From positions 1 to 64,000 of the forward strand of contig JACMRA010000003.1 of NCBI GenBank assembly GCA_014376695.1: a stretch of DNA of 64,000 nt. Reading direction: 5' to 3'. A program made the position numbers and the translations under genes. This document shows positions 1-64,000 of this stretch, in pieces. This DNA comes from Minisyncoccota bacterium (GTDB taxonomy: Bacteria > Patescibacteriota > JACMRA01). The notes beneath the pieces are model-generated. The model made no database searches. It was not told the origin of the DNA and saw nothing but the letters and a program-made list of their open reading frames with translations. Positions within the stretch are counted from its first letter, which is position 1. Each line of letters starts with the position of its first letter.

Positions 1-2156
1 AACCTAATACAACTCTTGGTAATCCAATCCCTGCTGGAACTACGGTTACTATAACTGATACTACAACTCCAGCTATTACCTTTACGGCAGTAATCAACAC
101 TAATGGAACTTATAGTCAAAGTCTTCCTGCTGGAACTTATAGTGTTACTGTAGTTGCTCCTATTGGTTACACTATTACTGGAAGTCCACTATCTAATCCA
201 ACTATTGTCACTGTTGTCCCAGGTCAAAGTAAAGATGCAGGTCAAGACGGCCTCTACTTTATTACAAGCATTAGCGGTTACGTCTTTAACGATAAAGCTA
301 ATAACGGAGCCAAAGATACTATTGATCTTCCAATTTTGGGTGTCACAATCCTCTTAACTGGCAGAGATATAAATAACCAAAATGTGAATAAACCTGCAGT
401 AACCGACACTACTGGTAAATATATATTTGATAGCCTTCTCCCGGGATTATATGTCATAACCGAAACTCAACCAATCCCCTATTTAGACGGAATTGCGTCG
501 GTGGGAACAGGTGCAAAAACCCAGGGAACTCTATCATATAACACTCAATCAGACATACAACTTGAATCCGGTAATCTCTCAATTAATAACAACTTTGCTG
601 AACTAGTATCTACTGCAATTGCAGGATTTACCTTTAACGACAGTAATAATAATGGTCAAAAAGATGCTGGCGATATAGGTATTAAGGATGTTACAATTAA
701 GCTGTCTGGAATAGATGATCGTGGAAGCGTAATTGACTTGTCAACTCAAACAAATAACGATGGTTACTACCAATTCAAAGATCTTCGACCAGGGAATTAT
801 ACAATAACTGAAATACAACCAAATAATTATTTAGATGGCAAAGACTCTCTCGGTACAAATAAGACCAATGCAACACTCAGTAACGACAAAATTGCAAATA
901 TTAATCTAGGGGAATCGATAGTAAGTGCGAATAATAACTTTGGCGAGTTGACGCCATCAAGTATTGGAGACACGGTCTGGATTGATACAAATAATAATGG
1001 TATTCAAGATATAGGAGAACCAGGTCTAAAGGATGTTAATATCCAACTATCAGGATCGGATGACTTAGGTGCAGTTACCAAAACTACCCTGACTGACATC
1101 AATGGTAAGTACCAATTCCAAAATCTTCGCCCAGGAAACTATTCTCTCGTGGCAACTATTCCAGTAGTGACAAATAAATATCGAGTCACAACCAAAAATG
1201 TAATTCCAGCCAACATCGAAAAAGATTCTGACTTTGCACTAGATACTGGCGGTCTCACGGCAAGCCTTAATAATATCAATGTCACTTCCGATTATATTAA
1301 CCTTAGCTACGATTTAGGATTATATCAATCGATAAACATCTCTGGTTACATATGGGAGGATGCCGACAAAAATGGGCTTCAAGATAACACAGAAGAATAC
1401 ATCCCAAACATCGAAGTTAAGTTATACCTATCCAGCGGTGTTCAGGTATTTGTAAATATTGATGGTGAAGATATTTCAAAAATAGTGACAGATTCTAAAG
1501 GCGATTATCGATTCGACAAACTAAGTCCAGGTGAGTACTATCTCATATTCGCAAAACCAAAATATACAGTGTTCACAACCAAAGTGACTTCCGACGGTTC
1601 AAAAAATAGCGATGTAGATAATAATGGCAAAACCAAAACATACACCTTTACATCGGGGCAAATAATAACCAATATTGACGCAGCGATTCAACCGCCCCCA
1701 CAAGAAATTATAATTACAGATCCTGTACCCTGCGGCGGTGATATATTTGGAAAAGTTGATAAATTTAACTTATTAGGTGCCAATTTTGTAAAGCTTACAA
1801 TGACCGAAAAAGCAACAGGCAAAGCCTATACATTCGAATTGCCGACCCAATCTGATGGCAAATACCAACTCAAAATTGAGTACTATGATTCAACCAAATC
1901 CAATTACGTTCAAGCAGGCAATTACAGAATTAATTACTCCACAGTTGACTACAGAGGTAGGGCGATCGGAGGTGAATATGACAGCGAAATTAAGCAATTC
2001 GAAAAATGCCTGCCACTTAAACCAGTGGAACCAACTCCATTAGCTAGTATGATTACCTTGATTAGAACAGGGGAACGAAAAAGCTTTGTAATACTATTAA
2101 GTATTGTTTTGACCCTGACAGGTACTGTAGGTGTTTCAATATACAAACGAAAGTAG
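1..2156 (+). CDS. Surface protein with SdrD B-like/Cna-B-type repeats and C-terminal sorting signal; 5' end lies outside the window
   Basis: The reading frame is open from base 3 (PNTTLGNPIPAGTTVTITDTT...) into the 336..2156 ORF, so the listed start is internal. Repeats of DxNxNGxxDxGExG..V.L.G and GxYxFxxLxPGxYxxxE. C-terminus LIRTGERKSFVILLSIVLTLTGTVGVSIYKRK (motif, TM, basic tail). Confidence 0.85.
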   Translation, partial: PNTTLGNPIPAGTTVTITDTTTPAITFTAVINTNGTYSQSLPAGTYSVTVVAPIGYTITGSPLSNPTIVTVVPGQSKDAGQDGLYFITSISGYVFNDKANNGAKDTIDLPILGVTILLTGRDINNQNVNKPAVTDTTGKYIFDSLLPGLYVITETQPIPYLDGIASVGTGAKTQGTLSYNTQSDIQLESGNLSINNNFAELVSTAIAGFTFNDSNNNGQKDAGDIGIKDVTIKLSGIDDRGSVIDLSTQTNNDGYYQFKDLRPGNYTITEIQPNNYLDGKDSLGTNKTNATLSNDKIANINLGESIVSANNNFGELTPSSIGDTVWIDTNNNGIQDIGEPGLKDVNIQLSGSDDLGAVTKTTLTDINGKYQFQNLRPGNYSLVATIPVVTNKYRVTTKNVIPANIEKDSDFALDTGGLTASLNNINVTSDYINLSYDLGLYQSINISGYIWEDADKNGLQDNTEEYIPNIEVKLYLSSGVQVFVNIDGEDISKIVTDSKGDYRFDKLSPGEYYLIFAKPKYTVFTTKVTSDGSKNSDVDNNGKTKTYTFTSGQIITNIDAAIQPPPQEIIITDPVPCGGDIFGKVDKFNLLGANFVKLTMTEKATGKAYTFELPTQSDGKYQLKIEYYDSTKSNYVQAGNYRINYSTVDYRGRAIGGEYDSEIKQFEKCLPLKPVEPTPLASMITLIRTGERKSFVILLSIVLTLTGTVGVSIYKRK

Positions 2157-2185
2157 GGGAAACCTTCGAAACCCAAAAGCAAACT

Positions 2186-2209
2186 AACACCTAGAAATAG
2201 GTGTTTTTT
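2186..2209 (+). terminator. Rho-independent terminator after the surface protein gene
   Basis: aacacctagaaataggtgtt followed by T run. Confidence 0.75.
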
Positions 2210-2289
2210 GTTATGTCAATAAACTAAGATGAGCAACTTTAGAGGAAAAAGAAGTCAACAACAGATATTGCAGGTGATATGTAAATACA

Positions 2290-2312
2290 AGCTTTACAGG
2301 TGGATTCAAAAA
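2290..2312. repeat. Left arm of 23-bp perfect inverted repeat flanking the 23S gene
   Basis: agctttacaggtggattcaaaaa is the exact reverse complement of 5556..5578. Confidence 0.9.
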
Positions 2313-2349
2313 TAGAATAGTAGCAAAAATTTAATAAAGAATTAAAATT

Positions 2350-5440
<3,091 letters not shown>

Positions 5441-5555
5441 TAAATTTTTGATACTAACTAAGAAACTTAAATTCAGATATATCTAAACTTACACATCATA
5501 ACTTTTTTAGAGCTAATCGTTGCAAAATAAATATTAGAATAAAGATGCTTTCTAC

Positions 5556-5578
5556 TTTTTGAATCCACCTGTAAAGCT
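5556..5578. repeat. Right arm of 23-bp perfect inverted repeat flanking the 23S gene (processing stem)
   Basis: tttttgaatccacctgtaaagct. Confidence 0.9.
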
Positions 5579-5735
5579 GCGAGGCTTTTTGTCTCACATT
5601 CATAATATATTGATAATATTTTTGTTTTCTCAAATTAATATCTGTTTAAACCTCGTTTTTGTTTTTATATATCAGCAAATTTGCCCAAAGATAATCTAAG
5701 GGCAATAAGAATTTTTGGTAAAAAGGGGTGCATAT

Positions 5736-7322
5736 TTACTTTGGAATTATAAATTTCAAAACGTCAGCACCTGCCACTAACAAGGATATACCCATCAATA
5801 GAAGAAATGTTAAACTAATGACAATACTCTCTATTTTTTTGTTACGTTTACCGATGATTGCCGTTAGCAAAATAATCACAAATCTACCTCCGTCGAGCGC
5901 GGGAATTGGCAACATATTCAGGACTGCCAAAGAAATCGATAGGACCGCAAAAAGATATAGTATCCCGTTGAATCCAAATTCTCCAAAGACTTTGTTGCTA
6001 ATACTACCTATTCCCACTGGGCCAGACACTGCTTGTAGTGCGTCACGGTTTTTGGCAGCTGGGTTTAGCGCCGAAAAAATTTGCCCGAGACCGTCAAAAG
6101 TCCCCTTGGTCACATCTACCATTTCTTGAGATGCTAATTGAAACACATTAAAGAAATCCCTTGGTATTCTTTTGACTCGATAACCTGTCGCTATGCCAAG
6201 CTTAAGATCACCGTCGCCAGCCTTAGTACCGTCAACCTCTTTTCTACTTTCCATTTCTCCAGAACCAAAAGTACCAATTACATCAAACTTTTGACCTTTA
6301 TATTTATTGAGGATAGTTCTTAGGTCGTCGAAGCTATTTAAGTTCGTTACATCATCCCCACCAATTTTTCTGATGTCGGATCCTTTTGGAATACCCGCAG
6401 CTTTGGCTAGGCTATTTTCACCTACCGCTTGAACATACAAACCAGTAGAAAGTCTCTGGCTGCTAGAATTTTGGGTATATTCCTTGAGTTCATTCATAAA
6501 CATTGGTTTGCCGCTGGCCGTATATACCGCTGGCAAACTTCCACCAAAATTTCCATTAGTTGGCAAAGCAATTCCAAACATTATCACAAATATCAAATAG
6601 GCAAAAACAAAATTAAAGATAATCCCACCGAAGATTATCAAGGTTTTTTGAATCAGATTTTTGCTATAAAAAGTCTCACGCCTAGCCAGTTTTGCTTGTT
6701 TCTCTATAATGGCCTCGTATTCCCATTCTACCAAAGTTTTGAGAGTGTTTAGTTTGGAGATTATTAGTTGCTTAATTTTTGAGAGTAATTCAGGATCGCT
6801 CGCGTCTAGATTTTGCGGAAGTGATTTGTACTTTATAATCGATGGATCTATCGCCCTTATTTCAACTGAAGTTAGTTCAATCAGGTTTTGGTTCTGGTTA
6901 ATCGCCTTGCAAAACCATTCCCAACTTGAGTCGTAGCTCAAACTATTGTCTATTATAACAGCCTCTACATCTTGATTAGAGATCAATTCATATGTCCTTT
7001 GCTTGATATAATCTGATTTGGCATTTGGATTTTTGAGATTATTCTGATAATCAGCCTCATCTATTGCGTCGTTATCACCAAATATACGGACAAAGCCTCC
7101 TAGCAACCACGGGTAAATTGACCAGGTAATTTTTCGCCACACAAATTTGATGCGGTGCTTGGTTAGGGGTAACCCGATAGCGAACTCGGGGATTTTGACT
7201 TTGAACAGTCTGGCTATTAATAGATGACCCATTTCGTGTACGACGACAAGTGGAGTTAATATGATAATGAACCAAAATAAGATTTGGGCGATATTGATAA
7301 ACGTATTGATTAATGTTTCCAT
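5736..7322 (-). CDS. Site-2 membrane metalloprotease, RseP/RIP (M50) family, with PDZ domain
   Basis: VVVHEMGHLLIARLFKVKIPEFAIGLP; PDZ-like AAGIPKGSDIRKIGG; NMLPIPALDGGR. Confidence 0.9.
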   Translation of the reverse strand: METLINTFINIAQILFWFIIILTPLVVVHEMGHLLIARLFKVKIPEFAIGLPLTKHRIKFVWRKITWSIYPWLLGGFVRIFGDNDAIDEADYQNNLKNPNAKSDYIKQRTYELISNQDVEAVIIDNSLSYDSSWEWFCKAINQNQNLIELTSVEIRAIDPSIIKYKSLPQNLDASDPELLSKIKQLIISKLNTLKTLVEWEYEAIIEKQAKLARRETFYSKNLIQKTLIIFGGIIFNFVFAYLIFVIMFGIALPTNGNFGGSLPAVYTASGKPMFMNELKEYTQNSSSQRLSTGLYVQAVGENSLAKAAGIPKGSDIRKIGGDDVTNLNSFDDLRTILNKYKGQKFDVIGTFGSGEMESRKEVDGTKAGDGDLKLGIATGYRVKRIPRDFFNVFQLASQEMVDVTKGTFDGLGQIFSALNPAAKNRDALQAVSGPVGIGSISNKVFGEFGFNGILYLFAVLSISLAVLNMLPIPALDGGRFVIILLTAIIGKRNKKIESIVISLTFLLLMGISLLVAGADVLKFIIPK

Positions 7323-7516
7323 ATGATAATGATATTATTAGCTATCTTACCCAATAATTATTAATCACATAACCAATATTAGTCAAAGTCAGTCAAATTT
7401 AACTTTCAATTTTTTATTTATGTGTTGACAATTTTTTATTTATAAGAAATTACTTTATATAAAAGAAGTTCAGATTTTTATATCTGTCAAGATTATTCCC
7501 AACCGCCATTCAAATT

Positions 7517-8014
7517 ATGTCAAGAAGAAAAAGAGTTCTAAAGCGACCAGTTATTTTAGCTGATAAAAATTTCGGAAGTATCCTAGTTAGTAAGCTAATC
7601 AACCGCGTAATGTGGAGCGGCAAAAAAACTATTGCTAGCCGAATTGTAACCACAGCCTTGATGGAAGCTGCCAAAGAGGTAGAAGTAACCGAAGTTGAAT
7701 TGCTAGATGCAGTACTCGACCAAGTCACCCCAAAGGTAGAAGTCCAATCAATGCGAGTTGGAGGTGCCAACTACCAAGTACCAATGGAACCACGTCCAGA
7801 GCGAGCTTTGCGACTTGCGCTCACTTGGATTGTTGACTCAGCCCGCAAAATGAAAGGCAAACCAATGAATCTCAAACTCAAGCAGATTATGGTCGAGTCC
7901 TTCAACGGTCAAGGTCCAGCTGTTGCCAAGCGAAATGCAGTCCACCAAACAGCCGCTGGTAACCGAGCCTTCACCCACCTTGCCTACCGAGCCAAAAAGA
8001 AGGCTAGCGCGTAA
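7517..8014 (+). CDS. rpsG: 30S ribosomal protein S7
   Basis: MSRRKRVLKRPV...VGGANYQVPMEPRPERALRLALTWIV...NRAFTHLAYRAKK. Confidence 0.95.
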   Translation: MSRRKRVLKRPVILADKNFGSILVSKLINRVMWSGKKTIASRIVTTALMEAAKEVEVTEVELLDAVLDQVTPKVEVQSMRVGGANYQVPMEPRPERALRLALTWIVDSARKMKGKPMNLKLKQIMVESFNGQGPAVAKRNAVHQTAAGNRAFTHLAYRAKKKASA

Positions 8015-8040
8015 GCCCTTAGTAAATCAAATCGTATTTT

Positions 8041-8066
8041 ACCTCCGTTCTGGAGGTATTTTTTTT
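8041..8066 (+). terminator. Terminator after rpsG
   Basis: acctccgttctggaggt + T8. Confidence 0.85.
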
Positions 8067-8113
8067 AAGTGTTTCTTGGCTAGAGTTTACTTTTAACCTA
8101 TTAAAATCAAATA

Positions 8114-8155
8114 CTTGACTAAGCAGTGTGTGTGTGTTAGCATTTGAGTAGATAC
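8114..8155 (+). promoter_or_regulatory. Promoter module of small secreted peptide 1
   Basis: TTGACT-17 nt (contains TG repeat)-TAGCAT; near-identical element at 9801-9840. Confidence 0.6.
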
Positions 8156-8219
8156 AAGGCTATTAGTCGGTGCATCTTTTTTACAGTTTTCAAAATACAA
8201 TCAAATCCAGAGGTCTTTC

Positions 8220-8429
8220 ATGAAACGTCGAGTACTTCTTCCTTTTGCCCTAATTACTAGTTTATTAATCAATTTACCTGCCCAGGCAACAGTCGTTAAA
8301 CTCGGTGGGCCATGCATTAAATTAGTAAAATTAAAAGGAGGCAAAGCCCGGCTAAGCCCCGGTACATTTCAAGAAATATTTGTAAGAAATCCTGATGGCA
8401 CAAGGTCGACAATGCTTTTTTGTAAATAA
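8220..8429 (+). CDS. Small secreted basic peptide 1 (69 aa, predicted signal peptide, two Cys)
   Basis: MKRRVLLPFALITSLLINLPAQA|TVVKLGGPCIKLVKLKGGKARL...; paralogous to 9900..10121; upstream AGAGGT SD-like. Confidence 0.7.
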   Translation: MKRRVLLPFALITSLLINLPAQATVVKLGGPCIKLVKLKGGKARLSPGTFQEIFVRNPDGTRSTMLFCK

Positions 8430-8645
8430 TAATAGCTTTTTGCCTTAATTGTTTTTGAAACCTGTATAATTTAGACCCAACTTAAATTACAAGTATCAAA
8501 ATTCTACGGAACCTCTGTAGAAAAACAACCCCCCAAGCAATTGGGGTGGTTTTATGGGCAGTAATACTTTAAAGTTTGACAACTTACAGAAATAGTACTA
8601 TTTTTAACAAGTTAACTTAACAAAAACTATATAAATATTGTAAGT

Positions 8646-9794
8646 ATGCAAAAACTCATCTCCCGCTATCTTAAGCCCCAAATCCTCGAAGTCTTACATC
8701 AAGGAAAAGTAATAGTCCTATACGGTGCAAGGCGAACTGGTAAAACTACCCTAGTCAAAGACATTTTAGTTGATTATGCTGAAACTGGTCGGTACCTAAA
8801 CTGCGATTTATTGAGTGATAGAAATATGCTCCAAACTACTGATCACCGTGAGTTATTTAGTTATCTTGGAGGGTACAAATTGGTAGTTATCGACGAAGCT
8901 CAAAGCATCCCTAATATTGGATTAGTACTAAAAATTCTCGTAGATACCTTCCCCGAAATACAAGTTATCGCCATCGGTAGCTCTAGTTTTGATTTGGCTA
9001 ATAAGATTGGTGAACCTCTTACAGGTCGCTCACGACAATTTATGATGTTTCCGCTCTCTCTCGGTGAAATTGGTGAAAGTGGTTATGACCGGTTAAGTAT
9101 AGAATCTGGGCTTGGTAATTTACTTAGATTCGGTAGTATGCCATCAGTTTTTGACAGACCCGAAAGTCAGGCCATCCCCGAAATCCAAGAAATCGCAACT
9201 AACTATCTTTATCGAGATGTTCTAATGCATGAAAAACTCAAAAAATCTGAATTGCTCGATAATTTGCTAGAAGTTCTAGCATTGCAATTAGGCAGTGAAG
9301 TCTCATACAATGAATTAGCTCAAACACTCAATACCTCACCACAAACCATCCAAAAATATATTGAACTATTAGAAAAATCCTTTGTCGTTTTTCGCATAAA
9401 ATCTCTGTGTCGCAACCCTCGAAAAGAACTCGAAATCAAAAATAGTCGCAAGGTATATTTCTACGATCTAGGTGTCCGTAACAGCATTGTCAGAAATTTT
9501 AATCCAATTAATCTTAGAACAGATATAGGAGCTCTATGGGAAAACTTTTGCATACTCGAATTAATGAAAAAACTAAACAGAGATCAAATATTTTATAATC
9601 AATATTTTTGGAGGACAAAAGGCGCGATGAAAGAAATTGATCTAGTTATAGATTACGGGGGGCAGTTAAAAGCATACGAATTCAAATGGAATCAAAAGAA
9701 AATTCCCAAATTCCCAACCCAATTTCAATCATTTTATACCGGTGCAACTTTTACGGTTGTTAATTCTCAGAACTTTTGGAATGAACTGGTTTAA
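8646..9794 (+). CDS. AAA-type ATPase with C-terminal DUF4143 domain
   Basis: VIVLYGARRTGKTTLVKDIL (Walker A), LVVIDEAQ (Walker B), KVYFYDLGVRNSI...ALWENFCILELMK. Confidence 0.88.
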   Translation: MQKLISRYLKPQILEVLHQGKVIVLYGARRTGKTTLVKDILVDYAETGRYLNCDLLSDRNMLQTTDHRELFSYLGGYKLVVIDEAQSIPNIGLVLKILVDTFPEIQVIAIGSSSFDLANKIGEPLTGRSRQFMMFPLSLGEIGESGYDRLSIESGLGNLLRFGSMPSVFDRPESQAIPEIQEIATNYLYRDVLMHEKLKKSELLDNLLEVLALQLGSEVSYNELAQTLNTSPQTIQKYIELLEKSFVVFRIKSLCRNPRKELEIKNSRKVYFYDLGVRNSIVRNFNPINLRTDIGALWENFCILELMKKLNRDQIFYNQYFWRTKGAMKEIDLVIDYGGQLKAYEFKWNQKKIPKFPTQFQSFYTGATFTVVNSQNFWNELV

Positions 9795-9800
9795 AATTGA

Positions 9801-9840
9801 CTTGACTAAGTAGTGTGTGTGTTAGCATTTGAGTAGATAC
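9801..9840 (+). promoter_or_regulatory. Promoter module of small secreted peptide 2
   Basis: TTGACT-15 nt (shorter TG repeat)-TAGCAT; duplicate of 8114-8155. Confidence 0.6.
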
Positions 9841-9899
9841 GACGATCAGTTTTTTCTACTTTATATTCGGTTTCAAATATTCAATCAGGAGTTTTTCTC

Positions 9900-10121
9900 A
9901 TGAAACGTTCAATTCTTGCTCTAGGTGTCAGTTTCGCTTTCAGCCTTTCTATAGCTTTCCCACTGTCTGTTCAAGCAGCAGCTGCTCCTAAACTTGGGGC
10001 TCCATGTATTAAATTAGTAAAAAAGAAGGGTGGAAAAGCCCGGCTGGGGGCTGGTTTCTTTCAAGATAAAATAATCAGAAACAAGGACGGGACTATGGCC
10101 ACAAAACTGTGGTGTCGGTAA
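9900..10121 (+). CDS. Small secreted basic peptide 2 (73 aa)
   Basis: MKRSILALGVSFAFSLSIAFPLSVQAA|AAPKLGAPCIKLVKKKGGKARLGAGFFQDKIIRNKDGTMATKLWCR; AGGAG upstream of ATG. Confidence 0.7.
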   Translation: MKRSILALGVSFAFSLSIAFPLSVQAAAAPKLGAPCIKLVKKKGGKARLGAGFFQDKIIRNKDGTMATKLWCR

Positions 10122-10224
10122 TTTTTGAAACCTGTAATTTAGATCATCTCTAAACCAAGTATCAAAGTTCTATAGAACTTCTGTAGAATAACAATAAGCC
10201 CCGCTAGAAACAATTGGGGTGATT

Positions 10225-10688
10225 TTATCCCTGGGTGATAGTTGGTGAAATAAATTCAATGAAGTTCTCGCGATTAATTAGCTCAAGTGTACTCCCTGGA
10301 TATTGAGTTGTAAATTGGTAGGAACCTTTGGTCATTTTTGACTTGTTGTATTTGAACTCATAGCCGTGCAAGACTCCGTCAACGTCCTCTACAAAGTCAA
10401 TCTCATTCTGATTAGATGTTCGCCAAAAATAATACTTGCCGTATTTTTGATTGTTATAATTATATTTGAATCTCTCGCTCACACAAAAATTTTCCCAAAG
10501 AGCCCCAATATCACCGCGTAGGTTCAATTGATTAAATCTCTCCAAAAAACTGTTACGAATACCCAAATCCCAAAAATAAATCTTAAATGATCTCGTTAAT
10601 TCATTATTGCCATCGCGAGTGTAGTTTTAGCAATCTTATGGTTGTCCAATGTCTCTATAACCTGACCTTCTATTGTTCGTTGATACAT
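10225..10688 (-). pseudogene. Internally deleted AAA/DUF4143 ATPase remnant
   Basis: Minus strand from ~10688 encodes MYQRTIEGQVIETLDNHKIAKTTLAMAIMN* (degenerate N-terminus/Walker A), followed in another frame by ..NELTRSFKIYFWDLGIRNSFLERF...DFVEDVDGVLHGYEFKYN (DUF4143 C-terminus). Confidence 0.75.
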
Positions 10689-10784
10689 ATATTTATAATT
10701 TTTTATGTAGTCTAATACCTAAATGTATAGTTTTTTCGGTAGTTTGCTAAGTCAGAATAAAAAAATATTAAGTTGGCCGGGCAT

Positions 10785-11162
10785 CTAAATCATAGATACA
10801 AAATCTAAGCTATTAGTCATATAATTAACCACTAAATTTGACTTATTGCTCCTGCAGATTTTTTCGAGAAAGGCCGTACCAAGAATACAGTCAATTTCCT
10901 GCGGTAGGATTACTGTTACCACGTTATAAGACGCAGCGATCTCCGGTAACTCGAATATAACATTAGCCAGCCGGGTCAAAATAGCTTTGCCATCACCAAG
11001 AATGGTATTACTAGCTTTGCCTGGGATTGGAATAAGTTTTAGACTTTGGGCAACTTTGGCATTAATTAGTAAGTCCCCGTCAAAACCCGTATCGACCACA
11101 CACCTGAGGTAGCGACTATTGGAATCGGATTGAAGAAGGCAATCTAAATACAGGTATTTCAT
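10785..11162 (-). CDS. Retropepsin-like (clan AA) aspartic protease
   Basis: CVVDTGFDGDLLINAKVAQSLKL...IDCILGTAFLEKI; likely start MKYLYLDC at 11162 (ORF open to 11195). Confidence 0.75.
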   Translation of the reverse strand: MKYLYLDCLLQSDSNSRYLRCVVDTGFDGDLLINAKVAQSLKLIPIPGKASNTILGDGKAILTRLANVIFELPEIAASYNVVTVILPQEIDCILGTAFLEKICRSNKSNLVVNYMTNSLDFVSMI

Positions 11163-11421
11163 CGTTTTTTGCGGTGAGGATAGGGTTGTAGTCATACAGG
11201 TCGTTGGAGGTTTTTATATTAATAATTGGGAGGGAGGATTCGACGGTAATTTGTTTTTTGGGGATTTGTTTGGCTTGAGATTCTAGTATTTGAGTTGCAA
11301 AGTCGCGAAATAGCTTGGCTAGGGTCGTTTGTTTGGTGTGAGCCAGTTGCTTAAGATTACTATAGAGGGACTTATCTAACTGGATATTAAGCGTGGCTAA
11401 ATCTTTGGTTGTAGTAGTCAT
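11116..11421 (-). CDS. Ribbon-helix-helix-like small regulator/antitoxin-like protein
   Basis: LATLNIQLDKSLYSNLKQLAHTKQTTLAKLFRDFATQIL; immediately upstream of and overlapping the protease gene. Confidence 0.6.
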   Translation of the reverse strand: MTTTTKDLATLNIQLDKSLYSNLKQLAHTKQTTLAKLFRDFATQILESQAKQIPKKQITVESSLPIINIKTSNDLYDYNPILTAKNDEIPVFRLPSSIRFQ

Positions 11422-11429
11422 ATATAATT

Positions 11430-11458
11430 ATTGTAGTAGTATCATATACTATTGTCAA
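11430..11458 (-). promoter_or_regulatory. Promoter with palindromic operator in the spacer, for the RHH-protease operon
   Basis: Minus strand TTGACA-17-TACAAT; spacer contains the perfect palindrome TAGTATATGATACTA (11437..11451). Confidence 0.75.
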
Positions 11459-11528
11459 GAGGAAGTGAATAGAAAAAACAACAAACCCCATTTGTCAACC
11501 AGGTGGGTAGTTTTATGCACGACTTTAA

Positions 11529-12371
11529 CTACTCTAATTCGCTCAAGGCTCTCTCCAATTGCTCGCTATCCAAAACTTTACCGTGCCAATCCTCTTTGTT
11601 CTCTAAGAAACTCACCCCTTTGCCTTTTATTGTGTTGGCAATTATCATAGTCGGCTTTGAACCGTTATTACTAAGACTAATTGCCAGCTCAAAGGCTTGA
11701 TCGACCTGTTCAGAGTTATGCCCGTCCTGAATCTGAATTATCTCCCAACTCATTGACTCAACTCGCTTGGATAGCGTCTCAATATCCCAGCCAACCATCG
11801 TCTCTCCCCTTTGACCAAGTCGGTTGAGATCGATAATCCCGATTAAATTTGAGACATTTCTGTGAGATGCAAGTTGCATAGCCTCCCAATTACTCCCTTC
11901 TGCCATCTCGCTGTCTCCAAGTAGCACCCAAGTTTTTGCATTTAATTTATCAATTTGATTGGCAATGGCAATCCCAAGTCCGATCCCAAGACCTTGCCCA
12001 AGAGATCCAGTAGTTGCCAAAGTATAAGCAAACTTTGGGGTTGGGTGGCCTTCGATAGCTGATTTAAAAGTCCTAAAACCCATTAATTCTTCTTGAGACA
12101 ATAATCCCAATTCATAAAACAAACCAAAGAAAAGTGGTGAGGCGTGTCCCTTGCTAAATAATAATTTATCATTAGTAGCCGCCTCAAAATCTTGCCAATT
12201 GCAGTTAAAGTAAGCTTGACCAGCTCCATCTTGGCCAAATAATAAGCCAACCATCAGCTCAACCGCCGACAGCGAACTTGTTGGATGCCCCGAACCGGCT
12301 TGAGTGGTCATTTTGAGAATGCTCTGGCGGACGGATGTTGATATTTTGGCCAAATCGGCAAAGTGATTCAT
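11529..12371 (-). CDS. Transketolase, N-terminal (TPP-binding) subunit
   Basis: GSGHPTSSLSAVELMVGLLF...TTGSLGQGLGIGLGIA...LLGDSEMAEGSNWEA. Confidence 0.88.
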   Translation of the reverse strand: MNHFADLAKISTSVRQSILKMTTQAGSGHPTSSLSAVELMVGLLFGQDGAGQAYFNCNWQDFEAATNDKLLFSKGHASPLFFGLFYELGLLSQEELMGFRTFKSAIEGHPTPKFAYTLATTGSLGQGLGIGLGIAIANQIDKLNAKTWVLLGDSEMAEGSNWEAMQLASHRNVSNLIGIIDLNRLGQRGETMVGWDIETLSKRVESMSWEIIQIQDGHNSEQVDQAFELAISLSNNGSKPTMIIANTIKGKGVSFLENKEDWHGKVLDSEQLERALSELE

Positions 12372-12379
12372 AAAAATAC

Positions 12380-13390
12380 TTATTTAAATACTTTAGTGTG
12401 GAGATCTTTAATTTGAGTATCGGTTATATGGGTGTAGATTTGGGTAGTGGCGATGTTACTATGTCCTAATAAGGTTTGGACAGATCTAATATCCCCGCCC
12501 TCAAAAAGTATTTTTGTCGCAAAGCTGTGTCTTAATGTGTGTGGCGTAATGTGCTTATCGATCCCTGCGTATAGCGCGTACTTTCGGATTAGATTCTGGA
12601 CTGATTTTGGATTTAGTGGCCTTGTATAATCGGTCTTGCGGGACAATTGGCGAAACTTTGTAATAGTTGTCGGATCGAGATCGCCTTTTTCTGGAGTTAG
12701 ATTTTGAGCGTCGATTTTGCGAAGGATAGAAGTTACGAACAAAAATTTATTATCGTCCTTGCCTCGAGCTAGTAAATACTCGTCAATTGCCGTTATTGCC
12801 ATCGGGGCCAAAAAAGTTGTCCGCACCTTGCCCCCTTTCCCCCTGATCATTAATTGTCCGTCAATTGAGCCTTGAATCTGGGATTTAGTAAGCTCGAGTA
12901 ATTCTGATAATCGAAGCCCAGAACCAAAAAGAGTCAAAATTATGGCTTTATCACGAAGCTTTTGTACCCTACTAATGCGTTTGGACTTGATATTGATAGC
13001 CGTACTGATAAGGTTCAAAATTTCAGGCTCGGATAAATAATCAATTTTGCGCTGACGAGATTTTGGCAACTCGATAACTTCTGGGGTAATTACAGCCCGG
13101 CCTTGCTTAATAAGATACCTAAGCAAAGTCCTAAGCACAACCACAAAATACGATTGGGCCTTGGGCGTCATTGGGGTGTGGCGACTAGATAGCCGCTCGC
13201 TCAAAACTTGTCGAAATTTCATTATGATGACCTTATCCAGCTTTTCAGCCTGGCTGACTCCCTGCGTTGCAAAAAATTTGGCACAGGTTGTCAGTGTTTG
13301 GCGGTAGTTGCGAACTGTATTGGGTGAATACTGCTTGACGACCTGGCAGTACAGTAAAAATTCGTCAATATCTTCTTGTAGTAGCGGCAT
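12380..13390 (-). CDS. Tyrosine recombinase XerC/XerD-like
   Basis: LFGSGLRLSELLELTKSQI...HTLRHSFATKILFEGGDIRSVQTLLGHSNIATTQIYTHIT; start at MPLLQEDIDEF likely (ORF open to 13468). Confidence 0.9.
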   Translation of the reverse strand: MPLLQEDIDEFLLYCQVVKQYSPNTVRNYRQTLTTCAKFFATQGVSQAEKLDKVIIMKFRQVLSERLSSRHTPMTPKAQSYFVVVLRTLLRYLIKQGRAVITPEVIELPKSRQRKIDYLSEPEILNLISTAINIKSKRISRVQKLRDKAIILTLFGSGLRLSELLELTKSQIQGSIDGQLMIRGKGGKVRTTFLAPMAITAIDEYLLARGKDDNKFLFVTSILRKIDAQNLTPEKGDLDPTTITKFRQLSRKTDYTRPLNPKSVQNLIRKYALYAGIDKHITPHTLRHSFATKILFEGGDIRSVQTLLGHSNIATTQIYTHITDTQIKDLHTKVFK

Positions 13391-13503
13391 ATAAACGATA
13401 GGGATTTTTTGGCTGATAAACTCTAATTCTATGCTAATGACCAAAATAGATTTTTTTGGCAAATCCAATGGTAACCTATCTCAAAGCCACTTGCTCACCA
13501 AGG

Positions 13504-14430
13504 CTACAAAGACGATTTAGAGTACTTCTCAACAGTGGCCAGCGTAGTTGCAAATAAATCAGTCTCATAGACAGTCTTGTAACCATTAATTACCGTCAAA
13601 AATCGCTCGAAGCCAAGTCCAGTGTCAATATTCTTACTTGGCATATCGCTCAGGTTAACCGGCTCTTTATCGCCGTCTTTTTCTCCGATGTACTGCATAA
13701 ATACATTATTCCCAATTTCGATAATATTATCGTCAATCCATTGGACCCTCTCCTGAACAGATAGCTTTGGCAGAATCGATGTTTCAAAATCTATTGGCTG
13801 ATCAGGTAACAAATAATACATCTCTGAACAAGGTCCACACGGACCTTTGTAGGGCAGTCCCCACCAATTGTCTTTGCCAGACATGGTTCTGATTCGACTA
13901 ACTCTATTTTGGTTAGTTTTTAGGGTATCTTCGAGGCTTTGACTATAGTCTGGACCGACCAAGGCCTCCATTCCAAGTTTTGTGTATTCGGATTGCCAGT
14001 ACGCAGCGGCCTCACTATCGACATCTACATCTCGCCCGTTACCCTGATAAACAGTTACAAAAAGACGATTTGAATCCAGTCCTAACCAATCTTTGGAAGT
14101 CAAAAATTCCATAGACCATTCAATAATCTCTTTTTTAAAATATGCCCCGATTGACCAATTGCCCAGCATTTCAAAAAACGTTAGATGCCTATTGTCCCCA
14201 ACTTCCAATATATCATCCGTTCTAATGCATTTTTGACTGTTGGCTAGCATATTTCCAGCTGGGTGGGTTGCTAAGCCGGTTAAATAAGGTATAATTGGTT
14301 GCATTCCAGCCGTATTAAAAAGTACAGTAGGGTCCTCTTTTGGTACCAATGGGCTAGACGGTATAATGCTGTGGCCTTTGGACTTATGAAAATCAAGATA
14401 GAGCTTGCGAAGTTGATTAGCTGTAACCAT
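13504..14430 (-). CDS. alaS: Alanyl-tRNA synthetase, truncated to the N-terminal catalytic domain
   Basis: MVTANQLRKLYLDFHKSKGHSIIPSSPLVPKEDPTVLFNTAGMQPIIPYL...GNNVFMQYI...DTGLGFERFLTVINGYKTVYETDLF, then stop; no tRNA-recognition, editing or C-Ala domains. Confidence 0.85.
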   Translation of the reverse strand: MVTANQLRKLYLDFHKSKGHSIIPSSPLVPKEDPTVLFNTAGMQPIIPYLTGLATHPAGNMLANSQKCIRTDDILEVGDNRHLTFFEMLGNWSIGAYFKKEIIEWSMEFLTSKDWLGLDSNRLFVTVYQGNGRDVDVDSEAAAYWQSEYTKLGMEALVGPDYSQSLEDTLKTNQNRVSRIRTMSGKDNWWGLPYKGPCGPCSEMYYLLPDQPIDFETSILPKLSVQERVQWIDDNIIEIGNNVFMQYIGEKDGDKEPVNLSDMPSKNIDTGLGFERFLTVINGYKTVYETDLFATTLATVEKYSKSSL

Positions 14431-14496
14431 ATAAACGATAAAGAATTTACTTTGAAACAAAAATATCTCCCGAGGGAAATATTGAAAGATTATATT

Positions 14497-14571
14497 TGGT
14501 GGGTGATGAGGGATTTGAACCCCCGACCTTCTCCGTGTAAAGGAGCTGCGCTACCACTGCGCCAATCACCC
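14497..14571 (-). tRNA. tRNA-Val (TAC), CCA encoded
   Basis: gggtgattggcgcagtggtagcgcagctcctttacacggagaaggtcgggggttcaaatccctcatcaccca. Confidence 0.93.
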
Positions 14572-14644
14572 AAGCTTTGACGAGAAGACTAAATGGACTT
14601 GCTTATTTGATAAACAGATATTTAGCCTTTGTCAAGTATTTGCC

Positions 14645-14872
14645 CTACGCTTCAACCATTGGCGAAACCCGAAAATGAATAGTCTTTGAGACTGGATTAC
14701 ATTCCTGAATCTCTACAACCTGTCCCAAAGTGTAAAGACTAGAATCATCGCAGGCAACTGCATATTTTTTCTTAACTTTGAACCTTTTTCCATATTTGGA
14801 ATGTAATTTAGTTTTTTCTACTGTGACGATAATCGCCTTAGTCATTTTGTTTGATGTAACTTTACCTGTCAT
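14645..14872 (-). CDS. rpsQ: 30S ribosomal protein S17
   Basis: MTGKVTSNKMTKAIIVTVEKTKLHSKYGKRFKVKKKYAVACDD..GQVVEIQECNPVSKTIHFRV. Confidence 0.9.
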   Translation of the reverse strand: MTGKVTSNKMTKAIIVTVEKTKLHSKYGKRFKVKKKYAVACDDSSLYTLGQVVEIQECNPVSKTIHFRVSPMVEA

Positions 14873-14905
14873 ATTATTTTTATTATTCCTTAATCCTTAT
14901 ACAAC

Positions 14906-15589
14906 CTACGCGTTAAAAGCGTTGAATTTGTCTCCCTTGAAGAGCCATACCTTAATTCCCAGAATCCCAGCTTTTGTTTTGCAAGGTACTGCGGCGTAAT
15001 CAATGTTGGCGTCGATTGTGTGTCGTGGGACGGAGCCGTACCCAAAATGTTCAGATCGAGCAATTTCTGCGCCGTTAAGTCGACCAGCGACCGTAATTTT
15101 ACATCCCTGAATTCCTGAATATTTAACCTTTTCCAAGAAGCCTTTGGCCAGCTTTCGGTATGCAGCTCCTCGTTTGACTGCATCAGATAATTCTTCGGCA
15201 ATAACGTTTGCAGATCGATATGGATCTCGGTATTCTGCAATGTCTAGCTTAAGATCTTCAGGAAGTTTAAACATTTTTATTAATTTGGCTTTAAGGGCAT
15301 TGATTGTCGCACCTGCTTTACCAATGACCAATCCTGGTCGGGTGACGAAGATCGAGATTTCTACTTTTCGGAAGTATCGTCGAACTACTACATTAACCAA
15401 TCCACTCGATTGTAGCTCTTTTCGAAGGAAGATTTTGATCTCACGATCAGCCAATAAGTAGGTTGAGTAAGTTTTTCCCTTGGCGAACCACACAGAAGTC
15501 TGCAAAGCGGTAGCATCGGCTGATGTGTTAGTTACATTGCTGAGTTTTTTCTTGGCTCGAAATAGATTTACGTTTATTTTTTGACCCAT
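14906..15589 (-). CDS. rpsC: 30S ribosomal protein S3
   Basis: MGQKINVNLFRAKKKLSN...IFVTRPGLVIGKAGATI...GCKITVAGRLNGAEIARSEHFGYGSVPRHTIDANIDYA. Confidence 0.95.
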   Translation of the reverse strand: MGQKINVNLFRAKKKLSNVTNTSADATALQTSVWFAKGKTYSTYLLADREIKIFLRKELQSSGLVNVVVRRYFRKVEISIFVTRPGLVIGKAGATINALKAKLIKMFKLPEDLKLDIAEYRDPYRSANVIAEELSDAVKRGAAYRKLAKGFLEKVKYSGIQGCKITVAGRLNGAEIARSEHFGYGSVPRHTIDANIDYAAVPCKTKAGILGIKVWLFKGDKFNAFNA

Positions 15590-15677
15590 ATCTTTTTAAT
15601 CTTAATTTATCTAAATAATTGATGCTCTTATATATCTTAAAGTAGATGAGTTTTGAAAATATGTCAAATTAGGGTTC

Positions 15678-17198
15678 TTAAGCTGATTTTCTATCTCGAT
15701 CAAGATAGGTACCAAGTTTGATATTTTGGAGCTCTGAGGCACCGATTTTATTTCCTTTGATCGAGGCTTTGAGATTGTCGAAGTATTGAATAGCTCCTTT
15801 TGTGACTTGGCTCGATAATTGAGTTGTCGCATTACAGAAGTCTTGAAAGTTAAGCACCCCGCAAGTAATTGTATTTACAGCATTAAAAATAATGTCTAGA
15901 AATTCGAGGGCCAGACTGGTTAGCTCCTCAATAACCTTATCGATGATTTGGTCAATACCGTCCGCGTTATCACCTCCACCTGCACTATTAGTTGCATTGA
16001 TTGCGGCTACCGCGCTTGTGAATCCAAGATCCCCCTTTGGCTTGTCCACAATAGTTGTGACGTATACATCCTTGACAAAATTGGTATTACTCAAAGCGCT
16101 CCCAGTATCGGGTAAAGTTGTAGTTAGAGTGACTTGGTCTAAATTTATACCTCGATTAGCTAGAGCCGCTGGTATAAAAGCTGGTAGACTTTTTCCAGAT
16201 TCTGGTTCGAGTTTTACTATTTGATCTTGCGTAGCGAATCCCTCTGCTTTCTCTCCTGCGTCAAATCCTATCTTTTTTAATTTGTCCGTACTAAACGCAC
16301 TATCTACATTTTGACCAATCTCAATTGCGCCAAGTGAATATTGACAAGTACCATCTTTTTTGATCCTTATCGAAGCTACTAGTCCTAATAGGCTACAGCT
16401 ATCTGCATCAAAAATTTTTGCACTGGCTGCCCTGAGTGTGTTGAGAGAGTTTTGCAATTTCCCAAAACCTTCGTCGCATTTGGCGCCGTTACCTTTGGCA
16501 CATTCATCGCCAGCTGCAAAGGCCGCAGCCCTAGCTGTATTGGCCGCCTGGCAACCAACTGCAGTGATACATTTGATAGCCCCTTGAGCAGTAGTTCCGT
16601 TAGTTGGGAACAATCTGAATTCGCAGTTTTGATCTTGAGCGTACGCTGGTTGAGGCTGTGTCCAGCCAAGGGTCTTATTAAACCAGTCGCCGGCTGAGTT
16701 CCAAGCGTATTGTGCGGTGCTCTCGATAGAACCAGTCTTCAGAAACGATATTGAACTCATCTGCTGATTAACCCATTTGTCTATTTCCTCGCAAACATTT
16801 ATACGAAAATTTAAGACCTTCATTATGTCTCGAGCAATTTTTGAATTACTAATTGCAGATACCGCTTGATTTATTGAGTCTTTGAGTTTGTATAAGATTT
16901 TGCGAATGGCACTAAAAAATGATTGGATCAGCTTTTTGAGAAGCTTGATTGCGGCTTTGGTGAGCATATCGAATAACCACTGTTCCCAGCCAGCCCGGAC
17001 TTGTAAAGAGTCAATTAACCCCATACGAATTTGTTGGGTTACCCAGATACTTGACTTGGTAGCTTTTGTTACCAGAATTCCAGCTTGTTGTTGCAGCATA
17101 CGCACTCCGCCAAAATCCCCAAGAGCTAGCATAGAACCAAATGCCAGCATTAAAACAATCCAAGTCCCAGCGATTAATTTGTCGAACCAAGTAAACAT
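15678..17198 (-). CDS. Hypothetical membrane-anchored protein, Cys-rich ectodomain
   Basis: N-terminal TM followed by amphipathic helices and paired Cys; no confident family. Confidence 0.55.
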   Translation of the reverse strand: MFTWFDKLIAGTWIVLMLAFGSMLALGDFGGVRMLQQQAGILVTKATKSSIWVTQQIRMGLIDSLQVRAGWEQWLFDMLTKAAIKLLKKLIQSFFSAIRKILYKLKDSINQAVSAISNSKIARDIMKVLNFRINVCEEIDKWVNQQMSSISFLKTGSIESTAQYAWNSAGDWFNKTLGWTQPQPAYAQDQNCEFRLFPTNGTTAQGAIKCITAVGCQAANTARAAAFAAGDECAKGNGAKCDEGFGKLQNSLNTLRAASAKIFDADSCSLLGLVASIRIKKDGTCQYSLGAIEIGQNVDSAFSTDKLKKIGFDAGEKAEGFATQDQIVKLEPESGKSLPAFIPAALANRGINLDQVTLTTTLPDTGSALSNTNFVKDVYVTTIVDKPKGDLGFTSAVAAINATNSAGGGDNADGIDQIIDKVIEELTSLALEFLDIIFNAVNTITCGVLNFQDFCNATTQLSSQVTKGAIQYFDNLKASIKGNKIGASELQNIKLGTYLDRDRKSA

Positions 17199-17271
17199 AA
17201 TAATAAAAATTTAATACTTTGATTATAATCCAAATACTCGACTCTGTCAACAAAAATCAGTCACTGAATAC

Positions 17272-17298
17272 AAAAAAACTCCCCGATTAATCAGGGAG
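17272..17298 (-). terminator. Terminator downstream of the 17342..18988 gene
   Basis: Minus-strand ctccctgattaatcggggag + T7. Confidence 0.8.
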
Positions 17299-17341
17299 AA
17301 ATATACTTGGATTTTGTTTCGATTAAAAAACTTGTCTTGAA

Positions 17342-18988
17342 CTATTTTTTGACAACTTTTCGAAGAACGATCATTACAACCACTCCTAACGCTGCTACTA
17401 TAGATCCAGCAATTAAGAATATTGAGTTAGCTCCAGTTCGTGACAGTGTTTTTACCACTGGCTTGGCTACTACTGGTGTTGTGGTTGTGCCTGTATTGAC
17501 TAGTGCTATTGTTGTATTGTCAACCATTGCTGTTTTGGTAGTATCTACTTTGGCTCCCATTCCCAATTGTGAGAAGATAGATTGTCTGCCAGTTAGAGAT
17601 CCTGTTGGTACGTTTGTACATGTAACAGTGATACCGCTTAGAGTGCAGGTACCTGCTGGGGTTGCATCTCCAATAGCCAATTTTAGATCCATTGGTAGAG
17701 TCTTGCTATTTGGCAATGTAAATGTACAAGTAGTAGTTGTATTTTTGACTACATTTTTGTTATCATTACATTTTAGGTCCGTTGTTTTTAAATCATCCAA
17801 AGTTAAAGGTGTTTTAACAATTACTATCGGAGTAAAACTTGAAGCAACTCCTGTCAAAGTCATAACCCCGCTGGCAATAAGCGAGCCGCTAGTTAATGCC
17901 CCAGTAGGACAGCTTGCTGGAATAACTTGATTAGCTGTTGGTGTAAAGACGTTCATCAACATATTACCGTCGATAACACAAGTTCCATTTGTGTATTGAG
18001 CCTGCCCAATATAACTGCTTCCTGTAGTTGTGATTGCACCAGTTACATTTTGACCAATTGTTCCAGTCAAAACTCCAGTTGGATTAGTTCCAAGTGTTTT
18101 TGCAGCCAGTGCTGGAGTAAAATTACTTGCGACCCCTGTTGCTGGCACTACACCAGTTACTGTTGTTGCCTCTAAACTACCAGTAGTCATAACACCAGTT
18201 GGACATCCAGCAGGGATAACCTGACCCATAGTAGGCGTGAAAGTTCCATTCAGAATATCACCGACTATTGTACAACCCATACCAATGACCACTTTGGCTG
18301 GGCCATTGTAAGTTGAGTTGTTTGTGACAATGCTCCCGCCGACAACATCTCCAACAGTCCCAATTAATTGACCGGAAGGATTAGTTCCCATGGTTTTGAC
18401 AGCCATTCCAGCAGCTCTACAATCACCAACTACATTAGATACTGTAAAAGTGATCTGAGGCCCTGGTACTGTGAACCATTCTGCCCCTGGATTAACGTGT
18501 AAAGTAGCTGTTGGATTGGTACCAGATTTGGTTAGGGTATTTTTCATCATCAATTCAGGAGTTGTAGAAATAGCTAGACCTCCAGTTGTGTTGTTTCCAG
18601 TATATGTTAATCGTTGAGACCAGATAGCAGGAGTCGCTCCTATAACAGGACTTACCTGTTGAAATACAGGATCATAAAATCCGCTCGCAGCCGTAAATTT
18701 ACCCTCTTCGGTGATAGTTGGTGTAGTCGTAAAGTTTGCTAAATCAAACCAAGTACTGACATCTGCCAGATTCATTGTGTTTGAACCAGTAGATTGTACA
18801 CATGTTGATAATTCAACAGTAGTCCCTTTGTCTTCTAATCCGATGATTAAATTAGCTGTGTTGACAGCTGCGAAGGCTCCTATGTTACCGAGGCTTGCAA
18901 GTGCAAACAGCTGGATAAAAGTAAAGCCAAGTGTGAATAGATAATTCAAAGAATTAATTTTTGTTTTTTTGGGCATAATTTTTGTCAA
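17342..18988 (-). CDS. Surface protein with internal repeats and LSRTG-type C-terminal sorting signal
   Basis: Signal-like N-terminus; two long repeats (KTMGTNPSGQLIGTVGDVVGG... / KTLGTNPTGVLTGTIGQNVTG...); C-term LSRTGANSIFLIAGSIVAALGVVVMIVLRKVVKK. Confidence 0.75.
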   Translation of the reverse strand: MTKIMPKKTKINSLNYLFTLGFTFIQLFALASLGNIGAFAAVNTANLIIGLEDKGTTVELSTCVQSTGSNTMNLADVSTWFDLANFTTTPTITEEGKFTAASGFYDPVFQQVSPVIGATPAIWSQRLTYTGNNTTGGLAISTTPELMMKNTLTKSGTNPTATLHVNPGAEWFTVPGPQITFTVSNVVGDCRAAGMAVKTMGTNPSGQLIGTVGDVVGGSIVTNNSTYNGPAKVVIGMGCTIVGDILNGTFTPTMGQVIPAGCPTGVMTTGSLEATTVTGVVPATGVASNFTPALAAKTLGTNPTGVLTGTIGQNVTGAITTTGSSYIGQAQYTNGTCVIDGNMLMNVFTPTANQVIPASCPTGALTSGSLIASGVMTLTGVASSFTPIVIVKTPLTLDDLKTTDLKCNDNKNVVKNTTTTCTFTLPNSKTLPMDLKLAIGDATPAGTCTLSGITVTCTNVPTGSLTGRQSIFSQLGMGAKVDTTKTAMVDNTTIALVNTGTTTTPVVAKPVVKTLSRTGANSIFLIAGSIVAALGVVVMIVLRKVVKK

Positions 18989-19085
18989 AATTTTTGTTTG
19001 AGGTTTTTTGTATTTGTATTTTAGATGACGGACGAATCTAAATCTCTTCTATATTCTAACATAGTTTTACTTTCTATGCAAATTC

Positions 19086-20015
19086 CTATTCGTTGATTTT
19101 TTCTTCTGTTAAATAAGGTTGCAGATTTCCAAAATTTTCCTCAATCAAAGGGAATAATTGTATAGCATTATGTTTAGAAAAATCCAAAATGTCTTGACTT
19201 TGCAAATTTTTTATTTCGGCAATTTTTGACACGGTCGATTCTATGTATACAGGCAGGCAAACTTTATTTTCTCGATTAGCCAGCGGAACAAGAAATGGCG
19301 CATCAGTCTCTATCATGATATTACTCATTGGACAGTATTTTACAGCCTCAATCAGTTCTGTTGTATTACTATAAGTGATAATACCACCAAGGGCAATGAA
19401 ACCGTTTAGTGCTAAAATAGCTTGTAAGTTTTGCTTATTTCCAGTAAAGCAATGAATAAGAAATTTCCCCCATATCGCAGGATAATTTTTTAGTATCTCA
19501 ATCAAATCGTCGAATGCATCTCGGCAATGTATGACTAGGGGCAGATCCAACTTAATGGCTACTTCGATTTGAGAAATAAAAAGCACTTTTTGAAGTTTAA
19601 TAAGCTCATCACTTTTGGCAATATGGTAATCTAGGCCAACCTCTCCTATCCCGCATAGATTTTTAATATCTATTAATTCAAGTAATTTGGACTGTTCCAG
19701 AATATACGCGTCCATATCAAATCCATGTTTGACAATTTCTGGGTGCGATCCTAAAAGAAAAAATACCTTTGGATTAGATTTAAATAATTGCCAAACAAGG
19801 TAAAAATTGCTCGTGCTTACAGTCGATTGGATTACAAATTGATGATTAACAAGAAGTTCACTGATTTTGGCAGAGCCTTCACTGATAATAGTCAAATTAT
19901 TACCCTCAGGATTGCCTTCCCCGAAAATGTATTTTCTAAAATTTTGACCGTAACCGAGTTTTTCTAATAGCAATTCCAAGTGAATATGGGTATCATGAAG
20001 GATTGTCCTGGTCAT
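19086..20015 (-). CDS. tatD: TatD-family metal-dependent hydrolase/DNase
   Basis: HDTHIHLE...GIGEVGLDYH...LPLVIHCRDAFDDLIEIL...IHCFTGNKQN...IETDAPFLVP. Confidence 0.9.
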   Translation of the reverse strand: MTRTILHDTHIHLELLLEKLGYGQNFRKYIFGEGNPEGNNLTIISEGSAKISELLVNHQFVIQSTVSTSNFYLVWQLFKSNPKVFFLLGSHPEIVKHGFDMDAYILEQSKLLELIDIKNLCGIGEVGLDYHIAKSDELIKLQKVLFISQIEVAIKLDLPLVIHCRDAFDDLIEILKNYPAIWGKFLIHCFTGNKQNLQAILALNGFIALGGIITYSNTTELIEAVKYCPMSNIMIETDAPFLVPLANRENKVCLPVYIESTVSKIAEIKNLQSQDILDFSKHNAIQLFPLIEENFGNLQPYLTEEKINE

Positions 20016-21364
20016 TAAATTCCTTTAATTGAATTGATTTTTACTTTTTGAGTTGGGGACTCAGAATTCTTTGGCTTAAAATACGAATCATAATCACTGT
20101 TAACATCATCTTTTTTTTCAGATGGGGAAGATTCATTGTGGGTCAATTTATTATGTTTCGCGGCTTCTAATTTTGATTCTACATAGCTCGGCCTTTTCAT
20201 TGTTTTATCTCCGCTTAGGTTATGATTAGAGATGTCATTTAATTTGTTCTTGGGGCTTCTATCTTGATCTAAAATTTTTCGCTCTAATTCTTCGATTTTC
20301 ATCTCTAGTTTTGCGGAGATTTTGGCAACTTGTTCTTGAATTCCATCAGACTTGTAATTGTCAGCTAGGGCCGCAGCTAACTGAGAATTAATGTCGTCGA
20401 TTCGACTACCTACGTCTTCTCGAAAATCTACAAGATCTTTGTCAATTCTTTCGATAGAATAATCTAGATTATTTTCAAATTTTTTGAGCCTTTCTGTTAA
20501 GTTATTAATTTGATATTGCAAGCTGGTGCCGCCTTTGATTTGCGTAGCATTTTTTAGCTCCTGAATTGAGCGCGCATTCTGGACATTTTCATAATTCAAT
20601 TTCAAAACTTTATCGCTAAGGATAGCGGCTTCTTGCACCATTTCCATTATTTTACTAAATAGCTTGGCTTGTTTTTCTTGAAAATCATTATTTAAATTAT
20701 AGACTTTGGTCTGTGAAGTTATAAAACCATTATACAAATCACTCACTTCTCGAGCTGACATTATTAAAGTTTCGGCTTTTTTGACATGCTCCTCCATTGA
20801 TTTTGGTTCAGTGTTAAAATTATTTCTTGGTAGTAGCGTTGGTAGGTTATCGTCGGCTGATGACACCCTTCTGTAAGGGTTTTTGCTCTCGTCAAAAGGA
20901 TCTACAAAGCTATCTTCGAATCTAGGGTCGATTTTATTTGCCTCGAGCTTTATGACAGCCTGTTTAGGGGCAGGTTTTTGAGTCTCGGCTTTTTTTGGTT
21001 GAACAATTAGTTCTGGAACTGCGGCCTCCTGTATCGGAGTGAAAGGATTTAATTGTGGATTTATATTGGGCTCGATTTGCATTTCTTGATTTTGAACAAC
21101 CGGGTCCAAAAAATGTTCTTCCTGTGGACTTGGATTGACGTTGGTTGTGTCAACAATTACTGGAGGCTGCTGGGATTTCCCTATTTCGCTCTGTTCAATG
21201 TAAATGGAGTGTAATGTGTCAACTAGTTCTTTTTGCTGGGTTTCATCTGAACCTTGCAACCAACCTAGCCACTCGTCTTTTTCTTGAGGTGTAAGAAAAT
21301 CACAAAATTGAATTGCTTCTAATGGGTTATATGGGAATCCATCTGGAAAGTGAGTAGTAGCCAT
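20015..21364 (-). CDS. Hypothetical coiled-coil protein
   Basis: Long heptad-rich central region; no recognised family. Confidence 0.5.
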   Translation of the reverse strand: MATTHFPDGFPYNPLEAIQFCDFLTPQEKDEWLGWLQGSDETQQKELVDTLHSIYIEQSEIGKSQQPPVIVDTTNVNPSPQEEHFLDPVVQNQEMQIEPNINPQLNPFTPIQEAAVPELIVQPKKAETQKPAPKQAVIKLEANKIDPRFEDSFVDPFDESKNPYRRVSSADDNLPTLLPRNNFNTEPKSMEEHVKKAETLIMSAREVSDLYNGFITSQTKVYNLNNDFQEKQAKLFSKIMEMVQEAAILSDKVLKLNYENVQNARSIQELKNATQIKGGTSLQYQINNLTERLKKFENNLDYSIERIDKDLVDFREDVGSRIDDINSQLAAALADNYKSDGIQEQVAKISAKLEMKIEELERKILDQDRSPKNKLNDISNHNLSGDKTMKRPSYVESKLEAAKHNKLTHNESSPSEKKDDVNSDYDSYFKPKNSESPTQKVKINSIKGI

Positions 21365-21549
21365 TGTAATATATTATTTATTTAGTTTTTAATTAATTTT
21401 TATCCAAACTGAGTCTATAGGTAGAAATATAATTTATAATTTAATTTTTGACAAGTAACTTAAGGCTCAAAAACCTATTAATATTCAAGTGTATTGGTAA
21501 TAAAAAACTCCCCAAATGGGAAGTAAATATTGGTACGATTCGGGTTATG

Positions 21550-22428
21550 TTAGATATTGAATTTGGGAATAAATCGTCGAGCAACGAAATAAAGGATAGT
21601 AACCGACATAATCGAAATTAGTGTGTAGCTGACAAGCTCTGCACTACCAGTTCTTGCGGTTGAGATTATTGTGGCTGGCTTAGTTGCGACTACTTGGGCA
21701 ACTGGTACGGGCGTAGGTTTGACTTGGACAACTTCTGGGGTTGCAGTAGTAGGGGTTGGTGTGACTTGAACGGCTGGTGTTGGAGTAGCTTGAGCAACAA
21801 TATCAGCGGCTTCAATTTCTAATATGACTTGTTGAATAGCAGGCTTTGAAGAATAGTCGGGAGATGAAAGTGCATCTTGATTAAACATTATTGAAGTCTT
21901 ATCACCAACTTTTGCGCTAGGAGATACTTTGATCACCAAGTTAATACATCCAGTTCTATTAGCTGAAAGAGCTGAAATTTGAGCTCCACCGTCAACTAGC
22001 TTGGCACTTTGCGGTCCGTAATTACTTAGCTTAGTAGGTGAAACTAATGTTGGAGAGATACCGTAACTTGTTCCTTCAGGAAAATTGTAGCAGCTAGAAG
22101 GTGCCGCTGGTTTGTCATTTTCGGCGGATGGGTCCCCTGCAAAAATATCGCTAGCTGAAGTTAGCTCAAAGGCTTGTGCGGTAGCAGTATTTTGTAAATT
22201 AGATAATACTGCAGTAACCGCAACCTTAGAGATTTTTACACTGTTTTGCTGATCGCCATATTTGAAAGCAACGTTAATGGGCACTGTTCGGTCTTGTTTG
22301 ATTTTTATTGTTGACACTGATTGGCTAAAAGTGTTAATATTCAAGCTAGATACAAGAAGAACTGAGGCTAAACTCACGGTAATTCCAAGGTTTAAAATTT
22401 TAGTTATAAGGTTGGCTTTTAAAGACAT
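21550..22428 (-). CDS. Secreted surface protein with TARTG-type C-terminal sorting signal
   Basis: Signal-like N-terminus, Pro/Thr/Val-rich stalk, C-term TARTGSAELVSYTLISIMSVTILYFVARRFIPKFNI. Confidence 0.65.
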   Translation of the reverse strand: MSLKANLITKILNLGITVSLASVLLVSSLNINTFSQSVSTIKIKQDRTVPINVAFKYGDQQNSVKISKVAVTAVLSNLQNTATAQAFELTSASDIFAGDPSAENDKPAAPSSCYNFPEGTSYGISPTLVSPTKLSNYGPQSAKLVDGGAQISALSANRTGCINLVIKVSPSAKVGDKTSIMFNQDALSSPDYSSKPAIQQVILEIEAADIVAQATPTPAVQVTPTPTTATPEVVQVKPTPVPVAQVVATKPATIISTARTGSAELVSYTLISIMSVTILYFVARRFIPKFNI

Positions 22429-22671
22429 ATTATTTATGTTTATTTGCTCATATTATACAGGATAATTTTCTTTTTGTAAAATCTTTTTTTTTGGATATTT
22501 AACCGAGTGATAAAAGTTATTATTTTTTACTGAATTAAATCAGCTTTTGCCAGCCTGCTATGTTTTACTTATTTCAAATGCAGATAACTTAATCTCAAAG
22601 GTTACTTTGACAAAATTTGATAATAAACTTTTATTTAGTTTATCGAACATTAGCCCTAAAAATGAATAATA

Positions 22672-22881
22672 TTGATTATGCCCGCTACCTGCGCCCTAAC
22701 CGGAAAAACATATAAAATGACTGTAAAAAGATCTCACTCTATGCGAGGCACGCTTACCAAAGTCAAAGCAAATCTTCAAAGAATCAGAATTGGAAATAAA
22801 CTTGTTAAATTATCTACTCGAGCAATTAGGACAATGAAAAAATATTCTAACAAAAGCTTTCCTTTAGTTGTTTCTCAGTAG
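22672..22881 (+). CDS. rpmB: 50S ribosomal protein L28
   Basis: MPATCALTGKTYKMTVKRSHSMRGTLTKVKANLQRIRIGNKLVKLSTRAIRTMKK. Confidence 0.8.
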   Translation: MIMPATCALTGKTYKMTVKRSHSMRGTLTKVKANLQRIRIGNKLVKLSTRAIRTMKKYSNKSFPLVVSQ

Positions 22882-22900
22882 TGTTTCTTTTGACACTTAA

Positions 22901-22926
22901 AACCTATTACTCAATAGGTTTTTTTT
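22901..22926 (+). terminator. Terminator after rpmB
   Basis: aacctattactcaataggtt + T run. Confidence 0.85.
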
Positions 22927-22948
22927 ATTTCTAATTGCACTACAAATT

Positions 22949-23350
22949 TTGTATACCCCTTACTTTATGAATAATATTTTAACCCGAATTATTAATATTG
23001 CCAGCATAATTACAGCCCTTGGACTTGTATTTAGTTTAGGTGGCTATTTTGGTTTTAGATACAGTCAAAGCTCCAGCCCATCTCTAAATAAAAATACGCT
23101 GTCTGATTTGGAAGTTAAGCAGACTGAAACAGCTAAAATTGTTGCCAAAGAAGTGATAGGTATTCAGTTTATCAAAGCCAATCAAGAACGAAAATGCGAT
23201 GACAACCATATCATTAAAGGTACATATAACTCGGACAACGGTAACTACTACGTAAAATCGAATAAAAACTACGACCGAATTAAACCTGATATTTGCTTCG
23301 CGACCGAAGAATTCGCTCGTGATACCGCTGGATTTTTGAAAAAGTTTTGA
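22949..23350 (+). CDS. Hypothetical membrane-anchored protein
   Basis: N-terminal TM, 133 aa; ends with TGA. Confidence 0.5.
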   Translation: MYTPYFMNNILTRIINIASIITALGLVFSLGGYFGFRYSQSSSPSLNKNTLSDLEVKQTETAKIVAKEVIGIQFIKANQERKCDDNHIIKGTYNSDNGNYYVKSNKNYDRIKPDICFATEEFARDTAGFLKKF

Positions 23351-23386
23351 ATTGACATTAATGCGATACTGACACACAATATTGCT

Positions 23387-24181
23387 ATGACACAAACAAA
23401 TATCCAAGACACAAATTTAGAAAATTACGATAATTTCCCTGACGTAATAATATTTTTTGGACCACCAGCAAGTGGAAAAGGCACGCAAGCAAGATTATTA
23501 TCCGAAAAATTACCTAATTACGTACACCTAGATTTCGGCGGTCAACTAAGGGAGTTTGTTAAATTGACTCTAGGATCTTATCCAGAATTATCAGAGATTC
23601 GAAAAAAGTCGTTTCGCCAAAGCCAGGACGAAAATATCGAGATAGCCTTAAGTTTGCGAGAGTCAATGATAAAAGGTCAGCCTGTCAAATCAGAGTACCT
23701 ATGGAAAATTGTTAGCAAAACAATCGATAAGGCCATAATAGATGGTAAAAAATTAATACTAGAAGGTATCGGCCGTACCTATGAAGATGGTCGAAAATTT
23801 GGTAAACTGGCTTTTGATAACAAGCTGACAGTTTGTATTTTTCATATTTATATCTCGCCTGAGCAGTCTGTCAGCAGAGCTAATCAAAGATACTACGCTC
23901 CTGGTTCGAGCCATCCACACGGCAATTATAATCAAGCTCTGCTAGAGTGTAAAAACAAAGATTTGCCATACCAGCGGCCTGAAGATACTGATTCTGAAGT
24001 AGTTATGGATAGGTATAACAAGGTCTACGCCAATATTTTTGCTAAGGTAATTTCAACTATGCAAATAGAGTCAAAAGGCAGATTATTTATCATTGACGGG
24101 CAAGACTCCGTTAGCGATGTTTATAAGCATATTTGGAAGTACTTGCAAATTTATTATAATTCAATTTCAATTTTTAAATAA
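23387..24181 (+). CDS. Adenylate kinase-like nucleoside monophosphate kinase
   Basis: VIIFFGPPASGKGTQARLLSEKL...LILEGIGRTYEDGRKF. Confidence 0.8.
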   Translation: MTQTNIQDTNLENYDNFPDVIIFFGPPASGKGTQARLLSEKLPNYVHLDFGGQLREFVKLTLGSYPELSEIRKKSFRQSQDENIEIALSLRESMIKGQPVKSEYLWKIVSKTIDKAIIDGKKLILEGIGRTYEDGRKFGKLAFDNKLTVCIFHIYISPEQSVSRANQRYYAPGSSHPHGNYNQALLECKNKDLPYQRPEDTDSEVVMDRYNKVYANIFAKVISTMQIESKGRLFIIDGQDSVSDVYKHIWKYLQIYYNSISIFK

Positions 24182-24187
24182 ATTACT

Positions 24188-25096
24188 ATGACTACAAAAA
24201 AAATCATTATATCAATATCAATCGTCGCGTTAATAGTTGTGAGCATGCTTGGGATAGTGTTCATTATTTTTCGCGAAGAAGTTTTAGCAAGATTCCAACA
24301 AAAGCAAATTGAGCAATCTACAATTTCTGCTCGAAGCAGCTCTCAATCCCAGCGTTCGGCATTTTATTTTCCAAGGTTTTTTAACCCCAGCGACAAAATA
24401 TATGATAACGTTAGCTCTAGCAATACTGCGACTAATCTAAGCTCGGCGGCGAGTAGATCTCTACCAGCTCTTTTTAATATCGACACGCTACCAATTCAAA
24501 AGGACAAAATGCAAAAAACTGTATATAAATCAGTCGCGTGTCCTGATAACACCAATTCAACCCATGGTATCACAGAAGTAAAGCTAAGCGACAACTCGGA
24601 ATCAAGTCTATTAATCGCTCATAAATCAATGATTTTGGACAAAAGTGATAGTTCAAACTACGAGCGAGCAATTAACTTTTTAGGCCGAAATACAGACTTC
24701 ATGGCTGATACAAATACCACCTTTGGACCTGACTATTTGCAATTTTTGAGACGGGACTGCGCTGTATCTAATATTCAAAAAATCAAAGAGTTTCGGTCAG
24801 ACCAATTCCAGAACATACCAAACACCCAAAATAACCGAGCCTTGACTGATATAAGAGGTCTAGATAATAATCTGTTTATCAATTTTAGTATTTACGGTAA
24901 AAAGGACGAAAATGTCTTTGTCATAACCAAAAGCTTTCCATATGCAGACCTACTTACGCGCGATGAGAAAGACGGATGCATGGCAAATAATGCACCAGTA
25001 AGAAGTTGTATAAAAAAGATAATAGGCAATAAGGCCGACTTAGATCAAAAATTCATCAATGAAGCCAAAAAGCTGGCAACCGATTACAGTTTCTAA
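24188..25096 (+). CDS. Hypothetical membrane-anchored protein
   Basis: N-terminal TM, 302 aa. Confidence 0.5.
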   Translation: MTTKKIIISISIVALIVVSMLGIVFIIFREEVLARFQQKQIEQSTISARSSSQSQRSAFYFPRFFNPSDKIYDNVSSSNTATNLSSAASRSLPALFNIDTLPIQKDKMQKTVYKSVACPDNTNSTHGITEVKLSDNSESSLLIAHKSMILDKSDSSNYERAINFLGRNTDFMADTNTTFGPDYLQFLRRDCAVSNIQKIKEFRSDQFQNIPNTQNNRALTDIRGLDNNLFINFSIYGKKDENVFVITKSFPYADLLTRDEKDGCMANNAPVRSCIKKIIGNKADLDQKFINEAKKLATDYSF

Positions 25097-25118
25097 AAAT
25101 TACAATTACAAAAAATCT

Positions 25119-25433
25119 ATGTCTAAAATCACACCAACATCCATTGCTAAAGTGGCAAAACTATCCAAGCTGTCCCTCAGACAAGGTGACGACGAGGTAG
25201 TAATTAACAAAATCAATACCGTCTTAGACCTATCGGATGAATTACAGGCTTTGCCTACCCAGGGCGTTAATCTATTTGACGGCTGGCGTAAAAACACAAT
25301 CAGAGATCTACGCAAAGATACACCTTCGCTTAATCAATCTCAATACGAGAAAACTCGAACCAATATAATTAATCTATTTCCAAATTCTAAAGATAACCTA
25401 TTAGTCGTGGAAGGTATTTTTGAGAATAGTTAA
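25119..25433 (+). CDS. gatC: Asp-tRNA(Asn)/Glu-tRNA(Gln) amidotransferase subunit C
   Basis: MSKITPTSIAKVAKLSKLSL...NTVLDLSDELQALPTQGV. Confidence 0.7.
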   Translation: MSKITPTSIAKVAKLSKLSLRQGDDEVVINKINTVLDLSDELQALPTQGVNLFDGWRKNTIRDLRKDTPSLNQSQYEKTRTNIINLFPNSKDNLLVVEGIFENS

Positions 25434-25531
25434 AAGGTTTTTAAGCGCCGAAATAGGTGCCTGACATCTGCTTTTATAGCAAATATTATATCTTCTAGTC
25501 AAAAAATGCCTATACTTAGGTTCTGTTTTGA

Positions 25532-26500
25532 TTAATATACACAATTGGCTAGATCCGCTAAAATCTTAGACTCGTCCAGCTCTTGTCCGATTAAAACTAA
25601 CTTAGATTGAGTCATTGGTGTTTTGGACTCAAAAGGAGTTAGCATTTTGCTGGCGCCAACCATTTGAAATAGATATGTCCCGGTTTTAGTCTCGCCATCG
25701 GCCTGAGAAATTGCCAAATTTAGAATACCTTTTGCCCGCACGCAGTTCTCTGGAAAATTAAACTGTAGCCAGTTATCCAGTTTTTTGGGATCGAGAGCCG
25801 CTTGATTGTCCGAAATAAAGAACACTTCTTGATAATTGTTATGATTATGTTCGTGGTGGTGCCCTGATTCTTTTGTATTAATAGCTTCTTTTTGGTCAAG
25901 AATGCGATCGATCGACCAGCTATTATTATCGATTAGAAGAGTTGTCTTGAGTTCTTGATTAATATTAATCAGGATTGAGGCTTCCGGGTTCATTTTTGAT
26001 ACCTCTTTTTTGATTTTTAGTATGTCTTCTTGACTCTGACTTTGGACTTTGTTAATAACAATGATGTCGGCAAATTTTAGTTGATTGAGAGCTATCTTTG
26101 CATCAGTATTTTTTTTGTGGAAATTCTCAATGTCGATCACACAAACGATTGAATCGAGAGCAACTTGATTGTTAAGATTGTTCATCACAAAAGTATCAGC
26201 AATAGGCTTTGATTCGGCTAAACCAGAGGCCTCTATTAAAATGTAGTCAACATCTGTATCTTGGATAAGTTTTTGGGTTGCTGTATAGAGATCCGTTCGT
26301 ACTATGCAACACATACATCCATTTGACAGCTCGACAATTTCTTCGCCTGAATCTTCGACTAGTTGACCATCGATACCAACTTGGCCGTACTCATTGATAA
26401 TTAATCCAAATTTTTTATTAGGATTTTGCTCGATTATTTGCTTGAGGAGAGTGGTTTTTCCACTTCCCAAAAAACCAGTAAGTATTGTAATCGGTATCAT
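25532..26500 (-). CDS. CobW/Zng-type G3E GTPase (metal chaperone family)
   Basis: ITILTGFLGSGKTTLLKQI; NGCMCCIVRTDL (CxCC); His-rich SGHHHEHNHNN. Confidence 0.9.
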   Translation of the reverse strand: MIPITILTGFLGSGKTTLLKQIIEQNPNKKFGLIINEYGQVGIDGQLVEDSGEEIVELSNGCMCCIVRTDLYTATQKLIQDTDVDYILIEASGLAESKPIADTFVMNNLNNQVALDSIVCVIDIENFHKKNTDAKIALNQLKFADIIVINKVQSQSQEDILKIKKEVSKMNPEASILININQELKTTLLIDNNSWSIDRILDQKEAINTKESGHHHEHNHNNYQEVFFISDNQAALDPKKLDNWLQFNFPENCVRAKGILNLAISQADGETKTGTYLFQMVGASKMLTPFESKTPMTQSKLVLIGQELDESKILADLANCVY

Positions 26501-26503
26501 AAA

Positions 26504-26737
26504 TTAAAAGAATAAACTTATACCTCTCAAAACTACAAATGCTACAATTGAAATAACGGTTAAATTGACGACATATTTTTCGATTCCTCGCCTAGTCAAG
26601 TAAACCTGTCCAGCTCCTCCAAAAGCAGATCCGATACTAGCGCCGCGTTGCTGAATTAAAATTAGACCTGTAACTAAGGCGAGGACGGACGCTTGGAGGA
26701 TTAATAGCCAGTTGTAAGTGGAAATATTGAGAAACAT
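26504..26737 (-). CDS. secG: Preprotein translocase subunit SecG
   Basis: LIQQRGASIGSAFGGAGQVYLTRRGIEKYVVNLTVI. Confidence 0.85.
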   Translation of the reverse strand: MFLNISTYNWLLILQASVLALVTGLILIQQRGASIGSAFGGAGQVYLTRRGIEKYVVNLTVISIVAFVVLRGISLFF

Positions 26738-26799
26738 ATTCTAAAAAGTTATTTTTGTTTATTTTATTTGGAACTGAAAAAAATTGCGTTTTGAAACGA

Positions 26800-26875
26800 T
26801 GGTGGATTCACTGGGACTCGAACCCAGGACCAAAGGCTTAAAAGGCCTCTGCTCTACCAACTGAGCTATAAATCC
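26800..26875 (-). tRNA. tRNA-Lys (TTT), CCA encoded
   Basis: ggatttatagctcagttggtagagcagaggccttttaagcctttggtcctgggttcgagtcccagtgaatccacca. Confidence 0.93.
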
Positions 26876-26956
26876 TTCTTTATAATCATATTAAAACAGA
26901 AAATCAATAATTTGTCAATACAATTTTTTTGCCCGTATTTGGAGTAAATAAAGATG

Positions 26957-28021
26957 CTATTTAGACTGTAAAATTGAGCTTATTGTCTCAAATTCGTTAA
27001 CAATTCTAATTTCTTCGTCTAGCTGAATTTTGTAGGTTTTAGCGACATAGCTTTTTATGGCGGATAAGTATTTTTCTACGTCCTGTGAGGTACCGGCGGC
27101 ATTACTTTTGCCTCCGTGTAAGTTATTGGTCAATATATTGCAATGACCGTATTTCATTTGGATGCCGTTGATTGAAGTTTTTATGCTTGGGCAATCATTT
27201 AACAATTTGGCTACAGGCAGCCGGTTATTGTATATCCATTCTGGGTTAATTAGCGAGCGTGAGGCTTGAGACAGATTCGATACTTCGATGTTTTTGAAAG
27301 TGGAGCCAGGGCTTTTGAGATTTTTTGGATAATTAAAATCGCGAAGTTTGGCGATGTGTAAATATGAATTTTGGAGTTCAATTATTTTATTTTTATTGAC
27401 CGCTTTATGTGATTTTAATGATATTTTGACTATCAAAAACTTGTGTTTTGAAGTTTTAAAAAGCGATGTGCGATAGCCAAATTCACACTCATTTTGGTTG
27501 TAGGTTTCGAGACTATTATAAATAATTGCTTGTAAATTAAAAAGGGGAGATTTTTTTTGAAGCTCGCACAGTCGAAAGAATTTATCTAAGTTGATAACCG
27601 TTACTTGATTTATTAATTCCGATATTTCAACGCCGTAAGCACCTGCGTTGCCATAAACTGCCCCGCCTATAGATCCAGGAATTCGATTCAATTTGTCAAA
27701 TTTGGTCAGTTTACGGATTAAACAGATATCTACAATATCCTGTAAAATGGCTCCAGTATCAGCTTCTATACTCTCAAAACACGTGTTTTTAATTGTATTA
27801 AATTGACTAAGGTTGATCAGGCACGATCGCTCATCAAATGTTTCTCCAAAAATGGTATTAGAGCCGCCTCCGATAATATAAAACTTATAATCCAACTTAA
27901 ATATAGTTAAGAGATTAATGGCTAATTGATCAAGATTCTGTGGAAAAAACACGTGTTTTATGAGTCCTCCGATTCTGGTAGTTGTCATTGAACTTAGCTT
28001 GTATAGTTTCTGCTGAGGCAT
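26957..28021 (-). CDS. murB: UDP-N-acetylenolpyruvoylglucosamine reductase
   Basis: FYIIGGGSNTIFGE...RIPGSIGGAVYGNAGAYGVEI...SPGSTFKN. Confidence 0.9.
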   Translation of the reverse strand: MPQQKLYKLSSMTTTRIGGLIKHVFFPQNLDQLAINLLTIFKLDYKFYIIGGGSNTIFGETFDERSCLINLSQFNTIKNTCFESIEADTGAILQDIVDICLIRKLTKFDKLNRIPGSIGGAVYGNAGAYGVEISELINQVTVINLDKFFRLCELQKKSPLFNLQAIIYNSLETYNQNECEFGYRTSLFKTSKHKFLIVKISLKSHKAVNKNKIIELQNSYLHIAKLRDFNYPKNLKSPGSTFKNIEVSNLSQASRSLINPEWIYNNRLPVAKLLNDCPSIKTSINGIQMKYGHCNILTNNLHGGKSNAAGTSQDVEKYLSAIKSYVAKTYKIQLDEEIRIVNEFETISSILQSK

Positions 28022-28045
28022 TATAATTGGATTGTATCGGGCTAT

Positions 28046-28432
28046 TTATAAAGAATGAACGGGGAAAATTGAAACTTTACCAGAATCCAAGCAAAAAATT
28101 TCTATCTTGATAAAAAAATGTTTAAATAATTGGTTTTTGATCAAAAAGTATGCCAAACCGCTTTTTATATTGGTCAATTTTGTGGCGTTAATACTATCGA
28201 TAGCAGTTCCAAATTTGTTTGATTGCCTGACCTTTACTTCAACGATTAGTAGGATATTATCTTTTTTGAGGATTAAATCAATTTCAGCGCGACGGCCAGC
28301 GCGACCTTTTTGGTAGTATTGAAAATTTTTGGTAACTAGAACCCAGCCATCTTCTTGGTAATAACTAAGTGCGATATTTTCGCCTTGAGATCCGATAGAA
28401 CTCTTAGATAAAATTTCAAATTGTTCGGGCAT
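28046..28432 (-). CDS. YraN/UPF0102 family nuclease-like protein
   Basis: GENIALSYYQEDGWVLVTKNFQY...GRRAEIDLILKKDNILLIVEVKVRQS. Confidence 0.85.
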   Translation of the reverse strand: MPEQFEILSKSSIGSQGENIALSYYQEDGWVLVTKNFQYYQKGRAGRRAEIDLILKKDNILLIVEVKVRQSNKFGTAIDSINATKLTNIKSGLAYFLIKNQLFKHFFIKIEIFCLDSGKVSIFPVHSL

Positions 28433-28504
28433 TAATTATGATTTTGATTCGAAAAAGACAACAAAAAAACCATACTAGTCTTGTATGGCAAAATTCGTAT
28501 TTTA

Positions 28505-28581
28505 TGGCGGGACTGGCGGGACTCGAACCCGTGACCTCTGCCGTGACAGGGCAGCGCTCTAACCAACTGAGCTACAGACCC
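28505..28581 (-). tRNA. tRNA-Asp (GTC), CCA encoded
   Basis: gggtctgtagctcagttggttagagcgctgccctgtcacggcagaggtcacgggttcgagtcccgccagtcccg. Confidence 0.9.
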
Positions 28582-28600
28582 AAAATTAAAGTATTAATTC

Positions 28601-28674
28601 TGGTGGCGGGGCCACGATTCGAACGTGAATCTCTTGGTTATGAGCCAAGTAAGCTGCCATTGCTCCACCCCGCG
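28601..28674 (-). tRNA. tRNA-Met (CAT), initiator-like, CCA encoded
   Basis: cgcggggtggagcaatggcagcttacttggctcataaccaagagattcacgttcgaatcgtggccccgccacca; mismatched 1:72, A11:U24. Confidence 0.88.
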
Positions 28675-28760
28675 GTGATTACATAAAGTAATATTATCTT
28701 TTTTTAAATTTGTCAAACATGTTTTTTTAGTTTATGGATATAAATATCAAATAGCGACCT

Positions 28761-29372
28761 ATGAAAAAACCAAAAATTCTTGTAGTTGATAATCATTCAA
28801 AATATCTTGCCAATTTACGGATTTTGCTGGAGGAATCTTTGGGCTGTTGGACTTCGTTTATAAGCTACGATATTTTACTTGGATTAAGCGTTGATACAAT
28901 CCTTGATTTCGACCTTATTATTCTTTCTGGGGGCAAAGTACCACCTGTCCACGAAACAACCCTAGAAACGAGTTTTAATAGGCAGTTAGACATTATCAAT
29001 AACTCCAATATACCAATTGTTGGGATATGCTATGGAGCCGAGATTATTGCTCAGAATTTTGGAGCACTGTTAGTGGAGTCAACTAATTTAATCAAAGGGA
29101 TTAATCAAATCAGGATCTTGGACACCGATGACGCTATTTTTGGAAAATTTAGTCGTAATAATTTTTTTGGGGTATGGGAAGAACATCGCTACATAATTAC
29201 AGAACTCCCGCCAGATTTGATTGGAATAGGGGTTTCTGAGTTTGGTTGGGAAATATTCCGGCATCGTGTCAAGCCTATTTACGGGCTCCAATATCATCCC
29301 GAAAAAAATTCTACCATCCAATCAGGTGATGAAATTTTTATTCACCTTGTCAGAAATATACTTTCAATATGA
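28761..29372 (+). CDS. Class I glutamine amidotransferase (GuaA N-terminal-like), stand-alone
   Basis: ILVVDNHSKYLANLRILLEES...VGICYGAEIIAQNFG...YGLQYHPEKNST. Confidence 0.85.
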   Translation: MKKPKILVVDNHSKYLANLRILLEESLGCWTSFISYDILLGLSVDTILDFDLIILSGGKVPPVHETTLETSFNRQLDIINNSNIPIVGICYGAEIIAQNFGALLVESTNLIKGINQIRILDTDDAIFGKFSRNNFFGVWEEHRYIITELPPDLIGIGVSEFGWEIFRHRVKPIYGLQYHPEKNSTIQSGDEIFIHLVRNILSI

Positions 29373-29722
29373 TTTTAAATTTTGTTCAATTCGAATATTT
29401 GATTGTGAATTTAGTTGTAATTTTGCCAACTTTAGTTATAACTTTTTTTCACCCAAAAAATAATGTTGGGACTAAACTGTCAAATATTTTTGTTGCAATT
29501 TTGGTATCGGCTTTAATATTTTTGGCGTGGGATATTTATGCTACATTCTCCAATCATTGGCAATTTAATAAGCAATTTTTGATAGGTTTTGAATTTTTGG
29601 GGTTGCCCTTTGAGGAGTTTATGTTCTTTTTTACCGTGCCGTTTTCCTGTTTATTTGTGTGGAATGAATTTCGTAGTTTCAAAAATTGGAGTGATTTTAT
29701 ATTAAGACTCAAAGGGGATTAG
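29369..29722 (+). CDS. Lycopene cyclase domain (CrtYc/d-like) membrane protein
   Basis: AWDIYATFSNHWQFNKQFLIGFEFLGLPFEEFMFFFTVPFSCLFVW. Confidence 0.75.
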   Translation: MILNFVQFEYLIVNLVVILPTLVITFFHPKNNVGTKLSNIFVAILVSALIFLAWDIYATFSNHWQFNKQFLIGFEFLGLPFEEFMFFFTVPFSCLFVWNEFRSFKNWSDFILRLKGD

Positions 29723-29737
29723 TTTACAAAAATCAAT

Positions 29738-30436
29738 TTGCTAGCTAGTAATAGTGGTATTATGTCAAAAATTACAAAACAGTATATTTTACTCGATTCA
29801 GCCGGAATACGAAGAAAAGGTCAAAGAGAATTCGGAGCGGAGAATTTTGCGGTGTTCAAGACAATTCAAACAGCTTATCAATCAGATATTATCTGCTTAG
29901 TAGTGGATGGATCTCAACCGCTAAGTCATCAAGATCAAGTAGTTGCCGGTATTGCAAAAGAGGCCAATCGAAGCATTATCGTGGTTGCCAACAAGAGCGA
30001 TCTTGTAGATCTGCAGTCAAAGAAAGAGTTTGAGCGCCAATTTTATCGTCGATTCTTCTTCTTAAAAGTCAAGGACTTTATCTGGGTTTCAGCCCTTGAG
30101 GAGCAAGGAATGAATCTTATTTGGGATACTATTGACGAAGCTATTGAAGAAAAACATCAATCTATTCCCGAGAATCAAATGCGTACAATTTTTAATTACT
30201 TAATGAAGAACAAGCCGCCAAAAAAACTTAGAACCGAGAAAAAGCCAGTAATCTACGACCTGCTCTACAAGGGTAATAATCCCCATACATTTGAAATGCT
30301 ACTCAAATCGCGTACAAGTATCGATAAAAACTATCTAAAATTCTTAGAAAACTTCTTAAGGCGACAATTTCAACTTTACAGATCTGGGATAAAAATTGTC
30401 TTGACCGAAGTGGAGAAAAAACAAGTTCTTAGCTAA
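29738..30436 (+). CDS. der: GTPase Der/EngA, 5'-truncated (lacks GTPase domain 1 and G1/G2 of domain 2)
   Basis: YILLDSAGIRRKGQREFGAENFAVFKTIQTAYQSDIICLVVDGSQPLSHQDQ...VVANKSDL...KH domain. Confidence 0.8.
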   Translation: MLASNSGIMSKITKQYILLDSAGIRRKGQREFGAENFAVFKTIQTAYQSDIICLVVDGSQPLSHQDQVVAGIAKEANRSIIVVANKSDLVDLQSKKEFERQFYRRFFFLKVKDFIWVSALEEQGMNLIWDTIDEAIEEKHQSIPENQMRTIFNYLMKNKPPKKLRTEKKPVIYDLLYKGNNPHTFEMLLKSRTSIDKNYLKFLENFLRRQFQLYRSGIKIVLTEVEKKQVLS

Positions 30437-30444
30437 TTTTTGAA

Positions 30445-31632
30445 ATGTTCTCTTATCTGAAATTACTTCAAGGACACGTCGATTCAAGCATAATCAAAAG
30501 AGGTCAAAAGATTTTTTTGGAAGGAGGTGTACAAAAGTTGGTTAATCTTGAGATAGACGGCTGGCAAGAAGCAAGGGTTACGGATGTCTCATATTCGTAC
30601 AATGTGATTGTTCCACTCACTCATCAATTACTTAGTCGAGATAACTGGAACAAAACCTTTGATATATGGCAAAAATTATCTCGCTGCCAATGTCCATATT
30701 ATCAAGAAGCTGGGATTTGTAGACATATTTTTAGCGTAGCCAGCAAAATTGACTGGGAATTACAACAGCAAATAACCAAATTCGAATTTAACGATATTGG
30801 TACTTCGTTTATTGATCTATACGATCTAGTTAATTCAACTCAAAGTGTAAATAATTTACTCAATCAATTTGATCAACTTCTTATCAGTTCTTTTAACCCA
30901 AGGCAACTTACGTTGCTGGCTAGGCTATCTTCCGCCCTAAAAGATATCGATAATCTGAGTCAGCAAAAATTTTTTGACGGTCTATCTCCTCTTATTCATA
31001 CAAGTTTAAAGCAGTATGAAAGTGAAAAAAAAGTTATCAGAATAATACTGGACACTCTAAAAATTAATCCAGAGTTTTGGTGGCAACTATGGGGCAAATT
31101 TATTGGCCAAATTTCAGAATATAATTGGACCAAATTTCTTTATGAGCTTTTTGAACTACGGCTCGAGGCTGGATACCATCAATTCCATCCGTATTACCAA
31201 AAAATCCTCAAAGAAATTACTAACCAATCGACTCAAGCAACCAAAGATGCAATTATAGAAAAATATAATGTTAAAAGCAGTAAATTAGATATTTTTGAAA
31301 AGTTATATCTGTTGGCCGTTGCGATCAATAATTATAAATGGCTTGAAGCAAATGTAGAAAAATTAGACCCAGAAAAACTGATTAAACTTATTCCGGTATT
31401 GCCGATTGAGAGTCGAGATATGATTGATAGAAATATCAAAAGCCAGTTAATTCAGTGGGCGGCCTTTCTCCCGAGTAATCAAAAAGATGAGGTTCTAAAT
31501 ATCCTGCTAAAGTGGCGAGATGTCGGCGAAGTTAGCGAATATTGGTACGAAACTATAATTTATATTAAATCGACAGTTAATCCCAAAACTAAACTATACA
31601 AAGAATTAAATGCTTTATCTAGCGCCTCGTAG
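30445..31632 (+). CDS. SWIM zinc-finger protein
   Basis: SRCQCPYYQEAGICRHIFSVA (CxCx(n)CxH). Confidence 0.7.
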   Translation: MFSYLKLLQGHVDSSIIKRGQKIFLEGGVQKLVNLEIDGWQEARVTDVSYSYNVIVPLTHQLLSRDNWNKTFDIWQKLSRCQCPYYQEAGICRHIFSVASKIDWELQQQITKFEFNDIGTSFIDLYDLVNSTQSVNNLLNQFDQLLISSFNPRQLTLLARLSSALKDIDNLSQQKFFDGLSPLIHTSLKQYESEKKVIRIILDTLKINPEFWWQLWGKFIGQISEYNWTKFLYELFELRLEAGYHQFHPYYQKILKEITNQSTQATKDAIIEKYNVKSSKLDIFEKLYLLAVAINNYKWLEANVEKLDPEKLIKLIPVLPIESRDMIDRNIKSQLIQWAAFLPSNQKDEVLNILLKWRDVGEVSEYWYETIIYIKSTVNPKTKLYKELNALSSAS

Positions 31633-31652
31633 CCTCACAAATAATAATAATA

Positions 31653-33335
31653 TTAACCTAAGCGAAGTAATTCTTTTTCGATTTCTGATTTTTTCTCTTG
31701 CAGGATTTTAGTTCGATCTTCTTTGCTTATCTCTTTTCTAACATGGGGGAAAGTGACGCACTCCTTGATGTGCTTGCCTAGTAGGAAGCTTACAAATCGC
31801 TCACTAGTCCCGAATCCAGACATTGGCGGCATTCCGTATTCCATAGCCTTGACATAGTCGAGATCCATTGATTGAGCTTCCTCGTTACCTGCGTCTTTGG
31901 CCTCTTGTTGTTTCTCAAAACGGCCGAATTGATCTATTGGATCGTTAAGCTCGCTAAAGGCTTTGCCAAGTTCTGCCCGACCTGCCACGATTTGCCATCT
32001 TTGGGTAAGCTTTGGGTTATTGGGGTCTCTTTTAGCGAGTGGCTCGAGTTCGACAGGTGGGTTAATTAAAAAGAATGGATTAACTGTGTTGACTCGGGCT
32101 TTTTTCCATAGCTTATCTAGCATTGTTGCCGTTCCATCACTGATTTTTACATCGTTAATGCCGATTAATTGACACATTTCCAACAATTCTTGATCGCTTT
32201 TATTCTCAGTATCAATCTGACCATTACTAAAGTATCTCACAGCATCAAAATAATTTATTTTTGGCCAGCCCGATTCAAGACCCCATCCATTTTTATCGGC
32301 GAATTCTTGAGTACACCAATTGCCCCAATTAATTTGGTTCCCATAGTAATCTTTTTGCTCCATTGAGCCTAATACTTCTTTTACCACTCTTTGATAGACT
32401 CGCTTAGTAAAAGCGGCGGCGTAATTGTAATCAGTATAGGCTTTATACCATTCGATTGCCAAATATTCTTGTAAGTGCTGGGGGCTAGAACCTTCATTTC
32501 TAAATACAGGACCTACCACAAAAATTGATTCGAAGCCGCCTGCAATTAGTTTTTTTTGGGGAAGTTCAAGCGATAATCTTAAATAAACATCTTGATTTAG
32601 CTCGTTATAAAAAGTCGTAAAGGGTTTAGCTTCGGCTCCTCCAGGGATTAATTCAAATACCGGAATATCAACTTCGAGCATACCTTCTTTGTAACACTCT
32701 TCTCGCCAAATTTGCCAATATTTGGACTTTGCTCGGACAACATCTCTCACGCTCAAGCCAAATTCATCCTTTGTATTCATCTTGTAATCTGCTACTCGAT
32801 CTAGATAACGACTCTCAACATTCGTGTAATCCATCGTATCAGGCAACGGCCTCAAAGCTTTGGTTAGAAGCTTAAAACTAGTTACAAACAAGCTATTTTC
32901 ACCCGCGACCGTAGTATCCAGATAGCCAGTTGCCTGGATATAATCACCTTCCTCTATTAAGGCGCGAAATGCCTTGTAGGTCAATTGATTGTCCATATCT
33001 AACAGCTCTTGTTCTAGATTTGCTGGTTGCGGTAGTTCATCGACTTTTAGGACTAATTGAAACCCCTCTGGCAAAGACTCATCCTCAAGAGTCACAAAAC
33101 CAATTTTGCCCGAGCCTCGCTTAGATTTGATACGACCTGCTAATGTAATTTCGGATTGGCTATTTCTGATATTTTCAAAATTTAACTTAAGCTTGGATAA
33201 AATATAATCACGCTTTGAGTCAACCGGATAGGCTTCAACACCAAGTCGTTTGAGTGTTTCTAGCTTTTCAATGCGAAGCTCCCTTTGAGCTCCTATGTTA
33301 GACGTATTCGAAGAATTCGGGGATTTGCTAGTCAT
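31653..33335 (-). CDS. lysS: Lysyl-tRNA synthetase class II
   Basis: RIEKLETLKRLGVEAYPVD...RPLPDTMDYTNVESRYLDRVAD...FRNEGSSPQHLQEYLAIEWYKAYTDY...SGFGTSERFVSFLLG. Confidence 0.9.
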   Translation of the reverse strand: MTSKSPNSSNTSNIGAQRELRIEKLETLKRLGVEAYPVDSKRDYILSKLKLNFENIRNSQSEITLAGRIKSKRGSGKIGFVTLEDESLPEGFQLVLKVDELPQPANLEQELLDMDNQLTYKAFRALIEEGDYIQATGYLDTTVAGENSLFVTSFKLLTKALRPLPDTMDYTNVESRYLDRVADYKMNTKDEFGLSVRDVVRAKSKYWQIWREECYKEGMLEVDIPVFELIPGGAEAKPFTTFYNELNQDVYLRLSLELPQKKLIAGGFESIFVVGPVFRNEGSSPQHLQEYLAIEWYKAYTDYNYAAAFTKRVYQRVVKEVLGSMEQKDYYGNQINWGNWCTQEFADKNGWGLESGWPKINYFDAVRYFSNGQIDTENKSDQELLEMCQLIGINDVKISDGTATMLDKLWKKARVNTVNPFFLINPPVELEPLAKRDPNNPKLTQRWQIVAGRAELGKAFSELNDPIDQFGRFEKQQEAKDAGNEEAQSMDLDYVKAMEYGMPPMSGFGTSERFVSFLLGKHIKECVTFPHVRKEISKEDRTKILQEKKSEIEKELLRLG

Positions 33336-33414
33336 ATTATCTATATATACTCACAAATCAACAATTTGGCAAGTGTTGTCAGATGTCAAAAACTAAGGTA
33401 TCCTACTCTATATC

Positions 33415-34080
33415 ATGACCAAAAAATCAAATCCAATAACTGTGAGTACAGATAATATGGAAACCATCACGGAAGATCAATTTGTTTTCTTAAATAAAAT
33501 AATGGCTGAGTACGAAGAAGGGATGCTGGCTCTTAATTCACTCGGGGATCATACCGTTACCTTTTATGGTGGTTCTCGTGTGCCGATCGGTTCTGATAAT
33601 TACAAGGCCATCGCATTGATAGCCGAAAAATTTGGTCGAATGGGCTGGGGGTGCGTGACTGGAGGCGGGCCGGGAGTTATGAGCGCCGCCTTGGAAGGGG
33701 TCAAAAAGGGCGGGGGCAAAGCCATAAGTTTTATGATTAGTATAAAGGGGGAACCGCCTTTTAATCAGCCTGATGTGGCAATCCGCTTCGATAATTTTAG
33801 CGCTCGAAAATATGCACTTAGACAAAGCGATGTATTCATATACGCACCGGGCGGCATTGGTACTCTGGACGAATTAATGGAAAATATAACTTTGATGAAT
33901 ACTCGCAAAATGCCGATTAAATCGATATTCCTGTTTAACAAAGCCTTTTGGGCTCCTTATACAGCTTGGTTCGAAACTTTAGTCTACAAAGAAAAGCTAG
34001 CCGATAAAAGTTTTTTGGACCTAATTAAGGTTGTCGATACTCCCGAAGAAATTTTTGCAGCCTTGAGATTGACAAAATAA
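33415..34080 (+). CDS. LOG-family (Rossmann) protein, lysine-decarboxylase-like
   Basis: VTFYGGSRVPIGSDNYK...GVTGGGPGVMSAALEG...VFIYAPGGIGTLDELME (PGGxGTxxE). Confidence 0.88.
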   Translation: MTKKSNPITVSTDNMETITEDQFVFLNKIMAEYEEGMLALNSLGDHTVTFYGGSRVPIGSDNYKAIALIAEKFGRMGWGCVTGGGPGVMSAALEGVKKGGGKAISFMISIKGEPPFNQPDVAIRFDNFSARKYALRQSDVFIYAPGGIGTLDELMENITLMNTRKMPIKSIFLFNKAFWAPYTAWFETLVYKEKLADKSFLDLIKVVDTPEEIFAALRLTK

Positions 34081-34134
34081 CTCAAACGATTAAGGATATT
34101 TTCAATATTAATCTTATATCATAGATATATCGCT

Positions 34135-34857
34135 ATGGATAATGCCGGCACCCAACTCAATTCCGATCAGCTTCACCGTATTCTGCAAAGAGACGCTTTG
34201 GCTATAATGGGTGCCAAAGAACCTGACCTACCTCCCTCTAATCCGTTTTCTCTTGCCAGTGTAAACACTCGAATCATGGCTAGAGGTTTAGATTATTTGA
34301 TAGTTAGCCTTTTTTGTGTTTTTTTAACCTGCCTAATTGTTGCCCTCGGCATTGCCAACATCCCCGACTCAAAGATAGATCCCAGTATTCTGGAGTGTTT
34401 TGGTAGTGGTACTTTTTATGAAATACGTCAGACGCCTAACTGCAAAGATATTTTTGAATTGCTCAAATTTAATTATGTAATTGCTCTTTTTTTGACACTT
34501 CTATGCAATATATTTTACTTCGTCTGCATACCTGTCCAAAATAACGGAGCCACTTTCGGTATGCAATTGTTTGGGATAAAGATAATTAGCGATACCAAAA
34601 AAAGTCCGAAACTCAAATTATTCCAAAATTTCTGGCGTGAATTGTTCTTTTCGGTGCTTCAGGTGTCAATATTAATCAGAGGCTTAGATATGATTTACTT
34701 CTCCAAAAATCCGCAGTCAATGAATCAATTAGCTATCGTATCTGGGCAAATCTTGATTCTACTAGTAATTATTTACAGCTTTGTGAACATATTTTTTTCT
34801 GTTAGGGGTCAAAGTCTCTCCGACAAAATTGCTAACACTTTAGTGGTCTATAGCTAG
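34135..34857 (+). CDS. RDD-family membrane protein
   Basis: NTRIMARGLDYLIVSLFCVFL...NNGATFGMQLFGIKII. Confidence 0.75.
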   Translation: MDNAGTQLNSDQLHRILQRDALAIMGAKEPDLPPSNPFSLASVNTRIMARGLDYLIVSLFCVFLTCLIVALGIANIPDSKIDPSILECFGSGTFYEIRQTPNCKDIFELLKFNYVIALFLTLLCNIFYFVCIPVQNNGATFGMQLFGIKIISDTKKSPKLKLFQNFWRELFFSVLQVSILIRGLDMIYFSKNPQSMNQLAIVSGQILILLVIIYSFVNIFFSVRGQSLSDKIANTLVVYS

Positions 34858-36246
34858 TTTTTTGAGAAGCTTACCAACACTAGCCAGGCTGCCAAATTCA
34901 ATTACTGGATTAAATTCGAAACCGAGATGTTTGGCGATATTTTTGCGTTGATCCAAATTAGTTGGCACTCGCAAATTACCGCTGAATGTCAATCTCCCAG
35001 CAAAAACTTGCTTGGGTTTCATTTGTTGGCTTCTGATAATTTCTTCAACCGAGAGATTAAGATAAGACGAAATAACTGCCAGCATAATTGGCAAATCTAG
35101 GTTGTCATCGGTAATTGACTTAGGCATACCCGTAACCTGAAGATAGACGTCCCGATTCTTTATATCTAAATTGAGATATTTTTCCATAATTGCCAAAATC
35201 GCGTTAAGCTTAGACGACTTAAATCCAATTGATTCCCTACGGCCAAAAGCCTGATTAATCGGGTTAGAAACTAGGACTTGTAACTCGACAATGAATGTCA
35301 AATTTTTGTCCATGCCGACTCCGTAGCAAATGCCGACCCCTTTTTCGATATTCTCAAGCAAAGCAAGGCTTGGATCTTGAACGATAGCCAGCCCATCTTC
35401 TTGCATCTTGAGCAGGAGTAAATTGTCGGTGCTTCCAAATCGATGTTTAGTAAAGGTTAGCGTCCTGTATATTAAATTATCAGATTTCTCTATAAGCAAA
35501 ACCGAGTCCACCATATGCTCCAGAGTTTTTGGGCCGGCTATGGACCCATCTTTAGTAACATGCCCAATTATCAAAATACTAATTTCAAGCGATTTAGCGA
35601 GGATTAAAAGCCGGCTTGTAACCGAGGTGACTTGACTAACAGAACCTGGATTGGAGCTGACTCCACTGCTATAAATGGTTTGAATGGAGTCGATAATTGT
35701 CACGGCCGGCCTGAGTTCTAGAATTACCTTTTCGATTTGTTCGAGTTGATTCATCTGGGCAAAGTGAATTTCATCGCTGACATTAAGTCTCCTTGAGCGT
35801 CGAGCTAGCTCGTTGATACTTTCTTCAGCCGAGATATAAAGTAGTCTAAAATTAGCAATTTGAGCCGAATTAGCTAGGTATAACGAGCGGAGTAATTGCA
35901 ATGCAAGAGTGGATTTGCCGAGACCGGGTTCGCCAGACAGGAGGGTTACCGCATCGCTTGGAATACCCCGATTCCAAAAAGTATTAAGATCCTGACTTGA
36001 GAATTTATAGATTGATTGATTGTTTTGGTCATTTTGACCGGTGTTCAAATCTTTGAGCTGAGTATACTGCTTATTATTAGATACTGTTTCTAAAGGTGGC
36101 AGCCAAGCCAGATTTTTGTTTTTGGTATTATCTATGACATGCTCAACAAAACTATTCCAGGTGTTGCAGTTAGGGCATTTACCCAGCCATTTACTAGAAA
36201 TGTGGTTGCAATGACTACATTGGTATTGAGTTTTTTGAACTGGCAT
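34840..36246 (-). CDS. radA: DNA repair protein RadA/Sms
   Basis: YQCSHCNHISSKWLGKCPNCNTWNS; LLSGEPGLGKSTLALQL; Lon-like C-terminal domain. Confidence 0.93.
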   Translation of the reverse strand: MPVQKTQYQCSHCNHISSKWLGKCPNCNTWNSFVEHVIDNTKNKNLAWLPPLETVSNNKQYTQLKDLNTGQNDQNNQSIYKFSSQDLNTFWNRGIPSDAVTLLSGEPGLGKSTLALQLLRSLYLANSAQIANFRLLYISAEESINELARRSRRLNVSDEIHFAQMNQLEQIEKVILELRPAVTIIDSIQTIYSSGVSSNPGSVSQVTSVTSRLLILAKSLEISILIIGHVTKDGSIAGPKTLEHMVDSVLLIEKSDNLIYRTLTFTKHRFGSTDNLLLLKMQEDGLAIVQDPSLALLENIEKGVGICYGVGMDKNLTFIVELQVLVSNPINQAFGRRESIGFKSSKLNAILAIMEKYLNLDIKNRDVYLQVTGMPKSITDDNLDLPIMLAVISSYLNLSVEEIIRSQQMKPKQVFAGRLTFSGNLRVPTNLDQRKNIAKHLGFEFNPVIEFGSLASVGKLLKKLAIDH

Positions 36247-36270
36247 CTAAAAGTTAATTTTTTTGCGCTG

Positions 36271-36930
36271 CTATTTGCAGCCCCATTGACTAGCTTGACC
36301 TATTCCAAACATATAGGAGGCTACTTGTACTTGCTGGCGAGCATCTAGAACATCAGCATTTTCAATACCAACTCGTTTGGCATTGGCGTAAAAAGTTGAG
36401 GCCAAAAATTGAAAAGGGCCTTTGTAGTAAGTATTTCTGTGGTTAGTTCCGCCGCTTTCGCAGAGCATCACCCGTATTAATTGATCCGGATTACAGCTAT
36501 ATTTGGTACAGTTAGAGGTAATCAGGCTCTTGAGTTCTTGTACTGAGGGATCTCCGGCACTAGGCGTCTTAGTCTCTGGTTCGGACTCTTTTTTTGGATC
36601 TACTTTTGGTTCAATCTTTGGTTTGACTACTTCAATAGCTTTTACTACTTTTGGCAGTGGGATTTTTAGTTCGCTAAATTTGATTTTTTGAGATTCCAAT
36701 AGATCTTTAGTTCGCTGATCATCTTCTGAGGTTTTCGGGTCAGGAATGTTAATTGTCTCAACTGATACTGAGTTTATTTGGCTAGTTTGTACTGGTTGAG
36801 ATACAACTAAACGATTACTTTGACTAAAGATATGGATCTGCAGTGGCACACTAAATATCAGCATAAGAAGTCCAGTCAAGCTTACCCTTTGCAAAGTTTT
36901 GAATATTTTGTGTTGTTTTGTATTAATCAT
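36271..36930 (-). CDS. Lysozyme-like/transglycosylase-like secreted protein
   Basis: LIRVMLCESGGTNHRNTYYKGPFQFLASTFYANAKRVGIENADVLDARQQVQVASYMFGIGQASQWGCK. Confidence 0.65.
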   Translation of the reverse strand: MINTKQHKIFKTLQRVSLTGLLMLIFSVPLQIHIFSQSNRLVVSQPVQTSQINSVSVETINIPDPKTSEDDQRTKDLLESQKIKFSELKIPLPKVVKAIEVVKPKIEPKVDPKKESEPETKTPSAGDPSVQELKSLITSNCTKYSCNPDQLIRVMLCESGGTNHRNTYYKGPFQFLASTFYANAKRVGIENADVLDARQQVQVASYMFGIGQASQWGCK

Positions 36931-36937
36931 ACAAGCA

Positions 36938-37483
36938 CTATTTACCTTTTGGTTTGAGTAAAGCTACGCAGCTGTCCCCCATCAATTTAGGTTCGGCTTC
37001 GGTGCTATACTCCACTGTTAAGAGACCGAGGAATTTGGCCATCGTCTCAACTGCTACTTCTGGATGAGATTTTTCGCGTCGCTCCATTTTTACTTGAAGT
37101 CTAGTTTTCAGACCTTTACTCAAGAATTCGTCAGCTTTTTTGGCTTGGACTTTCAAGTCGTGAATGGCAATTCTAACCGAGACAAGTAGCGTTTTAATTT
37201 CGTCACCACCTTTGGCCCGGCTTTTTTCGGCTTTGTCCATTAGGTATTTGAATTTAGAGTATTCGATAAGCTTGGCTATCGGCGGTTCGGACTTTGGATT
37301 AATCAAAATTACGTCTTTTTCTTGCTCTTTGGCCATAACCAAAGCCTCTGACTTGGATACTATGCCGATCATTCCGTTTGCATCGTCGATCAAACGTATC
37401 GTATCAAACGGTATCCGTTCGTTGATAAAATAGGATTTTGATATAACCTTTGGTTTACCTTTTTTTCGGCGATAATTTGTCAT
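36938..37483 (-). CDS. infC: Translation initiation factor IF-3
   Basis: YFINERIPFDTIRLIDDANGMIGIVSKSEALVMAKEQEKDVILINPKSEPPIAKLIEYSKFKY. Confidence 0.92.
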   Translation of the reverse strand: MTNYRRKKGKPKVISKSYFINERIPFDTIRLIDDANGMIGIVSKSEALVMAKEQEKDVILINPKSEPPIAKLIEYSKFKYLMDKAEKSRAKGGDEIKTLLVSVRIAIHDLKVQAKKADEFLSKGLKTRLQVKMERREKSHPEVAVETMAKFLGLLTVEYSTEAEPKLMGDSCVALLKPKGK

Positions 37484-37484
37484 T

Positions 37485-37700
37485 TTAGATTCGCTTAGCT
37501 AATTTAGTCCCCGAGATTTGAGCTTCTAAGTATTTAGCCTTTCGCACAGCTTTTCGGTGCTGTTGGAGTTTTGAAATTGGTTTTATATAGTTGGCCGTCT
37601 TTCTTTTTCTGGCTACTAGATTGGATTTCTTAACTCTTTTAATAAAAAGTGAAACTAATTTTTGAGTTGTTATCTCACTGTTTTTTTTAATAAAAATCAT
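37485..37700 (-). CDS. rpsU: 30S ribosomal protein S21-like
   Basis: SLFIKRVKKSNLVARKRKTANYIKPISKLQQHRKAVRKAKYLEAQ; adjacent to infC. Confidence 0.55.
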   Translation of the reverse strand: MIFIKKNSEITTQKLVSLFIKRVKKSNLVARKRKTANYIKPISKLQQHRKAVRKAKYLEAQISGTKLAKRI

Positions 37701-37887
37701 AAATTTCGTGGTATGAGCAAATAATTATATTTGGACTTAGTTAATAGTAGCAATTATAATCAAAAATTTTGTAGCTTGTCAACCTACTTTGGACTGTAAC
37801 TCAAAAATATTAACTTGAATATTTTCATAAAATTTGTTATATTAAGTTATTAATCGACTTGATGCTAATTGAGAAAAGATTTTCTAT

Positions 37888-38868
37888 ATGAAATTATACC
37901 GCCAGTTAAACAATTTTCTTCATACTATTCCAAATAAAATCAAAATTTTGGTCATTCCTTTTATGATTTTTGGCTTGTTTTTTACTAGTTCAAATTGGTA
38001 TGAATTGTTTGTAAATGGGGCTAAATTAGATAATCCTAGCCAAACTGTAACACCCACGCCCCCAAAGCCCAAGCCTCAACCGGTTATCAAAGACCTAAGC
38101 CAAAATCTAATCCCCAGAGATATCAACGGGGAATCGATTACGAAGCTTGTATCTAAACTAAATAATAACTTTAATATGGGTTTTATATCAAGTAAAAATT
38201 TAACAGAATTAAATATTAAATACCCGATTAGTCTAAATAATGAAAAGCAAATTCTAGTTCCAAAAGACGAAACTAAAGCATATAAATCGCTCGACTCAAT
38301 CTATCCAGCACCGACAAAATGCGAGCAAAAAAACAATATTATATTCGAATCGCAAAAGATTTTTGACGCACCAATTCAATATCTAAATTATGGCGATATG
38401 TTTTTTACAAATCCAGATGGTACCTACGACTTTAATCGCTTACCTGAATATAAAAACCATCCATATTACGGCGATATTGACAGTCCTACTCAAAAAAAAT
38501 TAGAACTCGGGGTTATTCATATGACTCCTATAAGCCCACTGGCTGGCGAACAGGGGAATAGTTATTTTGCTGGGCATTCTAGTAATTGGCCACATATAAA
38601 AAGTGCTTACAACGAGGTATTTAAACCTTTGCTGGGTGACGTGCCAAATGACCAAATATTTACCATTTGGGATCATAAGTGTCGGAAATTAAATTTTAGG
38701 GTTTTTGAGTCAAAAATTATCGAATCTGAAGATGTTGCTGAGGCCTATAAAAGCTTCGGGGCAGAGAGGAGGATTGCCACCTTGCAAACTTCGGTTGTGA
38801 GTTACAGGCCCGTTGGTGGATGGCAAGTTTATCAGCGCAAATTAATTAGAGGTGAATTGGTACTCTAA
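37888..38868 (+). CDS. Sortase-fold protein with Ser at the expected catalytic Cys position
   Basis: NSYFAGHSSNWPHIKSAYNEVFKPLLGDVPNDQIFTIWDHKCRKLNFRVFESKII...RIATLQTSVVSYRPVGGWQVYQRKL (sortases normally have TLxTC). Confidence 0.7.
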   Translation: MKLYRQLNNFLHTIPNKIKILVIPFMIFGLFFTSSNWYELFVNGAKLDNPSQTVTPTPPKPKPQPVIKDLSQNLIPRDINGESITKLVSKLNNNFNMGFISSKNLTELNIKYPISLNNEKQILVPKDETKAYKSLDSIYPAPTKCEQKNNIIFESQKIFDAPIQYLNYGDMFFTNPDGTYDFNRLPEYKNHPYYGDIDSPTQKKLELGVIHMTPISPLAGEQGNSYFAGHSSNWPHIKSAYNEVFKPLLGDVPNDQIFTIWDHKCRKLNFRVFESKIIESEDVAEAYKSFGAERRIATLQTSVVSYRPVGGWQVYQRKLIRGELVL

Positions 38869-39969
38869 AAAGTTTATCAGGGCCTCCTCATCGGATTTTA
38901 TATTTGCTTGCTTAATTTTGCTTTTGTATTCTTCCAAGATATTTGGATTAGTAATAATTCTTGTCAGTAAGCCCAGAAGCTTATCAAAATCCGGTTCAAA
39001 AATCCCAAAACCGTTGTTAAGAACGAAGTCGACATTGCCTTTTTCTTGGGGCTTGATGTAATCATAAATTATGACAGGCTTAATTTGGCTCAAACTTTCA
39101 AATATAACCGCTGGGCCGCCTTTGGTTACAATTACATCACAATTTGAAATTAGGTCTGGAATTGCGTCTGTAAAGGCCCAAATATTAAGTATATGATTGC
39201 TGGTTGAATGTGTATTTTTTATTTCGAGGCATTGTTTGTATAGATTTTGATTTCTACCGCAGACCAGATTGATTATTGTTTTTTCTTTTAGTTCCAAGAT
39301 TTTGCTTAGTAATTGAGCTCCCTTGGGAAGCGACGAACCTCCACCAAGGATTAATATTGAAAAGGGCTGATTATTGTTATTGACTTTTGGTTGGATAATT
39401 GTATTGAAAAGGCTGTTGAAAAAATACCCGAATTTGATTATGGTTGATTTGATTTTGTAATTCTGAGTTACAGCTTTGGCGATGGCAAAGGCTTGATCGG
39501 AAAATATAATATACTGGCCCGGAAAAGTGAACCAGATTTTTGGAACTTGAAATATCTCGCTTACAATAGTGTAATTCGGGATTTTTAGCTGATTACTGAT
39601 CAAGATATTCTGTGAAAGCTTTTGCCCAAAGAAATATGTTGATAAAATCATATCAGGATTATTTTCTAGGATCATTTTTTTGATATGATTTTGGCATAGC
39701 AATTTGAAAATCCAATATGTACATAAGTTGAACCAGTGAAAATTCCACATTTTGTTAATTGAAATCCACAGCCACGGTAAGTTTTCTGTAAGTATTACGT
39801 AACCTGTATCAAATTGCTTTTGCGCCCATTTCGGCGAGCTGGCCAGCATATCAACCAAAATAACTTTGTGACCGAATTTTTCTAACTTTACTTTTATTGA
39901 TTTTGCGGCCGATTCGTGGCCTCCACCGGCTTTTACGAAAAGAATGAGGATGGTTTTTTGCTTTGACAT
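38842..39969 (-). CDS. MGDG synthase/MurG-like glycosyltransferase
   Basis: TILILFVKAGGGHESAAKSIKVKLEKFGHKVILVDM...VTKGGPAVIFESLSQIKPVIIYDYIKPQEKGN. Confidence 0.85.
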   Translation of the reverse strand: MSKQKTILILFVKAGGGHESAAKSIKVKLEKFGHKVILVDMLASSPKWAQKQFDTGYVILTENLPWLWISINKMWNFHWFNLCTYWIFKLLCQNHIKKMILENNPDMILSTYFFGQKLSQNILISNQLKIPNYTIVSEIFQVPKIWFTFPGQYIIFSDQAFAIAKAVTQNYKIKSTIIKFGYFFNSLFNTIIQPKVNNNNQPFSILILGGGSSLPKGAQLLSKILELKEKTIINLVCGRNQNLYKQCLEIKNTHSTSNHILNIWAFTDAIPDLISNCDVIVTKGGPAVIFESLSQIKPVIIYDYIKPQEKGNVDFVLNNGFGIFEPDFDKLLGLLTRIITNPNILEEYKSKIKQANIKSDEEALINFLEYQFTSN

Positions 39970-40474
39970 ATCCAGTTTATTGAATTATTTTTGGGTGTAT
40001 ATGTCTAAATTATTAATTCAAGATCTCTACAAAGTCAATGAGCCCGGTGTTCAAGAGCAAAGATTTGGGGCCAATACGTTCGAATTGTTTAATTGGAGTT
40101 CTTTGGACTTAACAAGTCTTATTGTTAATATCTCAATTTTTGTTTTTTTATGGAACATTTTTGTGAGTTTTTTTTATATTTCTGATTTTTTTTATTGCTA
40201 TAGAATTGCTGGGGACGACGATTTTGAAGTGGAGAAAACGGGGGTAGATCGACTGTATGGTGCGATAAAGATTTGGTTATCCACTTTACCCTCTATTCTT
40301 TCGATTATTGGCGGATTGTTTTTGAGTCAGAGCCGATTGGCTTTGTTTGGGCTGGCTTTGTTTTTTTATATTTTAAAAATTGTATATGATTTAAGGTCAT
40401 TTGCTAAGATTAGTGTTTATTTTAGTTGGTATACTGATATTTTTGTTAATTTGAGGAAATTACGGTTGAAGTAG
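39944..40474 (+). CDS. Hypothetical membrane protein (likely start 40000, MSKLLIQDLYK)
   Basis: Several predicted TM segments. Confidence 0.55.
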   Translation: MRMVFCFDISSLLNYFWVYMSKLLIQDLYKVNEPGVQEQRFGANTFELFNWSSLDLTSLIVNISIFVFLWNIFVSFFYISDFFYCYRIAGDDDFEVEKTGVDRLYGAIKIWLSTLPSILSIIGGLFLSQSRLALFGLALFFYILKIVYDLRSFAKISVYFSWYTDIFVNLRKLRLK

Positions 40475-40612
40475 TTTAGTAATTATTTTTACCCCCTATA
40501 TATCTTCTTTCTATATATAACTTTATAATAATAATAAGGGATCAATAATTGTACATAACTTGTAGATAACCCTTAATTAAGCCGGCTAGTTTAATGTATT
40601 TAGGCTTGATAA

Positions 40613-40637
40613 AGTTATGAACACCCTGTAAATAACT
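40613..40637. repeat. 25-bp direct repeat copy 1, itself a near-palindrome of two inverted boxes
   Basis: agttatgaacaccctgtaaataact, identical to 40695..40719. Confidence 0.9.
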
Positions 40638-40694
40638 TATTTACAGATTTTTGGAATGTAGATAAGTGGGGATCTTATGTACAAGTTGTGTACA

Positions 40695-40719
40695 AGTTAT
40701 GAACACCCTGTAAATAACT
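40695..40719. repeat. 25-bp direct repeat copy 2
   Basis: agttatgaacaccctgtaaataact. Confidence 0.9.
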
Positions 40720-40832
40720 ATTGAAATGGATATTAATACTGACCGATATTGACTTAAATTTGAGTTATGTACAATTTATGTACAATTTCAAAATTGTAGA
40801 CTATTTACAAATTCAAAAAAATATTAATATAA

Positions 40833-41387
40833 TTGCATCATATGTCTCAATATAAACTACTTAACAAAGAAGATTACATTACAATTCTTGTAAATAAGTT
40901 ATCTGCACTCCGAACCAATAGAGTTACCCCGTCTATTTTGGATAATATCGCTGTGTACATACCGAGTTGGGGTGCTACTTTCAAAATTGTCGAGCTGGCC
41001 ACGATTAATATCCCTATGCCAAACACCCTGTTAATAACTCCTTATGACAGCAAAGTCTCATCAAGCGCTATAGAAAAAGCTATAAGGGAGAGTAATTTGG
41101 GAGTAAATCCTGTTAATGACGGTATTGGGATTAAGCTAAACTTTCCTAGTTTAACAACTGAAGACCGGGAAAAGCGGTGCAAAGTGGCCAAAGAATTAGG
41201 CGAAGAAATCAAAGTAAAGCTTCGCAACAATCGCCGCGATATGATTCAAATTACAAAAAGTAACAAAGACATGATAAAAGACGATGTTGAGCGCTACGAA
41301 AAGAGCTTGCAAATCGAGGTGGATAATATGAATAAAGAAATTGATGAGACGGTCAAACTAAAACAAGTTGAATTAATGGCCATGTAA
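40833..41387 (+). CDS. frr: Ribosome recycling factor
   Basis: LRTNRVTPSILDNIAV...VNPVNDGIGIKLNFPSLTTEDREKRCKVAKELGEEIKVKLRNNRRDMIQ. Confidence 0.9.
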   Translation: MHHMSQYKLLNKEDYITILVNKLSALRTNRVTPSILDNIAVYIPSWGATFKIVELATINIPMPNTLLITPYDSKVSSSAIEKAIRESNLGVNPVNDGIGIKLNFPSLTTEDREKRCKVAKELGEEIKVKLRNNRRDMIQITKSNKDMIKDDVERYEKSLQIEVDNMNKEIDETVKLKQVELMAM

Positions 41388-41414
41388 GTCAATTATTTTT
41401 ACTTAATTAAGCAT

Positions 41415-42935
41415 ATGACTCCAAATTCAGTCTTAAAAGTTATTAACAATTTATTTACTAATAAGCGCCTTGGATATTTTTTGCTAGGGGTGGGTTTGTA
41501 TATAATTATCAGATTTCCGGTTTGGTTTTATCCTGTAGACTCAGATCATTGGATATTTCAGGCCATTGGCCAGCATTGGATAAACGGAAAAGGTCTTTTA
41601 TATATAGATTTTTGGGATCATAAGCCACCTATGATTTTTTTGATTAATGGGATTATATCCCTGTTTACAGGGTCTGACTTATTTTTATTTAGGGTCGTCC
41701 TGACTGTTTTGAACATTGTTGAAATATACCTTTTTTATATTTTACTCAGGAAACTCAAACGGTTCGGAGAGTACCCGCTGTTTTTGACCGCGATTTACGC
41801 ATTGGTCAGAAACTTTAGTCAGATTGCATCCTCTGGCAATAATACCGAAAATTTTGGAGTAATTTTGATTTTGATAAGTTATATACAATTTGTTAGTTTT
41901 TTGGAGCAGTCAAAAGCGCGGTTTTTGTTGTTAATTGGAATTTGTTTTGGTTTAATATTCTGGCTCAAAGCAAATATGATTTTGTTATTTTTACCAATGT
42001 TAGGTCTGATTATCTGGCGGTTATTTGTAATATATAAGGCATCAAAAAGCCCAGGGAAAAGTTTAAAGTTATTTATAATTTTATTCGCTCCTTTGATTTT
42101 AATTTCTTTGGTAATTATAGGGTATTTTGGTAGTTTTGGATATTTGCAGGCGCTCTGGATTGGATCATTTGGTTACAGCGCCAAATATGTACAAGTTAGT
42201 TTTCGCGGGGCTTTATCCGATACTAAGGTATTTCTGGCTATACTATCCCCATTGTTAGCAATTTTGATTATGCCAATTTTTGGTTGGTATCAAAAAATCA
42301 AAGCTAAGCAATTAACGTCTCTTGAGATATTTATTGTGGGTAGTAGTTTGATAAGTATGGTATATTTGGGTATATCGGGGACTTATTATCCATATTACCT
42401 ACTTATTTGCTTACCTATTTTGCTGATATGGGTTGCAATTGGACACTTAAACCTTTCGGGTGTGCTCAAAAAATTATCCACGGCTGTAATTTGTTTGGGG
42501 TTGTTAATAAGCTTTGGAATTAGTTACAAACAGCCACTCAATTACTTTACAGGTAGTGTCTCGAGGCAGCAAGCAGAATACTATAAAATCGCCGATTATA
42601 TCAAATCAAAGACCAATAAAGACGATCTGATATTTACCTATATTTACGGAGCCAGTCTATATGGCTTATCTGAGAGACTGCCGGCAACTAAATATATGTC
42701 AGCTAGTTTTATGTTGCTTGATTACCGGGAAAAATTAGGTTTCGGGATTAATACTACCGTTTTGAGCGATCTCAAGCGTACTCAACCAAAATTGATTGTA
42801 ATGTACAAAGATAAAAACCCAAAAACCAGCCTATATGCCACTAACTATCCTATTCAAGAGTTTTTATTAAGCGACTATAATACCATTGCAAAAGAATTTG
42901 AAACACTGGAAATCAGGACACGGACAGTCAGATAA
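41415..42935 (+). CDS. Polytopic membrane glycosyltransferase (GT39/ArnT-like)
   Basis: YPVDSDHWIFQAIGQHWINGKGLLYIDFWDHKPPMIFLINGI; multiple TM segments. Confidence 0.75.
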   Translation: MTPNSVLKVINNLFTNKRLGYFLLGVGLYIIIRFPVWFYPVDSDHWIFQAIGQHWINGKGLLYIDFWDHKPPMIFLINGIISLFTGSDLFLFRVVLTVLNIVEIYLFYILLRKLKRFGEYPLFLTAIYALVRNFSQIASSGNNTENFGVILILISYIQFVSFLEQSKARFLLLIGICFGLIFWLKANMILLFLPMLGLIIWRLFVIYKASKSPGKSLKLFIILFAPLILISLVIIGYFGSFGYLQALWIGSFGYSAKYVQVSFRGALSDTKVFLAILSPLLAILIMPIFGWYQKIKAKQLTSLEIFIVGSSLISMVYLGISGTYYPYYLLICLPILLIWVAIGHLNLSGVLKKLSTAVICLGLLISFGISYKQPLNYFTGSVSRQQAEYYKIADYIKSKTNKDDLIFTYIYGASLYGLSERLPATKYMSASFMLLDYREKLGFGINTTVLSDLKRTQPKLIVMYKDKNPKTSLYATNYPIQEFLLSDYNTIAKEFETLEIRTRTVR

Positions 42936-43014
42936 AACAAATCTTGACTTTGTCTATTTCTTTGTGCATATTTCTACTATATCCAGCTTTGGAACCTTTT
43001 AATATCCTATCATT

Positions 43015-43833
43015 ATGACTAATATAGAACCTACAACAGACAATGTCGAAATAGATTACACTCAATCGACCGGCCCAAAATCAGATCCGTCAACTTATGA
43101 CGCGTCTCATATTACCGTATTAGAGGGTCTAGAAGCGGTTCGAAAGAGACCGGGAATGTATATAGGCAATACGGGTAAAGACGGTCTGCACAGATGTCTG
43201 GGCGAAATTTTGGACAATTCGGTTGATGAGTCAATGGAGGGTCATGCGGACAAAATCAAAGTATTTATTAGCAACAAAGATAACTGTGTTGTAGTCTCAG
43301 ATAATGGTCGAGGTATCCCGACCGGAATACATCCTAAGACCGGTAAATCATCGCTCGAAACCATTATGACTGTACTTCACGCCGGCGGTAAATTTGATCA
43401 AGAGAATTATCAATTTGCTGGAGGTTTGCATGGGGTCGGAGCGTCGGTGGTCAACGCTTTGTCTGCCAAAATGCATGTCTGGGTGCTTAAGAACGGGCAG
43501 ATTAGTCATTTAAGCTTTGCAAAGGGCAAGACAATAGGGGACTTAGAAACCGATACTCGAGAAAATATGCTCAAAAAGTTTCCTATCCTTGAAAACAAAA
43601 CTGTTTGGACAAAAACTGGTACTGTAACTGCTTATTACCCTGACAAAGAAATCTTTGAGACTGTGGAATATGACATCAAAGAGGTTTCACAAAGCCTTAA
43701 GCAGACAGCATATCTCAATCCGGGGCTTAATATCCAATTCGAATACACAGGGACAACCCGTGTCAAAAAAAATATTCTCGAAGAGGCGGTGACTGAAATT
43801 TCTAATACGGATATATTGGGAATATTGAATTAA
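43015..43833 (+). CDS. gyrB: DNA gyrase subunit B, truncated to the GHKL ATPase region
   Basis: LEGLEAVRKRPGMYIGNTGKDGLHRCLGEILDNSVDESMEGHADKI...VVSDNGRGIPTGIHPKTGKSSLETIMTVLHAGGKFD...GGLHGVGASVVNALS; ends at 272 aa. Confidence 0.85.
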   Translation: MTNIEPTTDNVEIDYTQSTGPKSDPSTYDASHITVLEGLEAVRKRPGMYIGNTGKDGLHRCLGEILDNSVDESMEGHADKIKVFISNKDNCVVVSDNGRGIPTGIHPKTGKSSLETIMTVLHAGGKFDQENYQFAGGLHGVGASVVNALSAKMHVWVLKNGQISHLSFAKGKTIGDLETDTRENMLKKFPILENKTVWTKTGTVTAYYPDKEIFETVEYDIKEVSQSLKQTAYLNPGLNIQFEYTGTTRVKKNILEEAVTEISNTDILGILN

Positions 43834-43843
43834 CGTTTGGCGT

Positions 43844-44950
43844 ATGGTAGAAAAAGATATAAAAAAAGAGATTTCGGACTTCAAAAAATTATTCGAGCCG
43901 TATTTTGAGGAGCTTTTGACGGAATTTACTGAGGTTGTTAAATCTGACAAAAAACCAGAGTCCTTTGCAATTGTAGTAGATCAAATTAAACGGCTATGTA
44001 TGTTGCCTGGGGCCAAGCGACTAAGACCATTTTTGATATATCTTGGATATGCTTTATATTCTGATGTTTCGACTGCCACCTTAGAACAACGTGAATCCAT
44101 AATGCAGACAGGGGCTGGCTTAGAGATTTTTCATACATCTGCGCTTGTGTACGACGATATAATCGATAAATCGGATATGAGGCGTGGAGAACCGACAATC
44201 GAAGCTTTTTATAAGGCAAAATTTCTTTCCGAGGGTCAGGGCAACTATCTTCACAGCGCAATCAGTGCAACCATACTTGCTGGGATAATGTCTCATTCTT
44301 TGGCAGATAGACAGATTAATATGGTAGAAAATAAGAATGTTCGAGATTTTTATTATGAGATGCAGTACGAACTTATAGGGGGCCAGGTTGACGATACTTT
44401 CGGAGTTGGGGCTAGCGATCTTGATACTCTTGAATCAGATTCCATCATTGATATGATGACGGCCAAAAGCGGTAATTATTCTATTCAAAAGCCGCTTTTA
44501 TTAGGTCTGTTACTTGCTGGTTGCCCGCCCGAGTCAGGTATCTATAAATCAGTCGAGGTATTAGGCTATAAAGCTGGGATTTTATTCCAATTAGTGGATG
44601 ATATTATTGGGCTGTATGAATCCGCAGATGCCATTGGCAAGTCTAATACGACAGATATCCTAGAGGGTAAAAGGACGCTTTTAATTGCCCGTCTATATCA
44701 AGTTTCTGACTCAAAAAATCGAAATAGAATAAAATCTATATTAGGCAATACCGAGGCAACCTTAGAAGAAATTAGCTGGATAAAAGATCAGATAAAAAGC
44801 AGTGGAACTCTAGATTATTACAAGCAGTATGCTCGCGAACTTGCTGAGCAATGCGTTGCAATTGTCAAAGAATTTGGCTCCAGCGATAATATAGATGAAT
44901 GTGAAGTATTAATCTCGTTGATAAATTATTTATTAATACGAACTAAATAG
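43844..44950 (+). CDS. Polyprenyl diphosphate synthase
   Basis: LVYDDIIDKSDMRRGEPT (DDxxD), GYKAGILFQLVDDIIGLY, TDILEGKRTLL. Confidence 0.88.
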   Translation: MVEKDIKKEISDFKKLFEPYFEELLTEFTEVVKSDKKPESFAIVVDQIKRLCMLPGAKRLRPFLIYLGYALYSDVSTATLEQRESIMQTGAGLEIFHTSALVYDDIIDKSDMRRGEPTIEAFYKAKFLSEGQGNYLHSAISATILAGIMSHSLADRQINMVENKNVRDFYYEMQYELIGGQVDDTFGVGASDLDTLESDSIIDMMTAKSGNYSIQKPLLLGLLLAGCPPESGIYKSVEVLGYKAGILFQLVDDIIGLYESADAIGKSNTTDILEGKRTLLIARLYQVSDSKNRNRIKSILGNTEATLEEISWIKDQIKSSGTLDYYKQYARELAEQCVAIVKEFGSSDNIDECEVLISLINYLLIRTK

Positions 44951-44978
44951 ACGATATAACTTGGACTAAAAAATGTCC

Positions 44979-45006
44979 AAAAAAATATTGCACAAGAGCC
45001 GTGCAA
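44979..45006 (-). terminator. Second terminator hairpin
   Basis: ttgcac ggctctt gtgcaa followed by TATTTTTTT (minus strand). Confidence 0.75.
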
Positions 45007-45368
45007 CAAAAAAAGGTATCGTCTTGACCTAAATTATATAAATTGTCAGCGATACCTTGTTATAAAGAATTGGAAATGGGACCTTCTCTACCCTTTTTAT
45101 GGATATTTTTTATTTTTGTGAGTATTTTTGTTTGGATTGTTAACAGTTTTTTATTTTTGTTTAGCAGTATTTGTGCTTTTTTATTTTTATTTTTGTTTGA
45201 TTGTAGTACCCAGTTGCTTACGTACAATCGAGAAAAAAGGTAGATAGAGAAATAAATAATACTGTATATTTTAGTTTGTATTTACTTTTCTATTTGAGGA
45301 ATTAGAAGTCTTTATTTTCTAATTTTTATTTCTATTTTTGTGATTTTTTTGATTTGATTTTCAAATCC
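44980..45368 (-). ncRNA. Candidate A-rich non-coding RNA gene
   Basis: Perfect TTGACA-17-TATAAT promoter on the minus strand, no long minus-strand ORF, tandem rho-independent terminators. Confidence 0.55.
45008..45058 (-). terminator. First terminator hairpin of the minus-strand ncRNA candidate
   Basis: aaggtatcg...cgatacctt followed by T run (minus strand). Confidence 0.7.
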
Positions 45369-45373
45369 CACTG

Positions 45374-45402
45374 ATTATACAGAATTTTAAAACTCTTGTC
45401 AA
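45374..45402 (-). promoter_or_regulatory. Perfect consensus promoter for the minus-strand ncRNA candidate
   Basis: TTGACA agagttttaaaattctg TATAAT. Confidence 0.8.
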
Positions 45403-45518
45403 GGATATATTTATTAACAGCGATTTCTAACTAATTTAATCAACAAAAATAAAAATTTAAACTAAATAAAAATTGCTAAAAAGTTGTCATAAACAAAAAA
45501 AACTTAACTAATATAAGT

Positions 45519-46874
45519 ATGAGTTTAATTCTGGCGTATATTAAAAAGGCATCGACTTGGTTTTTATTTGGTCTTTTATTTTTGCTGTGTTTGAATTCTT
45601 TTTTTACTATACAAAAGGCCTCTAGCGAGACACTGGCCTCAACTCAGTACACCCAAAAAATCCAAGTTATTCGCAGGAACATTCAAGGGGGTTTTGGCAA
45701 TTCTTATTTGGCACTAAGCAATATAGGGTTGGTTAATTTAGACTCGAGCCAGTCATTGAGCGTTGGTTATAGTTATCAAATTCGAGCCGATATTCTTGAA
45801 TACAAACTCAATGATCCCTTAAAACCCTTTGATAAATATTACCGAAGCTTAGGTATAATGGCTAAGTTTAAGATAAAATCCGCCAAACCAATCTCTGGTT
45901 GTGCCGCAGATTGCTGGATAATCAGTCAAGTGAATAATTTTCAAAATTGGAATCTGCGAACTTTTGGGCAGACTTTTTGCCTTGATAATTACAGTATTTT
46001 GAAGCTTGTGGGGCAGTCGGGCTGCCAAGATGGATATGCCCTATCACTTGGGTTAATGTTCGGGGAAGATGGGTATTTTAGCAAAGAGCTCAAAAATAGT
46101 TTCAGGACGCTAGGATTGACACATTTAACAGCTTTTAGCGGGATGCAAACTGTATTAATTTTGACTTTATTAGAAAATTTGTTACTTAAAATTAAATTTG
46201 GCTTTAATTACAGATATTTTTTGGCATTATTAGTTATGCTTTTAATCATATTTGTAGTTGGGTTTAGCCCGCCAGTTCTGCGCTCAATTCTTAGTGTATT
46301 AATTAGTATTAGTATTCTAAAATTTTTTGGGAGAAAACTATCGCCCTATCGGTGCCTTATCTATTCCGGAGCAATTATGCTGATATTTAACCCGCTTTAT
46401 ATTGTTAATATTTCATTTCAGCTGTCTTTTGTGGCAACCCTTGGAGTGATTATGAGCGGTATATTTGAGACTAAAACTCTTGAATTAAATACAATAGCAA
46501 AAACTGTATGGCAGGGTTTTGTACAATCCGGGTTTTGCATCGTTATGACTTTGCCTATAATTTTGCAGCTTGGCAGTGGGAATTGGCTACTTGCTTTGGT
46601 TATGAACATTATTTTTGTACCAATTTTGAATTTTTTAACCTTATTTAACTATCTTCTCATACTGCCTTTGATTGGATATTTGCTAGCTCCTATCCTCGTG
46701 GCTATTCAGGCTATTGTGACTCAAGTAATAATTATAATCGCATCAATGTCTCCCAAATCGAGTCTAATTTTTAACTTTGAGTTTTGGGATTATATTTTTT
46801 ATTATGGAATTATTAGTCTTATCTGCCTCAGTTATTTTTCTATATCACGGGCGAGAGTCAATCGGGGAAATTAA
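45519..46874 (+). CDS. comEC: ComEC/Rec2-like DNA uptake channel (competence domain only)
   Basis: LMFGEDGYFSKELKNSFRTLGLTHLTAFSGMQTVLILTLLENLLL... SPPVLRSILSVLISI. Confidence 0.8.
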   Translation: MSLILAYIKKASTWFLFGLLFLLCLNSFFTIQKASSETLASTQYTQKIQVIRRNIQGGFGNSYLALSNIGLVNLDSSQSLSVGYSYQIRADILEYKLNDPLKPFDKYYRSLGIMAKFKIKSAKPISGCAADCWIISQVNNFQNWNLRTFGQTFCLDNYSILKLVGQSGCQDGYALSLGLMFGEDGYFSKELKNSFRTLGLTHLTAFSGMQTVLILTLLENLLLKIKFGFNYRYFLALLVMLLIIFVVGFSPPVLRSILSVLISISILKFFGRKLSPYRCLIYSGAIMLIFNPLYIVNISFQLSFVATLGVIMSGIFETKTLELNTIAKTVWQGFVQSGFCIVMTLPIILQLGSGNWLLALVMNIIFVPILNFLTLFNYLLILPLIGYLLAPILVAIQAIVTQVIIIIASMSPKSSLIFNFEFWDYIFYYGIISLICLSYFSISRARVNRGN

Positions 46875-47834
46875 TTTTGTAACTAAGCCTGTTATTATCA
46901 AAAATATGCTGATAGCAAAGGCAGGGCTCACAATCGTGACTATTATCCAAATTATTTGCCAATTAATGATGCTGGCAACGTTGCCGATTAAAAATGTACT
47001 TGGAATAAAATTTTTGATAACAGCTCCAACCAAAAAGACTCCGGATAGGCTCAAAACAAAGAAAAGACTACTTTGCAGCAGATTAAATCCGAGCCTTTGG
47101 GCGATTATTGCCAGTTCAATTAGAGGCTTTTTGCCAAAAAGGAAACTGGTTAAAATTAGTCCAATCAGTACAAGACTATACAAAATAATAGCCGTCCATG
47201 CTAGATTTTGCAGTTGCCAGTAGTAGTTTCTAAGTCCATTCCAAATATTTAGCCAAGTCTGGTTGATTTGATTAACGGGATTTAGGTTTTCAACATTCTT
47301 GAGATTATCTCGTAAATTGTCTTGGAGTTTGGGATTTTTTATATCGGGAGGGATATTAATACTTGGTAGGTTAAGTTTTTTGACTTGATCTTGGAGTAGA
47401 TTCAAGGCTTTGGTTGAGCCATCGGTAACATTAGTCCACCACTCTGGAGTGTTTTGGGGGTTTGCTTTGTTCTCGTTGAGTGGTAAATACGGTTCGAAGA
47501 TTTGACTTTTTCCAGTGACCCAAAGATTAGCTCGGTCGAGATTGGTTTCGGTGACTTTTTTTAACCAGTCGGGTGAATTTAGCTTGGAGTCGATGTTATT
47601 CCAAATTAATTGGCTATAAAAATCATTTTGGGGATTATTTTTTTGATTCTGGTCCGCAGGCTTTAGGTTACCAAATTCCGCAGCCACTTGGCTATAAAAA
47701 TTATTTTGATTCAGCGATAACTTGTAAAGATCTGCATTAGCTACTGACAAAATCAGCGAGGCCGAAATTATAATTATTGGCCCAAAATAGAGTATAAAGT
47801 TTCGAAGGAGACTATGGATGAAGGCTATTGACAT
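46845..47834 (-). CDS. Hypothetical polytopic membrane protein
   Basis: N-terminal TM, soluble loop, several C-terminal TMs; 329 aa. Confidence 0.55.
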   Translation of the reverse strand: MSIAFIHSLLRNFILYFGPIIIISASLILSVANADLYKLSLNQNNFYSQVAAEFGNLKPADQNQKNNPQNDFYSQLIWNNIDSKLNSPDWLKKVTETNLDRANLWVTGKSQIFEPYLPLNENKANPQNTPEWWTNVTDGSTKALNLLQDQVKKLNLPSINIPPDIKNPKLQDNLRDNLKNVENLNPVNQINQTWLNIWNGLRNYYWQLQNLAWTAIILYSLVLIGLILTSFLFGKKPLIELAIIAQRLGFNLLQSSLFFVLSLSGVFLVGAVIKNFIPSTFLIGNVASIINWQIIWIIVTIVSPAFAISIFLIITGLVTKLISPIDSRP

Positions 47835-47916
47835 ATTTTTAAATAAGATTAACCGTATGATTATTCATCTTAGTAGTATCGTCAATACCTTGCTAACTAA
47901 CTTTATTAGTAATTTT

Positions 47917-47992
47917 GGGTATGTAGCTCAGTCGGTAGAGCACAGATCTTATAAGTCTGCGGTCGTGGGTTCAAGTCCCGCCATACCCACCA
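47917..47992 (+). tRNA. tRNA-Ile (TAT anticodon, decodes AUA), CCA encoded
   Basis: gggtatgtagctcagtcggtagagcacagatcttataagtctgcggtcgtgggttcaagtcccgccatacccacca; loop cttataa. Confidence 0.92.
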
Positions 47993-48033
47993 AAATTTAT
48001 TTTTCAGAGAATTAAGAAATCAACGCCACAAAT

Positions 48034-48312
48034 ATGGCTAATATAGAAAAAAGGCCCAAAGATAGCCTTGGAGACCACATTAAAAATCTATCATTGGAAA
48101 AAGCATTGTTTATTGGACCTAGTATATTAGCTGCCTCTATTTTTGTTGCAATCGGAGTTGCATATATATCGGATTTTTATAACAACCCAATATCGGGCGA
48201 TGCTTTTACAGATGCTGATACAATTGTAATGGTGTTCATAGCATTGGCCTTGTTCTATGCGTGGTGCGCTGCTACCTTTTATACGTTTGAAACTCCGCCT
48301 AAGAAAGACTGA
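48034..48312 (+). CDS. Small membrane protein (two TMs)
   Basis: 92 aa; followed by hairpin aaactccg...cggagttttt. Confidence 0.55.
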   Translation: MANIEKRPKDSLGDHIKNLSLEKALFIGPSILAASIFVAIGVAYISDFYNNPISGDAFTDADTIVMVFIALALFYAWCAATFYTFETPPKKD

Positions 48313-48347
48313 CGGAGTTTTTGGTTTGGCCACTTGAGTCGGGCAGG

Positions 48348-48536
48348 TTATTTCATAGATTTCAGTACCTTGATAACGTTTCGTCGTCGTATTAGACTCC
48401 TATGATTAAATCTATCGATAAATGGATCTGCGTTGTCTCTGTTAAACAAGAATATTGAAAATACCGTCGGCAATGCTAGAAGATTGATAGAAAGAATTAT
48501 GATTTGATTTAGTTCCACAGTGATATTAGGGAGCAA
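48348..48536 (-). CDS. Possible small membrane protein (TTG start) downstream of the perfect promoter
   Basis: (M)LPNITVELNQIIILSINLLALPTVFSIFLFNRDNADPFIDRFNHRSLIRRRNVIKVLKSMK. Confidence 0.35.
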   Translation of the reverse strand: MLPNITVELNQIIILSINLLALPTVFSIFLFNRDNADPFIDRFNHRSLIRRRNVIKVLKSMK

Positions 48537-48568
48537 CCCTAAATGTTTTATTGGCTGTTTGTTGCCCC

Positions 48569-48597
48569 ATTATAGATTAGGATTCGTGTCTTGTCAA
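48569..48597 (-). promoter_or_regulatory. Perfect consensus promoter on the minus strand
   Basis: TTGACA agacacgaatcctaatc TATAAT. Confidence 0.75.
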
Positions 48598-48680
48598 GGT
48601 TAATTCGGTTTAGTTTTACAGTGTTTAGCCTTGACTGTTTATTAATTATTACTTAGACTAGGTCAGAAATTCAAATAAAG

Positions 48681-50477
48681 ATGATCTCCAAAATTATAAA
48701 ATTAATTCAGTCTCAATACCTAAATATCATACTTGGATTAGCTAGCTTTGGCTTATCTGCATGGTTTTTTAGATTTAAGAGCTACTTTTCTTTGAGAGAG
48801 ATCTTTTTGTTGCCAGACAATAAAAATTTTAAATACCAAGATAGTTTATTGGAGTTTTTGAATTACCAAACACTTCAGTTTGGTATCAGTTCCGAAAGTT
48901 TTTACTCTATCTTTTTCACTCTGCTGTTTTTTTGCGGTGTAATGGTAACGTATTTTGCTTTTTACAAATTAATTAGGCTTGTTATCCAGATTAGGGAGAT
49001 TAATTACGAAGATGGAGTTAATTTTTTTGCAGTACAAATAACTACCAAAATTGCAGTATTTTTGTTTTCTATCTTTACGATTTATAATCCGATTACACTC
49101 AAGTTTTTCTTATTAGGATCGGTGGCTGAAATTGTAGCTTATTTTAGTTTACCAGTTTTGCTGTGCATTCTAATTAGTTGGATTTTTGAACTGAGTCAGA
49201 TATCAATTTTTCGGGATATAAAAAGCTCGCAAAGTTTCAATGTTCCGACTTTGATGATTAGCCTGCGGTCGACCTTTTTTGTGTCGGTATTTCTACTTGC
49301 ATCGCTTATTCTGAATTTATCTTTTACATATATTGCATCGATTAGTGCGATAATTTTTTTGGCTTTGGCTTTGGTTTTGGTATTTGATTTTCGCAAAGCT
49401 TACTTTTATCGGCCGTCAATTTATATTGAAGAAAGCAAAAAATATACGATTATTTTATCGAACATGGCAATCAAATATTTAGCCTACCCTTTGGTGGTTT
49501 TTTTGCCCGCGATAATTGTTTATTTTATCTACAAGATAAATCCTGATATCCGGAATCGCTCAGATTTTTTTGCTAATATATACCCATACCAAAGTACCGT
49601 CTCGAGCGAAGTAAGACTTGGGGATTGGTATAGTATTAATTGGTCAATTTTTAACGAAATTATGAGCCTTGAGAAACTGTTTGGCTCAGTTGCAAAATTC
49701 AGCGTTTTCTTCAATCAATATATACATTGGATAATTATCGGCGGGTTTATATTGTTGATGGCTAATTGGCTGATTTCTACTTTCAAAAGCTTTGGAATTT
49801 TGCTATATATTAATACTTTTATTGCCCTGTGTGTTGGGTTAATTGGAGCTGGGTATTTATCAACTTATTTACTAAATTTTAGAACTTTTTATTTTAGAGA
49901 GGCCCTCAATCATAACCATTTATATATTATTATCGCGGTATTAATTTTTGTAATTAGTGTATTAAGCGTACTCGATATACTCAAAAATTTTGTCAAATGG
50001 CATTTGCAGCTTAATTTGGTTTTGATAATTGCCCTACTTTTGCTCGTAACTTGTAATATCCTACCATTTACTCTGATCAATCAGATAGTCAATTATACTT
50101 CGCTTAATACAGCTTACGGACAATTAAATCAAAAATGTACTAACAAAACCAAAGTTCTCGAGCTACCAAAGCAAGTTTTTATCAAGGACTTTAAGACTAG
50201 TAAAATTACCAAAAACCCTCTTTATTACCTCAATAAGTGTGAAATTGTCGATATCGATTCTGTGCAGTTAGAGCTAGATGTGATTATTGGACTCGGTGGC
50301 AAGCTTACAAAAGAAAAAACCTCCGACTGGTTAGAGAAATTAAAGACCGAAAACATATCGTTCTTGGTGCTTAATACCACTGATAACACTGTCACCTCTC
50401 TTTATAACCAGATAAGTTCCATTAAAGCCCCTTTGATAGTCCAAGGAGAGATAATTATCTATAATTTAGATTCTTAA
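48681..50477 (+). CDS. Large polytopic membrane protein, unknown function
   Basis: 598 aa, many TM segments. Confidence 0.6.
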   Translation: MISKIIKLIQSQYLNIILGLASFGLSAWFFRFKSYFSLREIFLLPDNKNFKYQDSLLEFLNYQTLQFGISSESFYSIFFTLLFFCGVMVTYFAFYKLIRLVIQIREINYEDGVNFFAVQITTKIAVFLFSIFTIYNPITLKFFLLGSVAEIVAYFSLPVLLCILISWIFELSQISIFRDIKSSQSFNVPTLMISLRSTFFVSVFLLASLILNLSFTYIASISAIIFLALALVLVFDFRKAYFYRPSIYIEESKKYTIILSNMAIKYLAYPLVVFLPAIIVYFIYKINPDIRNRSDFFANIYPYQSTVSSEVRLGDWYSINWSIFNEIMSLEKLFGSVAKFSVFFNQYIHWIIIGGFILLMANWLISTFKSFGILLYINTFIALCVGLIGAGYLSTYLLNFRTFYFREALNHNHLYIIIAVLIFVISVLSVLDILKNFVKWHLQLNLVLIIALLLLVTCNILPFTLINQIVNYTSLNTAYGQLNQKCTNKTKVLELPKQVFIKDFKTSKITKNPLYYLNKCEIVDIDSVQLELDVIIGLGGKLTKEKTSDWLEKLKTENISFLVLNTTDNTVTSLYNQISSIKAPLIVQGEIIIYNLDS

Positions 50478-50575
50478 TTCAAACATCGTTAGAATAACTT
50501 TGACAAAAATTAGTTATTCAATCAATCATATATGATATATTTCACATTATAGGTAATAATTAGAGTAAAACTTGT

Positions 50576-52516
50576 ATGAATCCAAACCCCAACCAGCAAA
50601 CACCAGTTGAAAATCGTAATACTCAGACAGATGCAGAGAACGCAATGTTTAGTATCGGAAATCCTGAAGAATTATTACCCCCAGCCCCCAAAGTCAGCTT
50701 GGCCCAAAAATACCAATTGGCCAAAAAATTCGAGGCCGTGCAGAGTTGGCTTCTAAAAAATTGGTGGATAGCGTTATCGGTTACTTTGGCTTTGGCAATA
50801 CTAATAGTAGTAATAGTCGCTCAGGTAATCCTCGGGAATAAGTCAATAGTAGCCGGCCCGTACAATAATGTACTAATTCGACTAGAAGGTCCAGATACCC
50901 TGCCCAAAGGCAATCCAGGAACTTGGAAAGTATTTATAGAAAATAAAGAAAGCACACCACTGGAAAATATTGAGATAAATTTAGATTTTGATAAAAGTTT
51001 CGAGTTTGCCAAAGCCGTAAGCCCTTCCCCCGACAGACCTCAAGGAGATAAATATAAGATTAGCCGCCTCGATTCTTACCAAAATGGTATCTATCAGGCA
51101 GTAGTTGAATTTCAGGGAGTGACTAAAGGGAATATAGATGAGGAAATAGAAATGAAGGGTCAGGTTTCTTATTCGCCCCAAGCGCTGTCTAGGCTTAAGA
51201 ACTCGGGCAAATTAGCCGCAGGCGAGACAGACAGGCGAGCCCTCCCGCTGACAACACTCAAAACTCGAACAACTTCGGCTAGGATCAATATTAATATGTC
51301 TCCAACGGAGGAACTTGTACCTAATAATAATGAAGCCGAGATGACTATTAAATTCGAGAATACCAGCGAAAAAGAAATAAAAGATCTGCGGATTCAGATG
51401 ATTTATCCACAAGGATTTACATATTCGACTTCCGAATTAAGGGCTGATAGTTTCAGTTCTAGTAAGAATACGCCTGATGATAGTAATAATATATGGCTAC
51501 TAAATACTTTTAACCGGCTCAGCAGTCAGACGCTAAGATTCAAAGGACCTGTTACTGGGGCAAACGGCGTAAAATTGCCATTTACTATCAATATGCAGCT
51601 GCGCAACGGTGAGAATTGGCAAACCATTTCGACTAGAACTCGAGATATAACAATTACCGGCAAACCACTAGCTCTCAATACCAAGATTATTTCCAAAGAC
51701 AATGGCGGGGTTATAAAACCTGGAGAGTCACTTGATTTGGTTATTGATTATGAGAATCAGGGCAGTATCCCGTTGTCCAATGTTGAAATTACAGGGACTA
51801 TTCAAGATCCTGCCAGCATTCTGGATTGGACTTCAGTGAAATTTAGTGGCGGCGACTCTGGAAATCTCGAAAATCGCAACTTGATATGGAGTGGTAAAAA
51901 TGTCCCGCAGCTCGCGACTCTTGGAGTTAATGTAAAAGGACAGCTTCGATATTCCATTGGGGTCAAAAGCGATCAAGACTTTCTCAAGCAAAATCTCAAG
52001 CAAAACGACTATATTTTGATTCCAAACGCCCAGGCCAAAGCCCAGTCTCTCCAGACAGTTAATGTCAGCGGTTCAACATACAAATCCAAAGGTGATATAT
52101 TTTTTTCACAGGCTATTAGTGATATTACATCGCAGGCAACCAAAGCAATATCGGCAAATAAAAAAATATACAAAGTTACTTGGAGCATTTCAACAACTCA
52201 AAACCAGATTAATCAAGTAGAAATTAAAGCACGCTCAGGCCTGTTAAAAACCTCATTTGATGATTTATTTTCGTCGATTCGGCCAGAATCAAAGCAGCCA
52301 GAACTCAGCTATATAAGCAACACAGGCGAGATTACTTGGAAAGCTAATTCTGTTCCAGCTTATTCCGGTCTCAGCAACCCACTGATGACCATTAGTTTCA
52401 ATATAGTCACAGAAAATAATGACACCGAACTATTTGCCAGCCCCGAAGTTGTTGGGGTTGATGACTTTACGGGGGCAAGGTACACCAAGAGCGGCGATGT
52501 GGGCAGAGTGAGATAA
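50576..52516 (+). CDS. Membrane-anchored extracellular protein with DUF11/Ig-like domains
   Basis: Single TM (WWIALSVTLALAILIVVIVAQVIL) then repeats like VPNNNEAEMTIKFENTSEKEIKDLRIQMIYPQGF / IKPGESLDLVIDYENQGSIPLSNVEI. Confidence 0.65.
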   Translation: MNPNPNQQTPVENRNTQTDAENAMFSIGNPEELLPPAPKVSLAQKYQLAKKFEAVQSWLLKNWWIALSVTLALAILIVVIVAQVILGNKSIVAGPYNNVLIRLEGPDTLPKGNPGTWKVFIENKESTPLENIEINLDFDKSFEFAKAVSPSPDRPQGDKYKISRLDSYQNGIYQAVVEFQGVTKGNIDEEIEMKGQVSYSPQALSRLKNSGKLAAGETDRRALPLTTLKTRTTSARININMSPTEELVPNNNEAEMTIKFENTSEKEIKDLRIQMIYPQGFTYSTSELRADSFSSSKNTPDDSNNIWLLNTFNRLSSQTLRFKGPVTGANGVKLPFTINMQLRNGENWQTISTRTRDITITGKPLALNTKIISKDNGGVIKPGESLDLVIDYENQGSIPLSNVEITGTIQDPASILDWTSVKFSGGDSGNLENRNLIWSGKNVPQLATLGVNVKGQLRYSIGVKSDQDFLKQNLKQNDYILIPNAQAKAQSLQTVNVSGSTYKSKGDIFFSQAISDITSQATKAISANKKIYKVTWSISTTQNQINQVEIKARSGLLKTSFDDLFSSIRPESKQPELSYISNTGEITWKANSVPAYSGLSNPLMTISFNIVTENNDTELFASPEVVGVDDFTGARYTKSGDVGRVR

Positions 52517-52597
52517 AAATAGCTTTTATGAAATCAACTAAATTTGAAAATCTGCTATAAAGGCATTTATATAGTATAAATATTATCTTTTATTCCT

Positions 52598-53296
52598 GTG
52601 TCCAAACCTAACATTCAACGAAATTACAATCTAAATAAAATTAACAAAATTATCTTACCAAAGCTTATGAATGAGCTGAAAGTCTACTCGGTTTATTTTT
52701 TGGTTACTGCAGTATTAATGACGAGTTTATTCGCTTTTGGGCGAAATTTTGCCTTGGCGCAGGTTGAAATTCAGGGCGATTCTATGTTGCCAGCATTTCA
52801 GACCAGTGACCAGATATATATTGATAAATTGTCCCCTCACTTTTCGAGCTATCGCCGCGGGGAAATTGTGGTGCTTTTGCCAGATAAGAATTGCGATCCC
52901 AAAGAAGATTTGTTTATTAAGCGGATAATTGGGCTTCCTGGCGAACAGGTAATTTTTGACAAAGGGTCGGTGTATATTCTTAACCCTCAGGTTTCGGACA
53001 AGCCAATCAAGCTGGACGAGGAGAGTTATCTACCTAACGATACCAAGACTTACAAGCAATCACCGCTTAATCTGGCCAATCAAGGAGAGATAAACAAATT
53101 AGAACAGGTGGCTGAGCCAATATTATTAGCGGATACTTATTATTTTTTGGGCGACAATCGCAACAATAGTCTAGACGCTCGCAAGTGCGGGGCCGTTGGC
53201 AAAAATCAGATACTCGGTCGCGAATATTACAAAATCAAGCCAGATAATAAACGAGGATACGCTAATTTGCCAATGTACAAAAATTTGCCTGAGTAA
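52598..53296 (+). CDS. lepB: Signal peptidase I
   Basis: QVEIQGDSMLPAFQTSDQIYIDKLS...FIKRIIGLPGEQV...YYFLGDNRNNSLDARKCGAVGKNQILGRE; GTG start. Confidence 0.92.
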   Translation: MSKPNIQRNYNLNKINKIILPKLMNELKVYSVYFLVTAVLMTSLFAFGRNFALAQVEIQGDSMLPAFQTSDQIYIDKLSPHFSSYRRGEIVVLLPDKNCDPKEDLFIKRIIGLPGEQVIFDKGSVYILNPQVSDKPIKLDEESYLPNDTKTYKQSPLNLANQGEINKLEQVAEPILLADTYYFLGDNRNNSLDARKCGAVGKNQILGREYYKIKPDNKRGYANLPMYKNLPE

Positions 53297-53354
53297 ATTG
53301 CCCCGGTTTTTGACTATTTGACAATTGACGCAAGGTTTGATTTATATAAAGTAT

Positions 53355-53430
53355 GGCGGTCGTAGCTCAGTGGTAGAGCGCTGGTTTGTGGTACCAGATG
53401 CCGCGGGTCCGATTCCCGTCGTTCGCCCCA
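53355..53430 (+). tRNA. tRNA-His (GTG), includes G-1, CCA encoded
   Basis: ggcggtcgtagctcagtggtagagcgctggtttgtggtaccagatgccgcgggtccgattcccgtcgttcgcccca. Confidence 0.92.
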
Positions 53431-53496
53431 TTGTAACAATATTAACCACCTATGTGGTTTTTTTACTTTCTGATTAACATTTTTAACCAATAATTT

Positions 53497-54042
53497 ATGT
53501 CTTACACTCAAAACCTTTATTTTTTACCTTCTGGAACGGTAGATAAATTTAATGTAATCATCGAAATACCTCACGGATCTCAAAACAAATACGAACTCGA
53601 CGCAAAGACTGGTGCTTTATTTTTGGATAGAGTGCTTTACGGAGCTGCCTTTTACCCTGGTAATTATGGCTTTATCCCAAGCACAAAAGCAGAGGATGGA
53701 GATGCCGCAGATGTAATAGTTTATATGACCAACTCAGTTCCTCCATGTACAGTTGTACCATGCAGAGCGCTTGGAATTATGAAAATGGAGGATTCGGGCG
53801 ATCTAGATTCAAAAATCATCGCAGTTCCAGTGGATGATCCCTATTTTAACGATATTCAAGACATTCAAGATTTACCAAGTCACAAAATTAAAGAACTAAG
53901 TGACTTCTTTGAAAACATGCAAAAATTCAAAAAAGGTGTTTGGGTAAAAAATGTCAACAAAATTCTAGGAGTCGGCGATAAGGCTGAGGCCCAAACTGAG
54001 ATTGCAAGATATCTAAACAATTATACAGAATACAAGGAATAG
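53497..54042 (+). CDS. ppa: Inorganic pyrophosphatase
   Basis: VIIEIPHGSQNKYELDAKTGALFLDRVLYGAAFYPGNYGFIPSTKAEDGDAADVIV. Confidence 0.93.
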   Translation: MSYTQNLYFLPSGTVDKFNVIIEIPHGSQNKYELDAKTGALFLDRVLYGAAFYPGNYGFIPSTKAEDGDAADVIVYMTNSVPPCTVVPCRALGIMKMEDSGDLDSKIIAVPVDDPYFNDIQDIQDLPSHKIKELSDFFENMQKFKKGVWVKNVNKILGVGDKAEAQTEIARYLNNYTEYKE

Positions 54043-54045
54043 CCT

Positions 54046-54747
54046 CTAACTATCAATTCCCCCGCTCAAGACAATTCCATAAATGATACAATTTGGGAGT
54101 TGTTTTTTTATAGTCCCGGCGACTTCCGTCAATGTCGATCCTGTGGTTGTAATATCGTCAATTAACCAAATTACAGGGTTAGTTATCCCGAGTAGTTTGT
54201 TGTAATTTGTGGTTATCGATAGGAATTTATCTTTAATATTTAGTTCCCTGTTTTCTCTGTTTAGCTCAGACTGGGATTGAGTAGTTGCAATCTTGTAAGT
54301 TAATTGCTTGAATTCAATTTTTAGTAGTTTTGATAGCTTTTTTGCAATTATAATAGGTAGATGAAACCCTCTAATTCGATAACGCTCTGGATCTGGGGGA
54401 ATATATGTAATGCAATCGGGCCAGATTGCTGATAGGTTAATCAGTGCCTCCGACCTGTCGTCCTGACACTCTGTTCCACAGGCTATTTGCAAAATTAAAT
54501 TATCAATCAAGGGTGATATTTGGTTATACTCCCCTAGTTGTTTTGCTCGATTTATCATAGCTTTGATATCTTTGGAGTATTCCGAGCCTACCCAGGCAAA
54601 AAATTCAATATCTTCAGTGGCTAAATTCTTAATAAATGGCGTGTAACGCTCCTGTATCTGATCAACTGTTAGCGCGTAATAAGGAGGTGCCAACAAATCA
54701 AGAATATAAGCCCAAGTATTAAAAGTCAAAATTTTTGGGAATTGCAT
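54046..54747 (-). CDS. ComF-like phosphoribosyltransferase
   Basis: YRIRGFHLPIIIAKKLSKLL...VIWLIDDITTTGSTLTEVAGTIKK. Confidence 0.75.
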   Translation of the reverse strand: MQFPKILTFNTWAYILDLLAPPYYALTVDQIQERYTPFIKNLATEDIEFFAWVGSEYSKDIKAMINRAKQLGEYNQISPLIDNLILQIACGTECQDDRSEALINLSAIWPDCITYIPPDPERYRIRGFHLPIIIAKKLSKLLKIEFKQLTYKIATTQSQSELNRENRELNIKDKFLSITTNYNKLLGITNPVIWLIDDITTTGSTLTEVAGTIKKQLPNCIIYGIVLSGGIDS

Positions 54748-54817
54748 ATAAATAATCTATAAAAAAACCACTCAAATGAGAGGGGTTAAATTACATTAGT
54801 AGTTAGAAATTTAGTAA

Positions 54818-55192
54818 TTACTTAAGAGTAACGCTAGCTCCAGCTCCAGACAATTCGTCCTTCAAGGCTGTTGCATCAGCTTTATTTAGTTTTTCAGCGA
54901 TTGTGAAAGGTGCGCTTTCAACCATAGTTTTGGCTTCTCCAAGTCCGATAGCTTTCTTTTCTTTTACAATCTTGATAATTGCAATTTTCTTATCAGCTGG
55001 TACGGATTCAACTACAACATCGAATTCAGTAGCTTCTTCGACAACGGCAGCGGCAGCAGTTGGGGCAGCGGCAGCGGCAGTTGGGGCAGCGGCGGAAACA
55101 TTGAAAGTTTCTTCGATGGCTTTTACTAGTTCACTGGCTTCTAATAAACTTAATGTTTTTAGTTCATCGATAATTTGGTTAATTTTGGACAT
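54818..55192 (-). CDS. rplL: 50S ribosomal protein L7/L12
   Basis: Ala-rich linker; EFDVVVESVPADKKIAIIKIVKEKKAIGLGEAKTMVESAPFTI. Confidence 0.94.
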   Translation of the reverse strand: MSKINQIIDELKTLSLLEASELVKAIEETFNVSAAAPTAAAAAPTAAAAVVEEATEFDVVVESVPADKKIAIIKIVKEKKAIGLGEAKTMVESAPFTIAEKLNKADATALKDELSGAGASVTLK

Positions 55193-55384
55193 AATTTCGT
55201 TCAGGATTTACAATCTTTTAACCCAATTTAGAATAGTTTTTAAAAAGCTGTCAAGTACATTAATATTCTTACTAAGATATTTTCTAATAGTTTCTTGACA
55301 AGGATTTACTTTTTATATAATAATCAGACTACTAGCTTATTGCTAAATAAATAATAAAACTTACTCAAATATAATTTAAATATT

Positions 55385-56575
55385 ATGGCTACTACAACAT
55401 TTGATCGAACCAAAACCCACGTAAACGTAGGAACTATTGGTCACGTTGATCACGGTAAAACTACTCTAACTGCTGCTATTTGTGCATATTCTGCAAAACA
55501 TGGCAATGCTAAACCTCGAGATTTCGCCTCTATTGACGCTGCTCCAGAAGAAAAAGCTCGCGGTATCACAATTAACACAGCTCACGTAGAATACGAAACT
55601 GCAACTCGACATTACGCCCACGTCGACTGTCCAGGACACGCTGACTACGTCAAAAACATGATCACAGGAGCCGCCCAAATGGACGCTGCTATCTTGGTAG
55701 TTGCCGCAACTGACGGACCAATGCCTCAAACCCGAGAACACATTCTTCTAGCTAAGCAAGTTGGAGTACCAAACATCGTTGTTTTCTTGAACAAGTGTGA
55801 TATGGTAGACGACGCTGAAATGAAAGAATTGGTTATCGAGGATATTCGAGATCTTTTGACTAAGAACGGATTCGACGGTGCTAATACCCCAATTATCGAA
55901 GGTTCAGCTCTTAAAGGACTCGAAGGAGATCCAGTCTGGGAAGCTAAAATTCAAGAACTCTTGGACACCCTAGACAGTTACATCGCAGATCCAGTTCGAG
56001 AAATTGACAAACCATTCCTAATGGCGATTGAAGATGTATTCACAATCACAGGGCGTGGAACTGTAGTTACAGGTCGAATTGAACGAGGAGCTGTTAATAT
56101 TAACGACAAAGTAGAAATTGTCGGACTTCGAGACACTCAAGAAACAGTTGTTACTGGTGTTGAAATGTTTAACAAGCAACTAGATCGAGGGCAAGCTGGA
56201 GACAACGCTGGGGTCTTACTTCGAGGTATTAACAAAGACCAAGTACAACGAGGACAAGTACTATCCAAGATTAAGTCCATCACTCCACACACTGCTTTTG
56301 AATGCGAAATGTACATTCTTAAGAAAGAGGAAGGAGGTCGACATTCAGCTATTATGCCTGGATACAAACCACAGTTCTATTTCCGAACTACTGATGTAAC
56401 TGGAACTATCGAATTCACGGACAAAACCAAGCAAATGGTATTGCCAGGCGACGTTAACGTCGGAATGAGTATTGTTCTTGAGAAGCCAATTGCCATGGAA
56501 GAAGGAATGCGTTTTGCAGTCCGAGAAGGCGGCCGAACAATCGGGGCTGGAGTTGTGACCAAGATTGTTAAGTAA
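55385..56575 (+). CDS. tuf: Elongation factor Tu
   Basis: [23 protein letters not shown]...[49 protein letters not shown]. Confidence 0.97.
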
Positions 56576-56612
56576 TTAACACAACAATTAATGAAATTCA
56601 CAAACCTAAAAT

Positions 56613-56644
56613 TACCTACTGCCTAATCGTGGTAGGTTTTTTTG
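56613..56644 (+). terminator. Terminator after tuf
   Basis: acctactgcctaatcgtggtaggt + T run. Confidence 0.8.
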
Positions 56645-56716
56645 TTGGTTTATCAAAAAAGCTTTTAAGCCAGCAGATAACTTGACATTGTATTATTTTA
56701 TAGGCACTATATAGAT

Positions 56717-57478
56717 ATGCTCAGGTGCGTATCGTGGAATATCTACAAAGACAACAAAGATCAAATAAAATCCTTCCAGACTTTGGTGGATTTAGAAAAT
56801 CCCGATGTAATTTGCTTGCAAGAAGTCAGTCCAAAGCTATTGGATTACCTTAAAAATACCCAAACAACTTATGAAGTCGAGTCCTGTCAGGATTTTAAAT
56901 GGAAAAAAGATTTTGTAGCCTACTTGGTTATATTGAGTAAATCCAAAATTTTACATAATTATACATCCCAGCTACATAACAAAAAAATTGGCTCCTTATT
57001 AGCCCGGCATAATGGAATTCGAGAACCAAGAGAGTTTCATTTTGTGGATCTGTTAATTCGAGAAGACTTTATTTTACGGGTAATTAACCTTCATTTGGAA
57101 GTTGCAACTGGGACTAAACGGCGTCAAGAAGAGTTTTACAACACTTTGTCTAATCTGAGTAACCATATCCCGAATGTGATTTGCGGCGATTTTAACATAT
57201 TTGCAAATCCACTTTTGAATATCTTCATTGGCTGGGCTTTTAACTTCGGATTGACTGATTATTTGGCTCTGGAGCGTGGAAAATTTGAAAAAATATTTAA
57301 TAAATTCGGATTAAAAAACCTACATTACAAAAAAATTACATACCCAAAATTCAGGCTGCAATTAGACCATATTCTTATAGATAATAAGCTCCAATCCAGA
57401 CAAACCCAAGTGGCAACCAATTTATTTGGTTCGGATCATTACTATATTTCAACTACTTTAGAACCAATCCCTAATTAA
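56717..57478 (+). CDS. Endonuclease/exonuclease/phosphatase family protein
   Basis: MLRCVSWNIYKDN...DVICLQEVSPKLL...NVICGDFNIFANP...LDHILIDN...SDHYYIS. Confidence 0.88.
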   Translation: MLRCVSWNIYKDNKDQIKSFQTLVDLENPDVICLQEVSPKLLDYLKNTQTTYEVESCQDFKWKKDFVAYLVILSKSKILHNYTSQLHNKKIGSLLARHNGIREPREFHFVDLLIREDFILRVINLHLEVATGTKRRQEEFYNTLSNLSNHIPNVICGDFNIFANPLLNIFIGWAFNFGLTDYLALERGKFEKIFNKFGLKNLHYKKITYPKFRLQLDHILIDNKLQSRQTQVATNLFGSDHYYISTTLEPIPN

Positions 57479-57490
57479 CTTTTACCGATT

Positions 57491-58501
57491 ATGAATCAAG
57501 AACCTCGGAACACCGACTTTGATGATGAGCAGCCCAACCTTTCGGATTTTAGCTACCGTATAAACTCCCTGCCAGGTACCCAGAAAAAAACTAGTCCCAT
57601 AGATAGAATTTTGGCCCCGAGGAACGCTCATAAGCTGCGAGTTTATTTGTTATTTTTGGCAGGTTGTATTTTTTTGACCGCAATTAGTGCCATAACTATC
57701 TCAGATGTTAACTTTTATGGCCAAAAAACATATATTGAATACGTCCAAAAATACTTGACGCAAGGTAATTACGGTTACATCTCTTTGATTATTATGTTAA
57801 TTGTTAATGCCTTTTGGGTTTTGATTAATGTGATTATTGAGTTTTTGGCTTTTAATCTTCAGTGGATACCTTCGAAGCCAACTCAGTATATAGAGAGCAA
57901 AAGCGCCAAAACTAACCAATATACTTCCCAATCAGTCGATAACCAAGTAGAGCAGTTCCTCTTAGATCTGGAAAAAAATATATCCGAATTCAGAGAATAT
58001 GAAAAGAATTTGATCGAGATAGAAAATTTGGAAGATGAAAAAGAGTACAAATTAATCCTCAACCATCCCGTCCTGTCCCCCTTTGCATTTGTTTGGATCG
58101 GACTAAAAAGAGTATTCCGTTTCTTGCAAAGAAGCCCACGAAAAACAAGCTACTATTTTGCAATTTCATTGATTAAATTATTTAGCATTTCTGATGGACT
58201 TCGTACGTTTTTGATTAACTCAATTGAAGTAATAGTCTACTATCTTAATCCGTTTAATCTATTTGAGGATTTGTATGATATTTTGATGACTCTCCTGATA
58301 AGGTTAATATTTCCGGCTATTTTAACACCGGTTATTCTTTTTTTCCCGATGAAAAATGGGATTATCTTGGACCAAGCCTGGAAGATAATTTTGTATATCG
58401 TGCTTGTTGGAGGTCTTCGGCTCGGAGCTGAGTTTTATTCGTTATATTTGAGATATTTGGCTAATAGTAAGCTACTAGAAGAACAATACAAAACCCTCTA
58501 A
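57491..58501 (+). CDS. Hypothetical membrane protein
   Basis: 336 aa with several TMs. Confidence 0.5.
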   Translation: MNQEPRNTDFDDEQPNLSDFSYRINSLPGTQKKTSPIDRILAPRNAHKLRVYLLFLAGCIFLTAISAITISDVNFYGQKTYIEYVQKYLTQGNYGYISLIIMLIVNAFWVLINVIIEFLAFNLQWIPSKPTQYIESKSAKTNQYTSQSVDNQVEQFLLDLEKNISEFREYEKNLIEIENLEDEKEYKLILNHPVLSPFAFVWIGLKRVFRFLQRSPRKTSYYFAISLIKLFSISDGLRTFLINSIEVIVYYLNPFNLFEDLYDILMTLLIRLIFPAILTPVILFFPMKNGIILDQAWKIILYIVLVGGLRLGAEFYSLYLRYLANSKLLEEQYKTL

Positions 58502-58505
58502 ACCT

Positions 58506-59231
58506 ATGCTCAGCGATCAAGAATACAAACAGCTGGTATTGATAGTCAACCAATATCGCGCCGATATACATTCAAACAACGGGGAACCAATTAGTGAAAG
58601 CGCGCTTGACGACCTCAAACACAAAATTACTCAATACGAAAACGAAAATTCTTCCAAAATTGATAAATCTAGCCCTAATTTGACCATAGCTGGAACGGTT
58701 TCTAAAGGTTTCCAAAAGTTCAGACACAAAAATCGAATGCTATCCTTGTGTGATATTTTTGATTTGGACGAGTTAAAAGATTGGAACGAGCGCAACTCCA
58801 ATTATCTAAAAAAAGAGGATGAACTAAATTTAGCTAGTACAGAATTTGTATGCGAACCAAAGATCGATGGCTTAGCCATATCACTGATTTATCAAGGTGG
58901 GGTGCTAACTCACGGAGTTACTCGGGGAGATGGATTCGAGGGGGAGAATGTAACTGTCAACGTGCTAGAAATTGCCAGTATTCCAAAGACTATTCTAGAT
59001 ACTAGAAGTATAGAAATTCGCGGCGAGATATACATTACCCATGTGGATTTTGAAGCTCTTAATCTATCCATTAGTCGTGGTGAATTAACAGGTAAAATGG
59101 GTAAAACGGGCGTTGATGGTATGTTTGCCAACTCACGTAATGTAGCCGCTGGTACCCTAAGGCAATTGAATTCTAATATCGTTCGCGAGCGAAAGTTGTC
59201 GTTTATAGCTTATAATGTAGGATTGTATTAA
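58506..59231 (+). CDS. ligA: NAD-dependent DNA ligase, truncated adenylation domain (likely pseudogene)
   Basis: FVCEPKIDGLAISLIYQGGVLTHGVTRGDGFEGENVTVNV...GEIYITHVDFEALN...NVAAGTLRQLNSNIVRERKLSFIAYNVGLY*; frameshift immediately before the stop. Confidence 0.85.
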   Translation: MLSDQEYKQLVLIVNQYRADIHSNNGEPISESALDDLKHKITQYENENSSKIDKSSPNLTIAGTVSKGFQKFRHKNRMLSLCDIFDLDELKDWNERNSNYLKKEDELNLASTEFVCEPKIDGLAISLIYQGGVLTHGVTRGDGFEGENVTVNVLEIASIPKTILDTRSIEIRGEIYITHVDFEALNLSISRGELTGKMGKTGVDGMFANSRNVAAGTLRQLNSNIVRERKLSFIAYNVGLY

Positions 59232-59273
59232 AAGCCCAAGCGTCAGAATCTAAACTAGGATTGTCCCACCCCT

Positions 59274-60089
59274 CTACAGGCCACATAATCCACGCAGGCA
59301 TGTGGAAATATTGGCAGTCAGTCTAAACTGCTTGTTATTGAGGTACTTGGCGTCAATTTGATACATTGTATTGAGAACTATACTTGCGGGCTGTAATTCG
59401 GGATGTCGAAGAGCCGTAAGACCTGTATTAATGTAGGCCTTAAAGAGTGGGGACGATAAAAAGTTAAGAAAGTAATCCCGCCTACTGTTAATTGAGTGAA
59501 TTTTGGAGAATAGCTCACTGATTCTTTGATAAAAAATCTGCATTTCGTAATCTGTATTTTGGTTAAGATTGAAACTAATATGTTCCGAAGTTAAGATTTT
59601 TAATTGGTCTAGCGATTCTATTTGACTCAAAGCTTGTAAATTTACAATGGTTCCTGTTGGTATAATTTTTGGTACATTACCACCAAGTAGGACACCTTGA
59701 TTAAGGAAGGAATTAGAAACAATTTTGGGGGCGGCGGGCTTGAAAAGGGTGTTAAGAACCTTAGTTACAGGGTTAGCGGCTTTGGGTTTTTCTAAATTTC
59801 TAAATTTATCCCTAATAATACGCAGGTGATCCAAAATTGCTGGGGCGTGTCCATTTGCTAAGCTGTGCTTAAGCCTAAGTTTATCAAGGGGCGCTATAAA
59901 ATTTACTTGGTTGGTGAGATAACTTTTGTCGCTTGGGGCTAGAAGTGGGGAGCTTTCTATGAGGGCCAGTAGTTCATTGTCGGTTGGAGCTCCGGGCGGG
60001 GTGGTTATTGGGTTATTTATAGCAACTGACGGCTGGACTGACTGGTTTGATATTATTGGTTCAAAAGGAGATGGCTGGACATTAGTCAT
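59274..60089 (-). CDS. Hypothetical protein
   Basis: 271 aa, Pro-rich N-terminus; no recognised family. Confidence 0.5.
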   Translation of the reverse strand: MTNVQPSPFEPIISNQSVQPSVAINNPITTPPGAPTDNELLALIESSPLLAPSDKSYLTNQVNFIAPLDKLRLKHSLANGHAPAILDHLRIIRDKFRNLEKPKAANPVTKVLNTLFKPAAPKIVSNSFLNQGVLLGGNVPKIIPTGTIVNLQALSQIESLDQLKILTSEHISFNLNQNTDYEMQIFYQRISELFSKIHSINSRRDYFLNFLSSPLFKAYINTGLTALRHPELQPASIVLNTMYQIDAKYLNNKQFRLTANISTCLRGLCGL

Positions 60090-60143
60090 AGTAATGGCAT
60101 AAAATTAATTCTCGCAGTTGATAAAAGATAACATAATCTTAAA

Positions 60144-60968
60144 CTAATATCCCTTTTTGGTCAATTGCTCTAATACTAAATAATAGTTGTCGTGCTTTAG
60201 TCTAACTTTTGGATCGAGTCCCAAATCCTCCAAAAAATTGGTTACTGACTCTGTGTTTGGCAGTATTGATTTTAAATTATTGGCTAGGGTTTTGTTTGGT
60301 TGGGCAACTAACTTATGGAGTAAATTAAGCACCTTCTGTCTTTGAGCTGTAGTTTGTAAAAATTCTGGCAGAGTTTCTTTGGCCTTACCCGTCAAAAAGC
60401 TAGACATTACTTTTGGGGCTGGATAAAAATTACCGGGAGCTATATTAAATACTAATTTTGTATCCCAGATGAGATTGAGCCAGATGCCGAATAATGTGAC
60501 TTTTTTATCGGTTAAGATTGATTTTTGGGCTACTTCGCGTTGAACAATGACTCCGTACGAGGCGGCGGGATAATTGATCCCCATAGCCACGAGCATTCGA
60601 GAACCCGTAGAATAAGGCAGAGATGAAAACAAGTTGAATGAATCAGGTAAGAGAGGGTTATTAGCTAATTCTAGTTGCTCCAAGGCGTCTGTTAGCCGTA
60701 ATTCGATATTAGTTGGCGCATTTTTGATAAAGTCTTGCTGGTGAAGAAAATCAATGGCTTGTGGATCTAGTTCGAGGCACAAGATGGGCTGGCCAATTTT
60801 GAGCAGGTGAGCCGTCATATCACCGCGCCCAGGGCCGATTTCGATTAGTTTGTCGCTTGGGTTAAGACTAGCCAAAAAATCGGCAAATGTTTGGAATATC
60901 TTACTTTGCATCCCTGTGTTGACCAAAAAGTTTTGACTAAATTTTTTTTGGGGGATTAGAGTTGCCAT
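60144..60968 (-). CDS. rsmA: 16S rRNA dimethyladenosine transferase
   Basis: KFSQNFLVNTGMQSKIFQTFADFL...LIEIGPGRGDMTAHLLKIGQPILCLELDPQAIDFL...FSSLPYSTGSRML. Confidence 0.9.
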   Translation of the reverse strand: MATLIPQKKFSQNFLVNTGMQSKIFQTFADFLASLNPSDKLIEIGPGRGDMTAHLLKIGQPILCLELDPQAIDFLHQQDFIKNAPTNIELRLTDALEQLELANNPLLPDSFNLFSSLPYSTGSRMLVAMGINYPAASYGVIVQREVAQKSILTDKKVTLFGIWLNLIWDTKLVFNIAPGNFYPAPKVMSSFLTGKAKETLPEFLQTTAQRQKVLNLLHKLVAQPNKTLANNLKSILPNTESVTNFLEDLGLDPKVRLKHDNYYLVLEQLTKKGY

Positions 60969-61065
60969 CGATAAAGAAGTAAAAATAGGTTTAAAAAATC
61001 TGGAGTGAAAGCCCCAGAAGAATTAATTTATCAAAAATTGATAACAATGTGAAAAAATAGTGTTA

Positions 61066-61142
61066 TGGTGGGTGTGACAGGATTCGAACCTGTGACCTCT
61101 TCATTATCAGTGAAGTGCTCTAACCAACTGAGCTACACACCC
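61066..61142 (-). tRNA. tRNA-Ile (GAT), CCA encoded
   Basis: gggtgtgtagctcagttggttagagcacttcactgataatgaagaggtcacaggttcgaatcctgtcacacccacca. Confidence 0.93.
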
Positions 61143-61162
61143 TTAAAAAGCCAAAGAAATTG

Positions 61163-61606
61163 CTATTTAAGCAACTCTTTAACTCCTTTACTGAGAACGA
61201 TATTTTCTATCTCGTCAAATTTAATTGGGTTGTCTAGCTCTGTAGTTTCGCTGTTCCCCTTGATGATTTTAACGGTTTTGATTTTGTCGATAATTAGGCC
61301 TGCCTTAAGTAGGCTTTCCATATTAATGACAGCTCCAGATTCTAGTGTAGCGGCGATTCGTTCAATATATAGAACCTTGTGTGACTTAGTGTCCCAGGCC
61401 TTAAATCCTTTGATTTTTGGAGATCGAGCCATAATACCAGATCCGGCGTCTGACTGCCTTCCTGCAAAGAAAATTGGGATGTGGCCACGCTTGGTTTGTC
61501 CTTTGTTTCCTTTTCCGGCGTTTTTCCCGCGGTTACTTCCGATACCTCGTCCGACTCGCTGTTTTTTTTGGGTTACCAATTTTGGTAAGTTGCTTAAAGT
61601 GATCAT
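61163..61606 (-). CDS. rplO: 50S ribosomal protein L15
   Basis: MITLSNLPKLVTQKKQRVGRGIGSNRGKNAGKGNKGQTKRG. Confidence 0.92.
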   Translation of the reverse strand: MITLSNLPKLVTQKKQRVGRGIGSNRGKNAGKGNKGQTKRGHIPIFFAGRQSDAGSGIMARSPKIKGFKAWDTKSHKVLYIERIAATLESGAVINMESLLKAGLIIDKIKTVKIIKGNSETTELDNPIKFDEIENIVLSKGVKELLK

Positions 61607-61642
61607 AATCTATTTCTTTATTTATTTAACTGGTTAAAAATA

Positions 61643-62260
61643 TTATTTTACTACTGGTACTGGAGTCGGTACTTCTGTGATTGGGGTTGGAGCTTCTTCT
61701 TCTTGAGATTGCTCAACTAGATTAATTACAAGGCTGTCAGCTTCGTCCATAATTTGATAAGTTTTGCTAGTTGGTAAGTCAGAAACGCGAATATTAGTGT
61801 CGAAATCAACTAATGTAGATACATCAATCTTAATAACATCTGGCATTTGATCAGGGAGAGCTTGGATTGACAGAGTTTCCATAGCTATGTTAAGTACGCC
61901 TCCAAGGTTTTTGACTCCTGGCGCTTCGTTAATGATACTTATCGGTACTTCTGTAGTGATTTTCACTTTTAGATTAACTGCATAAAAATCAACGTGTCGA
62001 AGTGTTTTTTTGGATGGGTGAACGTCGATATCTTGAACAATACAAGGAGTTACATGACCGTCTATATCTAAGTCGATAACTCCGCTACGGTGAGATTCTT
62101 TGTAGACTTTGAGGAACTCGCGAGTATTAATTTGGAGAGGTGTACTTGGGAAATCTTTTGAGTAAATAACGGCTGGAGTGAGACCTTCTCGACTTAGAGT
62201 TTTTACTTTGTTACCGACAATTAATCGCTTTTGAGACTTAAGTTGGTGATGGCTTGTCAT
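61643..62260 (-). CDS. rplY: 50S ribosomal protein L25/CTC family
   Basis: GLTPAVIYSKDFPSTPLQINTREFLKVYKESHRSGVIDLDIDG...VLNIAMETLSIQALPDQMPDVIKIDVSTL. Confidence 0.88.
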   Translation of the reverse strand: MTSHHQLKSQKRLIVGNKVKTLSREGLTPAVIYSKDFPSTPLQINTREFLKVYKESHRSGVIDLDIDGHVTPCIVQDIDVHPSKKTLRHVDFYAVNLKVKITTEVPISIINEAPGVKNLGGVLNIAMETLSIQALPDQMPDVIKIDVSTLVDFDTNIRVSDLPTSKTYQIMDEADSLVINLVEQSQEEEAPTPITEVPTPVPVVK

Positions 62261-62407
62261 ATATAATCTATAAATATTTAGTCTTGGTGTAATATCTTAA
62301 GTCTTTTAAGTTTTGTAATTTTTGTCAAACTAGGATTAACGTCAACCAAACAACAAATTACCCACTGAAAATACTGTGGGCAAGAATTGTTGTGAGTTGA
62401 TTTAAGT

Positions 62408-63553
62408 TTATTCTCCTGATTCATCAATATCGGGCATATCGTCTTCGGGGTTGTCTGAGGGTTGAGTATCCCCAGATTCCAAGGCCAGTTTACCGGAGCG
62501 TATTTTTTCTTTGAATTCGGCGATGATAGCATCCCTTGCTTGATCCAAAACGGCTGGATTAGCATAAAAGTATTTTTTGGATTGTTCACGTCCAACTCCA
62601 AGTTTAACCGACTCTTGACCAGGAAGATTTAGACTGTAAGTGTTACCAGATTTGCTAATTATATCGAAATTGACACCGATATCGATAATCTCTCCGGCGA
62701 TAGATATTACACCAGGTTCGTCGAACATAAGTTCTACAATTGCAGTTTTAAATGGAGCTGCGAGCTTGTTTTTGACTAGCTTTACCTTGACTTGGATACC
62801 GAGATCTTCGGTTCCTGATTTGATCATTCCGATTTTTCGGACGTCGAATCGCTGAGATGCATAGAATTTGAGAGCTTGTCCGCCAGTTGTTGTCTCTGGA
62901 CTACCAAACATTACCCCAATCTTGAGTCGGATTTGGTTAATGAAGATTACGACGGTGTTGGATTTGGAAATAACTCCAGTAAGCTTTCGAAGGGCTTGGG
63001 ACATCAATCTGGCTTGTACACCCATAGAAGCGTCTCCCATATTGCCCTCGATTTCGGATTTTGGGACTAAAGCTGCAACTGAATCGATAACCACAACGTC
63101 AAAGGCTGAGGATCGAACCAGGCTGTCTACTATTTCTAGGGCTTGTTCGCCGTTATCTGGTTGGGCTACATATAACTCGTTGAGATTAACACCTAATTTG
63201 GCGGCCCATGTTGGGTCAAAAGCATGTTCGGCGTCGATCAAAGCTGCGGCACCACCGTTTTTCTGGGCTTGGGCTATTGTCGAAAGGGCGAGGGTAGTTT
63301 TTCCACTGGATTCTGGGCCGAATATCTCGACAATACGTCCGACTGGTAGTCCGCAAACTCCGGTTGCTATATCTATGGCCAGAGATCCTGTTGATATAAC
63401 CGGTGTGTCTGAGATGACTTCATTCATCTTCATAATAGCACCGTCTCCGTAGGTATCTTTGATTTGGGAAATGATCATTGCGATCATCTTTTTTTTCTCT
63501 TCTTGGTTTGTTGTTGTTTGGTTCACTGTTTTGGTAGAGTCTTTTTTGGCCAT
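62408..63553 (-). CDS. recA: Recombinase RecA
   Basis: [49 protein letters not shown]...[22 protein letters not shown]...[30 protein letters not shown]. Confidence 0.97.
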
Positions 63554-63665
63554 AGAAATATGATTAAAAAATTAGTTAGTATTAATGCTCGATTAATAAT
63601 CAAATATTTATTTTGATATTTTTTCTTGTCAAGAAATTCTCAGATTTAGCCAAATATTCATCAAC

Positions 63666-64000
63666 TTAGATAATATTGATTGTAGACAATCTAGAGATAA
63701 ACTCCTTAAATTTATCTACCGTTACAATCTCTTCTTCTGTATTCTCATATGTGTCTTTGAAGGTTTTTGTAATCTTACCTTTTCTAGTTTTAATCTCAAT
63801 TGCTTTGTGCTGACCATCTTTGGTAAGTACCAGATCAACTTCACTCCCCCATTTTGTCCTCCAAAAATTAAGATTGTATCTCAACTTGTTATAATAATTT
63901 GCTTTCATAACTTCGGCAATTACAAAATTCTCAAATAGATTGCCATAATCTTTACGGTATTCAACAGGGCTAAAATCATTAATCAAGGCATTTCTCACTC
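63666..64000 (-). CDS. DUF4143-containing ATPase, C-terminal part only (continues beyond window)
   Basis: VRNALINDFSPVEYRKDYGNLFENFVIAEVMK...NFWRTKWGSEVDLVL; frame open to the window edge. Confidence 0.75.
   Translation of the reverse strand, partial: VRNALINDFSPVEYRKDYGNLFENFVIAEVMKANYYNKLRYNLNFWRTKWGSEVDLVLTKDGQHKAIEIKTRKGKITKTFKDTYENTEEEIVTVDKFKEFISRLSTINII

Follow-up and report, generated by a model that had tools for sequence, protein, structure and literature searches.

Few protein-DNA pairs are as conserved in bacteria as DnaA and its box. A basal unwinding system built around this pair, in which tandem boxes, a GC-cluster spacer and a run of DnaA-trios stand side by side, was described in B. 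subtilis and is predicted for 85% of a set of 2070 bacterial origins (PMC8287927; PMC6669920), the published spacer between box and trios peaking at 10-13 bp and three trios being the minimum (PMC8287927). On the protein side, helix 5 of DnaA domain IV makes base contacts through E. coli residues 432-435 and 438-439 (PMC5043019), the helix starting at residue 434 reads the 3' part TnCACA of the box and Arg399 reads TTA (PMC5742627); our literature search yielded no crystal-structure table that assigns residues to bases of the DnaA box position by position. Box and protein can vary between lineages: epsilonproteobacterial origins have a shifted box consensus that was tentatively tied to helix 5 changes in DnaA domain IV (PMC5043019). 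For the origins of CPR/Patescibacteria, our literature search found little beyond Peribacteria, whose reported origin has short repeats and DnaA-box-like sequences, was not evident from gene predictions and was placed by whole-genome skew (PMC4736985).

The candidate origin considered here lies in the window (the whole 64,000-nt stretch of DNA that was analysed), in a gap of 367 bp (40475-40841) between a small membrane-protein ORF ending at 40474 and frr starting at 40842, and it was characterized from its sequence, the ORFs and shuffles. Like the oriC unwinding region of B. subtilis (PMC6669920, PMC8287927), it has tandem boxes, a GC-cluster spacer and three or more trios that follow one another in the same order on the strand, and its 12-nt spacer falls inside the published 10-13 peak. 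Unlike the B. subtilis origin, it is not beside dnaA/dnaN, its boxes read TTATN(T/A)ACA instead of TTATNCACA and its trios are AAT, whereas those of B. subtilis are mostly GAT. It shares a shifted lineage consensus with epsilonproteobacterial origins, but there the C at position 6 is retained within the core TTCAC and the boxes flank dnaA, whereas here it is position 6 itself that changes (PMC5043019). With the Peribacteria origin it has in common a small-genome CPR host, short repeats, DnaA-box-like sequences and a location that gene predictions do not make evident, although that origin, unlike this one, was placed by skew over the whole genome (PMC4736985). Judged from its sequence, the locus is very probably an oriC of a known type, with DnaA boxes and a trio module, that stands in an unusual place, its variant box code going together with an altered recognition helix of DnaA.

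The box array and the adjoining trio module

An earlier note on this DNA had proposed an origin here from 11 exact TTATNNACA 9-mers, six on the plus and five on the minus strand, and all of them were found again within 235 bp (40550-40784). In 5000 shuffled versions of the gap (40475-40841) with dinucleotides preserved, the mean was 0.32 matches and the maximum 3. At the left end of the array, two minus-strand DnaA-like boxes, TTATGTACA (40550-40558) and TTATCTACA (40561-40569), form a tandem with an 11-bp period, the former being proximal to the trios. Further to the right come a head-to-head unit, AAGTTATGAACACCCTGTAAATAACT (40612-40637, with boxes at 40615 on the plus and 40627 on the minus strand), the boxes TTATTTACA (40637-40645, plus) and TTATCTACA (40657-40665, minus), and then three plus-strand boxes (40675-40705) that again follow an 11-bp period (40675/40686/40697) and read TTATGTACA, TTGTGTACA (a near-match) and TTATGAACA. 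A second, identical copy of AAGTTATGAACACCCTGTAAATAACT (40694-40719, boxes at 40697 on the plus and 40709 on the minus strand) starts 82 bp after the first; the earlier note had correctly seen two identical units, which turned out to be 26 bp rather than 25 bp long. The same 11-bp period returns in the plus-strand tandem pair TTATGTACA-AT-TTATGTACA (40765-40784, boxes at 40765 and 40776), which is the inverted counterpart of the left pair, the two pairs lying in inverted 35-nt arms that are 83% complementary. The near-match CTATTTACA (40801-40809, plus) follows and, like the other near-match at 40686 and the related sequence TTATTAACA inside frr (41029), it is present as the earlier note had indicated; frr contains one more single TTATNNACA site, TTATTTACA at 40889. 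An Rfam search of the gap region returned nothing.

Position 6 is T in nine and A in two of the 11 array boxes, and C in none, while the remaining seven positions (TTAT and ACA) are identical in all 11. These boxes thus fall outside the canonical DnaA-box consensus TTWTNCACA; since box consensus varies by lineage and since the DnaA of this genome differs as well, this mismatch only lowers membership of the canonical consensus.

The gap was then compared with the rest of the assembly (955,781 bp in 16 contigs, 78% complete by markers). The TTATNWACA pattern is not in excess overall (164 occurrences, against 168 for a reversed-pattern control), and its sole cluster in the 955,781 bp is the gap, which is also the densest cluster, as expected of a DnaA-dependent oriC, with its 11 variant-consensus boxes in 235 bp. 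Similar 9-mer clusters at many loci, which the earlier note had named as evidence that would count against an origin, were found nowhere else in the assembly, and neither was a second array able to serve as origin; with an assembly that is 78% complete, a better cluster could lie in the missing part. This assembly lacks canonical tandem DnaA boxes, which do occur in each of the five family relatives. Separately, we observed that GTGTTAAAAA motifs recur in a gap close to the end of contig C12 (72960-73100, L133).

The interval given by the earlier note (40550-40830) left out a key element directly to its left. Read leftward from 40569 on the minus strand, the sequence is TTATCTACA-AG-TTATGTACA-ATTATTGATCCC-TTATTATTATTA, where ATTATTGATCCC (40538-40549, minus) is the 12-nt spacer between box and trios, which contains a GC cluster and ends in CCC, and where TTATTATTATTA (40526-40537, minus) is a DnaA-trio-like run, corresponding to four 3'-AAT-5' trios on the plus strand. 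When trios are defined as 3'-NAN-5' (PMC8287927), there are at least three of them with a central A within 16 bp of a box, TTATTATTATTA being 12 nt from the box at 40550-40558, and this left module has the predicted box / GC cluster / DnaA-trio layout of a Bacillus-type basal unwinding system. The fourfold TTA repeat is found once when either strand of the 73-kb contig is counted, and the pattern TTATNNACA-N10-16-(YTA)x3 has a single site in the assembly, which is this one. Across our phylum sample, the box-plus-trio pattern occurs in 38 of 192 genomes, elsewhere by chance, and a control matches too, so that the pattern carries weight here through being combined with the array.

By AT content alone, an AT-rich element adjoins the boxes on both sides. 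The left flank (40480-40537, about 78-80% AT) is the predicted DNA unwinding element because it adjoins the trio run. The earlier note had pointed to an AT-rich stretch after the array: this right flank (40771-40850) does reach 82-85% AT in part and is a second candidate unwinding side as well as the frr promoter region, but the left flank, with its trio run, is the likelier of the two to open.

Related arrays and the DnaA recognition helix

The comparison with related genomes that the earlier note had suggested revealed similar box-plus-trio arrays in the family, located at recA. None of the five family relatives has a box array upstream of frr, so that conservation of the array at frr was rejected. 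In three of the five (G002, G003 and G004), box arrays with trio-like runs, which are candidate origins, lie between a minus-strand gene and recA (G002, L126 9583-9892; G003, L137 about 1150-1500; G004, L140 upstream of recA); for the other two, G001 and G005, no origin was located. The module is TTATCCACA-14 nt-TTACTACTACTACTC in G002 and TTATGCACA-14 nt-CTACTACTACCACTA in G003, whose array has two halves that face each other, with a dozen boxes in all and mostly 11-bp periods; G004 has a degenerate array with the looser module TTTTGCACA-CCCC-TTATTACTATTA. These arrays resemble the one described here in their 11-bp period and in their box-plus-trio module, and they differ from it in their place and in their boxes, which keep the position-6 C (TTATNCACA, TTTTGCACA). 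Upstream of recA (62408-63553) in the window genome, no boxes were found, and we infer that the origin is at recA in the relatives and at frr here.

In G002, cumulative GC skew is flat at first and begins a steep rise within 2 kb of the array, which gives a sharp minimum, and the array of G004 is within a skew trough. In G003, it keeps falling through the array, with no minimum there; such a steady fall through a dense box array with trios (contig C15, L155-L157) is unexpected for an origin, and a misassembly, an inversion or an inactive array are possible causes. Some 10 kb from its recA array, that genome has another small group of canonical boxes (L127 17694-17729; C15:26693-26728), possibly a secondary DnaA site.

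In the genome studied here, dnaA is located on another contig, C14, with no dnaN in the 3.5 kb around it. This agrees with the proposal of the earlier note that the origin would be uncoupled from dnaA, and the better box cluster beside dnaA that would have spoken against it did not appear, as no dense box cluster was found on C14. The encoded protein is a TIGR00362 equivalog (408 bits, cut-off 344) with domains I, III and IV (Pfam DnaA_N, Bac_DnaA and Bac_DnaA_C). Its ATPase domain is ordinary (206.6 bits, against 202-220 in relatives), and its DNA-binding domain IV has the lowest score in the family (62.9 bits, against 73-88 in relatives). The recognition helix reads GGRTHPTVLH, with the signature THPT, whereas the signature is [DN]H[TS]T, i.e. 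DHTT, NHTT, DHST or NHST, in the 24 further DnaAs from the phylum that could be read by the pattern used (a few more were unreadable), and the DnaAs of G002, G003 and G004 keep it. The canonical base-reading set R399/D433/H434/T435 (E. coli numbering) is thus incomplete: R and H are kept, D433 is replaced by T and T435 by P, and this DnaA is alone among 25 in being changed at both the 433 and 435 equivalents. Matching box variants to domain IV residues, a check proposed by the earlier note, was thus positive. On the DNA side, TTAT and ACA are unchanged, as is Arg399 in the protein, and the position-6 C is replaced by T/A; the residue changes in DnaA would account for this change of the box.

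Alternatively, the gap may be a true origin whose boxes simply drifted to A/T at a weakly constrained position, the changes in DnaA being unrelated. Such drift would suit an AT-rich contig (37.5% GC) and the scattered TTATNNACA sites outside the array, in which position 6 is likewise mostly T or A (19 of 23), but it fits less well with seven other positions that stayed exact in 11 boxes when not a single C was left at position 6, with the tandem boxes of relatives, which usually have C at this position despite their lower GC (31-33%), and with a DnaA that is the only one of 25 to have changed at both equivalents in its base-reading helix (PMC5043019). We consider drift rather unlikely. That DnaA and its box changed together in this lineage is the reading that we favour with some confidence, and we lean slightly towards a joint switch of specificity in which the 433/435 equivalents changed, all the origin boxes lost their position-6 C and the origin sits at frr, not at recA.

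Other candidates for a changed box were also considered and rejected. The tandem TTATGTACA pairs of G032 and G142 are nearly isolated, and so is the TTATTTACA pair of G022; the signature in the DnaA of G142 is the ordinary DHTT, and G032 gave no match to DnaA domain IV.

Skew, neighbouring genes and predicted origin activity

On contig C12, which holds the array, the cumulative GC skew is lowest at 18.5 kb; it then climbs slightly up to 40 kb and more steeply just beyond. Using a model of gene-wise third-position (GC3) skew with the coding strand as covariate, we detected a minus-to-plus step of the origin type on the contig that was matched by none of 500 gene-order shuffles. As to the GC-skew check called for by the earlier note, an origin-type sign change is therefore there, but its best change point, on the skew of this contig, is at 14-28 kb, 13-27 kb left of the array, and not at 40.6 kb. 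Placing the step at 40 kb is 9.8 log-likelihood-ratio units worse than the best placement and about 13 better than the worst one, which is in effect no step. The strand switch that had been described at the array is weak as well, because gene orientation is mixed at 22.9-40.5 kb. Local inversions could have displaced the skew switch, and this displacement is the weakest point of the oriC reading.

On the right, frr (40842-41387, plus) encodes the ribosome recycling factor (Pfam RRF, 1.2e-42). It is preceded by a promoter-like TTTACA-18-TATAAT at 40804-40833 (11/12 match), whose first hexamer overlaps the near-box CTATTTACA; since the promoter-like site and the array thus overlap at the right end of the latter, DnaA may act on frr as well. 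Further along, a gyrB-like ORF (43015-43833, 272 aa) covers the N-terminal ATPase part only (profile positions 1-210 of 639), in agreement with the gyrB fragment mentioned by the earlier note, and it appears to be a truncated copy or fragment; a polyprenyl synthetase gene is found 11 bp after it.

With such a promoter-like site at its edge, the array could bind DnaA without being an origin, either as a datA/DARS-like site for titration or nucleotide exchange, or as a DnaA-controlled frr promoter region. The displaced skew minimum, together with the single tandem box pairs that relatives also have away from their main array, would be consistent with this, yet the box-spacer-trio module, present at no other place in the assembly, suits an unwinding site, no alternative origin array was found in the assembly, and the size and symmetry of the array go beyond what a promoter needs, which makes this explanation improbable. 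We consider it very improbable that the boxes are operators for a DNA-binding protein that has nothing to do with DnaA. The near-palindromic 26-bp units, as for a dimeric repressor, and the missing canonical C would fit this, but the canonical arrays of the relatives have the same 11-bp tandem period and the same TTAT/ACA frame, the trio module adjoins the boxes and no repressor gene was recognised beside them.

Altogether, the unique array, the box-plus-trio module, the similar arrays of relatives and the substitutions in DnaA support the candidate origin of the earlier note, and we hold it to be highly likely that the gap 40475-40841 is a chromosomal oriC uncoupled from dnaA. At this putative origin, DnaA would occupy the TTATN(T/A)ACA boxes of the array, and a DnaA filament would extend from the left tandem pair (40550-40569) over the CCC spacer onto the trio run (40526-40537), so that the AT-rich left flank would open and the helicase would be loaded there, while the two 26-bp units, together with the inverted pair on the right, may help the complex to assemble or to loop. 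The altered recognition helix (T for D433 and P for T435) would have led to boxes that lack the usual position-6 C. DnaA binding, duplex opening and origin activity at the gap are predictions drawn from its sequence.

If DnaA and its boxes did switch specificity together, this genome would carry a naturally re-coded initiator-origin pair beside relatives with the ancestral code, which would show how an essential initiator changes its code and would offer a direct residue-to-base test. The gap also provides a mapped candidate origin, with its predicted opening module, in a group of small uncultured bacteria on whose origins we found little in the literature.
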